Source: Planococcus kocurii (lineage in GTDB: Bacteria > Bacillota > Bacilli > Bacillales_A > Planococcaceae). From it: a stretch of 64,000 nt of DNA. This document shows positions 1-64,000 of the stretch, piece after piece. The DNA is taken from positions 3,278,501-3,342,500 of the forward strand of contig NZ_CP013661.2 of NCBI RefSeq assembly GCF_001465835.2. Direction: 5' to 3'. A program made the translations under genes and the position numbers. Every line of letters starts with the position of its first letter. Position 1 is the first letter of the stretch. Below the pieces are notes generated by a model. The model had not been told where the DNA came from. It saw nothing but the letters and a program-made list of their open reading frames with translations, and searched no databases.

Positions 1-9
1 TAAAAGTTA

Positions 10-552
10 ATGAGAATGACAGAGGTGCTGAAGGTGAAGTTAGACCATGTAGCCATGAATGGGAAAATAGCGGTTGAAATATTGAAATGGGAGTATGATT
101 CTCCTTATGATTTTTACAACAATAAGTTAACGCAAGAGACACTGGCCGAAATGATGGATGGTTCATACTTTGCTATCACCAATGATTTAAGCGAGTTAAT
201 CGGTTTCTTCTGTACCGGTAAAAGCGCCCAAGTTCCAAGTGAGAAAAAATTCAAAGTATACGAAGAACCCCTTTTTGATATGGGATTAGGGATGAATCCT
301 CAACTAGTAGGAAGAGGTAACGGATATGAGTTCTGCTCATATATTGTTAAAGTCATCGAAGAATATTATCATAGTCACTCTATTCGATTGACTGTAGCGA
401 AATTTAACCAGAGAGCCATTTACTTATACAAAAAGCTTGGGTTTATTCAAGTTAATGAATTTAGTGCAAATTTTACAGATTTTATTACGATGGTGAAAAA
501 ACCTAGCTTTTACAAAGGCTTGTCTGATACTCGAGATAATGATAAAGCTTAA
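10..552 (+). CDS. GNAT-family N-acetyltransferase
   Basis: Acetyl-CoA-dependent acyltransferase of unknown substrate. The central segment has the acetyl-CoA-binding loop pattern (GLGMNPQLVGRGNGYEF) and the C-terminal half has the usual GNAT end (TVAKFNQRAIYLYKKLGF). Length (180 aa) is normal for the fold, with about 20 extra polar residues at the end. The ATG at 10 lies so close to the window edge that its ribosome site cannot be judged; a later start is possible. No operon partner is visible downstream, where the DNA is gene-poor. Family assignment is firm, function is not. Confidence 0.8.
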   Translation: MRMTEVLKVKLDHVAMNGKIAVEILKWEYDSPYDFYNNKLTQETLAEMMDGSYFAITNDLSELIGFFCTGKSAQVPSEKKFKVYEEPLFDMGLGMNPQLVGRGNGYEFCSYIVKVIEEYYHSHSIRLTVAKFNQRAIYLYKKLGFIQVNEFSANFTDFITMVKKPSFYKGLSDTRDNDKA

Positions 553-951
553 CGAGTAAAGGGATGGATACAGAAGCTATTGAGATTAATATGTCTAACA
601 TCCAAAAGGAGTATAGAGAATAAAAATCACAAGAGTTATTGTTAATTTATCCAAAGAGAGAAACGATTAAACGTTGGAATTTAGATTCTTTATACGAGGA
701 CGGGAGCCAATCAATTGAACTAAGAAAATCATTAAATCATTTGGCGTAGAACAGTAAGACGCTGGCAATGATATCGGAATTTATAGAGTTGTACCAAAGA
801 AAAAAGATTTCCAAGCACTTCTTAATAAGATTGAGCGATTCCAAAAAATCCTTAGTGAATGGACGCAAATGAATGAATTTTTGACTTGCATATATGCTAA
901 AAACGTGGAGCTAGAAAATACTCATCTACAGAAGAAAAATGTACTATAAAA
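553..951. other. gene-poor stretch with short open fragments
   Basis: About 400 bp with no supportable gene. Short plus-strand fragments stay open, one of about 60 codons ending near 950 with a polar, helical-looking sequence, but none has a ribosome site and stops interrupt each frame. It may be a worn-out small gene; no family was recognised. Confidence 0.35.
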
Positions 952-990
952 ACGGAGAAGAGGCGTCATTCGACACCTCCTCTCCGTTCG
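952..990 (-). terminator. intrinsic terminator of the TlpA-like gene
   Basis: Near-perfect stem ACGGAGAAGAGG with CCTCCTCTCCGT. On the minus strand it is followed by a U-rich tail, placing it at the end of the TlpA-like operon. Confidence 0.7.
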
Positions 991-1037
991 TTATTTCTGA
1001 TCATCTACGATAGGTAACTTAAAGCTTACTTAACAAA

Positions 1038-1586
1038 CTAATCGATGCTGTCTGTTTGATTTTTCATAATTTGCTCATCCATCGGGCCAATAATTTTTTG
1101 AGCAATTTCGCCTTTTGTATTCAAGATATATGTTGTTGGTACAGTGCGAATTTGATAAGTTTGAGCGACGCTACCTGTCTCATCCATAGGCATTGTGAAG
1201 GTTAAGCCAAATTCATCAATAAACGAACCGATTGCTTGTTCGCCATTATCCTGCTCTGTCAAATTGACGGCCAGTATTTCGACATCGCCATCTAGATTGT
1301 TTTCATGAAATTGCTGCATGTGTGGCATTTCTGCACGACACGGAGGACACCAAGTAGCCCAGAAATTGAGAATGACTTTTTTGCCGTGATAATCGGATAA
1401 CTGAACTGTTTGACCATGTTGGTCGGTCAAAGTGAAATCGGGTGCTTTTGCTCCTAGAGAGAGTCCTGTTGAAGTAGGTGTAATGGTTTCTGATTGCTTA
1501 GTTGATTCACTCTTCGTAAAGAAATTGAGCGCCATGATGCCAATAGCAGCTAAAAGCAGAATTCCAAAAAGTATTTTTTTAATCAT
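1038..1586 (-). CDS. TlpA/ResA-like membrane-anchored thiol-disulfide oxidoreductase
   Basis: Extracytoplasmic thioredoxin-fold protein, probably reducing or isomerising disulfides outside the membrane (cytochrome c maturation or protein folding are the known roles of the family). An N-terminal membrane anchor spans about residues 4-22, followed by a linker and an AhpC/TSA-type domain from about 45. The active site is Cys80-Pro-Pro-Cys83 in the context FWATWCPPCRAEMP, and a cis-proline region VPTTYI follows near residue 150. CPPC differs from the CEPC of B. subtilis ResA, so the exact paralogue is uncertain. The start ATG overlaps the stop of the upstream membrane gene (ATGA), which points to translational coupling. 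Confidence 0.88.
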   Translation of the reverse strand: MIKKILFGILLLAAIGIMALNFFTKSESTKQSETITPTSTGLSLGAKAPDFTLTDQHGQTVQLSDYHGKKVILNFWATWCPPCRAEMPHMQQFHENNLDGDVEILAVNLTEQDNGEQAIGSFIDEFGLTFTMPMDETGSVAQTYQIRTVPTTYILNTKGEIAQKIIGPMDEQIMKNQTDSID

Positions 1587-2203
1587 AGAGTCTGTCCTTT
1601 CTGTTCAAAGCGGATGTACATGATGCTAGTGACGATCGCTAGTAAAATGAATGTTGCGTTTTGCCATGACCAAAGCGAACCAAATGCACTTGAAATTAGC
1701 AACTCTAATGTTAATAATGCGGCAAGCAATAATACGTTCGGGACGTCAGTACGTTTTGCGAGAAAGCGAATAGCCAGAATGCTTATAATCAGAAGCAAAG
1801 TATGTAAAATTGCTTCAACCACATTTTTTTCAAAGCTTTGCAGAATTGCTTGATAAGATAAAAAGAACAAAAGCCAGGCAAATGCGGATTGCTTCGCTAC
1901 CTTCCATTGTTTTTTCTGCACCATAATTAAATAGATACTAACGACAACAATTCCAAGGAAATGTCCATATAAACCGCCGTTAAAATAAAGGATGGATAAA
2001 GGCATATTACAAAAGTTTTCGAAATGAAATAGGCTGTAACTGAGTTTCCAGGTAAGGATATAGAACGTCAGCGCATTCCAATACCATTCTCCGATTTTTT
2101 CTCCGGTAAAAAAACGCATGAAAAGCTTAGCTACGGCAGCTGCTAACAAAACAGCAATCCATATAGCGGGAATGGTCAGATGAAAAATAGGAATGTAGCT
2201 CAT
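1583..2203 (-). CDS. multi-pass membrane protein, possibly Lgt-like
   Basis: A 206-residue protein that is almost entirely hydrophobic, with about six or seven predicted membrane helices. The segment ILYFNGGLYGHFLGI faintly recalls the core of prolipoprotein diacylglyceryl transferase, but catalytic identity cannot be claimed. It is coupled by ATGA overlaps both to the TlpA-like gene downstream and to a 10-codon ORF upstream, so it probably partners the thioredoxin-like protein, for example by passing electrons through the membrane. That role is inferred from operon structure only. Confidence 0.7.
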   Translation of the reverse strand: MSYIPIFHLTIPAIWIAVLLAAAVAKLFMRFFTGEKIGEWYWNALTFYILTWKLSYSLFHFENFCNMPLSILYFNGGLYGHFLGIVVVSIYLIMVQKKQWKVAKQSAFAWLLFFLSYQAILQSFEKNVVEAILHTLLLIISILAIRFLAKRTDVPNVLLLAALLTLELLISSAFGSLWSWQNATFILLAIVTSIMYIRFEQKGQTL

Positions 2204-2232
2204 GATTGCTCTTCTGATCGGATAGTATTCAT
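2200..2232 (-). CDS. 10-codon leader ORF (MNTIRSEEQS)
   Basis: A GGAGG at 2243-2247 (read on the minus strand) precedes an ATG at 2232 by 10 nt. The ORF runs ten codons and ends in TCATGA, so its stop overlaps the start of the membrane gene. The membrane gene has only a weak ribosome site of its own (AGAAGAG), so this leader probably loads ribosomes for the operon. Whether the peptide itself matters is unknown. Confidence 0.5.
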   Translation of the reverse strand: MNTIRSEEQS

Positions 2233-2638
2233 TACAAAAGTACCTCCATCTGTATTGGAATTTAACTACTCAACGTGTCCCATTATAGCTGAATGCACAT
2301 TTTTTTCATCTTTTTTGTTTTGCAGTTAAGCTAAAACAAGATGATTATAAGAGGCACAGTATGATGTCATAGCAGGAACGCTTTGAAACAGAGGAATAGT
2401 TGTATAGACAGTGCCAAATGAATTCATCGAAATGATTTATCCGAAATTCATACCTAGTACAGTTACTTTTTTATACAGAGTATCCTATAGATTACCATAG
2501 AAATCCACCCTATGAAGACGATTTCACAAATTCGTCTTAACTACAGAAGTAAGTGAGCAGACTTTTATCAGTGATTATGAAAAAAGCTAGAAAGTGACAG
2601 TTGTCAACTGAGATAAATACGCTCTTTTTTAAGCAACA
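2233..2638. other. intergenic region, no gene seen
   Basis: About 400 bp without an ORF carrying a ribosome site. It should hold the promoter of the leader, membrane and TlpA-like operon (minus strand), but no convincing -35/-10 pair stands out. Confidence 0.4.
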
Positions 2639-2688
2639 AAAAGACGTCTAGCCAGCACTTGAAAATAGGTGCTAGCTAGACGTCTTTT
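2639..2688 (-). terminator. strong intrinsic terminator
   Basis: Stem AAAAGACGTCTAGC with GCTAGACGTCTTTT plus an inner extension (CAGCAC/GTGCTA). On the minus strand it is followed by TTTTTG, consistent with ending the small gene at 2764-2955. Confidence 0.85.
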
Positions 2689-2763
2689 ACTTGAATAAAT
2701 CATTTAGTTTGTCATTGAGGCAAAGGGACCAAATTACAATAGTTTTAGCTTGTTACTGCTTCT

Positions 2764-2955
2764 TCACTTCTTAATAGGCTTGTTGTCTAAAGGCTTTTCC
2801 GACAAGGCAGAAAGTAATTGTGCTTCTTGTTTTTCTTTTAACTTTAAATGAGTTTTTGTATAGCTCGGATTAATCGTGCCGCTGCCTAGTCCTTCATTAA
2901 TCATCTGGTCAATCGCATGAAAGCGATCAAGTGCTGTTTGTTGTGGATCTTTCAT
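2764..2955 (-). CDS. small conserved-looking hypothetical protein
   Basis: A 63-aa polar protein (MKDPQQTALDRFHAID...) with no membrane segment and a lysine-rich end. It is supported by a strong GGAGG ribosome site eight nt before ATG and its own strong terminator, so it is very likely real. No family recognised; probably a small cytoplasmic protein made as a single-gene unit. Confidence 0.65.
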   Translation of the reverse strand: MKDPQQTALDRFHAIDQMINEGLGSGTINPSYTKTHLKLKEKQEAQLLSALSEKPLDNKPIKK

Positions 2956-3201
2956 GTTACTTCCTCCTCATTGTCGTTTTAGATTTATGTGGGACAGCAT
3001 ATCAATTCGAATTCCTCATACTTTGCATCATTTTCATTTAGTATACCACATTATCTCAATTTTCTGATAAATATGTTAAGGTAGAGTTAATCTTTTGAGT
3101 ATGAAATAGAGAAAAAGGAATTGGGGTTTATAGAAAAAGTCAATAACGTTTAGTTTACACAATAAAACTATTGCTACGCTGATTAAAAGGAGATGAGAAT
3201 C

Positions 3202-3972
3202 GTGGGAAATGTGCAGAAGACCGTTATTTTTGAAATCGAACGAAGAAACACGCCGGGAGAAAGTTCTTACTGGGAAGAGTTTGAATTACCCTATGTGATG
3301 AACATGAACGTCATTTCTGCTTTGATGGAGATTCGACGAAATCCTGTCAACATGAAAGGAGAAAAAACGACGCCTGTCACATGGGATATGAACTGCTTAG
3401 AAGAAGTATGTGGAGCCTGTTCGATGGTTATCAATGGCTATGCTCGCCAATCATGCACAGCTTTAGTTGACCAATTAAAACATCCTATACGGCTACAGCC
3501 TATGAAAACATTTCCAGTTGTTCGTGATCTGATTGTTGATCGCAGTTCGATGTTTGATACGTTGAAAAAACTCAAAGTGTGGATTCCGATTGATGGAACT
3601 TATGATCTTGGCGAAGGTCCGCGCATGCCAGAACGCAAACGCCAGTGGGCATATGAGTTGTCCAAGTGTATGACGTGCGGTGTTTGTTTAGAAGCTTGTC
3701 CAAACGTCAACGACAAAACCAATTATATTGGGGCAGCTCCTATTTCACAAGTACGCTTGATGAATGCCCATCCAACGGGTGCGATGAACAAAGATGAACG
3801 GTTGACCTTACTCATGGGACCGAGCGGCATTCAAGAATGCGGCATGGCGCAAAACTGTGTAGAGGTTTGTCCGAAAGGAATCCCGTTAACCACGTCGATT
3901 GCCTCGATGAATCGCGACACAACAGTCCAAATGTTTCGTAATTTTTTTGGGAGTGATCATATGGTTAACTAG
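3202..3972 (+). CDS. sdhB: succinate dehydrogenase iron-sulfur subunit
   Basis: Carries electrons from the flavoprotein to the membrane anchor in complex II. The N-terminal domain has the plant-ferredoxin [2Fe-2S] cysteines (CLEEVCGACS followed by RQSC). The C-terminal domain has CMTCGVCLEACP and CGMAQNCVEVCPKG for the [4Fe-4S] and [3Fe-4S] clusters. From memory it is close to B. subtilis SdhB over the whole length. GTG at 3202 is preferred because AAAGGAG sits at the right distance; the ATG at 3193 directly abuts that site. Unusually, sdhC and sdhA are absent on both sides and the gene stands alone, so it may be an extra copy or a relocated subunit. Confidence 0.93.
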   Translation: MGNVQKTVIFEIERRNTPGESSYWEEFELPYVMNMNVISALMEIRRNPVNMKGEKTTPVTWDMNCLEEVCGACSMVINGYARQSCTALVDQLKHPIRLQPMKTFPVVRDLIVDRSSMFDTLKKLKVWIPIDGTYDLGEGPRMPERKRQWAYELSKCMTCGVCLEACPNVNDKTNYIGAAPISQVRLMNAHPTGAMNKDERLTLLMGPSGIQECGMAQNCVEVCPKGIPLTTSIASMNRDTTVQMFRNFFGSDHMVN

Positions 3973-4433
3973 AATAGACTAGTGCTTTTTCTCAAACAAA
4001 TTATAGTCGAAATCTATTTTTTAGTAGATGTGGGATGTTGACCGAATAGATAATTTTGAGTAATTCGTCTTAGGATTAAATTATTAAAGCTATTGATTGT
4101 ATATTCGCAGGGGTTGAGATGAGGCTACAGTCTGTAGTTTTTCGTCTCAAACCTGAGCCAAGAAATGTATAAGTATTTACGTGAGACAGGATGAAATCCG
4201 TTATGATATATGCAATAATATCTTCTGAATAAGAAAAGATCTTTTTCAGTTCTTGTAGCTGAATAAAGGTCTTTTTTTTCACATAAAGGTAACTCAAAAT
4301 AGTAATTTGCAAACTATAAACCCCTCATAGGTGCAATAAGGAATTTTAGCATTATAATGATGGATATAGCTTTTGGAATGTACAGCTTTCCAATCGAACA
4401 ATCTAGCTAAACGTAGCAGTAGGAGGAATACAT
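3973..4433. other. intergenic region with a possible terminator
   Basis: No convincing gene; a 78-codon minus-strand frame lacks a ribosome site and looks accidental. A hairpin at 4233-4279 (AAAAGATCTTTTTCAG pairing with CTGAATAAAGGTCTTTT, then T-rich) could terminate plus-strand transcription. Confidence 0.4.
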
Positions 4434-5537
4434 ATGAATAATCCAGTCATCATTATAGGTGCAGGATTAAGCGGTTTGCGCGCGGCATTACTACTTACAA
4501 AACAAGGAATAACTTGTAAAGTGCTTGAAGCACGAGATAGAATTGGTGGCAGAATTTTAAGTGAGTCTGTTCCAAATCAAGAGGATCTCGGAAGATTTGA
4601 TCTGGGGCCAACGTGGTTTTGGCCGCAACACGAGCGCAAAATTTTGGCTCTAGTAGAAGAATTAGGGTTGGTGAACTTCGTTCAGCAGAACGAAGGAGAC
4701 ATGCTAATGGAACGGTTTCAAACAAAGCCTCCAGAGCGCTGTGTTATGGAAGAACACATTGATGCCAGAGGAGTTCGGTTAACCGGGGGAATGCAGTCGT
4801 TAATAGATGCATTGGCAGAGCAAATCCCTGCAAAAATGATTGAGTTAGAAACTCGTGTTAAAGAAATCTGTATGGACGAGGCTGGAAAAATTACGGTTAC
4901 AGTAGAAAGAGCAGGTGGAAAGTTAGAAAATATGAGTGCAGCTTCGGTTATTTTGGCATTGCCACCGCGTCTTGTAGCACGTCATATTAAATTTTCCCCA
5001 TCACTTCCGACAGAACTTTTAACTGATATTGCCGAAAAACCGACATGGATGGGCTCACAAGCCAAAGTGGTTGTGGTTTTTGATCGTCCATTTTGGAGAG
5101 AATCTGGATTGTCAGGTTTGGTGTTGAGTTCGGTTGGTCCCTTGCAAGAAATCTACGATGCTTCGCCTACTAATGGGGCAGGTGCGCTATTCGGATTTTT
5201 CGGGATTTCTTCTGAAGTGCGTCAACATATGGGACCAGAAAAAGTAAAAGAATTGGTCGCTAATCAATTAGTTAAATTGTTTGGCAGAGACGCTGAAAAT
5301 CCCCAAGCAATTCTTTATAAAGATTGGTCTAGCGATTTTAATACTGCAGTTGAAGAAGATTCAAGCCCATTCAAAAATTATGCGAGTTATGGTCAACCGC
5401 CATCAGCTGGTGACTGGGAAGAAAAAGTGTTTTTTGCAGGAACTGAGACAAATTCACAGTATAGTGGCCATTTAGAAGGAGCGCTTCAATCAGCTGAATA
5501 TGTCGTAAGTAAAATTCTTACATTAACTAGTAAGTAA
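4434..5537 (+). CDS. FAD-dependent amine oxidase family protein
   Basis: Flavoprotein of the monoamine oxidase/phytoene desaturase-like superfamily, expected to oxidise an amine with release of peroxide; substrate unknown. The Rossmann FAD motif is at the extreme N-terminus (VIIIGAGLSGLRAALLL), followed by EARDRIGGRI typical of amine oxidases, a GGMQSLIDAL region near residue 120, and the C-terminal FAD-contact segment VFFAGTETNSQYSGHLEGAL. Length (367 aa) is short for the family but all nucleotide-binding parts are present. AGGAGG lies eight nt before the ATG. Single-gene unit ended by the terminator at 5585. Confidence 0.85.
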   Translation: MNNPVIIIGAGLSGLRAALLLTKQGITCKVLEARDRIGGRILSESVPNQEDLGRFDLGPTWFWPQHERKILALVEELGLVNFVQQNEGDMLMERFQTKPPERCVMEEHIDARGVRLTGGMQSLIDALAEQIPAKMIELETRVKEICMDEAGKITVTVERAGGKLENMSAASVILALPPRLVARHIKFSPSLPTELLTDIAEKPTWMGSQAKVVVVFDRPFWRESGLSGLVLSSVGPLQEIYDASPTNGAGALFGFFGISSEVRQHMGPEKVKELVANQLVKLFGRDAENPQAILYKDWSSDFNTAVEEDSSPFKNYASYGQPPSAGDWEEKVFFAGTETNSQYSGHLEGALQSAEYVVSKILTLTSK

Positions 5538-5584
5538 GCTGAAATCAGATACGTTGTTTAATTTGAATGCAGGCCCCATCGCCA

Positions 5585-5624
5585 CAAAAACCTTCAAGCA
5601 TTTAGTTGCCTGAAGGTTTTTGTG
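5585..5624. terminator. bidirectional terminator between amine oxidase and guaD
   Basis: Stem ACAAAAACCTTCA(A)GCA with TGCCTGAAGGTTTTTGT, with A/T runs on both sides; serves two convergent genes. Confidence 0.85.
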
Positions 5625-5630
5625 TTGGAG

Positions 5631-6980
5631 TTATTTTACTCGTTCGCCTTGGACGAACACCGAGATAATATTGCGACGTTGAGTCATATAGACGAGCTTC
5701 TGAAAAATATCTTGGAGAGAGTTCATGCCTTCGAAAATTGGCATGGATGAGTCTTTTATCTTGGTATCGATAATTTGTGCGTCAAAAGCATAATTTTCCG
5801 CAAGTCGACCAACTGGCAGACTAATGCTTTCACCGCCACCTGCTGTAGCAAAATAAAACGCTTCATTGGCCGTGATACGCGAATGAGCACGTCCGCGAGA
5901 AGCAGCGTTTTTAGAAGGATCTACCCCATCTTCTAGCATGCGAGAAGAAATAACGGCTTGGCGAATGGCGGAATAAATTCCAGGGTCATAACCTGCCGAC
6001 AAATCCGTACCGAGTCCAATTTCAACACCCATGTCAGCAAAATGTTTGATCGGAATTACACTATTGGCAAAATAAGCATTGGAAATAGGGCAGTGAGCGA
6101 TTGCAGTTCCTTGTTCGATATACGTTTTTGCATCATCATCGCTCAAGAAATTAGCATGCGCCATAATTGCTTTTTCAGTCAATAAGCCGAAATCATTTAA
6201 TACTTGTGCGTCATTTTTGCCGAAACGCTCTTTCACATGATTGTGTGCCCAGTCACTCTCGCTACAATGCGAAGTGATATGAACATCGTGTTTAGCCGCA
6301 ATTTTCCCTAATCCTTCTAAAGCTTCAGATGTACAACTTGGTACAAAACGCGGCGTTACTACTGGGTAGACACCTTGCTTTGTTGTTTTATTCAACTCTT
6401 TTACTCGTTGAATAAAGCGTTCTGTGCCTGTTAATGCTTCTTCTAGGCTAGCATCTCTGTAGAAATCCGGGTTTTCAGCCGGGTCATCCATCACGACTTT
6501 TCCGACGAGTCCGCGTTGTCCTTTTTCGGCACAAATTTTTGCTAGCAAAAAACTTGCTTCTTCGTGGATGGTCGCAAAGTAAAGAGCGGTTGTTGTGCCG
6601 TTTCCAAGCAATGTATCGACTAAGTGGTTATAAGTTTCTTCGGCAAAAGTTATATCTGAAAACTTAGCTTCTAGTGGGAATGTGTACGTATTCAGCCATT
6701 CATAAAGTGGCAAATCAAGTGCTGTGCCGGTTTGAGCCCATTGAGGAGCATGAATATGCAAATCGATAAATCCAGGAAGTAAATACTGACCTTCTGTTAG
6801 TTCCATCAGCGTTTCTTCACTGCGAGCTTGTTTCAATACCATGTTGTAATCTTGATCATTCGGTGAAAGACGTTTAGCAATAAAGCCATCATCATTTATA
6901 CAGAAAAGATAGTCTTCCAATATTTCGATTTCCTGTAGGTTAATACTTGAAAAGCCTGTTCCTTTAATAATTTTATTCAT
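5631..6980 (-). CDS. guaD: guanine deaminase
   Basis: Amidohydrolase converting guanine to xanthine. It shows the family's metal and substrate motifs in order: LPGFIDLHIHAPQ near the N-terminus, ITSHCSESDW, IMAHANFLS and GLGTDLSAGYDPG, and a long C-terminal region returning to the beta-sandwich. The preferred start is ATG at 6980, with GGAGG 11 nt upstream; the ATG at 6998 itself overlaps that ribosome site. It lies next to purine nucleoside phosphorylase on the same strand but behind a terminator, so the two purine salvage genes are neighbours rather than a clear operon. No purine riboswitch was found. Confidence 0.92.
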   Translation of the reverse strand: MNKIIKGTGFSSINLQEIEILEDYLFCINDDGFIAKRLSPNDQDYNMVLKQARSEETLMELTEGQYLLPGFIDLHIHAPQWAQTGTALDLPLYEWLNTYTFPLEAKFSDITFAEETYNHLVDTLLGNGTTTALYFATIHEEASFLLAKICAEKGQRGLVGKVVMDDPAENPDFYRDASLEEALTGTERFIQRVKELNKTTKQGVYPVVTPRFVPSCTSEALEGLGKIAAKHDVHITSHCSESDWAHNHVKERFGKNDAQVLNDFGLLTEKAIMAHANFLSDDDAKTYIEQGTAIAHCPISNAYFANSVIPIKHFADMGVEIGLGTDLSAGYDPGIYSAIRQAVISSRMLEDGVDPSKNAASRGRAHSRITANEAFYFATAGGGESISLPVGRLAENYAFDAQIIDTKIKDSSMPIFEGMNSLQDIFQKLVYMTQRRNIISVFVQGERVK

Positions 6981-7128
6981 AACAGCCGATGCCTCCATAG
7001 TTGTTTTGTATAGGTAGATTAAAAGTTCTCATGTGTGTTGACTTATTTTTCATGATGACCATACGTTTCCGACGAGTGTGATTTTTCTTTTGGTTACTTT
7101 CAACAAAATCAAAACAAGATAGAATGAC

Positions 7129-7165
7129 AAAAGAGTGGGACCGGTAAGGGTCAACACTCTTTTTA
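7129..7165 (-). terminator. terminator of deoD
   Basis: AAAAGAGTG-GGACC pairs with GGGTC-ACACTCTTTT immediately after the deoD stop. Confidence 0.75.
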
Positions 7166-7176
7166 AAATTGAAACT

Positions 7177-7881
7177 TTATTTTGCTACCGTTTCCAGCGC
7201 CACTTCAATCATGTCATTAAACGTCGTTTGTCTTTCTTGTGAAGTCGTGTGTTCCCCAGTAAGAATATGATCGCTAACCGTTAACAACGTTAATCCTCTT
7301 ACACCAAATTTAGCAGATAGGTAATAAAGAGCAGCTGCTTCCATTTCAACAGCTAATACACCGTGCTGACCAAGCTTGTTAGTTGTTGCTTGGTCATCAG
7401 AGTAGAAACTATCAGAAGAAAATACATTTCCTACATGAAGCGTAAGTCCTTTATCTGTAGCAATATCATAAGCATTTTTGATTAAATCAAAGTTTCCAAT
7501 TTGAGGAAGATCAATTCCTGGGAAATCTTTGCGGATCATCGCAGAATCCGTTGCAGCAGCTTGTGCAATAATTACATCGCGAATGTTCACGTCTTGCTGA
7601 ATTGCACCACATGTTCCGATTCTCACAAGATTTTTTACCTGATAGTCATTGATTAACTCATGAATGTAAATGGATGCTGAGGGCATACCCATTCCAGTTC
7701 CTTGAACAGAAACGCGGTTTCCTTTATAGGTGCCTGTATACCCCAACATGCCACGCACATTATTGTAGCAACTTACATCTTCAAGAAAAGTTTCTGCAAT
7801 ATAGGTTGCGCGTAACGGATCTCCGGGAAGTAACACTGACTCTGCTATTTCTCCTACTTTTGCTTCAATATGAAAACTCAT
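7177..7881 (-). CDS. deoD: purine nucleoside phosphorylase, DeoD type
   Basis: Phosphorolysis of purine (deoxy)nucleosides to base and sugar-1-phosphate. The hexameric PNP family signature is clear: [19 protein letters not shown] at the start, [25 protein letters not shown], and [12 protein letters not shown] with the nucleoside-binding Met-Glu. ATG at 7881 is chosen, with GGAGG upstream and a 234-aa product that matches the family; an in-frame extension to 7977 has no ribosome site. A CRP/FNR-type palindrome lies about 110 bp upstream. Confidence 0.94.
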
Positions 7882-7974
7882 TAGAAAAACCTCCATTGTC
7901 GTTGTTGTTCGTTTGCATGTAATTGCATCTTTACAAAGCATCATAACATGACAGAAAGAAGTGAGCTGTGAAGA

Positions 7975-8036
7975 CAACTACCTTATTTTTGTGAACTTGT
8001 TCACAAAAAAGCAGAGGATAAGGTAGCTGGTTTTTT
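7975..8036 (+). terminator. long-loop hairpin after the Crp-family gene
   Basis: AACTACCTTAT pairs with ATAAGGTAGCT, and the loop encloses a TGTGA-N6-TCACA palindrome. The run of six T lies on the plus-strand side, although the adjacent genes are on the minus strand, so its role as a terminator of the regulator gene is not clean. Confidence 0.4.
7990..8005. promoter_or_regulatory. CRP/FNR-type operator candidate
   Basis: TGTGA-acttgt-TCACA, a perfect two-fold symmetric site extended by flanking T and A runs. It lies between the Crp-family regulator gene and deoD and matches the known CRP/FNR family recognition pattern. Confidence 0.55.
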
Positions 8037-8038
8037 GA

Positions 8039-8755
8039 TTACATACTATTCCATTTACGAAGCATTTGTATTTCTTCTGCTTGATTGCAAATAGACTCGA
8101 GTTTTTTCATATCTACTATATAAATATTTTTTTCTCGAATTTTAATTATCTTTTCGTCCTGAAATTCGTTCAAAGTTTTAGACATGGATTCTCGCGTAAT
8201 CCCAAGCATCGTTGCGAGAAAAGATTGATTGATTTTTAAATCCACTTTGTAGCCATCATTACTTTGATCGCCAAAATTGAAATAGAAATCGACGAGTAAA
8301 TTAGCGACTTTTGTCCGGACATCATGCAAGCTTAAATAACGAATCAAGCGATTTAGTATACGCGTGCGTTCAACAAGGATCCTGTAGGCATTTCTTAAAA
8401 TCGCTGGGTATTGTTCCACAAGTTCCAGGAAATCTGTCTTCTTAATTTGCCAGGCTGCAACGTTTTCAAGTGCTTCAATAGAAGAAATTCGGTAATTAAC
8501 AAGAGATAAAGCTTCAACTTCTCCTAAAATTTCTCCAGGTAATGCAAAGCTGAGCACAATTTCTTTGTCTTCGTGCAAGCGGAAAATTTTCAGTTTTCCA
8601 GAACGGATAATGTAAATATCTTCGCTTTCATCATTTTCAAACATGAGCATATGATTTTTCTTGAATTGACGCTCTTTGAGCAGCAGAAGAATCTGTTGCA
8701 AATCGTTTTCTGGGATGTCTGAGAATATGGGGATATCTGAGAGGTTTGTCATCAT
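8039..8755 (-). CDS. Crp/Fnr-family transcriptional regulator
   Basis: N-terminal cyclic-nucleotide-binding-type beta roll (about residues 8-120, including GEILGEVEAL) and C-terminal HTH_Crp with a recognition helix region MLGITRESMSKTLNEFQDEKII. The cysteine cluster of true Fnr is absent, so it is not an oxygen-sensing [4Fe-4S] protein of that kind; its effector is unknown. Start chosen at ATG 8755 behind AAAGGACGG; the upstream in-frame ATG at 8788 has no ribosome site. The TGTGA-N6-TCACA palindrome just downstream and upstream of deoD is a candidate target. Confidence 0.85.
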   Translation of the reverse strand: MMTNLSDIPIFSDIPENDLQQILLLLKERQFKKNHMLMFENDESEDIYIIRSGKLKIFRLHEDKEIVLSFALPGEILGEVEALSLVNYRISSIEALENVAAWQIKKTDFLELVEQYPAILRNAYRILVERTRILNRLIRYLSLHDVRTKVANLLVDFYFNFGDQSNDGYKVDLKINQSFLATMLGITRESMSKTLNEFQDEKIIKIREKNIYIVDMKKLESICNQAEEIQMLRKWNSM

Positions 8756-9148
8756 GTGAATCCGTCCTTTCGATTCGGTAAATTTCATTGAGTTATCTGC
8801 TTAGTGCTGTTTTTATTGGCATAATCCCTTATAGAAACCCACTTGTAATCAACGAGTATAAACTTTTATTTATTTTTTTCTAACTTGAAAGCAGAAGAAC
8901 TTTATCTTTTATTATACAGTACAAACCGGAAATCATATGATGGCTGCTGGATGATGCTAATTTTTTATTTTTGCAACTTACAATGCATAGTAACTATAAA
9001 TAGAAGCAAGCGGAAAAGTGAGATTGAAAATTTAGAAAAAGGGTATTCGAAAAGAGACGATATAAATGCGAGTTAGAAAGAAATAGACATTTGACTTGCT
9101 TGATCGTTTAAAAGTAGTTGATTTTACTAAAAAATAGGGGGTATGAAT
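8756..9148. other. divergent intergenic region
   Basis: About 390 bp between the Crp-family gene and the binding lipoprotein gene. It must carry both promoters, but no clear -35/-10 pair was identified. A 63-codon TTG frame inside has no ribosome site. Confidence 0.4.
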
Positions 9149-10051
9149 ATGAATAAAAAAGTAGTCGGGATGTCGATCATTGCTTCAATCGCTTTGGTCG
9201 GGTGTAGTTCGGGAGAAGATGCAAAAGAGCCAATTATTATTGGAGGAAAGCCTTGGACTGAGCAGTATATTTTGCCTTATATTTTAGGTGAGTACATAGA
9301 GTCCAACTCAGAGTATACGGTTGAGTATGAAGATGGCCTAGGGGAAGTGGCAATTTTAACACCTGCTTTGGAAAAAGGTGATATTGATATGTATGTAGAG
9401 TATACCGGTACAGGATTAAAAGATGTGCTGAAACGTGATTCAGAACCAGGTCAATCATCTGAAGAAGTGCTCGAGGCAGTTAGAGAAGGGTATGAAGAAG
9501 AACTAGGAGCGACATGGTTAGAGCCGCTGGGTTTTGAAAATGGCTATACGTTAGCTTACTCTAAAGATAGCGGCTTTAATGCTGAAACTTACTCTGATTT
9601 AGCTGCGATTTCTGCTTCTGAGGATGTCACTTTTGGCGGACCCCACTCTATTTATGAACGACAGGGTGATGGCTACGAAGATTTAAAAGCTACTTATGAT
9701 TTTAAATTTTCGGCTACCGAAAGTTTTGATCCCTCTATTATGTACGAAGCTGTGAAAAATGGAGATGTAGACGTTATTCCGGCATTTACAACAGATAGCA
9801 GAATTGAGTTGTTCGACCTAGCAACGACAAAAGATGATTTAAACTTCTTTCCAAAATATGATGCAGCCCCAGTTGTCAGATTAGAAACACTTGAAGAGTA
9901 TCCAGAGTTGAAAGATGTCTTAAACGAGCTTGCTGGGCAAATCAGCGAAGAAGAAATGTTGGCGATGAACTCTAAAGTAGATGTTGATAAAGAGCAACCG
10001 CAAGACGTAGCTCGAGAATTTCTAATCGAAAAAGAATTGATTGAAGAATAG
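9149..10051 (+). CDS. glycine betaine/choline-family ABC substrate-binding lipoprotein (OpuCC/OsmX-like)
   Basis: Lipoprotein signal ending in LVGC (Cys19), then a periplasmic-binding-protein fold of the quaternary-ammonium class: IIIGGKPWTEQYILPYILGEY, DMYVEYTGTGL, and DVDVIPAFTTDSRI are typical positions. The ligand is probably a betaine or other trimethylammonium compound. ATG at 9149 fits GGGGG at seven nt; the ATG six nt upstream is too close. No permease or ATPase follows; instead the next gene is egtB, 59 bp away with no terminator between. Since ergothioneine is a histidine betaine and the EgtU transporters use related binding domains, ergothioneine or hercynine is a reasonable but unproven ligand. 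Confidence 0.85.
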   Translation: MNKKVVGMSIIASIALVGCSSGEDAKEPIIIGGKPWTEQYILPYILGEYIESNSEYTVEYEDGLGEVAILTPALEKGDIDMYVEYTGTGLKDVLKRDSEPGQSSEEVLEAVREGYEEELGATWLEPLGFENGYTLAYSKDSGFNAETYSDLAAISASEDVTFGGPHSIYERQGDGYEDLKATYDFKFSATESFDPSIMYEAVKNGDVDVIPAFTTDSRIELFDLATTKDDLNFFPKYDAAPVVRLETLEEYPELKDVLNELAGQISEEEMLAMNSKVDVDKEQPQDVAREFLIEKELIEE

Positions 10052-10110
10052 AGAAACTTATTAACATGTAAGTAAGTAGAAAATTTTTAGTAGGTAAGGG
10101 GAGTTATTCG

Positions 10111-11382
10111 ATGAAAGCAGTAGAAAATACGTCTATAGCAGAGCGCTTTGCAGAAATTAGAGGCGTTACGATGAAACTAATTGAGCCTTTAGAAATGGAA
10201 GATTTTATCATTCAATCCCACGAAGATGTGAGTCCAGCAAAGTGGCATATTGCCCATACCACCTGGTTTTTCGAGCGTATGATTTTAAAAGAATTTAAAT
10301 CGGATTACCAAGAATTCAATTCGACTTTTGATTTTTTGTTTAATTCGTATTACAACACGATTGGACCTTATCAACCACGCCACCAACGTGGCGTGCTATC
10401 ACGACCGACTGTAAATCAAGTTATTGAATATCGCAATTATGTGGATCAGCAAGTAAGTAACTTACTTGCTGAATCAGCTAGTGAAACAAAGGAAGAAATA
10501 GAAGCTTTAATATATATGGGCCTTCAACACGAACAACAGCATCAGGAATTGATCTTAATGGATATAAAATACAACTTTTTTGTTAATCCACTTTTTCCTA
10601 CGTATACAGAAACTGAAAAACGTCCAGTAAGTAAACAGCAGGAATCGCAGTTTGTTGAGTTTGAGGGAGGATTGGTCGAAATCGGTCACGACGGGAATGG
10701 CTTTGCGTTTGATAACGAAAGTCCGCGTCACAAGGTTTGGCTTGAACCTTTCAAATTGGCAACAAAACCTGTAACCAATGGAGAATTTCTTGAATTTATA
10801 AATTCCGGAGGCTATGAAAAACCGGAATATTGGCTTTCTGATGGTTGGAGTATAGTCAAAGAACACAATTGGAAAGCACCACTTTATTGGCTGAAAGACA
10901 AACAACAGCACTGGCAAATCTTTACCTTAGCGGGCATACAGGACCTAGAACTCGATGAACCGGTTAGTCATATTAGTTTTTACGAAGCAGATGCTTTTAG
11001 TAGATGGAAAGGCAAAAGGTTACCTACTGAAGCTGAATGGGAATATGCTTCTCAAAGTGTTGCTATTCATGGAAATACGTTGGATGAGGGAGTTTACCAT
11101 CCTGTAGCAAGCAGTAGCGATTCACAAAGTGAATTGTTGTCTAAGATGTTCGGAGATGTATGGGAATGGACTGCCAGTGCCTATTCACCGTATCCAGGAA
11201 GTAAACCGTTAGAAGGTGCATTAGGTGAATACAATGCAAAATTCATGTGCAACCAAATGATTCTTCGCGGAGGTTCATGCGCAACGCCGCTAAAACATAT
11301 CCGAGAAACATACCGAAATTTTTTCCCGCCAGAAAAAAGATGGCAATTTAGTGGGTTTAGACTAGCACAAGACCAAAATTAA
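10111..11382 (+). CDS. egtB: EgtB-like iron-dependent sulfoxide synthase
   Basis: Non-haem iron enzyme family that joins hercynine to a thiol (cysteine or gamma-glutamylcysteine) as sulfoxide in ergothioneine synthesis. The N-terminal DinB-like domain has WHIAHTTWFFE and the iron ligands HEQQHQE (H-x3-H-x-E); the C-terminal FGE-sulfatase domain has LPTEAEWEYA, GDVWEWTAS, and RGGSCATP. Length 423 aa is typical. EgtD, which makes hercynine, is not in the window; GshAB at 18.7 kb could supply gamma-glutamylcysteine. Probably cotranscribed with the upstream betaine-family binding protein. Confidence 0.88.
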   Translation: MKAVENTSIAERFAEIRGVTMKLIEPLEMEDFIIQSHEDVSPAKWHIAHTTWFFERMILKEFKSDYQEFNSTFDFLFNSYYNTIGPYQPRHQRGVLSRPTVNQVIEYRNYVDQQVSNLLAESASETKEEIEALIYMGLQHEQQHQELILMDIKYNFFVNPLFPTYTETEKRPVSKQQESQFVEFEGGLVEIGHDGNGFAFDNESPRHKVWLEPFKLATKPVTNGEFLEFINSGGYEKPEYWLSDGWSIVKEHNWKAPLYWLKDKQQHWQIFTLAGIQDLELDEPVSHISFYEADAFSRWKGKRLPTEAEWEYASQSVAIHGNTLDEGVYHPVASSSDSQSELLSKMFGDVWEWTASAYSPYPGSKPLEGALGEYNAKFMCNQMILRGGSCATPLKHIRETYRNFFPPEKRWQFSGFRLAQDQN

Positions 11383-11413
11383 TCATTTAAGAGAAGTACA
11401 ACTGTTTTATGCG

Positions 11414-11456
11414 AAAAAGCAGACAACCGATTCTACTCGGGGTGTCTGCTTTTTTC
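11414..11456 (+). terminator. terminator after egtB
   Basis: AAAAAGCAGACA-ACC pairs with GGG-TGTCTGCTTTTT, followed by T-rich sequence. Confidence 0.85.
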
Positions 11457-11523
11457 TGTAAAAAAAGAATGATATTTCGACTTACTTATTGCAATTTCGT
11501 CAAAAAAGAGTAATATACCTAAA

Positions 11524-11557
11524 TAGATATTGCATATCCACAATGGATATTGCAAAT
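11524..11557. promoter_or_regulatory. Rrf2 operator candidate
   Basis: Two copies of T(A/G)GATATTGCA(T/A)AT start at 11524 and 11544, exactly 20 bp apart, and the pair also contains ATATCC...GGATAT. Located about 60-90 bp before the Rrf2 start, this spacing of two helical turns suits a dimeric repressor. Confidence 0.5.
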
Positions 11558-11616
11558 AGCTACTTAACATTGAAAATAACTGTTAACTTATATTAGACAG
11601 AAAAGGAGTGCAGATT

Positions 11617-12123
11617 ATGCAGCTAACAAAGGGTGTCGAGCAGGCTATTTGTATTATTGTGTTGCTGGCGACGCAAGAAAGCAGCGCGCCGCTTGCTTCA
11701 GATGAAATTAGCAAAAGGCTGGGCGTTTCACCATCTTATATGAAGAAAATAACGAGGAAATTAGTCGTTCAAGGAATTGCTGTTTCGGTACCTGGCAATA
11801 ATGGCGGCGTTTCACTAGCAAAATCAGCAACGCATATTACAATGCTTGACGTTATTGAAGCAATGGAAGGTCCGATACAATTATACCCAGATACAGGGTT
11901 AATTCGTCTGGCTTTTAAAGATGGAGAGTACGCACAAAAAGGACAAGAAATTCTTAAAAATGTTTTTTCACAAGGAGATCGGTTATTGATTGAATATTTA
12001 TCTAAAGTAACAGCTGCTGATCTTTTAAAAGAAGGATTAGGAACATCAAATTTGCCAACGTTAAACTGGAATAGAGAAACGTTAAGTGATGTATTGAAAA
12101 AAGAACAGGATGATTTAAAATGA
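11617..12123 (+). CDS. Rrf2-family transcriptional regulator
   Basis: Winged-helix regulator: MQLTKGVEQAICII, then the recognition region ISKRLGVSPSYMKKITRKLV and wing VSVPGNNGGVSLAK, followed by ITMLDVIEAMEGP. The cysteine triad used by IscR/NsrR for an Fe-S cluster is absent, so it is of the clusterless type. ATG at 11617 is eight nt after AAAGGAG. Its last codons overlap the YhgE-like gene by ATGA, and it probably represses this two-gene operon through the repeat at 11524-11557. Confidence 0.87.
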   Translation: MQLTKGVEQAICIIVLLATQESSAPLASDEISKRLGVSPSYMKKITRKLVVQGIAVSVPGNNGGVSLAKSATHITMLDVIEAMEGPIQLYPDTGLIRLAFKDGEYAQKGQEILKNVFSQGDRLLIEYLSKVTAADLLKEGLGTSNLPTLNWNRETLSDVLKKEQDDLK

Positions 12124-14960
12124 AAATGTTTAAACAGGAATGGAAGCAATTGTTTTCCAAACCACTTTTGTTAGGAACCATGGTTGTTATGATGTTTATC
12201 CCGATTATTTATAGTGGTTTTTTCTTAGGCTCGTCGTGGGACCCTTACGGAAAAACAGAACGCTTACCGGTAGCGGTCGTTAATGAAGATGTACCATCAG
12301 AATATGAGGGCAAGACACTTGATGTCGGTTCAGAGTTAGTTGGAAATTTAAAAGAGAATGATGCATTGGATTGGCAGTTTACCGATGCAAAAAAAGCAGA
12401 GCAAGGAATGGAGGATGGGAAATACTTTATGGTTTTGACCATTCCAGAAAATTTCTCGGAACATGCAGCATCTGTAATGAGTGATGATCCAAAACCGATG
12501 GATTTACAGTATGAAACCAATCCCGGTCGCGGATTTTTTATAAAATCAATAAGTAAGCAAGCGACTACGACGATTAAAGAGGAAATTGCAGAAAGTGTGA
12601 CAAAAGAATACGTAAAAGCAGTATTTGAACAAATTGATACACTGGGCGAAGGTTTAGGAGATGCAGCAGAAGGTGCGGAACAACTTGATGATGGAACTGT
12701 CAAATTACAAAAAGGAAATGCAGAATTAATCGCAGGGCTTGGCACACTTTCAGAAGGAAGTTTAACTTTCCAGGAAGGCGCAGAGCAATTAGAAATTGGT
12801 GCCGGACAGTTTGCTACAGGAGCCGCAGATTTAAATCAAGGAGCGAACCTGTTGAATAAAGGGATTATTTCTTATACAGCAGGAGTAGGCAAGTTGCAAA
12901 GCGGTGTGGTTGGACTTGCCGAAGGAACTGCAGAGCTAAATAATAATGGTCCAAAACTTGTTGAAGGATCACAAAAGTTAGAGCAAGGTCTAAATTCTCT
13001 CGTTCCAGGAGCAGAACAACTGAGTCAAGGTCTGACAGCTACTGAAGCTGGTAGTGCACAGCTAAATAATGGCTTACATGAGCTTCAAACACAAACAAGC
13101 GAGTTAACAGGGAGTTCTTCTGGCATTCAACAGTTGGTATTAGGTCAAGCTGCGCTTGGTGAGGGTCTTGCTAAACTGGCTAATGGTAGTACCACTCTTC
13201 AAGAGGGGCTTGGTGCATTAAATAACCAACTTCCAACACCAAATCAACTCAACAATTTGCAACAAGGTTTATTAGCTATTCAAGAAAACGTTAACCAATT
13301 AAATGGTGCTGTTTCAGCCAGTAGTGCACAGAATGCATCAAAATTGCAGGCGAATCTAGCGGCGGCGCAACAAGCCGTTAGCGAAATGCAGCCAACTTCT
13401 TCAACTGCAACAGTGGCAGCTCTTGAAGCAACAGCTACTTATAGCAGTTTAACTGCGGAGCAACAAGCCGAATTATCAGCTGCAGTAACTGGAAGTACAC
13501 AGCAACAAGCAGCAGCACAACAAGGTGCACTTGAAACGCTCGAGCAAAGTCTTGCAGCTGTATCAGCTAACATAAACGAGCAAATTATTCCCGCATTTCA
13601 ATCACTCGGATCCATGCCTGAGAAAGTAGCAGAATTGAACAGTGCTGTAGATCAAGTAAATCCTGCAGCCCAAGAAGCTCTTGGTGGATATTCAGCCGTC
13701 CGAAATGCACTGAACGATCAACTTATTCCAGGTGTGAAGAATCTCAATGCGGGAGCAGAGCAAGCGGCCGAGACAAGTGGACAACTTCTTGCGGGAATTG
13801 AAAAAACAGCAGAAAGTCTACCTCAGCTTGCAGATGCAGTTGACCGGTTAGCAGAAGGAAGCTCTTCACTGAATGACGGTGTATCTTCTCTTGCTTCAGG
13901 CTCAATTGGACTTGTTGAAGGTGCGAGCGCGTTGCAACAAGGGTCTATAGAATTAGAAAAAGGAACAACTGAATACACAGCAGGAGTATCAAAAGCAGCA
14001 CAAGGAGCAGGGCAGCTTCAAGAAGGAACGGCTGAACTTGCGGCTAACTCTGCAGAGCTGAATTCTGGTTCCAGTGATTTGGCAAATGGTGCAAATCAGC
14101 TAGCCGAGGGCGTACCAGCGCTTTCAAGTGGTGCAGGTGAACTTGCTGGTGGAGCAACTGATTTACATAGCGGAGCCAGCAAACTAGAAGACGGCTCTGG
14201 TGAATTAGGTCAAGGCCTTACAAAGCTAGAGGAAGGAACTTCTGAACTTGCTACAAGTTTATCTGATGGCGCAGAAGACGTAGCAAGTAAACAAGTAACA
14301 GATGATAATTACGAAATGATCGCTGCACCAGCAACAGCAACAGAAAGTGAACGGAGCGATGTACCGAACTACGGTCATGCATTAGCACCTTATATTTTGT
14401 CGCTTGCTCTTTTCGTCGGAGCTTTATCTTTCAATTTAGTATTCCCAATTAACGCGCCAGCTGGACGCCAGACTTCAGGAGTTGGCTGGTGGTTTAGTAA
14501 GTTTTCACTTGGTTTTATCCAAGCAACAGCAGCAGCACTCATTGTTGATGCAATTATGCTGTTCGGTTTCCATCTTCAAGTCGATCACATCGGAGAGTTT
14601 ATTGCGGTCTCAGTCATCACTTCACTTACCTACATGTTCTTGATTATGTTCTTAGGTATTACTTTTGGAAATCCAGGACGATTTGTGGCAATGATTATTC
14701 TCGTTCTCCAATTGGGTGCAAGTGGTGGTACATTCCCTGTAGAATTAACAAATACATTTTTCCAGACGGTGCATGATTTTGTTCCCATGAGCTATGCCAT
14801 CCTCGGATTCCGAGAATCGATGTCTTCGGCATATGGAACACATACTTTCATTACGAGTATTTTAGTGCTTGTCGCTTTTATTGTGGTCTTTAATCTGCTG
14901 TTATGGCTAGTACTTAGCTTGCGAAGTCGTAAAGCATATAGATTAGCAGAAGAAAATTAA
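12120..14960 (+). CDS. giant YhgE/Pip-domain membrane protein
   Basis: A 946-aa protein with one N-terminal membrane helix (about residues 14-34), a long extracellular region, and about five to six C-terminal helices (about 745-935) of the ABC-2/RND-exporter-like YhgE/Pip type. Residues about 170-720 are built of short alpha-helical repeats with L..G or AEGA..L spacing, rich in Gln, Ala, Gly and Glu. Relatives include the Lactococcus/Enterococcus phage infection protein and proteins linked to type VII secretion or export. Translationally coupled to Rrf2 by ATGA. Probable role in envelope export or signalling; the substrate is unknown. Confidence 0.85.
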   Translation: MKMFKQEWKQLFSKPLLLGTMVVMMFIPIIYSGFFLGSSWDPYGKTERLPVAVVNEDVPSEYEGKTLDVGSELVGNLKENDALDWQFTDAKKAEQGMEDGKYFMVLTIPENFSEHAASVMSDDPKPMDLQYETNPGRGFFIKSISKQATTTIKEEIAESVTKEYVKAVFEQIDTLGEGLGDAAEGAEQLDDGTVKLQKGNAELIAGLGTLSEGSLTFQEGAEQLEIGAGQFATGAADLNQGANLLNKGIISYTAGVGKLQSGVVGLAEGTAELNNNGPKLVEGSQKLEQGLNSLVPGAEQLSQGLTATEAGSAQLNNGLHELQTQTSELTGSSSGIQQLVLGQAALGEGLAKLANGSTTLQEGLGALNNQLPTPNQLNNLQQGLLAIQENVNQLNGAVSASSAQNASKLQANLAAAQQAVSEMQPTSSTATVAALEATATYSSLTAEQQAELSAAVTGSTQQQAAAQQGALETLEQSLAAVSANINEQIIPAFQSLGSMPEKVAELNSAVDQVNPAAQEALGGYSAVRNALNDQLIPGVKNLNAGAEQAAETSGQLLAGIEKTAESLPQLADAVDRLAEGSSSLNDGVSSLASGSIGLVEGASALQQGSIELEKGTTEYTAGVSKAAQGAGQLQEGTAELAANSAELNSGSSDLANGANQLAEGVPALSSGAGELAGGATDLHSGASKLEDGSGELGQGLTKLEEGTSELATSLSDGAEDVASKQVTDDNYEMIAAPATATESERSDVPNYGHALAPYILSLALFVGALSFNLVFPINAPAGRQTSGVGWWFSKFSLGFIQATAAALIVDAIMLFGFHLQVDHIGEFIAVSVITSLTYMFLIMFLGITFGNPGRFVAMIILVLQLGASGGTFPVELTNTFFQTVHDFVPMSYAILGFRESMSSAYGTHTFITSILVLVAFIVVFNLLLWLVLSLRSRKAYRLAEEN

Positions 14961-14966
14961 GTACAA

Positions 14967-15019
14967 GGGGCTGTCTCAAAAGGTCATAAACAATGACTTT
15001 TTGAGTACAGCTCCTTTTT
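14967..15019 (+). terminator. terminator built from a GGGGCTGTCTCAAAAGGTC-type inverted repeat
   Basis: GGGGCTGT-CTCAAAAGGTCAT pairs with ATGACTTTTTGAG-ACAGCTCC, then T-rich. Such sequences recur in Bacillales genomes near insertion-sequence ends, so this may be a domesticated repeat. Confidence 0.75.
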
Positions 15020-15142
15020 TATTTTGTATGAAAGGTCTTTCGCTTTTTTAAAGGACTTTTGCATTGAAAAGAGAAAGTAAGAGTAGCGTAAAAATTACAC
15101 CGAACAAAACTACGTGAATAGTAGGAAGGAGAGAAATCGAAA

Positions 15143-15637
15143 GTGCCATACATTCAGACAAGTAGATTGACCTTAATCACATTTACTGTGGCAATGATGA
15201 AAGCTGCAATTTCTAATAAGGCTGATCTGGAAAGGATCACAACATACCGAGTAGCTGACGGCTACCCGATGACTGCTTACAAAGAAATCATTCCATATAA
15301 AATAAAACAATTTAGCGAATATCCACACGAAAATAAATGGGAAGGCATACTTGTACATAATCAGACGCGAACCATTATAGGAGATATGGGTTTTCGGTAC
15401 CGAGATGGCAAGCAAGATGAATTGGAACTAGGCTATAGCATCGTCCCGAGTTATCAAGGCCATGGCTATGCAACCGAAATGGCACAAGCTTTAGTAGCAT
15501 GGGGGAAAACGCAGTCAGGTATCAACAGAATAATTGCCAGTTGCGATTACGACAACTTTGCATCTATTCGTGTGCTAGAAAAAGCCGGATTGAGAAGAGT
15601 TGAGAAAAAGGATAGTAAAATTTATTGGTCAACTTGA
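15143..15637 (+). CDS. RimJ/RimL-type GNAT acetyltransferase
   Basis: Acetyltransferase with the RimJ/RimL layout: TSRLTLITF at the start, IGDMGFRYRDG, acetyl-CoA loop SIVPSYQGHGYATEMAQAL and end NFASIRVLEKAGLRRV. GTG start at 15143 lies about nine nt after AAGGAGAG. Substrate unknown; single gene ended by a strong shared terminator. Confidence 0.85.
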   Translation: MPYIQTSRLTLITFTVAMMKAAISNKADLERITTYRVADGYPMTAYKEIIPYKIKQFSEYPHENKWEGILVHNQTRTIIGDMGFRYRDGKQDELELGYSIVPSYQGHGYATEMAQALVAWGKTQSGINRIIASCDYDNFASIRVLEKAGLRRVEKKDSKIYWST

Positions 15638-15651
15638 AAGGGATAAAAAAT

Positions 15652-15688
15652 AAACCTTCATTGACTGATACGCAGTCAATGAAGGTTT
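15652..15688. terminator. bidirectional terminator between GNAT and hxlR-type gene
   Basis: Perfect 16-bp stem AAACCTTCATTGACTG with CAGTCAATGAAGGTTT around a 5-nt loop. Confidence 0.9.
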
Positions 15689-15699
15689 AGACAAAGTGT

Positions 15700-16062
15700 T
15701 TATTCGACTGGAATTTTAGTGGCTTCTTTTCTGACAAAGTCACTAAATTCGTCGCCCCAATTACAAATAGATGTAACTACAGGCTCTAGACGAAGACCGA
15801 TATCACTCAATTGATACTCTACTTTAGGTGGCACAACCGGATAAACAAAACGAGTTATGATTTGGTCTTCTTCTAATTCTCTTAGTTGCCTAATTAACAT
15901 GCGCTGATTGGCTTGGGGAAGTTTTTTCTGTATTTCACTCAGTCGTAGTGGAGAATCATGTAATAGACACCAGATAACAGCTATTTTCCAACGGCCGCCA
16001 ATAGCTGACAATGCTAAATCTTTTCCAGAGAAATAGGTTTTTTCTTTATAATGAATTTCCAA
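15700..16062 (-). CDS. HxlR-family transcriptional regulator
   Basis: 120-aa winged-helix protein of the HxlR/YodB group: IGGRWKIAVIWCLL, LRLSEIQKKLPQANQRMLIRQLREL and PPKVEYQLSDIG are diagnostic. HxlR proteins in bacilli control formaldehyde and electrophile responses, and this one diverges from adhC and fghA, which detoxify formaldehyde. TTG start at 16062 behind AAAGGAG. The family's redox-active N-terminal Cys is not at its usual place; cysteines are in WCLL and SICNW. Probable autoregulation through the dyad at 16099-16112. Confidence 0.88.
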   Translation of the reverse strand: MEIHYKEKTYFSGKDLALSAIGGRWKIAVIWCLLHDSPLRLSEIQKKLPQANQRMLIRQLRELEEDQIITRFVYPVVPPKVEYQLSDIGLRLEPVVTSICNWGDEFSDFVRKEATKIPVE

Positions 16063-16084
16063 GTGTTCTCACTCCTTTATGTTT

Positions 16085-16113
16085 ATACTAACCTGTAATG
16101 ACAAAAAAGTCAG
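16085..16113 (-). promoter_or_regulatory. promoter of the hxlR-type gene
   Basis: On the minus strand CTGACT (-35) and TAGTAT (-10) are separated by 17 bp. The -35 overlaps the TGAC-N6-GTCA dyad, which would suit autorepression. Confidence 0.45.
16099..16112. promoter_or_regulatory. HxlR operator candidate, copy 1
   Basis: TGAC-AAAAAA-GTCA, 37 bp upstream of the regulator start codon. Similar flanking sequence and the same dyad recur before adhC. Confidence 0.55.
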
Positions 16114-16164
16114 TACTGCTCAAAAGGACTTTAGTAAAAGATAAGTCTCGGCTAAAAAACAGTA

Positions 16165-16350
16165 GAAAGAGGGAGATGGCATAAATAAAAGAGCGGCGAT
16201 TGCATTTAGATCAGAAAAAGTCCTTCATATGAAAAAGTGTGAAACTGAAAAATTAAAAACAAAAAAGTCATTATCAAATAATGACACTGATGAAACAATA
16301 GCTGAAGTTGACTGGAAGATTATTGGACTTAGACATCTCTTTTTGTATCT
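16165..16350 (+). pseudogene. decayed duplicate of the adhC 5' end
   Basis: GGCATAAAT is followed by a frame reading KRAAIAFRSEKVLHMKKCE, closely matching the adhC start [20 protein letters not shown]. The ATG itself is lost (GGCATAAAT-ATG-AAAAG in adhC, GGCATAAAT-AAAAG here) and similarity fades after about 25 codons although the frame stays open to about 16350. Together with copy 1 of the operator this is a tandem duplicate of the adhC control region and start. Confidence 0.7.
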
Positions 16351-16386
16351 CGCTTAAACATTTGCAAAAGGAGTAGCCGTGTATAG

Positions 16387-16400
16387 TGACAAAATCGTCA
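16387..16400. promoter_or_regulatory. HxlR operator candidate, copy 2
   Basis: TGAC-AAAATC-GTCA just upstream of the adhC -35 box, the place expected for activator binding. About 37 bp around it resembles the region around copy 1. Confidence 0.6.
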
Positions 16401-16403
16401 GTA

Positions 16404-16432
16404 TTGTTTAAAGGATTTTTGTATGTAATGAT
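16404..16432 (+). promoter_or_regulatory. adhC promoter
   Basis: TTGTTT and AATGAT with a 17-bp spacer, immediately after the operator dyad and 43 bp before the adhC start codon. Confidence 0.45.
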
Positions 16433-16442
16433 AGATACATAG

Positions 16443-17591
<1,149 letters not shown>

Positions 17592-17595
17592 TACA

Positions 17596-18429
17596 ATGAA
17601 TCTTAAAAATGTTGAAACAAAAATAGCTTTTGACGGGGAACAACGTAAATACAGTCATTTTTCGGAAGCCTTGCAATGTGATATGACATTTAGCATTTAC
17701 TTACCAACCAATAATGAAAAGAAAGAAATTCCTCTTATCTGGTGGCTATCAGGCTTAACGTGCACAGATGATAATTTTAGTCAAAAAAGTGGTTTTCAAC
17801 GATTGGCTGAAATACACCAAGTAGCGGTTATAATTCCAGATACGTCACCGCGCGGAGAAGCTGTTGCAGATGACGCTGCTTATGACCTTGGACAAGGTGC
17901 AGGCTTTTATGTAGATGCTACTGAACAACCATGGTCAGAGCATTATAAAATGTATACGTACATTACAGAAGAGTTAGCTGAAATTGCGTCTACACTGGTC
18001 CCTCGTTTTTCAGGCAAAGAAAGCATCATGGGCCACTCCATGGGCGGTCATGGAGCCTTAGTCATTGGGATGAAAAATGCACAACGTTTTAAAGCAATTT
18101 CTGCTTTTTCCCCTATTTTGAGTCCAAGCCAAGTACCATGGGGAATAAAAGCTTTTTCAACTTATTTAGGCAAAGATAAAGCAACTTGGTTAGAGTGGGA
18201 TGCGACAGAATTAGTAAAAACAACTCATGCACCACCTATCCTGATTTCTCAAGGAACTCAAGATTCGTTTTATCCAGAACAATTGGAAGAGACAGCTTTC
18301 TTAAAAAATGCTAAAGAAAATAACCAATTGGTGGAGTACACGAAAAACGCTGGTTATGATCATAGTTATTTCTTTATCTCCACTTTCTTGGATGATCATT
18401 TCGCCTTCCATATGAAGAACTTAAAATGA
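17596..18429 (+). CDS. fghA: S-formylglutathione hydrolase
   Basis: Serine esterase (esterase D family) releasing formate and glutathione, the second step of glutathione-dependent formaldehyde removal. Nucleophile in GHSMGGHGAL, oxyanion region WWLSGLTCTDDNFSQKSG, and a catalytic His in GYDHSYFF near the C-terminus. Start ATG at 17596 is nine nt after GGAG, inside the end of adhC; an in-frame ATG at 17581 lacks a ribosome site. 277 aa, normal length. Confidence 0.95.
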   Translation: MNLKNVETKIAFDGEQRKYSHFSEALQCDMTFSIYLPTNNEKKEIPLIWWLSGLTCTDDNFSQKSGFQRLAEIHQVAVIIPDTSPRGEAVADDAAYDLGQGAGFYVDATEQPWSEHYKMYTYITEELAEIASTLVPRFSGKESIMGHSMGGHGALVIGMKNAQRFKAISAFSPILSPSQVPWGIKAFSTYLGKDKATWLEWDATELVKTTHAPPILISQGTQDSFYPEQLEETAFLKNAKENNQLVEYTKNAGYDHSYFFISTFLDDHFAFHMKNLK

Positions 18430-18456
18430 TTCTCATTTTAAAATAAGATGTAAAAT

Positions 18457-18503
18457 GGGACATGCCTACATTGCAGTTAAATGTGGGGATGTCCTATTGT
18501 TTT
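18457..18503 (+). terminator. terminator after fghA
   Basis: GGGACATGCCTACATT pairs with AATGTGGGGATGTCC, then TATTGTTTTT. It separates adhC-fghA from gshAB transcription. Confidence 0.75.
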
Positions 18504-18714
18504 TAGTTCATTTTTTAAAAATTGCAAAGCAGATTGAACTTAAGAAACACTAGATGTAAGATTTTCTGCGATCAAGCCTAGTATGACGATACAAAAACAA
18601 ATATGCGTTATAATCAAAACAGGATTGATGCTATTTGCTATTGCTATTTCAATGTATAGTTTGAAAATAACAACAAGTTCGGAAAAAATATGTTAACTAA
18701 GAGGTAGAGAATAT

Positions 18715-20973
18715 ATGGATATGAAAAAAATGTTAGTCAATGAACGTGTAAAACCATATTTGTCAAAAGCTCGTTACGGTATTGAAAAAGAAGGTCAACG
18801 GGTTGATTTGACGGGGATGTTGGTTCACACAAACCATCCTGAAAATATAGCGATGAGCGATGACCATCCTTATATCAAACGTGATTTTGCGGAGACACAG
18901 ATGGAATTGGTTACACCGGTTACGGATTCACTAAAAGAACTTTTTGATTACTTAACAGCTATTCATGAAGTGGCCTATCGGTCGATGGATGAAAACGAAA
19001 TGCTTTGGCCACTAAGTATGCCACCGGAATTACCAAAAGACGAAAAAGATATTATTATTGCAAAATTAGCTAACGATGAAGGTGTTCAATACCGTCAATC
19101 ATTAGCCGATTCTTATGGTCGTCGCAAGCAAATGATTAGTGGTATTCATTATAACTTTGAATTTAGTGATGAATTGCTCCAAGCTTTGTTTAAGGCGCAG
19201 TCTGAAATCATAGCTTTTCCTCATTTTAAAACTGAAGTTTATATGAAAATTACTCGAAACTATTTGCACTATAGATGGCTAATTACCTATTTGTATGGGG
19301 CCTCTCCTAGCAGTGAAAAGAATTTCTTTGACAATGATTCTTTAGATGAGCCAGTGAGAAGCATTCGAAGTAGCAAATACGGTTATACAAATCGAAACAA
19401 TGTGCAAGTATCCTATAGTAGTTTAAAAACCTATATAGCTGATATTTCTTTAATGATTGAAAAGGGAATACTCAGTGAAGAAAAAGAGTTTTACTCGGCT
19501 GTCCGTTTAAGAGGTGGAAGTCAAGTTGCAGATTTAGAAGAACGCGGCATTGGATATATCGAATTAAGAAACATCGATATTAATCCTTTTGACAAAAATG
19601 GAATTAGCTATGAACAAGCAGAGTTTCTGCATCTGTTCTTGATTTATATGTTATGGAAAGATGAAGAGATGGATTGTGACGAATGGGTTAAAAAAGGAGA
19701 ACTTTATAGCGAAGCAGTGGCACTTGAACACCCATTGGCAATTACACAATTTAAAGCAGAAGCTGAAACTATCGTTGATGAAATAGAGCAATTGACACAA
19801 TTGCTAGGATTAGCTGTTTCTGAAGGCTTATTTGCTAATTTTAGAGAAATGTTACAAGACCCAAGTAAAACTTTAGCAGGAAAGCTTTTTGAAAAAAGTA
19901 AAGACAGCAGTCAAGGTCAAGTAGCCACGTGCATTGCGAAAGAATATCATGAAACTGCATGGGAAAAACCATACCAATTAACTTCATTTACAGATATGGA
20001 ATTGTCCACTCAATTTTTAATATTTGATGCAATGCAGCAAGGAATTCAAGTGGAAATTATAGACCGTCAAGATCAATTTTTAAAACTGAAGCTGAATAAT
20101 CATATTGAATATGTCAAGAATGGCAATATGACCAGTAAAGACAGCTATATTGCGACTTTAATTATGGAAAACAAAACCGTAACGAAGAAAATTCTTCAGC
20201 AGCAGGGATTCCGTGTTCCAGCAGGTGAAGAATTTAACGACATTGAACAAGCTTTACAAGCCTTTGAGTTATTTTCCACTAAAGCTTTTGTCGTAAAGCC
20301 GAAATCGACAAATTATGGTTTGGGAATTTCGATTTTCAAAGAAGGGGCAAGCTATGAGGATTATCAAAAATCTCTTACACTGGCTTTTGAAGAAGATTCT
20401 TCTGTGTTAATAGAAGAGTTTCTTAACGGAACAGAATACCGATTTTTTATCATGAATGACGAAGTACAAGCCGTTATGTCAAGAATTCCAGCAAATGTCG
20501 TCGGGGATGGTAAACACACGGTTGAAGAATTAGTAGCTCAAAAAAACCAGGATCCACTGAGAGGCAGAGATCACCGAACACCGTTAGAAAAGATTCAATT
20601 AGGCGAGTTAGAAGTGTTAATGCTTAAAGGGCAAGGAAAGAAATTGGATTCAATTCCAAAAAAAGACGAAATCCTCTATTTGCGCGAGAACTCAAATGTG
20701 AGCACAGGCGGCGATTCAATTGATGTCACCGATCAAATTTCAGATGACTATAAAAAGATAGCTGTAGATGCAGTAGCTGCTCTTGGAGCTAAGATTAGTG
20801 GCATCGATTTAATTATTGAAAGTATTGAAGTTCCAGCGTCGGCTAACAATGCTTATGGAATTATTGAAGCGAACTTCAATCCCTCTATGTATATGCATAT
20901 TTTCCCGTACAAAGGAAAATCGCGCCGCGTGACAATGAAGTTGATACGTTATTTATTTCCGGAGCTTGTGTAA
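18715..20973 (+). CDS. gshAB: bifunctional glutamate-cysteine ligase / glutathione synthetase
   Basis: Fused GshA-GshB (GshF) enzyme making glutathione from glutamate, cysteine and glycine. The first about 460 residues are the glutamate-cysteine ligase domain (IEKEGQRVDLTG, FAETQMELVTP, RLRGGSQVADLEERGIGYIE, NIDINPF). From about 465 an ATP-grasp domain follows (VVKPKSTNYGLGISIF, IEEFLNGTEYRFF, NVSTGGDSIDVT, IIEANFNPSMYMH). 752 aa is full length. ATG at 18715 follows GAGGTAGAG. It stands directly behind the formaldehyde genes, so thiol supply and use are clustered, though a terminator intervenes. Confidence 0.95.
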   Translation: MDMKKMLVNERVKPYLSKARYGIEKEGQRVDLTGMLVHTNHPENIAMSDDHPYIKRDFAETQMELVTPVTDSLKELFDYLTAIHEVAYRSMDENEMLWPLSMPPELPKDEKDIIIAKLANDEGVQYRQSLADSYGRRKQMISGIHYNFEFSDELLQALFKAQSEIIAFPHFKTEVYMKITRNYLHYRWLITYLYGASPSSEKNFFDNDSLDEPVRSIRSSKYGYTNRNNVQVSYSSLKTYIADISLMIEKGILSEEKEFYSAVRLRGGSQVADLEERGIGYIELRNIDINPFDKNGISYEQAEFLHLFLIYMLWKDEEMDCDEWVKKGELYSEAVALEHPLAITQFKAEAETIVDEIEQLTQLLGLAVSEGLFANFREMLQDPSKTLAGKLFEKSKDSSQGQVATCIAKEYHETAWEKPYQLTSFTDMELSTQFLIFDAMQQGIQVEIIDRQDQFLKLKLNNHIEYVKNGNMTSKDSYIATLIMENKTVTKKILQQQGFRVPAGEEFNDIEQALQAFELFSTKAFVVKPKSTNYGLGISIFKEGASYEDYQKSLTLAFEEDSSVLIEEFLNGTEYRFFIMNDEVQAVMSRIPANVVGDGKHTVEELVAQKNQDPLRGRDHRTPLEKIQLGELEVLMLKGQGKKLDSIPKKDEILYLRENSNVSTGGDSIDVTDQISDDYKKIAVDAVAALGAKISGIDLIIESIEVPASANNAYGIIEANFNPSMYMHIFPYKGKSRRVTMKLIRYLFPELV

Positions 20974-20991
20974 GTTGATAGAGATCGAACT

Positions 20992-21034
20992 AAAAAAGAT
21001 GACGTCGGCGTTTTTGCCGGCGTCATCTTTTTTG
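20992..21034 (+). terminator. terminator after gshAB
   Basis: AAAAAAGATGACG-TCGGC pairs with GCCGG-CGTCATCTTTTTT; long stem with U-run. Confidence 0.9.
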
Positions 21035-21061
21035 ATTTAATCCTTATGAGAAACTGGAATT

Positions 21062-21322
21062 TCAGCATTCACTAATGTTTTTTTCATTAGTGGCATTAAA
21101 AAAGGATTTATTTAATTCATTTATTGTTTGGTCAAATAATCGTTGCCTTGCTTCTAGGCGATAAAAATGCCGCCAATAGACAAATACTTCCTTGGCTATC
21201 CCAACTTTTTTGGAGCCTTCTACAGCATTTAGGTTCTTGACTACACAAACTTCGTACATCAAGTCTTTTAATGGTTTTTTGTATTCACTTTCAATTGCAT
21301 TTTTAAAGTGTCTGTATTTCAT
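21062..21322 (-). CDS. small HTH-like protein of unknown function
   Basis: 86-aa basic protein. The middle (about 20-55) reads like a helix-turn-helix: LKDLMYEV, NAVEGSKKVGIAKEVFVYWRHFYRL. No known family was recognised, and no catalytic motif. Start ATG at 21322 sits six nt after GAGGAGG; the upstream ATG at 21337 is part of that site. It ends beside a terminator and has no partner genes. Confidence 0.6.
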   Translation of the reverse strand: MKYRHFKNAIESEYKKPLKDLMYEVCVVKNLNAVEGSKKVGIAKEVFVYWRHFYRLEARQRLFDQTINELNKSFFNATNEKNISEC

Positions 21323-21398
21323 TAGAAACCTCCTCATTCATAGTGACCTTGGATATGGTGAAGGGACATCCATTTATTTAAGGAATTATGAAAAACCA

Positions 21399-21430
21399 GC
21401 ACAGGCAATAGCTTAATATTGCCTGTGCTA
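21399..21430 (-). terminator. terminator of the cupredoxin lipoprotein gene
   Basis: Perfect 12-bp arms GCACAGGCAATA/TATTGCCTGTGC with a T-run on the minus-strand side (GGTTTTTC). Confidence 0.8.
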
Positions 21431-21464
21431 GTGTATTGAAATTCATTTGCTAAAAGATATTGTC

Positions 21465-21971
21465 TTATTTAAATGCAACATTGTGCTGAACTTGATCTTG
21501 GTTGGTCCATTCAATCGTTGTTCCAGGAGCAACAGTAATCGTTTCTTCGCCAAATGCATAATCTGCAATATCGACTTCTACTTTATCCATAGCTTCAGCA
21601 CCTTCTTCAACAATCACGGTCATTTGCATAACAGGGTGCGGTTCACAGAATATCGAAAATTCACCTGCTTCGTTAAACACAAAGCTCGTCTTGTCTCCAT
21701 TTGATAATAAATCAGAAGCGGTACCACTTTTCGCTTCAGGTGAGCTTTCTTCCACGGGTTCAGCCTCTGTTGTTTCTTCAGCTGGTTCTTCTTCCACAAC
21801 TTCTTCCGCAGGCTCTTCTTCTACTTCTTCAGTAGTAGTTTCTTCTGCGGTACTTCCTTGTTCCTCAACTGCCGGTTCAGCCTTTTCGTTACCCGACGTT
21901 TGTTCTTCCCCACAAGCTGCTAATGACAAGATTGATGCAGCGAGAATAAACCCGATTTTTTTGTTAATCAT
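21465..21971 (-). CDS. lipoprotein with apparently circularly permuted cupredoxin domain
   Basis: Lipobox LSLAAC (Cys20), then an acidic Glu/Pro/Thr linker to about residue 82. The remaining 86 residues contain both halves of a type-1 copper domain in reversed order. First comes the half normally C-terminal, with FNEAGEFSIFCEPHPVMQM (Cys109, His112, Met115; the amicyanin-like C-x2-H-P-x-M spacing). Then comes the half normally N-terminal, with DYAFGEETITVAPGTTIEW and TNQDQVQHNVAFK (His163), where the protein ends. All four copper ligands are therefore present. The likely role is surface copper binding or electron transfer. It diverges from the two-repeat wall protein. Confidence 0.82.
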   Translation of the reverse strand: MINKKIGFILAASILSLAACGEEQTSGNEKAEPAVEEQGSTAEETTTEEVEEEPAEEVVEEEPAEETTEAEPVEESSPEAKSGTASDLLSNGDKTSFVFNEAGEFSIFCEPHPVMQMTVIVEEGAEAMDKVEVDIADYAFGEETITVAPGTTIEWTNQDQVQHNVAFK

Positions 21972-22351
21972 TTTAGTTCCTCCTCGTTTTTTGTTCTTGC
22001 CTATAAAACGCAGTAAGGGGAGAATTAGATTACTTTTTTTGAAAAAAGATTTTTCCTTCTATATAAATGTGCAGAAAAGTCAATTGCTCATTTTGGGCGT
22101 AGAGCTAGTGCTTGATTCAACCACTATCACACACCAAAGTAGTTGCAATAGCTTAATGAAAAGAAAACAGATTGAGATCATCAATAATTATATGTAAATA
22201 AGCAAAAATCTTTTCTTGTATGTAGGTTGATTAAGCCTGTCTCTAATAAATGTTAATTCAATCTTTTTAAAAATAAAGTGATCTAAACAAATCCCCTTTG
22301 CGTTATGTCTGTATAACGAAAAAAAAACAAGAAAAAGGGAGCGATTTTAGT
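21972..22351. other. divergent control region
   Basis: About 380 bp between the cupredoxin lipoprotein and the two-repeat protein genes. No gene with a ribosome site; it must hold both promoters, but no convincing boxes or operator were picked out. Confidence 0.4.
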
Positions 22352-23710
22352 ATGAAATTAAACAAATTACTGTTGGCCCTACCACTTAGCCTAGCGTTGC
22401 TTGTACCAACGGCAGCACTTGCCGATAGCCACGGCGGTCATTCAACAAGCGAAACTGCAACAGAAGTAAGCACGACAACACCTGCGGCGGAACTGCGCAT
22501 TGCACTGGATACGACCTTAACAGAGCACGCATTTCTAGCAGTTGAAGCGATGCGGAAAGGCGTCGACGGGGCAGAAGATTTTGATCAAGCAGCAGGAGCG
22601 TTACTGGCAAACGCTGACGACTTGTCTGCAGCCGTTGGTTCAGTTTACGGGGAAGAAGGCGCCGCACAGTTTGACGAAGTATGGAAGTCGCACATCGGCT
22701 ATTTCGTCGATTACGTGACAGCAACCGCTGAAGACAACCAAGAAGGCAAAGACCAAGCGTTAGCGGAACTGGAAAAATACAAAGTGGAACAATCGAAATT
22801 CTTTGATACCGCCACAGGCGGACTCTTGCCAGCAGCGGCGGTTCAAGAAGGATTGGACGTGCACGTCGATCAGTTGATCATGGCGTTTGACGCGTATGTG
22901 GCGGGCGATTTTGAAAAAGCTTACTCACTTGAGCGTGAATCGATTCAACACATGAGCATGTTCGCCGAAAGCTTGTCAGTAGCAATCACGACGCAATTTC
23001 CGGATAAATTTGACAACACCAGTGCCGATACACCGGCCATTGATTTGCGTGCAACATTGAACCAAACGTTCACTGAACACGCAGGACTTGCGGTCATGGC
23101 GATGCAAGACGGCGCGGACGGCGCTGAAAGTTTTGACCAAGCAGCAGGGGCACTTCTTGCGAACGCCGATGACTTGTCAGCAGCCGTAGGATCGGTTTAC
23201 GGCGACGAAGCCGGTGCACAGTTTGAAGAAACATGGAAGTCGCACATTGGTTACTTTGTGGATTACGTAACGGCAACGGGTGAAGGCAACAAAGAAGGGC
23301 AAGAACAAGCACGTGCCGAGCTTGATCAGTACATCGTAGACCAAGCAGCCTTCTTAGATGCAGCAACAGAGGGACGTGTTCCTGCAGCAGCACTGGAAGA
23401 AGGTTTAACTGCTCACGTTGGGCAACTACTGGCGGCATTTGATTCGTATGTAGCGGGCGATTATGACGCAGCGTACAGCTCGATTCGCGAGGCGTATGCA
23501 CACATGCAAATGCCAGCAGCGGGCTTGTCAGCAGCGATTGTCGATCAATTCCCAGACCAATTCGGCGCGACTGAAATGCCAGCCGAAATGCCAAAAACAG
23601 GCATGGGTGGTATGTCTGATACCGGATCATTCCCATTCATGTGGGTACTGGCCGGCTTAATGTTAGCGGCATTGACGACCGTAGTCGCGGTTCGTACACG
23701 CAAACAGTAA
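22352..23710 (+). CDS. secreted two-repeat protein with sortase-like C-terminus
   Basis: 452 aa. Signal peptide ending ALA-DS near 24/25, then HGGHS, then two copies of a helical module (about 45-219 and 229-403) with a period of exactly 184 residues. Each copy keeps four histidines at matching places: H59/H243 (TEHA), H114/H298 (KSHIGYF), H171/H355 and H200/H384. The C-terminus has MPKTG (413-417), a hydrophobic helix and a basic tail, as in sortase substrates. No family was recognised; a metal-binding helical bundle on the surface is a guess. Base composition is visibly more G+C-rich than its neighbours. ATG at 22352 follows AAGGGAGCG; the in-frame upstream start at 22298 would spoil the signal peptide. 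Confidence 0.75.
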   Translation: MKLNKLLLALPLSLALLVPTAALADSHGGHSTSETATEVSTTTPAAELRIALDTTLTEHAFLAVEAMRKGVDGAEDFDQAAGALLANADDLSAAVGSVYGEEGAAQFDEVWKSHIGYFVDYVTATAEDNQEGKDQALAELEKYKVEQSKFFDTATGGLLPAAAVQEGLDVHVDQLIMAFDAYVAGDFEKAYSLERESIQHMSMFAESLSVAITTQFPDKFDNTSADTPAIDLRATLNQTFTEHAGLAVMAMQDGADGAESFDQAAGALLANADDLSAAVGSVYGDEAGAQFEETWKSHIGYFVDYVTATGEGNKEGQEQARAELDQYIVDQAAFLDAATEGRVPAAALEEGLTAHVGQLLAAFDSYVAGDYDAAYSSIREAYAHMQMPAAGLSAAIVDQFPDQFGATEMPAEMPKTGMGGMSDTGSFPFMWVLAGLMLAALTTVVAVRTRKQ

Positions 23711-23756
23711 GCGTTAGTTTAAACGGAAAAGGGACTGTCTCCTAAGTCTCTACAAT

Positions 23757-23803
23757 AAAACAGACGGAGAAAAGGGTGTCCCTTTTCTCCGTCTGTTTTT
23801 TAA
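23757..23803 (+). terminator. very strong terminator after the two-repeat protein
   Basis: 20-bp stem AAACAGACGGAGAAAAGGG with CCTTTTCTCCGTCTGTTT, loop of a few nt, then T-run. Confidence 0.9.
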
Positions 23804-23960
23804 AATTGCGACCTGTAATCTCGGATTTGCTGTGTGCTCTTTTGAATTTATAAGAATTAATTGTCGGGAATGTCCAATTGCCTTTAGTAGGACCGAAGAT
23901 ATTTTCTAAGTCAATTTTACGACATTTTTTAGATTCAAAGGGGCTGGACTCAAAAGGTTG
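23765..23960 (-). pseudogene. remnant of an IS1182-like transposase C-terminus
   Basis: A minus-strand frame reads RKIDLENIFGPTKGNWTF and later SEITGRNFKKQ, resembling the end of IS1182-family DDE transposases (the ...FGQIK.N..F... and ...G....NL.K segments). The rest of the gene is gone. GGGACTGTCTC at 23731 and GGGGCTGGACTC at 23940 resemble insertion-sequence end repeats. Assigned from memory of the family; weak. Confidence 0.35.
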
Positions 23961-24059
23961 CTTGCCATATCCATTTGTCATAGTCCTTTTTTTTCAAATC
24001 AAGTGGTGTTAAAGTCAATAGACAGTCATGATTTTAACCGGCCAATAATGACTGTCATA

Positions 24060-24117
24060 CAAAAACTCTTCCATGTAGTATGTAGGAAATTCCTACAACA
24101 GCATAGAAGAGTTTTTA
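24060..24117 (-). terminator. terminator of the MarR-SDR operon
   Basis: AAAAACTCTTC pairs with GAAGAGTTTTT, with an inner TGTAGGAA/TTCCTACA stem. A second inverted repeat GACAGTCAT...ATGACTGTC lies just beyond (24021-24057). Confidence 0.65.
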
Positions 24118-24144
24118 TGTATCTGTTTCTAACAAGTTATTCTC

Positions 24145-24945
24145 TTAAGCTTGTTCTGAGAAAGCTTTAAAGTCAGGCACAGTTGGATTTGCGATATAAT
24201 GTCCGCCTTCGACTTGGATTGTTTGTCCTGTAATAAATTTAGATTCATCAGAGGCAAGGAAAAGAGCTGTATAACCGATATCGTCTGCTTCGCCATGGTA
24301 AGGAAGGGCATTGTATTTTTCGAAAATAGATAATACTTCAGGAGTTAAGTTATTTTTTGCAGCAGGTGTCAAAATTAGTCCTGGAGCAATCGCGTTGCAT
24401 CGAATATTGTCTTTGCCGTATTGTGCAGCTGTGTATTTCGTTAAATTGACAACAGCTGCTTTTGAAGCACCATAAGCAGAACGAATAACATCTCCTGTAA
24501 ATCCGGACATGGAAGCGGTATTGATAATCGAGCCGCCTCCAGCTTTAATCATGTGGGGAATGGCGAATCGAGCACCTAACAGCACGCTTTTCAAGTTTAC
24601 ATTCATAAGTCGGTCCCATTCATCCAAGTCAATGTTGACGACATCTAAATCTTTTTGAAGATTTGTCAAACCGACATTATTAAATAATACGGTAATTGTT
24701 CCGTACTGTTTTACTGTAAAGTCAACGGCTTCTTTGATGGAATCTTCTTTCGATGCATCTAAAAAGATACTCGAAGCCTCTCCACCTTCTTCGTTAATTT
24801 TAGCGGCAGCCTCCTTTGCGCCAGCTGTATTAAAATCAGCAATGACTACTTTTGCCCCTTCTTTTGCTAAAAGACTAGCTGTTGAAAGACCGATGCCAGA
24901 AGCTCCTCCTGTTATTAATGCTACTTTTCCGTGAACTCGTTTCAT
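24145..24945 (-). CDS. short-chain dehydrogenase/reductase
   Basis: Classical SDR: NAD(P) motif TGGASGIGLSTA, NNVG motif, catalytic Ser in NTASMSGFTGD, YGASK and the PG motif in AIAPGLI. 266 aa. Substrate unknown. It lies 11 bp behind the MarR gene and is clearly cotranscribed, so MarR probably senses a phenolic, fatty or other small compound that the SDR acts on. Confidence 0.88.
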   Translation of the reverse strand: MKRVHGKVALITGGASGIGLSTASLLAKEGAKVVIADFNTAGAKEAAAKINEEGGEASSIFLDASKEDSIKEAVDFTVKQYGTITVLFNNVGLTNLQKDLDVVNIDLDEWDRLMNVNLKSVLLGARFAIPHMIKAGGGSIINTASMSGFTGDVIRSAYGASKAAVVNLTKYTAAQYGKDNIRCNAIAPGLILTPAAKNNLTPEVLSIFEKYNALPYHGEADDIGYTALFLASDESKFITGQTIQVEGGHYIANPTVPDFKAFSEQA

Positions 24946-24956
24946 AGTTAACGCTC

Positions 24957-25397
24957 CTATCGATTACTTTTTTTGGTTTTCAAACTTTTTAATAATTTTT
25001 CGTTAATAGATAAGTATTGAGCAATCTCGTCTTCATCCAATACTTGGAACATTTCGATGTGCTGTTGTTTCCCTAACCTTTGCGCTTCTTGAAGCAATGA
25101 AGATCCTTTTGGTGTAACTTTCAGTAAAACTTGTCGACGATCACTGTCATTAAATGTCCGAATGGCCAGTTCAAGTTTCACAAGTTTGGATGCAATATTT
25201 GTCATGGCACCACCAGTAAAGCCAAGTAAATCTGCTAGTTTCATTTGGTTTTGCGGACCGTTCCGTTCTAATTCGCTTAAAACCAATATAGGAGAAACAC
25301 CTATATTATGAGGGAAAATATCATTCCAATCAACGATTGCTCTGTTCGTGATCGCTTCTACTGTGTGGATAAGTTTAAATAAATTTTCTGTCTCCAA
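24957..25397 (-). CDS. MarR-family transcriptional regulator
   Basis: 146-aa winged-helix regulator: MKLADLLGFTGGAMTNIASKLVKLELAIRTFNDSDRRQVLLKVTPKG covers the recognition helix and wing. TTG start behind GGAGCG. Likely represses itself and the downstream SDR through the tandem dyads at 25514-25545. Inducer unknown. Confidence 0.85.
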   Translation of the reverse strand: METENLFKLIHTVEAITNRAIVDWNDIFPHNIGVSPILVLSELERNGPQNQMKLADLLGFTGGAMTNIASKLVKLELAIRTFNDSDRRQVLLKVTPKGSSLLQEAQRLGKQQHIEMFQVLDEDEIAQYLSINEKLLKSLKTKKSNR

Positions 25398-25513
25398 TTC
25401 GTTTCACGCTCCAATTCTAATTTTCTGTTTGAAAAAAAGATACACAGAAAACACGTATCGTTATGTGTATTGATTGAATTTTTAGCTCATAAGAGGGATT
25501 ACTCACAAAAAAT

Positions 25514-25545
25514 ACTTTAACACTAAAGTATTTAATATTAAAGTA
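25514..25545. promoter_or_regulatory. MarR operator candidate, two tandem dyads
   Basis: ACTTTA-ACAC-TAAAGT (25514-25529) followed directly by TATTTAATATTAAAGTA containing the perfect palindrome TTTAATATTAAA (25531-25542). It lies about 120 bp upstream of the MarR start. Confidence 0.5.
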
Positions 25546-25652
25546 ATTAGATTGCGATTTTGAGTAGATAGTACAAATAATTATAAATTGTTAACTTTGT
25601 GGCTATGCTAAGGATGACTAGAGTGTGCGTCAAGACTTTGATTCTTCTTCCA

Positions 25653-26615
25653 TTAAACGGTTTTTCGTTCAATCATTTTTACAAATAGCTCATCATGATG
25701 AACTTGTCGATGATTGATAGCTTGCAGCAATAGATTTTTTCCTATTTCTACTAATGGGATTTCAAGAGTGGTTATGTTCATGACTTGTGCAATGGGCTGA
25801 TTGTCAAAACTTAGGATGGCCAATTGATCTGGTACCGATATGTCCTCTTCCGTACAACAAACCAATATTCCAGCAGCTACTTGATCGTTAGTAACGATCA
25901 AAGCTGTAGGAGGACTGTGCATACCAATCAGTCGCTGTATTACGGTTTGTCCATCTTCAAAGTATAAGCAATCATAAAATACATAGTCGGGAACAAACGG
26001 CTCATTTATTTTTTTGAGAAAATCTTCATAAGCTTTTTCTCTATATCTACTATTAGACCCTGAATTCCGCGCTAAACAGTAACCAATTTTTTTATGCCCT
26101 TTGCTATGCAAATAATTCAGTGCTTGAGAAAAGCTTTTGTAATGATCAACGAAAGTAGAAGACATATTTTTTTCTCTGCTATCTTCACACAGGGTAATGG
26201 GACCGTATTTAGTATAGTCATCTACCACGCTAAATGGAGAATTTCGAGAACAAATGATTAACGCATCGATTTGCTTATGCTTCAGCATTTCCAACGCTTC
26301 GATTTCTCTTGTTTCTTCGTAATTTGTTTGAAAAAGAACTAATTTATAATTATTTTTAACCGCTTCATTGGCTATTCCTTCAACCAATAAACCAAAATAG
26401 GGGTGATTTACAAAAGGGACAATCACACCAATTAGCATGGTTTTGCCTTTACTTAAATGTACAGCATTTAAGTTTCGTTGATAATTGGATGCTTTCATAG
26501 CCTGTTCGACTGCATTCCGTTTGTTTTCACTAACATACGGATGATTGTTTAATACGCGGGAGACTGTCGCTACTGAAACTCCTGCCATTTGAGCGAGTTC
26601 TTTAATATTTGCCAA
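25653..26615 (-). CDS. LacI-family transcriptional regulator
   Basis: N-terminal HTH (ANIKELAQMAGVSVATVSRVLNN) and a periplasmic-binding-type sensor domain from about residue 60. TTG at 26615 is preferred: GGAG lies eight nt upstream and the product then starts with the family's usual MANIKELA; the GTG at 26624 overlaps the ribosome site. No sugar transporter or enzyme gene is adjacent, so its regulon is elsewhere. Confidence 0.88.
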   Translation of the reverse strand: MANIKELAQMAGVSVATVSRVLNNHPYVSENKRNAVEQAMKASNYQRNLNAVHLSKGKTMLIGVIVPFVNHPYFGLLVEGIANEAVKNNYKLVLFQTNYEETREIEALEMLKHKQIDALIICSRNSPFSVVDDYTKYGPITLCEDSREKNMSSTFVDHYKSFSQALNYLHSKGHKKIGYCLARNSGSNSRYREKAYEDFLKKINEPFVPDYVFYDCLYFEDGQTVIQRLIGMHSPPTALIVTNDQVAAGILVCCTEEDISVPDQLAILSFDNQPIAQVMNITTLEIPLVEIGKNLLLQAINHRQVHHDELFVKMIERKTV

Positions 26616-26708
26616 GTTGATCACTCCTATTTAAAGTTAATTTCTGTGCTTGCTCTGAAACCCGTTTCATACGCTATGCTTAACGAAACAGGGGAGGGAG
26701 GTATTAAA

Positions 26709-26897
26709 ATGTCCATATTACTAGGGCTGGCAAGTTTATGTATGATGTGTATGTTTGTTGTTATTTTTGCATCATTTCCTATTTCTGAATACACGAAAAA
26801 AAGGCGAACAACATTAAATGCTGTAGGTGATAATAGGGATCATTATGGATTTTTGTTTATTGTTTATGACGAGTCGACTAATACTCCTAAAATATAA
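26709..26897 (+). CDS. small single-helix membrane protein
   Basis: 62-aa product with one membrane helix (about residues 3-23) and a polar, basic tail. Supported by GGGAGGT upstream of ATG at 26709; in-frame sequence before that has no ribosome site. No family recognised. Confidence 0.5.
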   Translation: MSILLGLASLCMMCMFVVIFASFPISEYTKKRRTTLNAVGDNRDHYGFLFIVYDESTNTPKI

Positions 26898-27075
26898 AAG
26901 AAATAAGTTTTTTCTAAGTGAGTGATGAAAATTAATTAGTCATTTCAGTATAACCTCGTTAGACGTATTTTGGCTTTCAGTTCTGTTAAGCTGATTATAA
27001 CTGTGAATGCTTTTTACAGAAAGTTACCTATTTTTATATCAAGAGTGGCTAATTCATCAAAAAAACTTCAAAATT

Positions 27076-27120
27076 AAAAGAGCAATCCAAACATCAGTAC
27101 TGATGTTTGGATTGCTCTTT
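27076..27120 (-). terminator. terminator of the peroxiredoxin gene
   Basis: 21-bp stem AAAGAGCAATCCAAACATCA with its exact complement, three-nt loop. Confidence 0.9.
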
Positions 27121-27131
27121 CTATTGTTGGG

Positions 27132-27779
27132 TTAGTTAATTTTTTTTAATTCTTGTAGTACATCTGAAGGTTCAACACGGTCTTTATAATCTGATTTTGT
27201 GTATTCATAAGCGATTGTACCATCTGTCTGAATGATGTAAGTTGCAGATACAGGAAGTGTCCAGGTATCGTCTCCGTTGTGTTTAGCTACATCTAGACCG
27301 ATAGCTTTATAAAGCTCAACCAGGTATTCTGGCAATTGGTAAACCAAATTAAATTGGTTTGCTACGTTATTGCCTTCATCGCTTACTACCAAGTACTCTA
27401 AATCGTGCTTTTCTTGAATAGACATGGACTGGTCTGGTGTTTGCGGGCTAATGGCAATTAGCTCAGCGCCTTGGTCGTGAATTTCTCCAATGATCTGCTG
27501 GTAAGCGCGTAGCTCCATGTTGCAATACGGACACCAATTCCCGCGATAAAACGTTAACACGACAGGACCTTTTTTTAGCTGCTCGTATAGTTCAACCGTT
27601 TCGCCTGCAGCATTAGGTAAGTTAAAGTTTGGTGCTTGTTCGCCTGTTCTTAATCCTTTTCCTTCGTTCGATGCTTCTAATTCTTCAATCGCATGTTGCA
27701 TTTTTACTTGAACTTCTTTTGGCTTGTTGGCTTTAAATTTTTCGATATATTCATTAATTTCTTGTGTCATCGTTGTCAT
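27132..27779 (-). CDS. AhpC/TSA-family peroxiredoxin-like protein
   Basis: 215 aa. A helical N-terminal extension (about 1-45) precedes a thioredoxin-fold domain with FYRGNWCPYCNMEL (Cys83, Cys86) and ISPQTPDQS. It resembles peroxiredoxin-like proteins that keep a CxxC pair in place of the lone peroxidatic Cys. Probably peroxide or organic hydroperoxide reduction using the neighbouring thioredoxin, 100 bp upstream on the same strand, as electron donor; this partnership is inferred from position. Confidence 0.85.
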   Translation of the reverse strand: MTTMTQEINEYIEKFKANKPKEVQVKMQHAIEELEASNEGKGLRTGEQAPNFNLPNAAGETVELYEQLKKGPVVLTFYRGNWCPYCNMELRAYQQIIGEIHDQGAELIAISPQTPDQSMSIQEKHDLEYLVVSDEGNNVANQFNLVYQLPEYLVELYKAIGLDVAKHNGDDTWTLPVSATYIIQTDGTIAYEYTKSDYKDRVEPSDVLQELKKIN

Positions 27780-27879
27780 AAATTACATCTTCCTTTCATT
27801 TAACTAGTTGGATTGCTAGGATGCACGCCGGTATAAGTGCATATCAACAGTGAATAGAATGATAGCAAAAATGTTCTTA

Positions 27880-28197
27880 TTAAGAAATGTGTTTTTGGGC
27901 GATTGAAAGAATTTCTTCTTTTGGCTGAAAGCCAACTGATTTCTCCATCAATTCTCCATCTTTAAAGAAAAGAAGTGTCGGAATGCTCATAACACCATAT
28001 TTTTGTGCTGTTTCTTGATTATTATCAACATCTAATTGAACGACGCTTATTCGGTTATGTTGGTCCTCATTAATTTCTTCTAATGCAGGAGCGATCATCT
28101 TACAGGGGGCACACCAAGCTGCGCCGAGTTCGGCAATGACAAACCCTTTTTCGGTTGCTTGAACAAATGTTGAATCCGTAACGTCTTTAATCGACAT
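27880..28197 (-). CDS. thioredoxin with CAPC active site
   Basis: 105-aa thioredoxin fold, complete. The active site is Cys29-Ala-Pro-Cys32 (AAWCAPCKMIAP) in place of the usual CGPC, which should shift redox potential. The cis-Pro loop MSIPTLLFFKDG is intact. GAGGAGAG ribosome site. It faces a CGNR regulator gene and is followed by a peroxiredoxin-like gene, suggesting a specialised oxidative-stress pair and not the housekeeping TrxA. Confidence 0.9.
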   Translation of the reverse strand: MSIKDVTDSTFVQATEKGFVIAELGAAWCAPCKMIAPALEEINEDQHNRISVVQLDVDNNQETAQKYGVMSIPTLLFFKDGELMEKSVGFQPKEEILSIAQKHIS

Positions 28198-28311
28198 AGT
28201 ATCTCTCCTCTTCTTATTTTATAACCATTTAATTAACTTCTTGTGGTTAGAATTAAACTTTACGGTATGATAGTATGTAAGTCAATCAATCAGTTTTAAG
28301 GAGTGTTCCGA

Positions 28312-28872
28312 ATGGAGAACAATATGGAAACAAAATATTCTTTCGTAAGTCAGTATCTTTTCATTAATTTTTTAAATACGATTAATATCAAAAAAATTAC
28401 AGCGATAGACTTTCTTGAAGAAAAAAGAGGCATAGATGACTGGCTAGCATTTTTGGAAAGTCAGGAAGTACTAAATCTGCAGCAAGTAGAAAAACTTAAA
28501 AGCTCGCCAGTTGAAGCTAAAGAGCTGAAAGTTTTTCGCGATCAGTGGAGAAATTATTTCTCCACTGATCAAAGAGACAAAAGTTCTTTGAACTCTTTGG
28601 TAGCACATACAACAAAAGTTCCTTTGTATTTCAACAAAGCATGTGAGCCTATTCCGAGTAAAGGCGGAACAGAAGGATTGTTAGCGCTCTTGTCGTATGA
28701 CATGCTGCTGGCATTACAAAGCGGAGTTTTCGAAAAAATAAAGAAATGCGAGAGTTCGCTTTGCTATGCTTTTTTTGTAGACATAAGTGGAAAACGTAAA
28801 TGGTGTTCGATGGAAATTTGTGGGAATCGAGAAAAAGCAAGGAGACATTACTCGAAAAAAATCAAAGAATGA
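28312..28872 (+). CDS. CGNR zinc-finger (ABATE-domain) regulator
   Basis: The N-terminal stress-sensing ABATE-like domain (about 1-130) is followed by the CGNR zinc finger KCESSLCYAFFVD...KWCSMEICGNREKARRHY, a presumed DNA-binding unit. ATG at 28312 is eight nt after AAGGAG. Diverges from the thioredoxin gene and may control it. 186 aa, normal length. Confidence 0.85.
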   Translation: MENNMETKYSFVSQYLFINFLNTINIKKITAIDFLEEKRGIDDWLAFLESQEVLNLQQVEKLKSSPVEAKELKVFRDQWRNYFSTDQRDKSSLNSLVAHTTKVPLYFNKACEPIPSKGGTEGLLALLSYDMLLALQSGVFEKIKKCESSLCYAFFVDISGKRKWCSMEICGNREKARRHYSKKIKE

Positions 28873-28907
28873 TTTTCATAGACTGCGTCATAAGTTTCTA
28901 AAATAAG

Positions 28908-28947
28908 ATTGGTAGAGAAAAGGTTTGATTTTTCTCTACCAATTTTT
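28908..28947 (+). terminator. terminator after the CGNR gene
   Basis: ATTGGTAGAGAAAA pairs with TTTTTCTCTACCAAT, then T-run. Confidence 0.85.
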
Positions 28948-29078
28948 GCGTTCTATGCAGTTTGAAATGAAAGAGACAAAGAGCAAATAGCTTCCTTCAT
29001 TCATTTTTTCTGACGACTATGCTTAACACTCTATACTTTCACTACATTGAAAATATAGACATACACAAGCTTTTCCTA

Positions 29079-29107
29079 TTTACAATCCTACTCAAAAAGT
29101 ATAAGAT
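29079..29107 (+). promoter_or_regulatory. promoter of the manganese transporter operon
   Basis: TTTACA and TAAGAT with 17-bp spacing, 66 bp before the ATPase start; an operator-like palindrome follows the -10. Confidence 0.45.
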
Positions 29108-29117
29108 AAAGAAAAAG

Positions 29118-29131
29118 TTTCCTGTAGGAAA
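29118..29131. promoter_or_regulatory. MntR/DtxR-type operator candidate
   Basis: TTTCCT-GT-AGGAAA, perfect six-bp arms, about 10 bp after the predicted -10. It resembles MntR boxes of bacilli (TTTGCCTTAAGGAAA type) in size and end sequence. Confidence 0.55.
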
Positions 29132-29172
29132 AATATTTCACAACGGAAAATAAATGGCGGAGGGGAAGTAAA

Positions 29173-29913
29173 ATGGTTCCTGCAATTAAAGTGCAAAATA
29201 TCCAGGTCTCTTATTTTGGCAGACCAGCAATTGATGCAATTGATTTGACGCTTGAACAAGGAAAAGTCTTAGGAATTATTGGTCCTAACGGCGCGGGTAA
29301 ATCAACGCTATTAAAAGCATTATTAAATCTTGTCTCCATTGATCAAGGTAGTATTGAAATATTTGGAGAGACATTAAAGGAAAATCGCAAGCGAATCGCA
29401 TATGTACCTCAAAGAAATCAGTATGACTGGGATTTTCCAATTCATGTTCTTGATACTGTGTTGATTGGCACTTATCCGAATTTGGGCATATTCAAGCGTC
29501 CAAAGAAAAAAGACAAAGAATGGGCTTATGAATGCCTGAAAAAAGTGGGGATGGAAGAGTTTTCTAATCGTCAAATAGGCGAATTATCCGGTGGGCAGCA
29601 ACAGCGTGTCTTTCTTGCCAGAGCACTTGCGCAAAAAGCAGACATTTTCTTTTTAGACGAGCCATTTGTCGGAATTGATGTCTCTAGTGAAGAAATGATC
29701 GTTAAACTCTTGAAAGACTTACGCGATCAAGGCAAAACAGTAGTAGTCGTTCACCACGATTTAAGTAAGGCAAATGAATACTTTGATGAGTTATTGTTAT
29801 TGAACAAACAAGTCATTCAATTTGGTAACCCACAGCAAGTATTGCGTCCAGAAGTTATGCGCAAAGCGTATGAAAGTGAATTATCTTTTCTATTTGAAGT
29901 TGGGGTGAACTAA
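29173..29913 (+). CDS. mntB: manganese/zinc ABC transporter ATP-binding protein
   Basis: Complete ABC ATPase: Walker A GPNGAGKST, signature LSGGQQQRVFLARAL, Walker B IFFLDEPF and switch His in VVHHDLSKA. Belongs to the metal (MntB/ZnuC) group by context. First gene of a three-gene operon; the stop is two bp before the permease start. Confidence 0.92.
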   Translation: MVPAIKVQNIQVSYFGRPAIDAIDLTLEQGKVLGIIGPNGAGKSTLLKALLNLVSIDQGSIEIFGETLKENRKRIAYVPQRNQYDWDFPIHVLDTVLIGTYPNLGIFKRPKKKDKEWAYECLKKVGMEEFSNRQIGELSGGQQQRVFLARALAQKADIFFLDEPFVGIDVSSEEMIVKLLKDLRDQGKTVVVVHHDLSKANEYFDELLLLNKQVIQFGNPQQVLRPEVMRKAYESELSFLFEVGVN

Positions 29914-29915
29914 TT

Positions 29916-30773
29916 ATGGCTTTTATTGAAGGACTGATTGAATATGACTTTTTGCAAAAAGCATTGCTTACATCGATTATGGTCGGTGTCATTTGCGGAG
30001 TCATCGGTTGTTTTATCATCTTAAGAGGAATGGCGCTTATGGGAGATGCTATTTCACATGCTGTTTTACCGGGAGTGGCAATCTCTTACGCACTTGGCAT
30101 CAGCTTTTTCTTCGGTGCTGTGTTTACAGGCGTATTAACAGCGATTGGTATCGGTTTTGTTAGTCAAAATAGCCGAATCAAACAAGATACGTCAATCGGC
30201 ATAGTATTTTCTGCAGCATTTGCACTAGGTGTTATTCTCATAACGGTGCTTGAAAGCAGTACAGATTTGTACCATATCTTATTTGGTAACGTATTGGCTG
30301 TACGGCCTTCAGATATGTGGATTACGTTAGGTACAGGGTTGGTTGTACTGGTTTCTGTTTTTGTTTTTTACAAAGAACTTCTTGTTACGTCTTTTGACGA
30401 AACAATGGCACAAGTATACGGACTACCAGTGAGACTGATTCATTACTTTTTAATGACCTTACTGACGATGGTTACAGTTGCTTCACTTCAGACCGTGGGT
30501 ATTATCCTTGTAGTTGCCATGCTGATTACACCTGCAGCAACAGCTTATCTCCTGACCGATCGTTTATCGACAATGATTTTCTTATCGGCTTCAATAGGAG
30601 CAAGTGCAGCTGTAATTGGTTTGTATTTCAGTTTTACTTACAATTTGGCCTCAGGTGCAACGATAGTGCTTGCCGCGACAGCTCTTTTCATCGTAGCTTT
30701 TCTTTTTTCACCAAAACAAGGAATTTTATGGCGGAAAATAAGCATAATGAAAAAAAGACAACTAGCTAATTGA
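29916..30773 (+). CDS. mntC: manganese/zinc ABC transporter permease
   Basis: 285-aa ABC-3 family permease with about eight membrane helices; GDAISHAVLPGVAISYALG is the family signature. GGGGTG ribosome site lies inside the end of the ATPase gene. Forms the channel for the lipoprotein encoded next. Confidence 0.92.
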   Translation: MAFIEGLIEYDFLQKALLTSIMVGVICGVIGCFIILRGMALMGDAISHAVLPGVAISYALGISFFFGAVFTGVLTAIGIGFVSQNSRIKQDTSIGIVFSAAFALGVILITVLESSTDLYHILFGNVLAVRPSDMWITLGTGLVVLVSVFVFYKELLVTSFDETMAQVYGLPVRLIHYFLMTLLTMVTVASLQTVGIILVVAMLITPAATAYLLTDRLSTMIFLSASIGASAAVIGLYFSFTYNLASGATIVLAATALFIVAFLFSPKQGILWRKISIMKKRQLAN

Positions 30774-30799
30774 ACTTGTAAAGAAAAAGGAGAATGTTT

Positions 30800-31738
30800 A
30801 TGCGTAAAAGTACTAAGTTTTTTATGATAAGTATCGTTTTGCTGTTTATTTTAGCTGGATGTTCAAACAATGACAACAGTGATGAAAAAACCAGTCATGA
30901 TAAGTTACAGGTCGTAACGACGTACTCCATCCTTTACGACATTGTTAAAAATGTAGGCGGTGACAAAATCGAATTACACAGCTTAGCACCGATTGGCTCT
31001 AACCCTCATGAATACGAAACGTTGCCATTAGATGCGCAAAAAGCAACAGATGCTGATGTGGTTTTCTACAACGGCTTAAATTTAGAAGCTGGCAATTCAT
31101 GGTTCGAAAAATTAATGGATACCGCTGGTAAAAGTGGCGAATCAGCACCTGTTTATAAGATGAGTAAAGGTGTTGAACCTATGTTTTTAACAACTGAAGG
31201 AAAAGAAGGGGAAGAAGATCCTCACGCATGGTTAGACCTGCAAAATGGGATTAAATATGCAGAAAATGCAAGAGATGCATTGATTGAAGTAGATCCAGAG
31301 AACGCAGAAGAATACAAAAAAAACGCAGAAGAATACACTAGTCAATTGGAAGTACTTCACCAGGAAGCTCTTGATCAATACAGCAAAATTCCAAAAGAAA
31401 AACGCGTTTTTGTAACAAGTGAAGGAGCGTTTAAATATTTTAGTAAAGCCTATGATTTCCAAGCAGAATATATTTGGGAGATCAATCAAGAAAACCAAGG
31501 GACACCGTCACAAATTACACAAGTTGTAGACAAAATAAATGATCAACAAATTCAAGGATTGTTTTTAGAAACAAGTATTGATGCCCGCAGCATGGAAACA
31601 GTTGCAAGAGAAACCGGTATGGACATTAAAGGAAAAGTCTTTACGGATTCAATTGGTAAGCCAGGAGAAGATGGCGATACGTATATCAAAATGATGCAGT
31701 GGAATATTGATACAATTTTATCAGGATTGATCGACTGA
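30800..31738 (+). CDS. mntA: manganese-binding lipoprotein of the ABC transporter
   Basis: Lipobox ILAGC (Cys21) and cluster A-I metal-binding fold. Ligand positions known from PsaA/MntA are present: His in NPHEYE, His in EDPHAWLD, Glu in VTSEGAFKYF and Asp in VFTDSIG. The Glu/Asp pair fits Mn better than Zn, whose binders have a His-rich loop that is missing here. ATG at 30800 is seven nt after AAAGGAG. Operon end marked by a terminator. Confidence 0.92.
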   Translation: MRKSTKFFMISIVLLFILAGCSNNDNSDEKTSHDKLQVVTTYSILYDIVKNVGGDKIELHSLAPIGSNPHEYETLPLDAQKATDADVVFYNGLNLEAGNSWFEKLMDTAGKSGESAPVYKMSKGVEPMFLTTEGKEGEEDPHAWLDLQNGIKYAENARDALIEVDPENAEEYKKNAEEYTSQLEVLHQEALDQYSKIPKEKRVFVTSEGAFKYFSKAYDFQAEYIWEINQENQGTPSQITQVVDKINDQQIQGLFLETSIDARSMETVARETGMDIKGKVFTDSIGKPGEDGDTYIKMMQWNIDTILSGLID

Positions 31739-31764
31739 TTTGTGAGAAGCGATTTACAAGTATC

Positions 31765-31794
31765 CAAAAAGCCGACAAACGTCGGCTTTTTTTA
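31765..31794 (+). terminator. terminator of the manganese operon
   Basis: AAAAGCCGAC-AAAC-GTCGGCTTTTTTT, compact textbook hairpin. Confidence 0.92.
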
Positions 31795-32033
31795 AGAAGG
31801 TAACACATGGTTAATAGCATGGAAATATGGAGGTATTTCGTCAAGATAGCGATAACAAGTGAACCGTAAAAATCTTGCGGTTCATAAGAAACCTAAGCTT
31901 ACAACTACATTTTTTATAAATAGTGAGCAGCTCGTGTTATACTAAAGAACTTAAGGCAGCTAAGCTTTTTGCTCGTAATTGAACGGATGCCAAAAAGCCT
32001 CCGCTTACCGATAGAATATGGAGGTGTAACAAA

Positions 32034-32249
32034 ATGAACAAACGATGGACCTTTAAAGAAATTAAAGCATTTGTCGAGAAAAATTCGGACAGTAAATTAC
32101 TGTCGACTGAATACCACGGATTTTCTCAAAAGCTACTGTTCAAATGCGCATGTGGCAATAACTTTGAAAAAACATTTACGAAATTCAATACAAAAAACCA
32201 ACGTAAATGTGACGTGTGCCAACCACCAAAAGCGCCACGTGGCGAATAA
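32034..32249 (+). CDS. small zinc-ribbon protein
   Basis: 71-aa basic protein with one zinc ribbon: CACGNNFEKTF and, after 17 residues, KCDVC. The layout recalls treble-clef/DUF723-like DNA-binding modules found in nuclease accessory proteins. GGAGGT precedes the ATG. Function unknown; possibly nucleic-acid binding. Confidence 0.65.
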   Translation: MNKRWTFKEIKAFVEKNSDSKLLSTEYHGFSQKLLFKCACGNNFEKTFTKFNTKNQRKCDVCQPPKAPRGE

Positions 32250-32256
32250 TGAATTA

Positions 32257-32293
32257 AAAACACTGATTTCTTTAAACAGAAATCAGTGTTTTT
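32257..32293 (+). terminator. terminator after the zinc-ribbon gene
   Basis: AAAAACACTGATTTCT with AGAAATCAGTGTTTTT. It also overlaps the 3' end of the broken membrane gene on the other strand. Confidence 0.85.
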
Positions 32294-32995
32294 TAATAGA
32301 GAATTTAGTTGTTCCGAACGTGAATTTGATACTGTGTGTTGGTAAGTGTAAGATAATGACAATCGTAAAAATACTGAAAAGTTGTGATGAATCTGAGACA
32401 ATCGAATAAAATAACAGCAGGATTATCGCTCTGACTAAAAGAGAATGCATTGTAAGGTAGGTTTTGTATAAACCACCGAGCATGACATGTTTTTCTCCAT
32501 CAGCGGAAATTTTTAGTGATTTTTTAGTGTAATTTTTGTCGTTAATTGAGGGAGGTTGACGCTCTGAATACATTTTCTGTGTAAGACCAGGGAGTATGAA
32601 AGACAGTGAAGCGCTCGTAAACACTAAAGCGATACCTGTCACAAGCATCTAAAAAGCTTGAGCAGTTATAGCAGTTGCACTTAAAGATGCTAAACCGATC
32701 AACGTGGCAAGCTTAGAACAAAGACGGGCATCTAAATACTGTCTGTACACACGTCCTTACGCAGCATCTTCTTCATCTCCAGTAAAATTTTGATTGGTAA
32801 GAGACAAAATGCTGAAATAACGATATAGTGAAACAAAGTCAGTAGTGCTGCGAGTGTTAGAAGAATGGTATTGCCAATAAATGCATAGCCAGACAAATCA
32901 ATACGAAAATCGGCTTCCAGCAAAACTGGCATTCCGAAAAATCCAACTAATGCGCCAATAATCAATTGACCACTTGTTTTAAACAGTTTCCTCAT
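32283..32995 (-). pseudogene. broken DUF3169-like membrane protein
   Basis: The intact start (MRKLFKTSGQLIIGALVGFFG) reads 87 codons and then leaves frame near 32750. The continuation (YLDARLCSKLATLIGL) lies in another frame, meets an amber stop at 32649-32651, and resumes as MLVTGIALVFTSASLSF to 32283. Together these give one protein with several membrane helices that resembles DUF3169 proteins encoded beside small XRE regulators. Two independent lesions make sequencing error an unlikely explanation. It starts within the stop of the XRE gene (ATGA). Confidence 0.65.
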
Positions 32996-33198
32996 GCTAA
33001 TTCCTCCTCATCGAACTGAAAGATTTCTTGAACCGGTTTATCAAAAATACGCGCAATTTTCGTTGCAACGAGCCATGAAGGCATAAATTCTTCGCCTTCG
33101 ATCAAACTGACGGTTTGGCGCGAAGTCTTTGTGCATTTTGCCAATTCTGTTTGGTTTATCCCTAAATTCGTGCTTAACTCTTTTAATCTTGTTTTCAT
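32992..33198 (-). CDS. small XRE-family HTH regulator
   Basis: 68 aa, a single HTH_3 domain: RLKELSTNLGINQTELAKCTKTSRQTVSLIEGEEF. The family usually sits in front of a membrane protein of DUF2178/DUF3169 type, and here that partner is a pseudogene. GAGGTG ribosome site. The regulator itself is intact. Confidence 0.85.
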   Translation of the reverse strand: MKTRLKELSTNLGINQTELAKCTKTSRQTVSLIEGEEFMPSWLVATKIARIFDKPVQEIFQFDEEELA

Positions 33199-33518
33199 GT
33201 CTACACCTCTTTAAAGCTAAAGTGCAAACGATATGTTTCAGAAATGACAAGTATGTTAGTCAGAAAGAATAACGAGTCTTTGAAATTTTTTTGGTAAGAA
33301 TGATTAAAGGAAAACAAAGAAATTCTATATCACCTATCTTCTTGAAATAAGGTACAATCAAATTAGCCTAGGACGTGAAAGGATTTTCTGGTTCTCTCGA
33401 GTTAAATCCAATTCCAAATAAGACATTTTGCATGTTCTATTAGATGGCACTAAATCTTATTTTAGCAGCTTAAACTGGTTGACTAGCTATCCATTAAAAT
33501 AGTAGAGATGAGAGATGT
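33199..33518. other. divergent intergenic region
   Basis: 320 bp with no ORF carrying a ribosome site, between the XRE regulator and the peptidase gene. No distinct promoter or repeat was recognised. Confidence 0.4.
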
Positions 33519-34904
33519 ATGATGAAGTTAAAAGGATGGGGTATAGCCTTACTTATAGGCATCGTAATTATTGGGGGAATCATGGCCATTGCTCTTCGTG
33601 AAGATGACAATATGGTGATAACTGAGCCTTATGAGGATACTACTAATGCAGTTTATAACTTAAAAGTGAAGTTGAGTCCTAAAGACGACTTTCACATTGA
33701 GGCTTCAATTGATGTTACAAATGATTCGGCTGAATCGTGGTCAGATATCGGCTTTTATTTAATACCCAATGCGATGAATTCTGATGAAACAAACGTTTAT
33801 GAAGGTGACGAAGCGGTTATTGCGATTTCTTCGGTTGTGGTTAATGGTAAAGAAGCTGCGTATACACTTGATAACAACGAGTTAATGGTCGAGCTAGAAA
33901 AAGCTTTAGATACGGACGATTTAGTAAACGTAACAGTCGACTATTCGATGACTTTACCTAAAGGCGGTATGCGCTTGTCTCAAGTAGACGATAATTTTTA
34001 CTTAGCGCATTGGTATCCGATGCTCGGGCAGTACCAAGATGGTTGGAACATCGAAGATTACAATTCAAACGGCGAATCTTACAACACGGATTATGGCGAC
34101 TTTACAGTAAACTATGCTTTACCGAAGAACTATTTAGTTGCAACTTCCGCAAATGATGGAGAAATCCAACCTACATCAAAAGGGACGGTAACAGGTGAAA
34201 ACATTAAAGATTTTTATATGGCTATTATGAATCCTGATGAATGGCAAGCAGAAACTGTACAAGCTAACGACACGACGCTTCGTGTATTTACACCGGCGTC
34301 ACAAAATATGCTAGAAGAAACTTCTTCACTTGCAGTTGACGCTTATGAATATTTTGAAGAAAAAATAGGCGATAATCCTTTTGATGAACTCGATATTATT
34401 GGAAACGATGGCTACATGGAATACCCAAACATTATTGAAGTGGCGGCAGATCAGCAATCTCAGGAGTCAGTTTTAGTGCATGAAATTGCGCATCAATGGT
34501 TTTATTACCTTGTTACCAATGATCCCTATTATGAATCCTGGTTAGATGAAGGCGTAACAGAATTTAGTAGCTCGTTATTCATCAGCGATCGTTACGATGA
34601 TGATGAATTTGGATTTTGGGGTGCCTCTTCAGCAGAGCAGTATTACCGGCCAGAAAAATATGTCAATTTACCACTCTCTAAGTTTGGTAATGAGACGTAT
34701 TATTCTACGATCTATGGCAAAGTTCCAATGGTGCTAAAAGAATATTTTGATGAGAACGGTGGAAGAGAAAGTGCACTTGAATTTCTATCGGCTTATTATG
34801 CGGAGTTTCAATTCAAACAAGTAAACACCCAACAATTTAAAACATTTTTTGAAGAATATTTTGAAGGTGATCAAAGTGAATTTTTAAATAATTGGTTGAA
34901 ATAA
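33519..34904 (+). CDS. membrane-anchored M1-like zinc metallopeptidase
   Basis: 461 aa. One N-terminal membrane helix (about 6-25) anchors an extracellular gluzincin. The M1 exopeptidase-like motif is GYMEYPNII, the zinc site HEIAHQW with the third ligand in ESWLDEGVTEF. The N-terminal beta domain is shorter than in full aminopeptidases. ATG ATG at 33519 has only a purine-rich leader. Probably trims peptides at the cell surface. Confidence 0.82.
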   Translation: MMKLKGWGIALLIGIVIIGGIMAIALREDDNMVITEPYEDTTNAVYNLKVKLSPKDDFHIEASIDVTNDSAESWSDIGFYLIPNAMNSDETNVYEGDEAVIAISSVVVNGKEAAYTLDNNELMVELEKALDTDDLVNVTVDYSMTLPKGGMRLSQVDDNFYLAHWYPMLGQYQDGWNIEDYNSNGESYNTDYGDFTVNYALPKNYLVATSANDGEIQPTSKGTVTGENIKDFYMAIMNPDEWQAETVQANDTTLRVFTPASQNMLEETSSLAVDAYEYFEEKIGDNPFDELDIIGNDGYMEYPNIIEVAADQQSQESVLVHEIAHQWFYYLVTNDPYYESWLDEGVTEFSSSLFISDRYDDDEFGFWGASSAEQYYRPEKYVNLPLSKFGNETYYSTIYGKVPMVLKEYFDENGGRESALEFLSAYYAEFQFKQVNTQQFKTFFEEYFEGDQSEFLNNWLK

Positions 34905-34918
34905 AATAGTTAAAGAAG

Positions 34919-34958
34919 AAATAGGAGCAGCTGGATTTACAGCAGCTCCTATTTTTCT
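34919..34958 (+). terminator. terminator after the peptidase gene
   Basis: AAATAGGAGCAGCTG pairs with CAGCAGCTCCTATTT, then T-run. Confidence 0.85.
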
Positions 34959-35090
34959 ATTTGTAGGTTTATATAACATAGCCATTGACTTTCGTTCGAA
35001 ATAGAATTATGATACAAAGTAGTTATAACAAAGTGCTTTTATTAAAATAGTTTGTTTGAAGTTATTTTGACAGAGAGTAGGATAAGTTAA

Positions 35091-36284
35091 ATGAAATTTG
35101 TACAGTTTTTAAAAACAAAAGGCGCAACCGGCGCTATTGTTATGGGGATATTTTACGCCATTGCGATGCTAGGCATCTTCCTGCCAGGCTATTCAGCCAT
35201 TCCTGCAAATATTGATAAGTTACCAATCGCCATTATTAATGACGACAATGGCGATTATGGTGTAGGAATTGCAGATCAGTTAACAGAAAACCTACCATTT
35301 AAAAAAATCGAAACCAATCTAACAAATCAACAGGCTTTAGAGGAGTTAGAACACAACAAAGTCGCGTTAGTTGTGCACATTCCAGAAAAATTTTCTGAAA
35401 ATCTCCAAACAGGAGAAATAACTTCAACGATTGACTTTACAATCAATGAAGCTGGCGCACAATCAGTTTCTTCTGCGATGAATTCAGTCGTAGCGGAAAT
35501 TAATAACCAATTGAGTACACAATTCTCACAGCAAACAGCTCAAACTGTGTTAATGAAAAGTAATGTCCCAGAAGATCAAGCTGCAGCGTTAGCTGAAAAG
35601 ATTGAAGCAGCTTATGCAGGAAACATCGTAGCAATCAACAAAGTGCCAGATGGTATGAATAATGGTATGCTGCCCATGTTCTTATCAATGGCGTGTTATG
35701 TAGGTGCAATGATAGGCGCCATGCAACTAGTTGGTGCATATAGAGAAAATCGAACAAAAGCAAGCAAGACACGATTATTCAGTTATGTTCAACTGACTGC
35801 TCTAATCATAGCCGTTCTTTCGACGGTAGTTGCTTTAGGAGTAACGTATTTGATCAATGGACCAAGTGGTAATTTGTTTTTTGAGCTCGCGGGTCAGCAA
35901 ATTTTAAACTATATGGTGTGTTTTAACTTTGCCGCAATCGTCATTTTCTTAATCGGTGAAGGAGGCATGATGCTAAACTTGCCAATTTTATTTTTTCAAA
36001 CATTATCAAACGGTGCAATTATGCCCCGCGAAATGATGTACTTGCCCTACGAATGGATGAGTTATATTTCGCCTATGTATTATTCGGTGCAAGCATATAC
36101 TGCGAATCTATACGGGCATATTAGCACGGCTCCATTTATATGGTCGATGGTGGCTGTTGGTGGAGTAGCTATGCTCATCAACATTTGTATCGTCGCATTT
36201 CTCCATAAGCCAGTTGAACTAGAAAACAATAATGCGGATAAGAAAACCAATAAACGGCTCAACCCATCTGAGGTTTCTGTGTAA
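35091..36284 (+). CDS. YhgE/Pip-like ABC-2-type membrane protein, short form
   Basis: 397 aa: one N-terminal helix, an extracytoplasmic domain starting LPIAIINDDNGDYGVGIADQL that matches the YhgE N-domain, then about five C-terminal helices. It lacks the long repeat region of the YhgE-like protein at 12.1 kb. Likely an exporter or envelope factor; the substrate is unknown. Followed at 45 bp by a PadR regulator, the same exporter-plus-own-regulator plan as the Rrf2 locus. Confidence 0.8.
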   Translation: MKFVQFLKTKGATGAIVMGIFYAIAMLGIFLPGYSAIPANIDKLPIAIINDDNGDYGVGIADQLTENLPFKKIETNLTNQQALEELEHNKVALVVHIPEKFSENLQTGEITSTIDFTINEAGAQSVSSAMNSVVAEINNQLSTQFSQQTAQTVLMKSNVPEDQAAALAEKIEAAYAGNIVAINKVPDGMNNGMLPMFLSMACYVGAMIGAMQLVGAYRENRTKASKTRLFSYVQLTALIIAVLSTVVALGVTYLINGPSGNLFFELAGQQILNYMVCFNFAAIVIFLIGEGGMMLNLPILFFQTLSNGAIMPREMMYLPYEWMSYISPMYYSVQAYTANLYGHISTAPFIWSMVAVGGVAMLINICIVAFLHKPVELENNNADKKTNKRLNPSEVSV

Positions 36285-36329
36285 TTTCTGGTACAATTGG
36301 AATACGATCTATCTTGAAGGAGTTTTAAC

Positions 36330-36869
36330 ATGTCGATTCAAGTCTTTATTTTAAGTAATCTGATGAAAGAAAACAGCTATCCTTATAAATTGAAAAAGCA
36401 GTTGTCAGAGCCTATCCCACTGGATCAATTGGGTGGATTGACCGAAAGTAAATTGTATTATCATTTTGAAACTTTAGCCAAAAAAGGATTAATTGAAATC
36501 GTTGAAATTATCAAAGAAGAACATCGTCCAGATAAACAAGTGTTTGCGATTACGGCTAAAGGACGTGAAGAGTTACCCAAACTTATTTACAAACTGTTTG
36601 AAAACACGGATATCGTCAAAGATATGATAGTAGGCTTAATTGGTTTGCAATATGTGGATAAGAAAAAAGTCGTCGACATATTGGAAAATAACGTGAACGA
36701 AATCAAGGAACGCTGGAATCAATTGAGCGGGATGGAAGGAAAAGTCCAAGTAACTGAAGAAGATAAGGAATTACGAAACTTTGTTAGAGGATACATTACG
36801 GCAAGAACTGACCATAATGTTCAATGGCTAGAAGAATTAATTAATAAAATCAAGCAAGGTGTGCTGTGA
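36330..36869 (+). CDS. PadR-family transcriptional regulator
   Basis: Winged helix (about 1-85: LGGLTESKLYYHFETLAKKGLIEIV...RPDKQVFAITAKGREELPKL) followed by a long helical Vir-type dimerisation domain. Lies behind the ABC-2-like gene, which it probably represses in the manner of PadR-type efflux regulators. AAGGAG site nine nt before ATG. Confidence 0.87.
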   Translation: MSIQVFILSNLMKENSYPYKLKKQLSEPIPLDQLGGLTESKLYYHFETLAKKGLIEIVEIIKEEHRPDKQVFAITAKGREELPKLIYKLFENTDIVKDMIVGLIGLQYVDKKKVVDILENNVNEIKERWNQLSGMEGKVQVTEEDKELRNFVRGYITARTDHNVQWLEELINKIKQGVL

Positions 36870-36883
36870 TTGATTTAGTTAAA

Positions 36884-36918
36884 GGGAAGGAACTTTTTCA
36901 AAGTTCCTTCTTTTTTTA
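36884..36918 (+). terminator. terminator after padR-type gene
   Basis: GGAAGGAACTTT-TTC-AAAGTTCCTTC followed by T8. Confidence 0.88.
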
Positions 36919-37261
36919 TTGCTTTGAAGAGAAATTTTTTGAGACGATAAATGAAGGGATTATTTGAATAAATGGAGAATATAACCTTAAGTCGAGAGGA
37001 GATTTTGTGTTCTCCGATTGTCTAGGGAAGAAATTTTAGATTCTGCAAATAACGTGTGAAATTGCGCAAACAAGTTGCTAATTTCCGAAAATAAACGCGA
37101 ATACTTCCATAAAGCGGTTGGAGTTACCGTGAATTTAGACTTCAAACAAGAGAAAAGACTAGCTTTAATCAGCGTTGTCACACTCGTATTAAAAAAAGAT
37201 TTCAATTGCTGGGAATAACAACTCAGAAAGAAGGTAAGAAGAATTTGAAAGGGGAATTACC
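36919..37261. other. non-coding block with GCAAACAA motif
   Basis: 340 bp; a 72-codon minus frame lacks a ribosome site. GCGCAAACAAG occurs at 37064-37074, a motif repeated several times on the other side of the HIT gene. Confidence 0.4.
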
Positions 37262-37669
37262 ATGTCTCATGACGCAGAATGTCCGTTTTGCAATCCGAGT
37301 ATCGATTTTAATCAAAAAATCATCTTTGAAAATAACAGTTGTTATTATCTGCAGCACACAGAGCAACAAGAGGTACTACAAGGCAGTGGTGTAATTGTTC
37401 CAAAGCAGCATCGTACCAATACGTTTGATTTAACAAAAGAAGAGTGGGGTGACACATACGAACTTCTCCAACAAGCCAAAGATTACATGGAAAGTGAACT
37501 TTCTCCAGATGGTTACACCCTTGGCTGGAACGTAGGGGAGGCATCAAATCAGTCGATCAAGCACAGTCATCTTCACGTAATCCCTCGGTTTAACGACGAA
37601 CCACTTGCAGGCAAAGGGTTACGCCATTGGTTGAAACAACCAGAAAATAGAAGAGTTAGGGATAACTAA
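37262..37669 (+). CDS. HIT-family nucleotide hydrolase
   Basis: 135-aa histidine-triad protein, His101-Ser-His103-Leu-His105 in KHSHLHVIPRF, with an N-terminal CPFC pair (Cys7, Cys10) as in zinc-bearing HIT proteins. Hydrolyses or transfers nucleoside monophosphates; physiological substrate unknown. GGGGAA site before ATG. Flanked on both sides by GCAAACAA-bearing non-coding DNA. Confidence 0.9.
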   Translation: MSHDAECPFCNPSIDFNQKIIFENNSCYYLQHTEQQEVLQGSGVIVPKQHRTNTFDLTKEEWGDTYELLQQAKDYMESELSPDGYTLGWNVGEASNQSIKHSHLHVIPRFNDEPLAGKGLRHWLKQPENRRVRDN

Positions 37670-37755
37670 AGCTTGAGTTATAAAAGGGGATGCTGTGGAG
37701 TGATCATCTCAAGCCACGCAGACTGTAATTTTGAGTGCTGCAAAAAGCGTGATTT

Positions 37756-37836
37756 TCTGCAACCAAACAAAGTGACACCGCAAACAAACGAGAGAATTAC
37801 GCAAACAACTCTTACTCTTACTCTTCCGCAAACAAA
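37756..37836. repeat. degenerate GCAAACAA repeat cluster
   Basis: GCAAACAA at 37780, 37801 and 37828 plus GCAACCAAACAA at 37759, spaced 21-27 bp. Non-coding. A fifth copy lies at 37066 on the other side of the HIT gene. Confidence 0.6.
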
Positions 37837-37940
37837 GACAATTATATAGATACACCACTTTTAATTCAATATAAAATGATCCATATGAGCTGATACGACA
37901 AGATGCATCAATAGCATCGAAGTTTCTGGAGGGGAAGCAG

Positions 37941-39203
37941 ATTTTAAAACAATGGAAGATTCCCGCGATCCTACTAGGATCTTTAGGTATTGCCAATATT
38001 GGAGATTTCCTCTACCTAGTTGCTATCAATATCATTGTTTATCAGATGACGGGTTCTGCAGCTGCTGTAGCGGGTTTATGGATGGTCAGTCCTTTAACCA
38101 ATATCTTGACAAAGTTTTGGACGGGCAGTTTTATAGATTACCGAAGTAAGCGAAAAATCGTGTTGGTGACGATGGTGTTAAGAGCGACTTTTATCGCCAT
38201 AATTCCTTTTGCACCAAGCCTTTTTGCGATATACGCGATTCTTGTTCTGTTAAGCGTTGCCAAATCATTTTTTGGACCAGCCTCCATGACCTATGTCACA
38301 ATGCTTGTTCCTCAGCAAAAGCGAAAACGGTTTAATTCACTGCGTTCGTTTACCTCTTCTAGCGCTTTTATTATTGGACCGGCTTTAGGAGGGACACTTA
38401 TACTACTAACTAATATTTCGGTGACTTTATGGTTAAATGCTGGATTCTTTTTGGTTGCTGCCGTTTTGTTGAGCCTTTTACCGGACACAGAAAAAGTCAA
38501 ACACGAAAAGATTCCTGCTTTGACTTTTTCACAAGTAGCCAAAGATTTCACTGTCGTTGTTGATTTTATTGGTAGCAGAAAGTACGTTTCTGCAATTTAC
38601 CTAGGGTTTCTCGTAGTTATGCTATTTTCATTTGCGATGGATGTTCAGGAGGTTGTTTTCACTCAACAAGTAATTGGTCTTTCTGAAATCGAATACAGCT
38701 TGTTAATTAGCATTACGGGCATCGGTTCAGTGAGTGGCGCAATATTGCTTTCCTTATTTGCCAATAAAGTTTCGATTCGGGTAATGATGATTATTGGCAT
38801 GTTGATGATGACAACCGGTTATCTTATTTATGCGTTCTCCTGGTCTTTTGCACCCGTTACTGTCGGCTTTATTATCCTCGGTTTCTTTAATGTGTTCTTG
38901 AACGCCGGAATTACGACATTCTATCAAAATAATGTGCCAGTATCTGTGATGGGCAGAGTGACGAGCATCTTTGGACTCATCCAAAGTATTTTGCAACTTT
39001 TTTTCATCTTAGTAATTGGTTTACTCGCAGATTTTGTTTCGCTAAAGCTGACAATCGGCTCTCTCGCAATCCTTATGCTGATAACTGCTGTATTGTTCAC
39101 AATCGCGGTGTTAACTCCGAAATATTCAGATTGGTACGCTGAGGAGGGAAATGAGTCTCGAGAAAGTCAGACTAGTCAGCAAAAAGCATCAGTAATTAAG
39201 TAA
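37941..39203 (+). CDS. MFS transporter with apparent ATT start
   Basis: About 420 aa and 12 helices. The annotatable ATG at 38046 would delete the first membrane helix and has no ribosome site. In the same frame, GGAGGGG is followed at six nt by ATT at 37941, giving (M)LKQWKIPAILLGSLGIANIG, a normal MFS start. The motif FIDYRSKRKIVLVTMV between helices 2 and 3 fits the MFS loop. Substrate unknown, probably export of small molecules. The start codon needs confirmation. Confidence 0.75.
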   Translation: MLKQWKIPAILLGSLGIANIGDFLYLVAINIIVYQMTGSAAAVAGLWMVSPLTNILTKFWTGSFIDYRSKRKIVLVTMVLRATFIAIIPFAPSLFAIYAILVLLSVAKSFFGPASMTYVTMLVPQQKRKRFNSLRSFTSSSAFIIGPALGGTLILLTNISVTLWLNAGFFLVAAVLLSLLPDTEKVKHEKIPALTFSQVAKDFTVVVDFIGSRKYVSAIYLGFLVVMLFSFAMDVQEVVFTQQVIGLSEIEYSLLISITGIGSVSGAILLSLFANKVSIRVMMIIGMLMMTTGYLIYAFSWSFAPVTVGFIILGFFNVFLNAGITTFYQNNVPVSVMGRVTSIFGLIQSILQLFFILVIGLLADFVSLKLTIGSLAILMLITAVLFTIAVLTPKYSDWYAEEGNESRESQTSQQKASVIK

Positions 39204-39242
39204 TAAATTTTAAGAATCAGTAAATAAAAGGAGAAATAAAAG

Positions 39243-39695
39243 ATGCAAATAGAAACAAAACGACTAAAAATGATACCGAGTGATAGCCATTCGGCAATAA
39301 TGATAGCTGCTCAAAATTATAGAAATGGCCCTCAAATTGCCGATCATATAGAAGCGCTAACAAACGATTCAACTTTATATGGATGGGGAAGCTGGCTGGT
39401 TTTACGAAAATCCGATGACGTGATTCTTGGAGATGCAGGTTTCAAAGGCAAGCCGAACGCTAAACAAGAAGTGGAAATCGGTTATGGATTTTTAGAAACT
39501 TTTTGGCGTATGGGTTATGGAACTGAGGCAGTACGAGGTCTTATAGATTGGGCTTTTAGTACGATGACTGTAAAAACCGTAATCGCAGAAACAGACATAG
39601 ACAATATTGGTTCTATACGCATATTAGAAAAAGTAGGAATGGAAAAAACAAAAAATACGAGTGATAGAATCTATTGGGAATTAACGAAGCAATAG
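39243..39695 (+). CDS. RimJ/RimL-type GNAT acetyltransferase
   Basis: 150 aa with IETKRLKMIP at the start, ILGDAGFKGKP, YGFLETFWRMGYGTEAVRGLIDW (acetyl-CoA loop) and NIGSIRILEKVGM. AAAAGGAG site. Possibly cotranscribed with the MFS gene 40 bp upstream. Confidence 0.85.
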   Translation: MQIETKRLKMIPSDSHSAIMIAAQNYRNGPQIADHIEALTNDSTLYGWGSWLVLRKSDDVILGDAGFKGKPNAKQEVEIGYGFLETFWRMGYGTEAVRGLIDWAFSTMTVKTVIAETDIDNIGSIRILEKVGMEKTKNTSDRIYWELTKQ

Positions 39696-39705
39696 CATCA
39701 GAACG

Positions 39706-39744
39706 AGGAAAAGACCGGAAGCCGATGCTTCCGGTCTTTTCCTA
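39706..39744. terminator. bidirectional terminator between two acetyltransferase genes
   Basis: Perfect 17-bp stem AGGAAAAGACCGGAAGC with its complement and a four-nt loop. Confidence 0.92.
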
Positions 39745-39773
39745 TACAACCCCAATTCTTGACTCGTCTCGGC

Positions 39774-40295
39774 TCAAAGTTTCTCTAATACCTGATCTAT
39801 GTTCTCCCATTCATAAATCAATTCGTTCAGAACCGTTCCACCAATTTTGAGTTGAACAGTATCGATTAGCTTGGCACCATAATATTCATAGAAAAATCGT
39901 GTTTTATTGTCTTCTAATACTTCAACAAAAACTCTTTCGTAATCCAGGTGTTTGAAAAACAAGAAAAGGTCTTTCAATAACATTTTTCCAATGCCTTGAC
40001 CTTGATAGTCTTCAAATAAGTAAATGGAAGTCAAATCGCCAGATCTTTCCACAGTATTGCTTTTTCTCTTTGCAGCCGTACCAAATCCAACGATGATGCC
40101 GTCGCTAGTTTCTGCAACAATTATATGATTTTCTTTTTCTAAGAGGTTTTCTTCCCACAGCTCTGTCCGTTTTTCATAAGAAAGGCCGTTAAGGAAATCA
40201 CTTGACATAATTTCTTTGTATGTGGTTCTCCAGCTGTCCACGTGGACTTTTGCAATAGCGGATGCATCCTTTTGTTCTGCTTTGCGTATATGCAT
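39774..40295 (-). CDS. GNAT-family acetyltransferase
   Basis: 173 aa: IRKAEQKDASAIAKVHVDSWRTTY at the start, LTSIYLFEDYQGQGIGKMLLKDL as acetyl-CoA loop and RFFYEYYGAKLID at the end. Resembles small-molecule acetyltransferases of the YuaI/YkkB kind. AAAAGGAG seven nt before ATG. Substrate unknown. Confidence 0.87.
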   Translation of the reverse strand: MHIRKAEQKDASAIAKVHVDSWRTTYKEIMSSDFLNGLSYEKRTELWEENLLEKENHIIVAETSDGIIVGFGTAAKRKSNTVERSGDLTSIYLFEDYQGQGIGKMLLKDLFLFFKHLDYERVFVEVLEDNKTRFFYEYYGAKLIDTVQLKIGGTVLNELIYEWENIDQVLEKL

Positions 40296-40404
40296 GTGCT
40301 CACTCCTTTTGTGATTTAATGATTAATTTATTGGAATTGGCTTTCATGTATAAGTTCTATATTTTTAAATAATAGCATAGTGGCAACTTTAAAAGTAAAG
40401 TATA

Positions 40405-40500
40405 ATTTTAAATATCAATAGGAAAATTTCTCTTTAAAACTAATAAAATAAATAAAAAAGGAAAATAACTAATATTTTTCTTGATTTTAAATATATTTAA
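40405..40500. promoter_or_regulatory. AT-rich control region of the catabolic operon
   Basis: ATTTTAAATAT occurs at 40405 and 40484; the second overlaps the palindrome TTAAATATATTTAA (40487-40500). These lie 48-143 bp before the first gene and are candidate sites for the RpiR regulator encoded at the far end. AT-richness makes chance symmetry possible. Confidence 0.35.
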
Positions 40501-40547
40501 GATTAAGATAATAATAAATACAGAAATATCTGAAAGGTGGAATTTAA

Positions 40548-41342
40548 GTGGAGGTACTCAAAGATAAGATTACAGATTTTAATATGAACTTTTTCAATTT
40601 AGCGGGGAAAGTAGCAATGGTAACAGGAGGGAATTCTGGTTTAGGACAAGGTTTTGCATTGGCATTGGCTAAGGCAGGAGCAGATGTTTTTGTTGTAAGT
40701 ATGGCCGAAGATAATGATGTAACCAAAAATTTAGTTGAAGCAGAAGGGGTAAACTATCATTTATCAATCGCAGATATTACAAAAGATGGTGTCTGTAAAA
40801 AATTAGTTGAAGAATGTTTGCAGACATTCGGCCAGATTGATATTTTGATGAACAATGCTGGTATAGGCATAAACGAGCCAGACGTTACAAAATTTACGCG
40901 TATACAATGGGATAAAATGGTTTCTGTTAATTTGACTGCACCGTTTGAGTTGGCCAGTGAAGTGGCCAAGCATATGATTCCAAGGAAAAGCGGGAAAATA
41001 ATTAATACTTGTTCTTTATTTTCTTTCTTAGGTGGACAGTGGTCTCCAGCATACGCTGCAACAAAACATGGCTTAGCTGGTTTTACAAAAGCTTATTGTG
41101 ACGAATTAGCACAATTTAATATTCAAGTAAATGGAATAGCGCCAGGGTACTTTGCAACGGATGTGACAAAAGAAACTAGATCGAATCCTGAATCAAATCA
41201 ACGCATTTTAGATCATATTCCTGCTAACAGATGGGGCAATATTGTTGATTTGATGGGCACGATTGTTTATTTGGCCTCAGATTCATCTAATTATGTTAAT
41301 GGAACACTAGTAACAGTAGATGGTGGGTATCTAGTTAGATAA
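40548..41342 (+). CDS. SDR oxidoreductase of a carbohydrate operon (YgcW/KduD-like)
   Basis: 264-aa classical SDR: VTGGNSGLGQGFALALAKAGADVF, NNAG, catalytic Ser-Tyr-Lys in NTCSLFSF...YAATKHG, and YVNGTLVTVDGGY. Related by family to 2-deoxy-gluconate/gluconate dehydrogenases. GTG at 40548 has AAAGGTGG; an internal ATG at 40584 would give the common SDR start but has no ribosome site. First gene of a unit with an FAD oxidase, kinase, MFS and RpiR; it likely oxidises or reduces a sugar acid or polyol. Confidence 0.85.
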   Translation: MEVLKDKITDFNMNFFNLAGKVAMVTGGNSGLGQGFALALAKAGADVFVVSMAEDNDVTKNLVEAEGVNYHLSIADITKDGVCKKLVEECLQTFGQIDILMNNAGIGINEPDVTKFTRIQWDKMVSVNLTAPFELASEVAKHMIPRKSGKIINTCSLFSFLGGQWSPAYAATKHGLAGFTKAYCDELAQFNIQVNGIAPGYFATDVTKETRSNPESNQRILDHIPANRWGNIVDLMGTIVYLASDSSNYVNGTLVTVDGGYLVR

Positions 41343-41371
41343 ATATAAATTAAAAGGAGATTGATATTAAG

Positions 41372-42856
41372 ATGAGTGTTCAAAAAAACGTAGAAGAACT
41401 AAAATCAATTGTAGCTCAAGAGCAGATTATTACGGATCAAGCTGAATTATACGATGCATCTGCAGATAGATATAAAAAATACGCAAAAACAAAAAATGTA
41501 TTAGAAGTGCCATTGCCACTCGCAATTGTTTATCCATATACAAAAGAGGAGGTAAAAGCTTTACTCAGCTATTGTAACGAGAACCAAATCAACGTCATTC
41601 CGCGAAGTGGTAAAACCGCTACAGAAGGCGGCTTAGAAAACTGGAAAGAAAAAACGATAGTCATAGATGGATCTAAAATGAATAAAATTCTTAAAATAGA
41701 CACTTATAATATGCAAGCAACTACAGAATCTGGTGTGAAATTACAAGATTTAGAGGATAAATTGCGTAAATTGGGTTATACAACTGGCCATTCTCCACAA
41801 TCCAAACCAGTCGCGCAAATGGGCGGGTTAGTAGCAACACGGAGCATAGGACAATTTTCAACATTATATGGTGCAATTGAGGACATGGTTGTTGGACTGG
41901 AATGTGTATTTCCAGATGGTCATATTTCAAATATCAAGAATGTACCGAGACGTTCGGGTGGTCCAGATATTCGCCATATTGCCATTGGCAACGAAGGGTC
42001 TTTATGTTATATCACTGAAGTAACTGTGAAGATATTCAAATTTTATCCAGAAAACAATACATTCCACGGATATCTTGTAGAAGATATGGAATCAGGTTTA
42101 AAGATTTTGAGAGAAGTTATGGTTAATGGGTATAGACCATCTGTAGCTAGACTTTATTCTGAAGAAGATGCTAGGCAACATTTCAGACATTTTTATAAAA
42201 ATAAATGCGTTTTGATTTTTATGACTGAAGGACCTGCTGGAATTGTAAAGGCAACAAACGAAGGCATTGTTGAAGCCGTTGAAAAATACAAGTCAGGTAT
42301 TATTGAAAAAGTGGATGCTTCACATATTGAAAATTGGTTCAATAACTTGAATTGGGAACAAAGTCGTATCGATGAAGAAATTCAAGATATGATTCGTAAT
42401 AATGCTCATGACGGATTTACAACAGAAATATCAGCGGATTGGGAAAATGTTATCAAAATTTATAATAACGTTATGCACAGAATAAAAGAGGAATTTAACA
42501 GAGTTGAAGATTTAACAATGTTAGGTGGTCATTCTTCACATAGTTATTTAAATGGAACGAATATGTATTTTGTATATAATTACACGATTAACTGTGAACC
42601 GAAAGATGAAATGTTGACTTATCATCATCCAATTCACGAAATTATTATTGAAGAAACTTTGAAAATGGGTGGGTCTATGTGCCACCATCATGGTATTGGT
42701 AAATACCGTTCTGAATGGACGAAACAAGAACATGGCTCAGCCTACTATATGTTAGAAAAATTGAAAGAAGCATTTGATCCGAACGGGATTATGAATCATG
42801 GCACTATCTTTCCGCAAGAAAATGAAATTAAGAAATATATTAGATCTAAAGAATAA
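41372..42856 (+). CDS. FAD-linked oxidase (VAO/PCMH family, YgcU-like)
   Basis: 494 aa. PCMH FAD-binding domain (about 45-225: VIPRSGKTATEGG, MGGLVATRSIGQFSTLYGAIEDMVV) and C-terminal FAD-oxidase domain with MCHHHGIGKYRSEW and DPNGIMNHGTIF. The architecture is that of glycolate/D-lactate oxidase subunits and alkyl-dihydroxyacetone-phosphate synthase. Likely oxidises a 2-hydroxy acid or polyol in the operon's pathway. 29 bp behind the SDR gene. Confidence 0.87.
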   Translation: MSVQKNVEELKSIVAQEQIITDQAELYDASADRYKKYAKTKNVLEVPLPLAIVYPYTKEEVKALLSYCNENQINVIPRSGKTATEGGLENWKEKTIVIDGSKMNKILKIDTYNMQATTESGVKLQDLEDKLRKLGYTTGHSPQSKPVAQMGGLVATRSIGQFSTLYGAIEDMVVGLECVFPDGHISNIKNVPRRSGGPDIRHIAIGNEGSLCYITEVTVKIFKFYPENNTFHGYLVEDMESGLKILREVMVNGYRPSVARLYSEEDARQHFRHFYKNKCVLIFMTEGPAGIVKATNEGIVEAVEKYKSGIIEKVDASHIENWFNNLNWEQSRIDEEIQDMIRNNAHDGFTTEISADWENVIKIYNNVMHRIKEEFNRVEDLTMLGGHSSHSYLNGTNMYFVYNYTINCEPKDEMLTYHHPIHEIIIEETLKMGGSMCHHHGIGKYRSEWTKQEHGSAYYMLEKLKEAFDPNGIMNHGTIFPQENEIKKYIRSKE

Positions 42857-42894
42857 TTAACTTTTACTAGGTAAATTTTTAAAAAGTGGTTGAT

Positions 42895-42955
42895 AAAAGT
42901 CTCCTTGATTAGAAGGTATTGTAGTAAATTATCATTCTAACAAGGGGATTTTTAT
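42895..42955 (+). terminator. intra-operon hairpin before the kinase gene
   Basis: AAAAGTCTCCTTGATTAGAA pairs with TTCTAACAAGGGGATTTTT, followed by TTTTTATC. It could terminate part of the transcripts or protect mRNA ends between oxidase and kinase genes. Confidence 0.55.
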
Positions 42956-42991
42956 CGTTATGATAATGAATAGAAAGGTAGGACTAGTATT

Positions 42992-44425
42992 ATGAATGAC
43001 AGATACATTATGGGAATTGATAATGGGTCACAAAGCACAAAAGTAGTACTTTTTGATCTACATGGTAATGAGGTGTCAATTGGTTCATGCGCATTAAAGG
43101 AATATTTAACACCTGAACCTGGTATCGTGGTTCATCCAGATGATGATTTGTGGGATAGTGTGAGTGTGGCTATAGAAAATTGTTTAAATAGTTTCACTGG
43201 AGATAGAAAGGCAATCGAAGGAATTGGATTATGCACTATTAGAAGTTGCAGAGTCTTGCTAAAAGAGGATGGATCACTTGCATACCCTGTTCTAAGTTGG
43301 ATGGATCAGAGGTTGTCAAAACCCTATCAACATGAAAATGACCAAGTGAAGTATGTTACGACCACTTCAGGGTATTTAGGATTTAAATTAACGGGAGAAT
43401 ACAATGATACAGCTGGAAACTATGAGGTGAATTGGCCTTTAAATCGTGAAACTTTAGATTGGTCAACAGATGATCGCGTAATTGCAGCTGAAGGGTTAAA
43501 AAGAGACATGTTATTTAATTTGGTGAAACCTGGAGAAACTCTTGGTCAATTGAGAAGTGACATTGTTGAAAAATTTGGCTTTAAGGAAGAGATTCCAGTT
43601 GTTGCAACATCGAATGATAAAGCTGTTGAAGTACTAGGTGCAGGGATAAAAGATGATCATACGTTGATGGTATCGCTTGGCACATATATTTCATCCATGT
43701 TATTAAAAGATGAGAACTTTGAGAACGCTTCCAATTTCTTCCCTACTTTAGCGGCCATGCCCTTTAAGTATACGTATGAATCGAATGGCATTCGACGTGG
43801 AATGTGGACTGTTAGTTGGTTTAAGAAACTGATTGGCGAAGAATTAGAAACAAACGCTTCAAACTTAGATATTTCAGAAGAAGATTTTTTAAATTTGAAA
43901 GCTGAAGAAATACCTCTAGGCTCCGAAGGGTTAATTACAATTTTAGATTGGTTAGCCAGCCCTACGATTCCATATAGAAAAGGCATCATGATCGGCTTTG
44001 ACCAAAGGCATACCAGATATCATATTTACCGATCTATATTAGAGGCAATTGCTTATAACATTAAAAACAATACTGAAGATATGTTAAACGAGACGAATGC
44101 CAATATAAAAGAAATTATTGTTACTGGTGGGGGGGCGAAAAGTGATGTGTTGATGAAAATAATATCAGATGTGTTTGGCCTACCAACACATAGACGTAAA
44201 GGGAGCAGTAGTTCTAGTTTAGGAGCAGCAATAAGTGTTTGTGTAAATCTAAAGATTTATCAAAATTTCCAAGATGCAATCGATCATATGGTTAAAACAG
44301 ATGCACTCTTCGTTCCTGAATCTAAGAATCATGCGTTTTATTCTGAGGTAAATGAAAAAGTTGTCAAGAATGTCAGAATGCATACAGATGAAATTCTAAA
44401 ATTAACTTATCCTATATTTCAATAA
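42992..44425 (+). CDS. FGGY-family carbohydrate kinase (YgcE-like)
   Basis: 477 aa. N-terminal phosphate loop IMGIDNGSQSTKVVLFD, middle TSNDKAVEVLGAGI, and C-terminal IIVTGGGAKSD with SSSSSLGAAI as the FGGY second signature. Phosphorylates a sugar or polyol; the substrate class cannot be read from the sequence. An intact G7 run at about 44129 codes the glycine loop. Preceded by a hairpin within the operon. Confidence 0.9.
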   Translation: MNDRYIMGIDNGSQSTKVVLFDLHGNEVSIGSCALKEYLTPEPGIVVHPDDDLWDSVSVAIENCLNSFTGDRKAIEGIGLCTIRSCRVLLKEDGSLAYPVLSWMDQRLSKPYQHENDQVKYVTTTSGYLGFKLTGEYNDTAGNYEVNWPLNRETLDWSTDDRVIAAEGLKRDMLFNLVKPGETLGQLRSDIVEKFGFKEEIPVVATSNDKAVEVLGAGIKDDHTLMVSLGTYISSMLLKDENFENASNFFPTLAAMPFKYTYESNGIRRGMWTVSWFKKLIGEELETNASNLDISEEDFLNLKAEEIPLGSEGLITILDWLASPTIPYRKGIMIGFDQRHTRYHIYRSILEAIAYNIKNNTEDMLNETNANIKEIIVTGGGAKSDVLMKIISDVFGLPTHRRKGSSSSSLGAAISVCVNLKIYQNFQDAIDHMVKTDALFVPESKNHAFYSEVNEKVVKNVRMHTDEILKLTYPIFQ

Positions 44426-44441
44426 GAAGAGAGGGATTTTT

Positions 44442-45739
44442 GTGGGATCTAGTAATTTGAAAAGATACTTCCAATTTGCACTCATTGTATTAGCGGGAGG
44501 ATCTATATTTCCATTAATCTATTTAAGAACCAATTATCAAGAAACAATTTTAGAGGTATATGGCATCAGCTTATCCGATTTAAACATTATTTTATCGGCA
44601 TTAGGAGTTGCGTATGTTGTTGGTTATTTCCCTAGTGGATGGATTGCGGATAGATTTTCGGCAAAAAAATTATTGTCTATATCTCTACTAGCTGTAGGAT
44701 TAGCAGGTATATGGTTTGCGCAAGTTCCAAGTTATCCGTACATTATTATAATATTTATCATTTGGGGTATTTTCTCCGTATTGACATTTTGGTCAGCCCA
44801 TCTTAAATTAGTTAAATTAATTTCTAAAAAAGAAGAGGAAGGTAGATTTTTTGGGATATTAGACGGGGGTAAGGGTGTAATTGAGGCCGTACTTGCTAGT
44901 ATTGCAGTTTATATATTTTCGGTAGTACTGGGAAACAGCGATGCGTTGTCAAGTAAAACAGATGCATTAGTTTCTGTTATTTATATGTATTCTGGTGTCT
45001 TAATTTTAGTTTCTATTTTAATAATGATATTTGTGCAAGTGGATGATCCTGGTTTAGAAAAAAGAAAAGAAGAAAAGAAAACCAGAGAAAAATCGACGGT
45101 GAATTTAAACGCTTTTAAAAAGGTGTTTACAAATAAATCTGTATTGCTACTCGGGGGATTATCTTTACGTCCTATATTGTCGCATGGACAGTTTATTATG
45201 TGGGCGGATTTTTACAAACTAATATTGGTATTACAGCTGCAGCGGCAGGAACGATAACGGTGATGATGTTGTGGATGCGTCCTATTGGTGGAGTATTAGG
45301 CGGATTTCTCGGAGATAAATTCGGTAAAAATTTAATTCTAATAATTTCGTTATTAATGGCTGTTATTGTTTTATTCGTAATAGCACTGCTTCCTACAGGA
45401 ATACCACAGGTCTATTTTAATATCTTAGTTCTTTTAATCGGCTTGTCAGTATATTCGATACGTGGACTGTATTGGTCACTTCTAGGTGATTGTGACGTAG
45501 AAGAGGAAGTTTTAGGATTATCAATTGGGTTGATCTCGTTTATTGGGTATTTACCTGATATTGTATTACCACTCATTGTCAGCGGTTTAATGAGTAGTTA
45601 TGGGGATACTGGTGGGTATAATGCGTATTTCATATTCAGTGCAAGCGCTGGTATTATGGCAATTGCGTTCACAATCCTCTTTAGCAGGAATGTTAGGAAA
45701 ACGAGATTAGCTGCACAAATAAAGGAAGTAAGTTCTTGA
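44442..45739 (+). pseudogene. MFS transporter, frameshifted in a G5 tract
   Basis: Frame 1 (GTG at 44442, AGAGAGGGA site) reads about 237 good residues, then after the G5 run at 45153-45157 becomes nonsense (SLRPILSHGQF) to a stop at 45257. The +2 frame from the same point reads a proper membrane helix IIFTSYIVAWTVYYVGGFLQ and continues to 45739. One added G (G6) restores a single 432-aa, 12-helix transporter. It is the uptake system of the catabolic operon. It could be a true null, a slipping (phase-variable) tract or a sequencing error. Confidence 0.8.
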
Positions 45740-45767
45740 AATAATAAAATGGATATTCAGAATACGA

Positions 45768-45802
45768 TGAGAGTTGGCTTCAAGCCAATTCTCATTGTTT
45801 TT
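45768..45802 (+). terminator. terminator after the MFS gene
   Basis: ATGAGAGTTGGCTT with AAGCCAATTCTCAT, then TGTTTTTATTT. Confidence 0.8.
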
Positions 45803-45994
45803 ATTTATCTTTAGCAAAATTAGGGGTTAAAAGTAATATCCAATGTTCTGTTTGAATACATAATATAAGAATATCGAGGAATTCAGTTTATTATTAATTG
45901 AAATAAGGTATCCTTAGTTATAAAAGCTTTAGTTAATAACTAGTGCTACCTTTAGCTTCTATGTAGTGAAGTATCTGGAAATGGGTGATATGAA

Positions 45995-46711
45995 ATGTTG
46001 AAATTACATACGAGCGACTTGACTGATTTAGAAAAGAAAATACATCGTTTGTTATCGGAAGAAGCTTCTAAAAATAGCAAATTAAAAATAGTAGAGTCAG
46101 CTGAACTATGCGGAGTTTCACCTTCGAAAGTTTCAAAGATGGTTCGTAAATTAGGCTTTGATAATTTTAAACAGTATAAATTATACTTTAGTGGCCAACA
46201 AGAAGAAATGAAAGTTAAAAAAAAATCCAGTGAAATTGAGCGATTGATATCCTTTTTAGTGGATTATGATCCAAAAATTGTGGATGAATTTACAGCGGTA
46301 TTTGAAAATTTTAATAAAATAATTATATACGGTTTAGGTCCTTCCTACATAAGTGGAGAGTATTTTTCATACAAACTTTCTACTGTAACAGACAAAAATG
46401 TGTTTGTTACTCAAAATGAGGAATATGCTATACGATTAGCTGATAAAGAGACATTATTAATAGTATTATCAGTAACAGGAACATTTGCATCTTTTGAAAA
46501 CTTGTTTGTAGAAATGAAGAAAAAAGATGCCGAAACGATGTTGGTATTAGAGGAACATATTGATGTAAAGGATTCTGCGGTAGATTACATAATTTTTTTA
46601 ACAAAATATACTCAAAGTGATGAATTATTAGCGTTCGAAAAAACTAGAACAGTGTTTTTTATATTTATAGAGGAAGTAATTACTAGATTAAAAAAGAGGG
46701 CACAACTGTAG
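45995..46711 (+). CDS. MurR/RpiR-family transcriptional regulator
   Basis: N-terminal HTH_6 (KIVESAELCGVSPSKVSKMVRKLGFDNFKQYKLYF) and C-terminal SIS sugar-phosphate-binding domain (IIIYGLGPSYISGEYFSYKL, LLIVLSVTGTFAS). 238 aa. Encoded after the kinase and transporter genes and probably responds to the phosphorylated product of the FGGY kinase. Separated from the operon by a terminator, so has its own promoter. Confidence 0.88.
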   Translation: MLKLHTSDLTDLEKKIHRLLSEEASKNSKLKIVESAELCGVSPSKVSKMVRKLGFDNFKQYKLYFSGQQEEMKVKKKSSEIERLISFLVDYDPKIVDEFTAVFENFNKIIIYGLGPSYISGEYFSYKLSTVTDKNVFVTQNEEYAIRLADKETLLIVLSVTGTFASFENLFVEMKKKDAETMLVLEEHIDVKDSAVDYIIFLTKYTQSDELLAFEKTRTVFFIFIEEVITRLKKRAQL

Positions 46712-46758
46712 GTTAAAAAAATAAACTCAAATACGACTAATATGTTTAGAAAACAAGA

Positions 46759-46803
46759 ACCCCCTAGCGAAAACAAGTGAAAACTGTTTTCGCTAGGGGG
46801 ATT
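46759..46803. terminator. terminator between rpiR-type and MFS efflux genes
   Basis: CCCCCTAGCGAAAAC with GTTTTCGCTAGGGGG, 15-bp perfect stem. Confidence 0.85.
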
Positions 46804-46830
46804 TAAATACGTACAGATATTTTTTGAATA

Positions 46831-48009
46831 CTATATTCTTGTTGGTTCTGAAAACGCTGGGCGCTTCCATAAATACGTTAATGCAATTCCTACTGCTAAG
46901 ACGACAGTAGCAAAATAGAACGGATAGTTTAAATCAATGTCGAAAAGAATACCGCCAATAATCGGACCGAAAATATTACCGATACTTGTGAACATGGAGT
47001 TCATGCCCCCGGCGAATCCTTGTTCATTGCCGGCGATTCGTGACAGATAAGTAGTAACGGCTGGACGCATCAAGTCAAAGCCGACAAACACGACCATGGT
47101 AACAAGCAAAATCGACCAGTAACTCGTAACGAAAGTCATAATAAATACTAAAACGGTTGACACAAAAAGACTGTAACGAATCAATCGGATTTCACCGAAC
47201 CGTCGCGTTAGTTTATCAAACAAACCGACTTGGAAAATGACTCCGACAATTGCGCCGAGTGAGATAATCACGGCAATATCTTTTGCCGTAAAGCCGAATT
47301 TGTGATCAACGAATAACGCGAAAAGCGATTCGAATGCGGCCAGACCAAATGATGATATGAGAATAACCATAAAAGCGATAACATACATCGGTGAAAAAAT
47401 TCGTTTCCATCCTGATTTTGGCAGGGGTTGGTGTTTTTCCTCAACTTCGTAGCTGCGATTGGGTTCTTTTAATGTGATAAGTGACAAAATCGTTGCAAAC
47501 AAACCGAATCCTGCTGCAAAGAAGAAGGGAAGTCGCGTGCTGATATCGGCTAAAAACCCACCGATTCCTGGACCGATAATAAAACCGGTAGAAATCGCCG
47601 CAGACATATAACCTAAAGCTTTTGGTCGTGTGCTACTGGTCGTAATGTCAGCAATATAAGCCGTAACAGCCGGCATAATAAAGGCTGCGCTGACACCCCC
47701 GAGAATACGAGAGGCAAACAGCACTTCTACTGTTTCACCAATACCGAATAGAAATTCGGAAATACTGAAGATTGACAGGCCGATAATGATCATGGGTTTA
47801 CGACCAATATTATCTACCCATCGTCCGGCAATAGGAGAAACAATGAGCTGAGCTAGCGCAAAAGCAGAAACCATATAGCCCACGACAGTTCCTGAGATGC
47901 TTAATTCGTTCATAATGGTCGGAGTTACTGGAATGACCAGTCCAATCCCTAGAAATGCGATAAATAGATTGAGTAGTAAAGTTGAAAGAACTAATTTATT
48001 TGTTTTCAT
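46831..48009 (-). CDS. MFS drug efflux transporter (NorA/Bmr-like DHA1)
   Basis: 392 aa, 12 helices. The N-terminal IPVTPTIMNELSISGTVVGYMVSAFALAQLIVSPIAGRWVDNIGRKPMIIIG contains the DHA1 motif A, and GPGIGG the antiporter motif C. Pumps hydrophobic compounds out by proton exchange. 62 bp behind the TetR gene, on the same strand, and probably controlled by it. AAGGAG site. Confidence 0.9.
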   Translation of the reverse strand: MKTNKLVLSTLLLNLFIAFLGIGLVIPVTPTIMNELSISGTVVGYMVSAFALAQLIVSPIAGRWVDNIGRKPMIIIGLSIFSISEFLFGIGETVEVLFASRILGGVSAAFIMPAVTAYIADITTSSTRPKALGYMSAAISTGFIIGPGIGGFLADISTRLPFFFAAGFGLFATILSLITLKEPNRSYEVEEKHQPLPKSGWKRIFSPMYVIAFMVILISSFGLAAFESLFALFVDHKFGFTAKDIAVIISLGAIVGVIFQVGLFDKLTRRFGEIRLIRYSLFVSTVLVFIMTFVTSYWSILLVTMVVFVGFDLMRPAVTTYLSRIAGNEQGFAGGMNSMFTSIGNIFGPIIGGILFDIDLNYPFYFATVVLAVGIALTYLWKRPAFSEPTRI

Positions 48010-48071
48010 GCAGTGATCTCCTTATAATCTTCGTGCTTAATAGGTGTTTCTGGTCTGCTGTGATTCGTGTA

Positions 48072-48650
48072 TTAATGGATTAAGCCACGCCAAAAAATTG
48101 GCCAAACTGCTTGAAGTCGCTTTTCATATCTTTCGATGCCGCTATAGACAAGTTCAGACATCGTTCCTTCAATTACAGTCAGATAAGCTAACGCTGTATT
48201 TGAAAAATCTACAGAGTGTAATACGTTTTCATAGCGATGTCTTTCTCGTAATAAACGAGTAAGATGCTGGTGCATCAGGTCAAAAAACGGATTAAACAAC
48301 TCGCCGACTTCTTTTTCTAATTTGAGTGGAGGGAAATAAGCAACACGCAAGATAAACTTCATTCGTTCGTTGTCTCTGCTTTCTTTTGCCAACCAATCAA
48401 AATAACCGAAAAGAAGAGTTTCTAACGATTCATTTTTCGTAGAATTAAAATAACTAGCTAACTGAGCTTTTTGAGTATTGAGTGAATACTGAAGTGCAGA
48501 AATAAATAAATCATCTTTTCCTTTGTAATGGGCATAGATAGATGGTTTTTTGATTCCAACTTCTTCAGCGATTTTACTGAGAGATGCGCCTTCAAAGCCT
48601 TCTTTTGCAAAATGGCTGACAGCGGTTTGGAGAATAAGATCTGCTTTCAC
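48072..48650 (-). CDS. TetR-family transcriptional regulator
   Basis: 192 aa. HTH near the N-terminus: ILQTAVSHFAKEGFEGASLSKIAEEVGIKKPSIYAHYKGKDDLF. The C-terminal ligand domain is divergent, as usual. GTG start behind GAAGGTG. A palindrome immediately upstream of the ribosome site is the likely autoregulatory operator; the MFS pump is the likely target. Confidence 0.88.
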   Translation of the reverse strand: MKADLILQTAVSHFAKEGFEGASLSKIAEEVGIKKPSIYAHYKGKDDLFISALQYSLNTQKAQLASYFNSTKNESLETLLFGYFDWLAKESRDNERMKFILRVAYFPPLKLEKEVGELFNPFFDLMHQHLTRLLRERHRYENVLHSVDFSNTALAYLTVIEGTMSELVYSGIERYEKRLQAVWPIFWRGLIH

Positions 48651-48661
48651 TTTTTCACCTT

Positions 48662-48677
48662 CCTAACGGTCGTTAGG
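48662..48677. promoter_or_regulatory. TetR operator candidate
   Basis: CCTAACG-GT-CGTTAGG, perfect seven-bp arms, just upstream of the tetR-type ribosome site. Confidence 0.65.
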
Positions 48678-48748
48678 TAATAATCTCATGATTAATAGAG
48701 GTTTGTCAATTTTTCAAGCTTTTTATCAAATCTCTCTAATAGAACAAT

Positions 48749-48797
48749 AAAAGACGCCTATTCAAACCCTGTAAGGAAATGAATAGGCGTCTTTTAT
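48749..48797 (-). terminator. terminator of the AIM24-like gene
   Basis: AAAAGACGCCTATTCA pairs with TGAATAGGCGTCTTTT. Confidence 0.85.
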
Positions 48798-48814
48798 TTT
48801 AATAAGTCAATTAA

Positions 48815-49615
48815 TCATCTTCCACCGAGTAAGTCAAATAATCCACCAGCGGCACTGCCTTCCCCTTTCGAACGACCAGCAGGGTTTTGTGGAGCGGCTG
48901 CAAATACACGACTCGCTAATCGGCTGAATGGCATCGATTGAATCCAGACACTTCCGGGACCACGCAAAGTTGCAAAGAATAAACCTTCACCACCGAACAA
49001 TGCTGTTTTAATGCCCGGGACTGTTTCAATATTGTAATCAACATCTCCGGTCATGGCGACTAAACAACCCGTATCCACACGCAATACTTCTCCTTTTTGA
49101 AGGTTTTTTCGGTAAATCGTACCGCCAGCATGTACAAACGCCAAGCCATCTCCTTCCAGTTTCTGCATAATAAAGCCTTCACCGCCAAAAAATCCTGCAC
49201 CCAATTTGCGCTGAAATTCAATGCCAATTGAAACTCCTTTGGCAGCAGCTAGGAAAGAATCTTTTTGACAAATAATCTTGCCGTTTAGCATGCTCAAGTC
49301 CATAGGAATAATCTTGCCAGGATAAGGCGCAGCAAATGACACATGGCGTTTACCTGTTCCATTATTAGTGAATGCCGTCATAAACAAACTTTCACCTGTG
49401 ATAATTCGTTTTCCTGCGCCCATTAGTTTGCCCATCAAGCCGCTGCCACCTGAACTTGTAGAACCGTCTCCGAAAATCGTTTCCATCACAATACCGTCTT
49501 CCATCATCATTAAAGCTCCTGCTTCTGCAACAACCGTTTCAGCTGGGTCTAGTTCTACTTCCACAAACTGCATATCGTCTCCGTGCAACTTAAAATCAAT
49601 TTCGTGGTTATTCAT
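48815..49615 (-). CDS. AIM24/TIGR00266-family protein
   Basis: 266 aa of beta-rich, glycine-rich sequence with the family segments [43 protein letters not shown] and a Gly-rich end [13 protein letters not shown]. The biochemical role of this widespread bacterial family is not settled; the yeast relative is a mitochondrial inner membrane protein. GGAGGAA site before ATG. Monocistronic. Confidence 0.88.
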
Positions 49616-49713
49616 TATTATTCCTCCTCGTTTGTTTATGGACTTATGTTATATAATGAATACGTCTATAGAGATAGAAAGTTTCATATAAACAAGCGGT
49701 TAGAAGAGAAGGA

Positions 49714-50223
49714 ATGGAGTTGGATATAGTGAATGCTGAAGATTGGATTACCTATTTAGACATGACGGCGCATCCCGAGGGAGGATATTACAAACAATCG
49801 TTCGTTTCTCCTGAAAAAATCAGGACCACTGAACATCCGGTAGAACGAAATTTGTACACCAGTATTTATTTTTTGTTGCGATCGCAAGATATCTCTCATT
49901 TTCACCGATTGAAATCAGACGAGCTGTGGTATTTTCACGCAGGTCATGCCGTTACAGTGCATATTTTAGATGCGAATGGAAATTATCGTGCTGAAAAACT
50001 GGGACTGGATTTAGCGGCAGGGGAAAGGCCACAAGTATTGGTTAAAAAAGGCAGTATTTTCGGTTCAACAGTAGAAGCGGCAGATACATTTTCACTAGTG
50101 GGCTGCATGGTTTCACCAGGTTTTGATTTTGAGGATTTTGAATTATTGCTGCAGGCGGAACTGCTTGCACTCTATCCTGAACACGAGCAAATTATTAAGA
50201 AAATGGCTTATGAAAAATTCTAA
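49714..50223 (+). CDS. cupin-domain protein (DUF985/Cupin_5)
   Basis: Jelly-roll protein with HPEGGYYKQSFVSPE, SIYFLL, DISHFHRLKSDELWYFHAG and SLVGCMVSPGFDFEDFEL, all hallmarks of DUF985. Possibly a sugar or isomerase-type enzyme; the activity is unknown. ATG at 49714 directly abuts AAGGA; GTG at 49729 is nine nt after GGAG and may be the true start. Confidence 0.85.
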   Translation: MELDIVNAEDWITYLDMTAHPEGGYYKQSFVSPEKIRTTEHPVERNLYTSIYFLLRSQDISHFHRLKSDELWYFHAGHAVTVHILDANGNYRAEKLGLDLAAGERPQVLVKKGSIFGSTVEAADTFSLVGCMVSPGFDFEDFELLLQAELLALYPEHEQIIKKMAYEKF

Positions 50224-50291
50224 TTAAACTATCAGAGCTAAAGGATACATGCTAGACTTATGAAAGACGAAGCAAAGGGTGAGGGAAAGTA

Positions 50292-50537
50292 ATGGGGAAT
50301 TTTTTATTGATATCTATTATTGCGGTTGCGATATTTGTAGGGATTGCTTCTAAGAAATTTTACGACAAGCCCTATATTATGAATTTTGGGATTGCTGTAA
50401 TGATGGCTTTATTGGTTATACAGACATTTCAAATGACACCAATTGGCGGACTCGGCTATGCCGCTATTATTCTTTGTTCGATTGCATTTTTGTTCCAAGT
50501 CGTGATAGGTATTAGAAATTTAAAAACAGTTGAATAA
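50292..50537 (+). CDS. small membrane protein, three helices
   Basis: 81 aa, about three membrane helices. GAGGGAAAG site nine nt before ATG and a strong terminator just after the stop. 68 bp behind the cupin gene, maybe same transcript. No family recognised. Confidence 0.6.
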   Translation: MGNFLLISIIAVAIFVGIASKKFYDKPYIMNFGIAVMMALLVIQTFQMTPIGGLGYAAIILCSIAFLFQVVIGIRNLKTVE

Positions 50538-50539
50538 TC

Positions 50540-50583
50540 AAAAAACAGGCCAGATGATCTTAAATCATCTGGCCTGTTTTTTT
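50540..50583. terminator. bidirectional terminator
   Basis: AAAAAACAGGCCAGATGAT with ATCATCTGGCCTGTTTTTT. Confidence 0.92.
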
Positions 50584-50598
50584 ACATCATAAACATAT

Positions 50599-51243
50599 TT
50601 ACAGCTGATTGAGCGCATGGTCAATGTCGTCTTCACCAGAAATAATGGCAAACGTTTTGTTGAAGACATGTTCGTTATCAAGCGAATGCAAAAGGACACG
50701 CGCTACATCTTCGCGAGAAATTTGTCCCGATTCCAAGTCCTCTACCGCTAGTATTTTACCGGTACCGGCATCGTTTGTTAAAAGACCTGGGCGAATGATG
50801 GTATAGACTAGACCGCTTGCGCGTAGAATGTTATCGGCATGATGTTTTGCGACATAATAATGAGCCATATCTTCTTTCCACATTTGCCGTTTGTCGGCAT
50901 TGATGGCACTGATCATGAGAAAGCGTTCTGTCCCCGTTTGTTCGGCGGCTTCAATGGTTTTTGCAGCACCGTCCAAATCAATCAGTAAGGTTTGATCGGC
51001 TCCGGTTTTGCCACCGCTACCAGCTGCAAAGACCACAGCGTCACAATCTTTCATCGCTTCAGTAATTTCTTCAACACTGCCTTCGAGGCTACTTAATACG
51101 GATTCTACTCCGAGACCATTGAAATAGCTGATTTGTTCTTCTTTACGGATCATCGCTTTAGGTGTGTATTTATCACTATCAGCAAGCATTTTGACAAACT
51201 GCCGTCCGATTTGTCCATTTGCCCCAACTACCAACACTTTCAT
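50599..51243 (-). CDS. NAD(P)-binding atypical SDR (NmrA/SDR5-like)
   Basis: Rossmann-fold protein starting MKVLVVGANGQIGRQFVKML (GxxGxxG). AVVFAAGSGG, FLMISAINADKR and YVAKHHADNILRASGLVYTIIRPG follow; the YxxxK pair is in an altered setting, as in SDR5 proteins. Probably a nucleotide-sensing or quinone-related reductase. ATG at 51243 follows GGAGAGGTG; nine upstream in-frame bases overlap that site. Confidence 0.87.
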   Translation of the reverse strand: MKVLVVGANGQIGRQFVKMLADSDKYTPKAMIRKEEQISYFNGLGVESVLSSLEGSVEEITEAMKDCDAVVFAAGSGGKTGADQTLLIDLDGAAKTIEAAEQTGTERFLMISAINADKRQMWKEDMAHYYVAKHHADNILRASGLVYTIIRPGLLTNDAGTGKILAVEDLESGQISREDVARVLLHSLDNEHVFNKTFAIISGEDDIDHALNQL

Positions 51244-51436
51244 CCCAATCACCTCTCCAGAATTTTTCTATTCTCTCCTATCATATACCTCAAAAAAGTC
51301 ATTTCAAGAAGTACTTCTGTTTATTTGTTCTGAAAAATGACAATTAGCCAAAAAGGGGACTATATTCTCAAGTTAAGTTTAGTATAATGGAAGGTATCTT
51401 ACAGATTCTATTGCTACTGATTTTAGGAGGAACACA

Positions 51437-51643
51437 ATGAACCCGATGACAGAAACGAAAACGACAAAATTGCAAAAAACCAAGCCAAAGAGAGAAACAC
51501 CGCCTGACTTTTCACAATTTAAAGGGGAAAGATTGGATAAGGAACCGAGTCGGTTTTTCGAAATGGTCAAACAAGCACTTTGGTTTTGTGTAGGTGCTAG
51601 TATTTTAATCGCAATGATTTTTTCGCTTTTTTATTTTGTTTAA
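51437..51643 (+). CDS. small C-terminally anchored membrane protein
   Basis: 68 aa: polar Lys/Thr-rich N-terminal two-thirds, one membrane helix at about 47-66. Strong AGGAGG seven nt before ATG. Shortly followed (20 bp) by the S66 peptidase gene, so likely its operon partner. No family recognised. Confidence 0.65.
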   Translation: MNPMTETKTTKLQKTKPKRETPPDFSQFKGERLDKEPSRFFEMVKQALWFCVGASILIAMIFSLFYFV

Positions 51644-51663
51644 ACAAAAAGGGGGACTATTGA

Positions 51664-52674
51664 ATGATTCGTTATCCTACTACTACCTTTAAAACAATGG
51701 GCATTACCGCACCGTCTTCAGGAGTGGGAACTGAGCACCACGATCTTCTCAAACTGACGATTGAACGGCAAGAGCAGAAGGGGTTTACTGTTGTGACAGA
51801 GGACACGGCTTGGACTCAAGAGTTGGCTAAATCAGCTCCTGCTAAAAAGCGTGCAGAAGAATTTATGGAAATGATGACCAGCACAGAAATTGAGTTGATC
51901 TTCCCGCCCTGGGGTGGGGAATTATTGATTGAGATGTTGGAATATGTAGACTTCACAAAGATACAAACGAAATGGGTACTTGGTTATTCTGATATCAGCG
52001 TGTTGTTGTTGGCTATCACGTTGAAAACCGGTATTGCCACGGCACATGGTACGAACATTATTGATTTGCGTGGTGAAAAAAGCGATGAAACAACAGCGCG
52101 CTGGCTAGATATTTTAAAAACAGCAAAAGGAGAAACTGTAAAGCAAATTTCTTCTAAACTCTATCAGAAAGAGTGGGACCATTCCATTGCTTCACCAGTC
52201 GTCTTTCATTTGACAGAACCGACTAAATGGCAAACGGTTTCGGGAACCGAGGAAATATTCTCAGGCCGCTTGCTTGGAGGCTGCATTGATGTGATCCATC
52301 ACCTAATTGGAACACCATTCGGAGAAGTTCAACCATTTAGGGACAAGCACATTCCGGGCGAACAGGTCATTTGGTACTTAGAAAACTGCGAAATGTCAGT
52401 GGCGGATTTAAAAAGGTCGCTAACGCAAATGAAATACGCGGGATGGTTTGACAATTGCTCAGGTATTCTCTTTGGGCGAAGTATGGCAAATGAGCCGGTC
52501 GGTGGATACACTATCGATAGAATGTACCAAGATTTAACAAAAGAATTAGAGTTACCGATTGCGTACGATATCGATTTAGGTCATATGCCACCACAGATCA
52601 CATTTATCAATGGCGCACATGCAGAAGTACGAGTCGCAGACGGTAAAGGAACTGTGATACAGAAATTCATATAA
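51664..52674 (+). CDS. S66-family LD-carboxypeptidase/MccF-like peptidase
   Basis: 336 aa. The nucleophile Ser is in VLGYSDISVLL (Gly-Tyr-Ser-Asp), the N-terminal ITAPSSG and FPPWGGELLIEML match the family, and the C-terminal Glu/His region includes LENCEMSVADLKRSLTQM and DIDLGHMPPQITF. Either trims peptidoglycan tetrapeptides or cleaves peptide antibiotics as MccF does; the sequence favours the MccF-like branch slightly. AGGGGG site. Confidence 0.87.
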   Translation: MIRYPTTTFKTMGITAPSSGVGTEHHDLLKLTIERQEQKGFTVVTEDTAWTQELAKSAPAKKRAEEFMEMMTSTEIELIFPPWGGELLIEMLEYVDFTKIQTKWVLGYSDISVLLLAITLKTGIATAHGTNIIDLRGEKSDETTARWLDILKTAKGETVKQISSKLYQKEWDHSIASPVVFHLTEPTKWQTVSGTEEIFSGRLLGGCIDVIHHLIGTPFGEVQPFRDKHIPGEQVIWYLENCEMSVADLKRSLTQMKYAGWFDNCSGILFGRSMANEPVGGYTIDRMYQDLTKELELPIAYDIDLGHMPPQITFINGAHAEVRVADGKGTVIQKFI

Positions 52675-52744
52675 AAGCGTTGATGACCTGCTAGACTTAA
52701 CATCTTTCTTTTAATCGAATGCTTCAAGAATGGAGTGAACGAGG

Positions 52745-53086
52745 GTGAAAAGATTGTTTGTCTTAGTTATGAGCGCAACACTTTTTTTGACAGGCTGTGG
52801 AAATTATAAAGGGAATATCACCGAAAAAACAGATTCTAGCTTTAAAATAGAAGTCGGGACAAATGACGACACGAAACAAGAGTCCATTGTTCACGAAATA
52901 CACCTGACAGATGAAACGATATTTAGTGGAACCGCTATTCTTTTTGAAGAGTTAGAAGTAGGAGATTCGGTCCTTGTCGTACCTTTTGATACACCTTCAG
53001 AGTTTCCCCTACGTCCTTGCTTCAGAAGTAATTTCACAGTAACAAAAAATTTAATTGAGTACTTCTTTCTCTTGTGCTTAATTTGA
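52745..53086 (+). CDS. small lipoprotein with frameshifted 3' end
   Basis: Signal with lipobox LTGC (Cys18), then a small beta-rich domain (GNITEKTDSSFKIEV...LEVGDSVLVVPF). After PSEFP the listed frame becomes implausible (LRPCFRSNF). Removing one C from the C4 run at 53006-53009 gives YVLASEVISQ and a stop at 53040-53042, a natural-looking end. The gene is thus probably one base too long, or the sequence is. Resembles DUF3221-type lipoproteins only loosely. Confidence 0.55.
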   Translation: MKRLFVLVMSATLFLTGCGNYKGNITEKTDSSFKIEVGTNDDTKQESIVHEIHLTDETIFSGTAILFEELEVGDSVLVVPFDTPSEFPLRPCFRSNFTVTKNLIEYFFLLCLI

Positions 53087-53103
53087 AAAAAGGATGAGTG
53101 GCT

Positions 53104-53601
53104 ATGAAAATTCGGAAATTAGGCGGACATGATGCGCAGGCTTATTACGATTTGCGAATCGAGGCGCTAACGGATAGTCCGGACGCCTTCAGTACAAGAT
53201 TAGAAGAAGCAATTCAACGGCCTATCGAGAAAACTGCGCAAAATTTGGCACTAGAAAATGCTATCACGTACGGTGCATTTACCTCTGGAAAACTAATCGG
53301 AAATGTGACATTCGTACGAGACATGGCACCGAAACTTAACCACCGAGCATCGGTAGTAGCAGTTTATGTGACGCCTGGTGAACGGGGCAAAGGCCACGCT
53401 AAACGATTGATGCAGGAAGTCGTTCAACTCGCTGAAAGTTTGCCAGGACTCGAACGGCTAGACTTGGCAGTCGCCAGTGAAAACAAACCAGCTATTGCAC
53501 TTTATGAACAACTGGGATTCGAAAAGTATGGAACGGATAAACAAGCAATGAAAACGCCAGAGAAATACATTGATGAAAATCTGATGGTCAAATTTATTTA
53601 G
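53104..53601 (+). CDS. GNAT-family acetyltransferase
   Basis: 165 aa: MKIRKLGGHDAQAYYDLRIEAL start, VVAVYVTPGERGKGHAKRLMQEVVQLA acetyl-CoA loop, and NKPAIALYEQLGFEKYG end. ATG at 53104 follows AAAGGA; the GTG two codons earlier is too near that site. Substrate unknown. Confidence 0.88.
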   Translation: MKIRKLGGHDAQAYYDLRIEALTDSPDAFSTRLEEAIQRPIEKTAQNLALENAITYGAFTSGKLIGNVTFVRDMAPKLNHRASVVAVYVTPGERGKGHAKRLMQEVVQLAESLPGLERLDLAVASENKPAIALYEQLGFEKYGTDKQAMKTPEKYIDENLMVKFI

Positions 53602-53605
53602 TAAC

Positions 53606-53642
53606 TAAAAGGTGTATTGGACTTGTCCAATACACCTTTTAG
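53606..53642. terminator. bidirectional terminator
   Basis: AAAAGGTGTATTGGA with TCCAATACACCTTTT around CTTG. Confidence 0.92.
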
Positions 53643-53653
53643 TTTGTACACGG

Positions 53654-54664
53654 CTATTCATTCAATTTATAAAGTTTATCGTCACCGTCTGCAGGTGTGC
53701 CGCGACCGTCCGTGTTGTTCGTGATAAAATAGAGCGAGTCGCCATCAGAAAAAACATCTCGGACACGGCCAAACCCTTCAATTGAATCTGTCACTTCAGC
53801 ACTCTTAGGATCCACCACTTTAATTGCGGTTCCTCGAAGCGCAGCTACGTAAAGCAGACCATTATGCATGTCGATTCCACTTGGCGCCCAAGTATCGCTA
53901 GAGTCTGTTGTGTAAAAAGGAGCCTCCATGCCGTCTTTTGACTGATCGCCTTCGATTGTAGGCCAACCGTAGTTATTGCCTTGTTCAATAATATTGATTT
54001 CATCATTGGCGGATTGACCATGTTCAGACGCGAACATCGTGTCATTGTCCCAAGTCATTCCTTGTGGATTGCGATGACCGGACGAATAAATTTCAAACTC
54101 GTTGGCTGTATTGAGTTTCAATATTTTGCCGTTTACTGAACCTAAGTCTTGTGCAAGTTCAGGAGTGGAAGCATCACCAATTGTTGCAAAAAGTGTCCCA
54201 TCATCGTCCAATTCTAAGCGGCCACCATGATGCACATTCCCTGTTGGAATACCTGCTAACAAGACATCTTGTTCTTGCCAAGTTCCATTTTCTAAAACAA
54301 GTGTGACGATTTTATTGTAATCTTCGTCGTCTTGTTCGTAGACGTAATAGCCGTATGCAGTTTGACTTTCTTCAAAATCTTGTGCCAAAACAAAGCCTAA
54401 AAATCCAGCTTCTGAAGCTTCAGATAAACTATCAGAAAAATTGACGCTTTGCCGTGTCATGACCCCTTCTTTGTCTATATGAACAACTTTTCCTGGTCGT
54501 TCCGAAATATAAAATTCATCATTTATTTTATTGATCGCCCATGGAGCTTCAAGCCCTGACGCAATTTCTTCAAAAGGGGCGTTCGCTTTGTCTGGATTAG
54601 GAGCCTCGTTAGCGCAAGCTGCTAAAAGCAGTAGGGAAAGTGAAGAAACTAAAATTTTTCTCAT
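53654..54664 (-). CDS. PQQ-dependent aldose sugar dehydrogenase-like lipoprotein
   Basis: Lipobox LLAAC (Cys17) then a six-bladed beta-propeller of the soluble glucose dehydrogenase/YliI type: APWAINKI, VHHGGRLELDDDGTLFATIGDA, SGHRNPQGMTWD, SEHGQSANDEIN and YGWPTIEG. Would oxidise aldoses with PQQ if the cofactor is available; no PQQ synthesis genes are in the window. 336 aa, complete. Confidence 0.88.
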   Translation of the reverse strand: MRKILVSSLSLLLLAACANEAPNPDKANAPFEEIASGLEAPWAINKINDEFYISERPGKVVHIDKEGVMTRQSVNFSDSLSEASEAGFLGFVLAQDFEESQTAYGYYVYEQDDEDYNKIVTLVLENGTWQEQDVLLAGIPTGNVHHGGRLELDDDGTLFATIGDASTPELAQDLGSVNGKILKLNTANEFEIYSSGHRNPQGMTWDNDTMFASEHGQSANDEINIIEQGNNYGWPTIEGDQSKDGMEAPFYTTDSSDTWAPSGIDMHNGLLYVAALRGTAIKVVDPKSAEVTDSIEGFGRVRDVFSDGDSLYFITNNTDGRGTPADGDDKLYKLNE

Positions 54665-54739
54665 TCAGAAAACCTCCTTTTTTCTATCATAATTGAACAA
54701 ACTGCCTATAGGCAATAATCTAATGAGAGAGGTGAACTT

Positions 54740-54862
54740 ATGCCATTATTAAAAGACGTTAAAGAACAAGGAGAAATTCGTAAAAAACAGAACTTGATTC
54801 GCGTCATGACATGGGTGTTTATAGCGATTGCGCTCGTAGTTATTTGGTATTTTACTAGCTAA
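54740..54862 (+). CDS. 40-aa single-helix membrane protein
   Basis: A small gene with GAGAGAGGTG seven nt before ATG. It encodes MPLLKDVKEQ, a basic stretch (GEIRKKQNLIR) and one membrane helix (MTWVFIAIALVVIWYF). The positive-inside pattern puts the N-terminus in the cytoplasm. Divergent from the sugar dehydrogenase-like gene and followed by a terminator. No family recognised. Confidence 0.55.
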   Translation: MPLLKDVKEQGEIRKKQNLIRVMTWVFIAIALVVIWYFTS

Positions 54863-54892
54863 AAAGGCGGCATAAATTCAACTGCAATACAC

Positions 54893-54939
54893 AAAAAAAC
54901 CACGGTTAACTCGAATTGTTCGAGCTGACTGTGGTTTTA
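54893..54939. terminator. bidirectional terminator
   Basis: AAAACCACGGTTAACTCGAA pairs with TTCGAGCTGACTGTGGTTTT. Confidence 0.85.
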
Positions 54940-54944
54940 CTGTC

Positions 54945-55259
54945 TTAAGAGGACTTTTTTTTCGTTTGAATTATTTCTGCGATAACGACACCAATCGTGA
55001 TACCCAATAGCACATTAATAAGCAAAGGACTTAAAAATTGATCGCGGAAAATAGTTGCAACTGTCAGTATGTAAAAAGCCACTTGTGAAGTTTTTGCAAC
55101 TGCCGGTAATGCGTCTTTCGGATAGCGCGTGCGGCCTAATTGAAAAACAAGGAAAGCCAGTAGTAAAACTAAATAATAGGGCCACGTTAAAACAGCGATC
55201 GTATTATTGATCACTGCGAAAATCAACAGCGGTATAAGATAAAACAATAGCGATTTCAC
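54945..55259 (-). CDS. four-helix membrane protein of unknown function
   Basis: 104 aa, about four membrane helices with a short cytoplasmic loop GRTRYPKDALPAV and a Lys-rich tail. Follows the 69-aa membrane gene by 20 bp and was probably cotranscribed. No family recognised. Confidence 0.65.
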   Translation of the reverse strand: MKSLLFYLIPLLIFAVINNTIAVLTWPYYLVLLLAFLVFQLGRTRYPKDALPAVAKTSQVAFYILTVATIFRDQFLSPLLINVLLGITIGVVIAEIIQTKKKSS

Positions 55260-55279
55260 GTTAAAAGCCTCATTTCTCC

Positions 55280-55489
55280 TTATTTTTTCATGTTATTTTG
55301 CTGTCTGCGAACTGCCAGCAAATAAAGATTGTAAATGGAAAAAATAACCGCGACGGTAACGATAACGACCGAAATCATCGGATAAACAGAAACTCCACTT
55401 TGCATCATTTCAATAATGCGGGAATAGACGATCCATGGTCCAATGACCAAAATGAAAATATCGAGTGCAGTACCAAGTTTTGTTCTCAT
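55280..55489 (-). CDS. two-helix membrane protein of unknown function
   Basis: 69 aa with two membrane helices and a basic end (VRRQQNNMKK). GGAGGAAC lies eight nt before ATG. First gene of a two-gene minus-strand unit with the 104-aa membrane protein. Confidence 0.65.
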   Translation of the reverse strand: MRTKLGTALDIFILVIGPWIVYSRIIEMMQSGVSVYPMISVVIVTVAVIFSIYNLYLLAVRRQQNNMKK

Positions 55490-55562
55490 GAGGTTCCTCC
55501 AATAAAAGATAATACATTTATCTTATCAGACTTTCGCTGAAGAGTATGCACAGAAACCAAAA

Positions 55563-55592
55563 CAGCCACCCTGAAAAGATAAGGGCGGCTGA
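55563..55592 (-). terminator. terminator of ypeP
   Basis: CAGCC-CCCT pairs with AGGG-GGCTG with one mismatch; TGTTTTGG follows on the minus strand. Confidence 0.6.
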
Positions 55593-55607
55593 CACAGTTT
55601 GGACAGA

Positions 55608-55997
55608 TTATTTATGTGCGCGAAGTTCAGTTCTGGCTAAGGCGTCGGCTGCCCGATTTTGAGAATCTGGAATCCATTTGATAAAACAAAAATCAAATTG
55701 GTCGCCGAGTTCAAGCGCGTGTAAAAGCAATGGCTTAAACTTAGCATTTTTGATGCCTCTTTTTTCAAAAGCGTTTACCGCTACTTGGGAATCAGATTTA
55801 ATCGATACCATTCCAGATGTTAACCCTATTGCTAGTTCCAATCCCTTTACGAGCGCGGTGAATTCCGCAGTATGGTTGTCCATTTCACCCACATATTCGC
55901 TCCAGTGAATCAAATGGCCTTCCCCTCGAATAAAAACACCGACTGCACTTACTTGAGGTGAACCCGCAGTCGCCGCATCCACAAACACTTCAAGCAT
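55608..55997 (-). CDS. ypeP: RNase HI-like protein
   Basis: 129 aa. All four acidic active-site residues of RNase H are present: Asp7 (VFVDAAT), Glu45 (HTAEFTAL), Asp69 (SIKSDSQVA) and Asp118 (RAADALAR). Would cleave RNA in RNA-DNA hybrids. Belongs to the B. subtilis YpeP group; the neighbours (YpdP-like transporter, YpeQ) match the B. subtilis region as remembered. Start eight bp after the ypdP stop, so same operon. Confidence 0.88.
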   Translation of the reverse strand: MLEVFVDAATAGSPQVSAVGVFIRGEGHLIHWSEYVGEMDNHTAEFTALVKGLELAIGLTSGMVSIKSDSQVAVNAFEKRGIKNAKFKPLLLHALELGDQFDFCFIKWIPDSQNRAADALARTELRAHK

Positions 55998-56005
55998 CTG
56001 ATCAC

Positions 56006-56689
56006 CTACTTTTCGTCAATGGGTTTGATGATTTTTGCCAAATAGCCGAAAGGCGTAGCCATGACAGAAACAATAAACTTCAATACATATGTCGAGATGA
56101 AAATTTGAATCCACACATCAAACGGAAAAACTCCCCAAAATGCAATGGATGTAAAAATTAACGTATCCAACAACTGACTAATCAACGTAGAGCCGTTATT
56201 GCGGATCCAAAACTGGCTGTCTTTTGGAAACATTTTGCGCAGTGCACTGAAGATGATGACATCCAGATGCTGACTGGCGAGATAAGCTACCATGCTACCA
56301 ATAGCAATTTGCGGAATTAAACCAAAAATGGTTTCCAACGAATCTTGTGCGAAATCACTGTCATCCGGTATGAACTTAATCCCGAACTGCATGACTAGTA
56401 CCATAATGAGCAAAGAAGAAAAACCAAGCCAGACAGCTTTTTTGGCTTCTTTTTTGCCATATTTCTCGTTCAATATATCGGTCGCGAGAAAAGTCGAAGC
56501 ATAAAGGCTGTTGCCTAAAGTTGCTGTCAATCCTATGATTTCGATCGTCTTCGTTACTTGGATATTAGCCAAAACGGTCGAAATAGCTACCCACGCAAAC
56601 AATCCAGTCTTTCCGAAAAATTTATACATGATTACTAACAGAACAAAATTGAACAAGGCAAAGCCAAGTCCCCAAAATTCATTAAACAA
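56006..56689 (-). CDS. ypdP: queuosine precursor transporter (YhhQ/VUT family)
   Basis: 227 aa with about six membrane helices and the family segments NIQVTKTIEIIGLTATLGNSLYASTFLATDILNEKYG and RNNGSTLISQLLDTLIFTSIAF. Imports preQ1 or preQ0-type bases for queuosine synthesis. TTG start at 56689, five nt after AAGGAGGA. The ribosome site is the 3' end of a preQ1-I riboswitch, which independently supports the substrate. Cotranscribed with ypeP. Confidence 0.93.
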   Translation of the reverse strand: MFNEFWGLGFALFNFVLLVIMYKFFGKTGLFAWVAISTVLANIQVTKTIEIIGLTATLGNSLYASTFLATDILNEKYGKKEAKKAVWLGFSSLLIMVLVMQFGIKFIPDDSDFAQDSLETIFGLIPQIAIGSMVAYLASQHLDVIIFSALRKMFPKDSQFWIRNNGSTLISQLLDTLIFTSIAFWGVFPFDVWIQIFISTYVLKFIVSVMATPFGYLAKIIKPIDEK

Positions 56690-56696
56690 AATACGT

Positions 56697-56738
56697 CCTC
56701 CTTAGTTTTGGTAAAGCGGGAATTTGCGAACCGCTTGG
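56697..56738 (-). promoter_or_regulatory. preQ1-I riboswitch, translational
   Basis: P1 arms AAGCGG (56736-56731) and CCGCTT (56719-56714) enclose the loop TTCGCAAATTC, followed by an A-rich strand TACCAAAACTAAGGAGG. This matches the small preQ1-I aptamer, closest in loop style to the Thermoanaerobacter one (GTCGCAGTAACC, then CAAAACAAGG). The pseudoknot would take up the AAGG of the Shine-Dalgarno sequence, switching off transporter synthesis when preQ1 is bound. Confidence 0.85.
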
Positions 56739-56760
56739 TACCGTAAAAATGTCCTCAGTT

Positions 56761-56789
56761 AGTATAACTATTGTTGGAATAAAAAACAA
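56761..56789 (-). promoter_or_regulatory. promoter of the riboswitch-ypdP-ypeP transcript
   Basis: On the minus strand TTGTTT (-35) and TATACT (-10) are 17 bp apart. Transcription would start near 56754, about 16 nt before the aptamer. Confidence 0.65.
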
Positions 56790-56835
56790 ATGCGTAGTAG
56801 AATGAAGAAATGACGATTTGCAGTGAGGTGACAAA

Positions 56836-57036
56836 GTGAAAAAAATGTCTATTATTAACGAAATTGATGAAATGATGACCACATACTGTGAAGGTTGCTT
56901 TGTGAAATCTCAGCTTCGCAAAGATGAAGGAAAGACCGCTGCTCATAGATTTTGTATTAGCAATTGTACAGTTGGAAGTCAACTGCAATTCCTTGGAAAC
57001 GAACTGAATAAAGTCGGAACCGGCAGCAAAGCGTAA
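56836..57036 (+). CDS. ypeQ: small zinc-finger protein
   Basis: 66 aa. YCEGCFVKSQLRKDEGKTAAHRFCISNC gives a Cys-x2-Cys ... His-x2-Cys-x3-Cys metal site. GTG start behind GAGGTG. Resembles the YpeQ zinc-finger family, and sits as expected near ypeP and cspD. Likely nucleic-acid or protein binding; the function is unknown. Confidence 0.8.
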   Translation: MKKMSIINEIDEMMTTYCEGCFVKSQLRKDEGKTAAHRFCISNCTVGSQLQFLGNELNKVGTGSKA

Positions 57037-57058
57037 CGACTGGTTGTTCTTCAAAACT

Positions 57059-57099
57059 ATAAAAAGCAGAGACGGAATTCCCGCCCCTGCTTTTTTCTA
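57059..57099. terminator. bidirectional terminator between ypeQ and cspD
   Basis: AAAAAGCAG-(A)GACGG... pairs with ...CGCCC-CTGCTTTTTT. Confidence 0.75.
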
Positions 57100-57104
57100 T
57101 TAGT

Positions 57105-57314
57105 TTATTCTGAATCAATTTGGATAACATTTGCAGCCTGAGGTCCACGGTTGCCATCAATAATATCGAACGATACAGTTTTGCCTTCATTCAATGTTCG
57201 AAATCCTTCACCTTGGATGCCGGTAAAATGAACAAATACATCATCACCGTCATTATACTCAATAAATCCGTAACCTTTTTCTGAGTTAAACCATTTCACT
57301 GTTCCCTGGTGCAT
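57105..57314 (-). CDS. cspD: cold shock protein
   Basis: 69-aa single CSD domain with both RNA-binding motifs: KGYGFIEY (RNP1) and VFVHFTGI (RNP2). Starts [16 protein letters not shown] at 57314 follows GGGGG at seven nt; the in-frame upstream ATG at 57344 is not family-like. Single-stranded nucleic-acid chaperone. Confidence 0.93.
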
Positions 57315-57479
57315 GCGAGTTCCCCCTATTATTGAGTATGTCATGGACCTATAGACGCCATGTTATGGATGGGTATACTATACATGAAGCCTATGGAAAC
57401 GTCAATAATCGTTGGGAATACAGGCATTTTGCTTCAACTTCAGGTTATAATAGAAGAAACAAGCGATTGGAGCGGAAGT

Positions 57480-58115
57480 ATGGACCAGGAAAAAATCAAG
57501 CAATGTCGCAATGAGGTTAAGAAAATCTATGAACAGTTTGATGCTAGCCATGATTGGCAGCATATCGAACGGGTCATGAAAAACGCCAAAATGATTTTGC
57601 AACAAGAAACAGCAGATGCATTTATAGTCGAATTGGCCGTACTTTTACATGACGTTTCGGACCCGAAGTATAAAAAGCCCGAGGAAGACTTGGAGCGTGA
57701 TATTCTGAATCGTTTAGAACTTTCAGATGCTCAGCGCCAAGAGATTCAGAAAGTTATTGAATCGGTTTCTTTTAAAGGCGGCAATGGCAAACCGGCAACG
57801 AGCATCGAAGCGAAAATCGTCCAAGACGCTGACCGATTAGATGCTATTGGTGCAATCGGGATCGCGCGAGCATTTGCTTACGGTGGGGCAAAGGGACGTA
57901 AGTTGTACGACTGGAACGAACAGGCACGTACAAAAATGACGGAAAATGAATACCGCGAAGCGCAAACCAGTAGCGTCACACATTTTTATGAAAAGCTTTT
58001 ATTGTTGAAAGACCAAATGACTACGGAAACGGGTAAGCACATGGCTGAAGAGCGCCATGAATTTATGCTAATCTTTTTAAAGCAACTACAAACAGAAACG
58101 GATGGGAATAAATGA
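57480..58115 (+). CDS. ypgQ: HD-domain phosphohydrolase
   Basis: 211 aa. Metal-binding HD residues in SHDWQHIERV, LLHDVSDP and QDADRLDAIGAIGIARAFAYGG. B. subtilis YpgQ is a known (d)NTP pyrophosphohydrolase of this kind. ATG at 57480 follows GGAGCGGAAG; 40 upstream in-frame codons look non-coding. Overlaps the ABC-F gene by ATGA. Confidence 0.88.
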   Translation: MDQEKIKQCRNEVKKIYEQFDASHDWQHIERVMKNAKMILQQETADAFIVELAVLLHDVSDPKYKKPEEDLERDILNRLELSDAQRQEIQKVIESVSFKGGNGKPATSIEAKIVQDADRLDAIGAIGIARAFAYGGAKGRKLYDWNEQARTKMTENEYREAQTSSVTHFYEKLLLLKDQMTTETGKHMAEERHEFMLIFLKQLQTETDGNK

Positions 58116-59989
58116 GCCACTTAAATATTACGAAGTTAACGAAAACTGTTGGAGCAAAAACATTATTCAAGGATGTCGAATTTTCATTATATCCAGGAGA
58201 ACGCGCAGGTTTAATCGGCGTAAACGGTACAGGGAAATCGACTTTAATGTCAATACTAGCGGGATCAATGGATGCAGATAATGTTGTCATGGACCACCCG
58301 AAAAAATATCAAATTACGTATTTAATGCAAGAACCTGAATTTGATGAATCATTGACTGTACTCGAAACAGTTTTCTCAGGGAAATCCCCGATTTTAGCAT
58401 TAAACCGTGCTTATGAAAATGCCTTGAAAAATATGATGGTCGATTCAAGTTCTACACAATTACAAGACGAGTTGATGGATATTCAAGAAAAAATGGAACA
58501 AGAAAATGCATGGGATATTAATGCCTTGGCCAAAACCGCACTGTCAAAACTAGGGATCGATATGTATGACCAAGTAGTACGTGAATTATCAGGCGGTCAG
58601 CGTAAACGTGTGGCTCTTGCGAAAGCATTGATTGAACCAGCAGATTTGATTCTTCTGGATGAGCCAACAAACCATTTGGACGCGGTGTCAACTGAATGGC
58701 TGCAAGAAACCCTGTTGCGCATGGGTTCAGCTATGCTTTTTGTCACGCATGATCGGTATTTCTTGGATGCGGTTTCTACACATATTTTCGAAATAGCAGA
58801 CCAAACCATGTACACGCACAAAGGCAACTACGGCGATTATTTGGAAAACAAAGCGATTCGTGATGAAATGAATGCATCGTCTCAGCAAAAATTAGAAAAC
58901 CGTTTCCGTTCTGAGTTAAAATGGATTCGCCGCGGTGCAAAAGCTCGTTCGACTAAACAAAAAGCGCGGATTCAGCGTTTCGATGAAATCAAAGAAAACG
59001 TGCAAAAAGAAAACGACAATACATCGCTTGAACTATCCATGCAAAGCCAGCGACTTGGCAAGAAAATCATTGAAGGCCAAGACATGGGCGTTGCTTATGG
59101 GGACAAACAAATCTTCAGCGGCTTTGATTTCCTGTTGCAAGGTGGAGATCGCATTGGAATTGTTGGACCAAATGGTGCCGGGAAATCGACGTTGATGAAA
59201 ATGCTTGCCGGAGAATTAGAACCAACTTCAGGAAAAATGGAATACGGCAGTACCGTGAAAATTGCTCACTTTACACAGCATTTGCCTGAAATGGATGAAT
59301 CGCAGCGCATGATTGAATACATTCAAGAAACGTCGAGTGATTTTGAAGCAGAAAAAGGTGTTCGTTTATCGGCAACTCAAATGCTTGAACGTTTCCTATT
59401 CCCGTCAAATGGTCACGGCACGCAAATTGGTAAATTATCAGGCGGCGAGCGAAAGCGTCTGTATTTATTGAAATTATTGATGGAACAGCCGAATATCTTA
59501 TTCCTCGATGAGCCGACAAACGATTTGGATATCCAAACACTATCTGTTTTGGAAGATTTCTTAGAAAACTTCCCAGGCGTAGTTATTACAATTTCGCATG
59601 ATCGCTTTTTCCTTGACCGCATTGCCCAGAAATTGTGGACAACAGGAACAGGAAAAATCGAAGAATATCAAGGTCTTTACTCTGAGTTTATTAAAGAAAA
59701 AAATAATCCGGTTGAATTAGCTGAACAACAGCTTGTTGAAACGGAAGTCGCACAACCAGCCAAAGTTAAAAAGAAAATGACCTACAAGGAGCAGCAGGAA
59801 TACAACGGTATTCTTGATAAAGTTGCACAAACAGAAGCGAAGATTGAAGCTCGTGAGGAAGAAATGGCTTTAGCTGGGGCCGATTACGATAAATTGCAGA
59901 AATTGACCGAAGAAGTCAATGGATTAACTGCTGAGTATGACGCGTTAATTGAACGTTGGACTTATCTTCAAGAAATAGCAGAAACATGA
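58112..59989 (+). CDS. ABC-F ATPase, Uup/YfmR-like
   Basis: 625 aa with two ABC cassettes in tandem: Walker A GVNGTGKST and GPNGAGKST, signatures LSGGQRKRVALAKAL and LSGGERKRLYLLKLL, Walker B LILLDEPTNHLD and ILFLDEPTNDLD. No membrane domain. The inter-domain linker (about 240-310) is basic. A C-terminal coiled coil from about 555 (KKKMTYKEQQEY... ) is the Uup-type DNA/ribosome-binding tail. Acts on ribosomes, probably relieving stalling. Translationally coupled to the HD hydrolase. Confidence 0.92.
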   Translation: MSHLNITKLTKTVGAKTLFKDVEFSLYPGERAGLIGVNGTGKSTLMSILAGSMDADNVVMDHPKKYQITYLMQEPEFDESLTVLETVFSGKSPILALNRAYENALKNMMVDSSSTQLQDELMDIQEKMEQENAWDINALAKTALSKLGIDMYDQVVRELSGGQRKRVALAKALIEPADLILLDEPTNHLDAVSTEWLQETLLRMGSAMLFVTHDRYFLDAVSTHIFEIADQTMYTHKGNYGDYLENKAIRDEMNASSQQKLENRFRSELKWIRRGAKARSTKQKARIQRFDEIKENVQKENDNTSLELSMQSQRLGKKIIEGQDMGVAYGDKQIFSGFDFLLQGGDRIGIVGPNGAGKSTLMKMLAGELEPTSGKMEYGSTVKIAHFTQHLPEMDESQRMIEYIQETSSDFEAEKGVRLSATQMLERFLFPSNGHGTQIGKLSGGERKRLYLLKLLMEQPNILFLDEPTNDLDIQTLSVLEDFLENFPGVVITISHDRFFLDRIAQKLWTTGTGKIEEYQGLYSEFIKEKNNPVELAEQQLVETEVAQPAKVKKKMTYKEQQEYNGILDKVAQTEAKIEAREEEMALAGADYDKLQKLTEEVNGLTAEYDALIERWTYLQEIAET

Positions 59990-60014
59990 TCTATTAATTG
60001 CAGGAGGGATTTTT

Positions 60015-61145
60015 GTGAAAATTTTAACGATTGAACCGACACCAAGCCCGAATACGATGAAAGTGATCATCGACCAGGAATTGCCATTTGGCAAAAGTCA
60101 TAACTACACGAAAGATAAGTTAGAAGGTGCATCTGAAGAAGTGCAGCAGTTGCTAGCGATTGACGGTGTAAAAGGCGTTTACCACGTAGCTGATTTTTTG
60201 GCAGTCGAGCGCATCTCTAAATTCGATTGGGAAATTATTTTGACGCAGGTCCGGAATGTTTTTGGCGAAGACCGTCAGCATAGTGGAGAAGAAGTCCAAT
60301 TAGACGAGCATTTTGGGGAAATTTATGTCCATGTGCAACAATTCAAAGGAATTCCACTGCAAGTCAAAGTGTTCGATAATAGTTCAGAACAACGCTTTGG
60401 TATGCCAGAACGTTTTGTCGCGGCGATGAAGCAAATTTTGGACCCGACAGAAGAAAACTACCTCATGCAGCGTAAATGGGTAGATTATGGCGTTCGCTAT
60501 GGGGATAAAAGTGAAATTGGCAAAAGCCTGATGGAAGAAATCGAAGCTGCGTATCCACAAGAACGATTAGTTGCAATGACGACGAAAGAAGATGCAGCTC
60601 AAGCTGAGTCAGCCCCTCGTGGTCAAAGAGTGTCAGTAGAAGACTTTGATGCACCCGACTGGGAAACTCGCTTTCAGCTACTTGATCAAATGATTGAGGC
60701 AGATGTTGATGATTTACCGTTACTGGCAGCGGCATTAAACGATGAAAAAATGTCGATTCGTCGTCAAGCCGCTATTTTCCTAGGCGACGTTAAAGACAAA
60801 GCTGTTGTGCCCTATGTTGAACGTGCGATGAAAGACAAGAGCTGGGCTGTCCGCAGAACAGCAGGCGATACCATCAGCGATCTCGGTTTTGAGGAATTTG
60901 AGCCGGTTATGCTTGAAACCTTACGTGATAAAAACAAATTGGTTCGTTGGAGAGCAGCGATGTTCCTCTATGAAACAGGAACAGAAGCCGCTTTACCAAG
61001 TCTGAAGCAAGCCGAAAATGATCCGGAGTTTGAAGTGAAACTACAAATCAAAATGGCAATTGCACGTATTGAAGAAGGCGAAGATGCAAAAGGGTCGGTT
61101 TGGAAACAAATGACCGAAGCGCGTCAAGCGATAAAAGAGGAATAG
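60015..61145 (+). CDS. ypgR: YpgR/CvfC-like protein, NifU-N plus HEAT repeats
   Basis: 376 aa. N-terminal Nfu-N domain (LTIEPTPSPNTMKVIID...GVKGVYHVADFLAVER), a middle linker domain, and HEAT-like repeats from about 215 (LAAALNDEKMSIRRQAAIFLGDVKD, AMKDKSWAVRRTAGDTISDLG, LRDKNKLVRWRAAMFL). The Staphylococcus homologue is called conserved virulence factor C; molecular role unclear, perhaps Fe-S handling. 25 bp after the ABC-F gene, AGGAGGG site. Confidence 0.9.
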   Translation: MKILTIEPTPSPNTMKVIIDQELPFGKSHNYTKDKLEGASEEVQQLLAIDGVKGVYHVADFLAVERISKFDWEIILTQVRNVFGEDRQHSGEEVQLDEHFGEIYVHVQQFKGIPLQVKVFDNSSEQRFGMPERFVAAMKQILDPTEENYLMQRKWVDYGVRYGDKSEIGKSLMEEIEAAYPQERLVAMTTKEDAAQAESAPRGQRVSVEDFDAPDWETRFQLLDQMIEADVDDLPLLAAALNDEKMSIRRQAAIFLGDVKDKAVVPYVERAMKDKSWAVRRTAGDTISDLGFEEFEPVMLETLRDKNKLVRWRAAMFLYETGTEAALPSLKQAENDPEFEVKLQIKMAIARIEEGEDAKGSVWKQMTEARQAIKEE

Positions 61146-61147
61146 TA

Positions 61148-61190
61148 GAAAAGACCCGTGACTAAACAGTCACTGGCCTTTTTTTTTGCT
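61148..61190 (+). terminator. terminator of the ypgQ-ypgR operon
   Basis: AAAGACCCGTGACT pairs with AGTCACTGGCCTTT, then T9. Confidence 0.85.
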
Positions 61191-61296
61191 TATTGGCTGC
61201 TTGGAACTGCATTAAATGTTTCCTCATTGCTGTTAAGAGGTAAAGTGCTGGTAATCAAACTAATTATAATAGTTGCTATACGAGGAGGAAATAAAT

Positions 61297-61599
61297 ATGT
61301 CAAACAATGTTTTTTCAATGGAGATTTTATACAGCGGAAAATATGAATCATGGGAGTTTGAAAATCGACAAAAACGCGATGTTTTTTATGAGCAAGTCGT
61401 TCAGCAGTTTGCTGATCAAAAAATAAATGGTCAAGAGGAAGGGATCGATGATACACGCATTGTCCAACTGTCTTCTAACAATCTGAAAATCCAAGAAAAT
61501 GGAGAATACGCTCAGGATACAACGTATGAATGGTTTGAGTACGATGTATTTAGCCAAATGTTGGACTTTATTAACAACAAGTATAACCAAAGCGAGTAA
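61297..61599 (+). CDS. hypothetical acidic protein
   Basis: 100 aa, acidic and rich in aromatic residues (MEILYSGKYESWEFENRQKRDVFYEQVVQQFADQ... FEYDVFSQML). No signal peptide or membrane helix. GAGGAGG seven nt before ATG at 61297 makes it a real gene. No family recognised. Confidence 0.65.
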   Translation: MSNNVFSMEILYSGKYESWEFENRQKRDVFYEQVVQQFADQKINGQEEGIDDTRIVQLSSNNLKIQENGEYAQDTTYEWFEYDVFSQMLDFINNKYNQSE

Positions 61600-62025
61600 G
61601 TTTGTTAGAAAATAAATTTTTAAATGCAATCAAATATAAAATGATAAAGTGTAGAAGTACAAAGACTCGGTGAATAAAGATGTCTTTTGAATATTTTTTA
61701 AAAAGCTATTGCTTTTTTTACTTAGACTTACAAAGCTAGTACTAAAGAATTAATGAGTTAAAACGATGCCGATAAATAGTCAGAGCATACTGAAAATATC
61801 TAAAACTACCCAATTCGGGTAGTTTTTTTATTGCTAGAAATATGTGATAGGCTATTTCGGGTTATCATAAATATAGAGCAGAATAGGTATTTAAAATCAC
61901 TTTATATAACAAAAGGCATAAAGTTATTTATTTTTAATAAAAAAAATAAAAAATATTAGGTCCATGTATACGTTTGTTGTTGTTAAATTTATGATATCTT
62001 GTAAGTATACATAGGAGGGTTACAG
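61600..62025. other. intergenic region with isolated terminator
   Basis: About 430 bp without a gene. A clear hairpin AAAACTACCC-AATTC-GGGTAGTTTTTTT lies at 61803-61832, 200 bp past the previous stop; it may end a long 3' tail or a small RNA. The last 100 bp are very AT-rich. Confidence 0.5.
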
Positions 62026-62232
62026 GTGAATCTTACGGTCAATGGAGTAGTATTGAGTCAAAAAAGAAGTGCACTTATCGTTAGAGAATTAATAAGAGAG
62101 TCTGTCGCAGAACATGCGAAAGACGTAGAAGAGTATTTAAAGGATTATCAGGTAGAAGACTTAGGAAGTTCGATTATTCTTCGTCCGCCGTCAATTGAAG
62201 GAATTCAAATTTCATTATTCAAGTCATCCTGA
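62026..62232 (+). CDS. small hypothetical protein
   Basis: 68 aa (MNLTVNGVVLSQKRSALIVRELIRESVAEHAKDVEEYL...). GTG start six nt after AGGAGGG. The helical N-terminal half and the beta-like end (GSSIILRPPSIEGIQISLF) suggest a small folded domain. A short G-U-containing hairpin with U-run (62219-62245) overlaps the stop and acts as terminator. No family recognised. Confidence 0.6.
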   Translation: MNLTVNGVVLSQKRSALIVRELIRESVAEHAKDVEEYLKDYQVEDLGSSIILRPPSIEGIQISLFKSS

Positions 62233-62519
62233 GGGGTGGCTTTTTATATTGTGTGGAAAAAGAAGCTATCTGCTATTTTAGTGTAGGTAAATCTTAGAAA
62301 ACTAGATAGGCAAGGCGTTTTTAATGACTGCTTAGCGTTCAGAAAAATGAGCATACTCTTGATTTTGTTTAAGAGTTCACTGATGGTTAAGTGATTTTAA
62401 AAAAATTATGTGTTAAAAAAACGAATGATTGATCTAGGAATGGCGATTAAGGTATTCCAAACCAATGAAAAAACAATTTCAAAAATTACCCCTATACTAA
62501 GGTCCATAAATAAATCAGT

Positions 62520-63290
62520 AAAACAGTTTTCTCTCTTCTGCTTGTTCTTTTTCTTCTTCATTGGTGGTCTCCTTGTCATGTTCTTCTAATTCGGCAAGGC
62601 GTGTCTTTGTATACGTAATCCTTTTGTCGCTTAAAAAGCATGGACCGACTGTAAAGAGCGTTGTAATGCCGTAACAACTGTAAACTTTTTCAACGGGGTC
62701 GTTGATTGGGTAAACCGATAGTTTTTCCGGTTGGAGATTTTACGCTTCTTTTTGTATCTGTTGCAGCAAATCGATTAATCCTTTTCCTCTGCCTTCTTCG
62801 ATTGAGGCGAAATTTTCTAGTTTCCCTTGACTGCCATGAGCAAATAAGCAGGCAATCGGACATAGTACTCCTTTGTATCTTAATTAGGTAATGACAGTAG
62901 CGATTATCGGCAAATTCAGATTCAAGTGCCTTTTCGCGAACTGCTTTTCCTCCGAATTCTTTAATCTGACATCCTATCCATAGTGCTTCGTAATAATTCT
63001 CGGAAGTTACTCTTTCTATTATCGCATCTTTACGTAAAGGGAGCAGGGGTGTTTTCTGATTCCATGGCTGAATAGGCTGTAAAGACGTTCAAACCGAAAG
63101 TCTTTTTTCTGCAACTGAGTTATAAACGTTGTTAGAGACCGAACATTATCTAAGTGAAATCCAGGGACAATGTTTGAGCATTTGTAAAATGAGACCACTT
63201 CACCGATCGCTTCTTTAGGAAAGCTCGGCTCTTTGTTGAGTTTGGTGTAATCTGTCTTTTCAATAATACGACTCTAGTCTCCTTTAATGA
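62520..63290 (-). pseudogene. degraded GNAT-like acetyltransferase
   Basis: On the minus strand consecutive fragments in shifting frames read KTDYTKLNKEPSFPKEAIGE, then ERVTSENYYEALWIGCQIKE, then ENFASIEEGRGKGLIDLLQQ, then a TAA, then KLSVYPINDPVEKVYSCYG and LSDKRITYTKTRLAELEEH. The RGKGLIDLL and YPINDPVEKVYSCYG parts look like a GNAT acetyl-CoA loop and end. At least two frameshifts and a stop mean it is dead. It fills the otherwise gene-free 1.1 kb before the bacilliredoxin gene. Confidence 0.6.
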
Positions 63291-63429
63291 ATGTTCCATT
63301 ATCTATTCCTTTTAAGTAAACTCCTATTCAAATCCTTTCACGATGAAATTACCAACAAACTAGGTTACACTGAAATAGATAGGAAACAATATATTGAGAA
63401 AATCGATTTTAAAGAAAAGAGGCGAAAGC

Positions 63430-63867
63430 ATGAACGCATATGATGAGTACATGAAAGGCATTGTCGTGCCTATGCGCCAGGAGTTGACTGGAGCAGGATT
63501 TAAAGAATTATTGACAGCAGAAGAAGTCAATGAACATATGAGCAGTGCTAAAGGAACGAGTCTTGTTGTGATTAACTCTGTTTGTGGTTGTGCAGCAGGT
63601 TTAGCGCGTCCAGCAGCTATTGGAGCCATTCAAGCTGTGGAAGCAAAACCAGATCATTTAGTGACCGTATTTGCAGGTCAAGATAAAGAAGCAACTGCAC
63701 AGATGCGCAATTACTTTGAAGAAGTGCTACCATCGTCTCCATCGATTGCCGTATTAAAAGACGGTGAATTGGCTCATTTTATTCCACGTGAACAAATTGA
63801 AGGCTACCCAATGGAACAGATTCGCGATCATTTGTCGCAAGTTCTTGAACAGGTGGCAGCTCAGTGA
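63430..63867 (+). CDS. brxB: bacilliredoxin, BrxA/BrxB family
   Basis: 145 aa thioredoxin-fold protein with the family site VCGCAAGLARPAA (Cys52-Gly-Cys54). In other Bacillales it removes bacillithiol from S-bacillithiolated proteins. ATG at 63430 (MNAYDEYM) matches the family start and follows AGAGGCGAAAG. Its presence with GshAB at 18.7 kb raises the question of two thiol systems. The stop overlaps the next gene (GTGA). BrxA and BrxB cannot be told apart firmly here. Confidence 0.9.
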   Translation: MNAYDEYMKGIVVPMRQELTGAGFKELLTAEEVNEHMSSAKGTSLVVINSVCGCAAGLARPAAIGAIQAVEAKPDHLVTVFAGQDKEATAQMRNYFEEVLPSSPSIAVLKDGELAHFIPREQIEGYPMEQIRDHLSQVLEQVAAQ

Positions 63868-64000
63868 AAACAATAGTCACCACAGCATACCGGCCAACTT
63901 CGTCTGCATTGGCATGGGCAAATCGCGTTTCAGCAGAACTGGAAATTTTACAAGTTCCGCGCAATAAGCGTTCCATTGACCGGATGCAAGAAGATGAACA
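63864..64000 (+). CDS. class I SAM-dependent methyltransferase, N-terminal part
   Basis: GTG at 63864 overlaps the bacilliredoxin stop. The 45 codons present read MKTIVTTAYRPTSSALAWAN and then VPRNKRSIDRM, typical of the N-terminal region of a Bacillales methyltransferase family related to B. subtilis YpiP. The catalytic SAM motif lies outside the window. Identification rests on this short piece. Confidence 0.6.
   Translation, partial: MKTIVTTAYRPTSSALAWANRVSAELEILQVPRNKRSIDRMQEDE

Follow-up and report, generated by a model that had tools for sequence, protein, structure and literature searches.

Does a blue copper domain whose two halves stand in reversed order in the chain still form one complete cupredoxin, and if so, how may it have arisen and what may it do? 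This question is raised by a gene for a 168-residue protein of Planococcus kocurii, located in the stretch of DNA that was analyzed as a whole (64,000 nucleotides, hereafter the window). The original prediction had described the product as a natural circular permutation with a complete copper site, hung on an acidic linker from a lipid anchor. Our analysis makes it likely that the protein is lipid-anchored and probably sigma-controlled, that its domain arose from an amicyanin/plastocyanin-like one by natural circular permutation, and that it would serve as an electron carrier or as a copper/redox buffer. The parts of the gene and its surroundings are as follows.

21395..21432, minus strand: stem-loop resembling an intrinsic terminator, directly downstream of the gene (16 pairs; 0.9 expected in shuffles)
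21465..21971, minus strand: permuted cupredoxin lipoprotein gene, 168 aa (ORF list, Pfam PF00127)
21468..21581, minus strand: canonical cupredoxin N-terminal half, placed last, residues 131-168 (amicyanin alignment, rotation test)
21483-21485, minus strand: ligand His163, in the last-placed half
21582..21605, minus strand: joining peptide (residues 123-130) that connects the former C-terminus to the former N-terminus (the best rotation cuts here)
21606..21725, minus strand: canonical cupredoxin C-terminal half, placed first, residues 83-122 (amicyanin alignment, rotation test)
21645-21647, 21636-21638 and 21627-21629, minus strand: ligands Cys109, His112 and Met115, in the first-placed half
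21726..21911, minus strand: acidic linker, residues 21-82, variable in sequence among relatives (sequence, relatives)
21912..21971, minus strand: signal peptide with lipobox LAAC and putatively lipidated Cys20 (sequence)
21979..21985, minus strand: ribosome-binding site GAGGAGG (read from sequence)
22007..22032, minus strand: TAATCTA-N15-CGTT, a promoter motif of ECF type 35 nt upstream of the start codon of the cupredoxin gene
22279..22304, plus strand: second copy of the motif, TGATCTA-N15-CGTT, 47 nt upstream of the ATG of the divergent gene
22352..23710, plus strand: divergent gene; its product is a secreted protein of helical appearance that has two repeats and an LPXTG-like end (ORF list, homologue annotation)

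Order of the halves in the sequence

The cupredoxin domain comprises 86 residues, with the Cys109-x2-His112-x2-Met115 loop first and the half running from PGTTIEWTNQD to His163 last. The predicted placement of the Cys-His-Met loop ahead of VAPGTTIEW and His163 is read directly in the open reading frame, and the stop codon agrees with an end five residues after His163; the gene lies on the minus strand, which the prediction had not named. The view that no frameshift had occurred and no half had been lost was borne out by the GAGGAGG site of its own, the terminator-like stem-loop after the stop and the match to the full profile once the domain was rotated. Neither a frameshift, nor a second copy, nor a continuation beyond the stop was seen in the gene flanks and the genome search; the domain is the only copy in the genome, three other matches covering only the N-terminal part of the protein. 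The lipid anchor and the acidic linker were also recovered, the former from the motif LAAC, which we take to be a lipobox directing lipidation of Cys20, and the latter from its composition, 25 of its 62 residues being Glu. This Glu-rich linker would keep the domain away from the membrane.

The Pfam model PF00127 matched the protein with 51.3 bits (gathering cut-off 21.2), the match being split into two stretches that stand in the genome with profile positions 26-98 first and 4-50 second, so that the canonical order of the halves is swapped. In the alignment with amicyanin 1id2, query residues 87-122 correspond to chain residues 71-106 and query residues 128-168 to chain residues 19-59, and both halves were matched by amicyanin and plastocyanin chains. 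A canonical-cupredoxin profile was built from 57 canonical domains of related loci, which had been fetched for their likeness to the permuted family, and the window domain was scored against it in each of its 86 rotations. The natural order reached 44.8 bits over half of the profile, and the best rotation, whose cut falls in the joining peptide, 88.8 bits over positions 3-86 of 88. Since rotation gives a full-length alignment, no strand is missing and the order alone differs. Doubling of the sequence raised the score in all 24 permuted loci (L043-L066), from 32-48 bits in natural order to 66-86 bits, and the best of 200 shuffled doubled cores (152 of which scored at all) gave 6.5 bits versus 85.8 for the real one. 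A profile-profile comparison of A2 with A3, the latter holding 22 of the 57 canonical domains, aligned only one half. A misreading of a tandem array was considered and rejected: the Chloroflexota loci L067, L068, L073 and L074 are true tandems, and the permuted genes are not.

Predicted fold of the permuted domain

AlphaFold2 was run on a 29-sequence alignment (A1 holds 29 of the 32 reference sequences; L035 was missed, the pattern having asked for W-x-N where it has W-x-D). The permuted domain was folded with a mean pLDDT of 95.1 and a pTM of 0.85; the five models averaged 95.1, 93.7, 92.6, 91.9 and 78.1, the last being low. A canonical homologue folded as control from 22 sequences gave a pLDDT of 96.2 and a pTM of 0.86. 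Comparison of the strand strings of the permuted domain and this homologue scored 97 when rotated and 60.5 in natural order, with a self-score of 105.5. The structure prediction that had been proposed as a check thus returned a confident fold whose rotated strands match those of a canonical relative, and, judged by pLDDT, pTM and strand order, the two halves appear to close into one barrel. A Foldseek search with the canonical control retrieved 306 PDB chains at E<=0.001, and the 50 matches listed were all cupredoxins or contained a cupredoxin domain. The permuted model retrieved no PDB chain at this threshold; its weak matches (best E 1.3, top rows mostly cupins) were taken as meaningless. 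By this sequential search, no solved protein appears to have the same connectivity. The standard annotation 'plastocyanin/azurin family' hides the rearrangement, and a sequential structure search misses it too.

The confidence of the monomer prediction speaks against a reading that we regard as improbable, in which the halves pair between chains, as a domain-swapped dimer or a partner-dependent pair, with a copper site shared by two molecules. Each half is also present in multi-domain tandem cupredoxins, and the distant homologue L192 has about 33 residues between its halves instead of 8, which would suit such pairing. The joining peptide is, on the other side, short and nearly constant, and the Cys-to-His spacing is 53-54 residues in 42 of the 43 distinct cores collected with a pattern that demanded the ligands and at most 12 residues after the His. 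In the favored reading, that of a permutant folding within one chain, about 8 residues would link the old N- and C-termini, and the new ones would open the loop after the His-ligand strand; the chain, beginning with the Cys-His-Met loop and ending with the His strand, would still form the usual sandwich and bring the four ligands together, probably around copper.

Distribution, conservation and origin

A profile search of 261 genomes of the family found the permuted domain in 35, namely 28 of the 46 genomes of the genus and seven genomes of two other genera, in two of which the frame spans only 87 aa. The gene is absent from 18 of the 46 genus genomes and is therefore dispensable. In Paenisporosarcina (L151 / L060) the permuted domain was seen cut to an 87-aa frame that has no signal peptide and is possibly decaying. 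Class-wide, 23 of 398 genomes matched, nine of them in full length (six from the genus, two others from the family, and the Ammoniphilus-like G388); the remaining matches were partial, and those whose frames were read were canonical. No other permuted member was found among 15 genomes of the order of G388. Phylum-wide, five of 398 genomes matched, the permuted ones being G000 and G638, a distant, 78%-complete Bacillota draft from another class that carries two permuted genes (L188 and L192) and is the sole genome of its class in the sample.

Scanning genomes from 84,980 species yielded 107 confirmed loci, 80 of which are covered by the figures given here: 24 are permuted type 1, all in Bacillota, 54 are homologues in canonical order, and two are permuted-like Chloroflexota loci without ligands. 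The latter (L082 and L115) are envelope proteins whose cupredoxin-like domain lacks the Cys and His ligands. Hosts of type 1 are Planococcus, Planomicrobium, Paenisporosarcina, Jeotgalibacillus, Fictibacillus, Ammoniphilus, Peribacillus and one MAG. The search for homologues with the same order, suggested along with the prediction, thus found the permuted form across dozens of Bacillota genomes. One genome has two adjacent permuted cupredoxin genes (L013:34-1232), the second with a much shorter linker. The domain occurs in one of 72,556 plasmid records. A phage origin was rejected, no match being found among 50,697 phage records at E<=1e-4 and no relative in a scan of viral contigs.

The four-ligand set held to be complete proved invariant: Cys, His, Met and His are kept in all 42 distinct full-length permuted rows, which were collected through profile matches, irrespective of their ligands. 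These come from 45 distinct full-length rows, from which three were set aside as not being permuted type 1: the matches in L068 and L073 span tandem boundaries, and L115 has no ligands. L192, which matched only in pieces and stands outside the 42, retains the four ligands as well. Exactly five residues follow the His in 36 of the 43 ligand-selected cores and six to nine in the other seven. Comparison of the core with relatives gave dN/dS of 0.02-0.14 in six of nine pairs, values that are rough, dS being 1.2-2.9 in these usable pairs and saturated in the other three. Swapped halves, four ligands kept and conservation in many species together look like a working permutation and not like a broken gene.

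A tree of 37 distinct permuted domains, rotated for the purpose, and 57 canonical ones placed all permuted sequences on one side of a branch with support of 99/94, and a second tree with a reduced set of 12, to which L188 and L192 were added, gave the permuted branch 96/89, with an unsettled bootstrap and both added sequences long-branched; the trees rest on 80 columns. These topologies suggest that the permuted form probably arose once. In the Chloroflexota tandem proteins L068 and L073, a full-length match in permuted order is found where two neighboring canonical domains meet, an arrangement that may represent the expected intermediate of a duplication-and-trimming route. The permuted family would accordingly have originated by tandem duplication of a cupredoxin domain followed by loss of the outer halves.

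The same route would also fit the view that the gene is a non-functional, decayed remnant of a tandem two-domain cupredoxin that lost half of each domain: tandem cupredoxins exist, trimming would yield this order, and one lineage has the reduced 87-aa frame without signal peptide. We hold this to be very improbable, given that ends, ligands and length are alike across genera, dN/dS is low in the computable pairs, the gene has its own ribosome site, promoter motif and terminator, and a plasmid-borne copy exists. The claim of a natural circular permutation is instead supported by the rotation test, the predicted fold, the order conserved in dozens of genomes, and the existence of canonical homologues next to a single permuted clade.

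Promoter motif, neighboring genes and relation to known systems

Alignment of upstream regions revealed that T[AG]ATCT-N16-CGTT is conserved immediately upstream of the permuted cupredoxin gene, a spacing that we take to be the layout of ECF sigma promoters. The pattern TRATCTA-N15-CGTT has 13 sites in the genome versus five for the reversed pattern, and two in the window versus 0.06 expected, one before the cupredoxin gene and one before the divergent gene 22352-23710. One of the 13 sites lies inside a 951-residue open frame (L177); this site aside, five lie within 50 nt of a start codon, before the cupredoxin gene and all four helical-family genes of the genome, and eight of the 13 lie elsewhere than directly ahead of one of these genes. 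Among the 24 loci L043-L066, the motif stands 16-39 nt before the cupredoxin start in 15 and is absent from nine. The product of the divergent gene had no Pfam match at E<=0.001; a homologue of it is annotated 'copper amine oxidase'. According to the genome search, its helical family has four members (22352-23710, L179, L180 and L187), all with two repeats and LPXTG-like ends and three of them 99-100% identical. Ahead of one helical copy, L187:170-1448 encodes an ECF sigma factor together with an anti-sigma factor in which zf-HC2 and RskA_C domains were recognized. A shared promoter motif and sigma/anti-sigma genes beside a member, as in an ECF sigma/RskA regulon, are thus both present, and this sigma factor and its RskA-like anti-sigma partner are probable regulators of the module.

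In Fictibacillus the gene order is helical protein, sortase and permuted cupredoxin, the sortase scoring 139 bits with the class F model, below its cut-off of 166. Helical genes were found near the cupredoxin gene in four of 25 stretches, some of which are ended by contig ends. A CHRD-domain protein and two sortases were observed near a permuted cupredoxin and a helical gene at L053:5602-9761. The same divergent pair as in the window is carried by the Planococcus plasmid pPS15-1 (L174, NZ_CP016541.2), with the motif before the helical gene and none before the cupredoxin gene. This plasmid is a mobilizable Antarctic one, and the pair lies near EAL and diguanylate cyclase genes.

In Ammoniphilus and Peribacillus (L064:3792-5222, L065:3732-5255), YVTN propeller lipoproteins end in the permuted cupredoxin, and His residues stand at like places in several successive propeller blades. 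An ECF sigma/RskA pair directly precedes the Peribacillus gene. Nitrous-oxide reductase has the layout of a propeller with a C-terminal cupredoxin, which the fusions share; they differ from it in that L065 scores 126.6 with the L-NosZ model, below the cut-off of 700, and has a single Cys, which presumably leaves no CuA pair. L065 also has partial similarity to lactonase-type N2O reductase. In the accessible portion of PMC13122619, L-NosZ is merely named.

The cupredoxin gene would probably be switched on together with the helical surface proteins, which look sortase-anchored and may be attached to the wall, by a sigma factor of ECF type paired with an RskA-like anti-sigma factor. The most likely job of the cupredoxin would be that of a single-electron carrier or a copper/redox buffer in the Gram-positive envelope. 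We give some weight, as a rather doubtful possibility, to a permuted cupredoxin fold that carries no electrons and acts in copper sensing, storage or chaperoning, or binds a different metal. The motif linked to sigma and anti-sigma genes, the presumably co-regulated surface proteins of no assigned role and the lack of a redox partner gene beside the cupredoxin gene within the window would all suit it. Against it stands the ligand set itself, C-x2-H-x2-M plus His, which we take to be the electron-transfer set of amicyanin. Beyond the envelope carrier or buffer as such, we regard it as evenly balanced whether a once-evolved permuted blue copper family of Bacillota belongs to an undescribed sigma-controlled cell-surface copper/redox module with helical proteins and a class F-like sortase, some members being propeller-fused in the manner of nitrous-oxide reductase. 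In this reading, the moved termini would alter the orientation of the copper site toward the membrane.

The cupredoxin fold is a textbook example of a protein scaffold that tunes a metal site. Within the natural permuted clade, evolution has produced dozens of variants whose His strand emerges last from the ribosome and whose tether is newly placed; with them, no designed protein is needed to test what chain order does to copper loading, folding and electron transfer. Circular permutation as such is not new, and to our knowledge the permuted form of cupredoxins has so far been an engineered one. Circular permutants of azurin were reportedly engineered by Yu et al. in 2017, a work cited in PMC6288478; these are likewise blue copper domains with moved termini, made in the laboratory, whereas the window protein occurs in nature, is conserved and has its relatives among amicyanin-type domains. 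The surprise is thus real but bounded, a known event being met in a fold with no natural case in the literature searched. No natural permuted cupredoxin was found in the full-text literature covered, which mostly excludes subscription papers, including the accessible parts of PMC4532836, PMC3143127, PMC12051499, PMC6288478, PMC5734314, PMC13206965, PMC11323028, PMC6925524 and PMC4411048; in a search on RskA and copper, the accessible part of PMC10449499 was silent on this system. Circularly permuted imelysins of Bacteroidales are, in the part of PMC3143127 available, natural, confined to one lineage and accompanied by canonical homologues. They resemble the present case as a natural permutation of a bacterial protein in one lineage, and differ in their all-helical fold and in having no copper site. 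Closest are amicyanin and plastocyanin (PF00127), with the same four ligands and, as in amicyanin, a C-x2-H-x2-M loop; the permuted protein differs from them by its chain order, lipid anchor and the acidic linker in front. The amicyanin model TIGR02657 gave 39 bits versus an equivalog cut-off of 110.2, placing the protein near the amicyanin family and not within it, and the swapped order together with this missed cut-off led us to file it as a permuted variant of amicyanin/plastocyanin.
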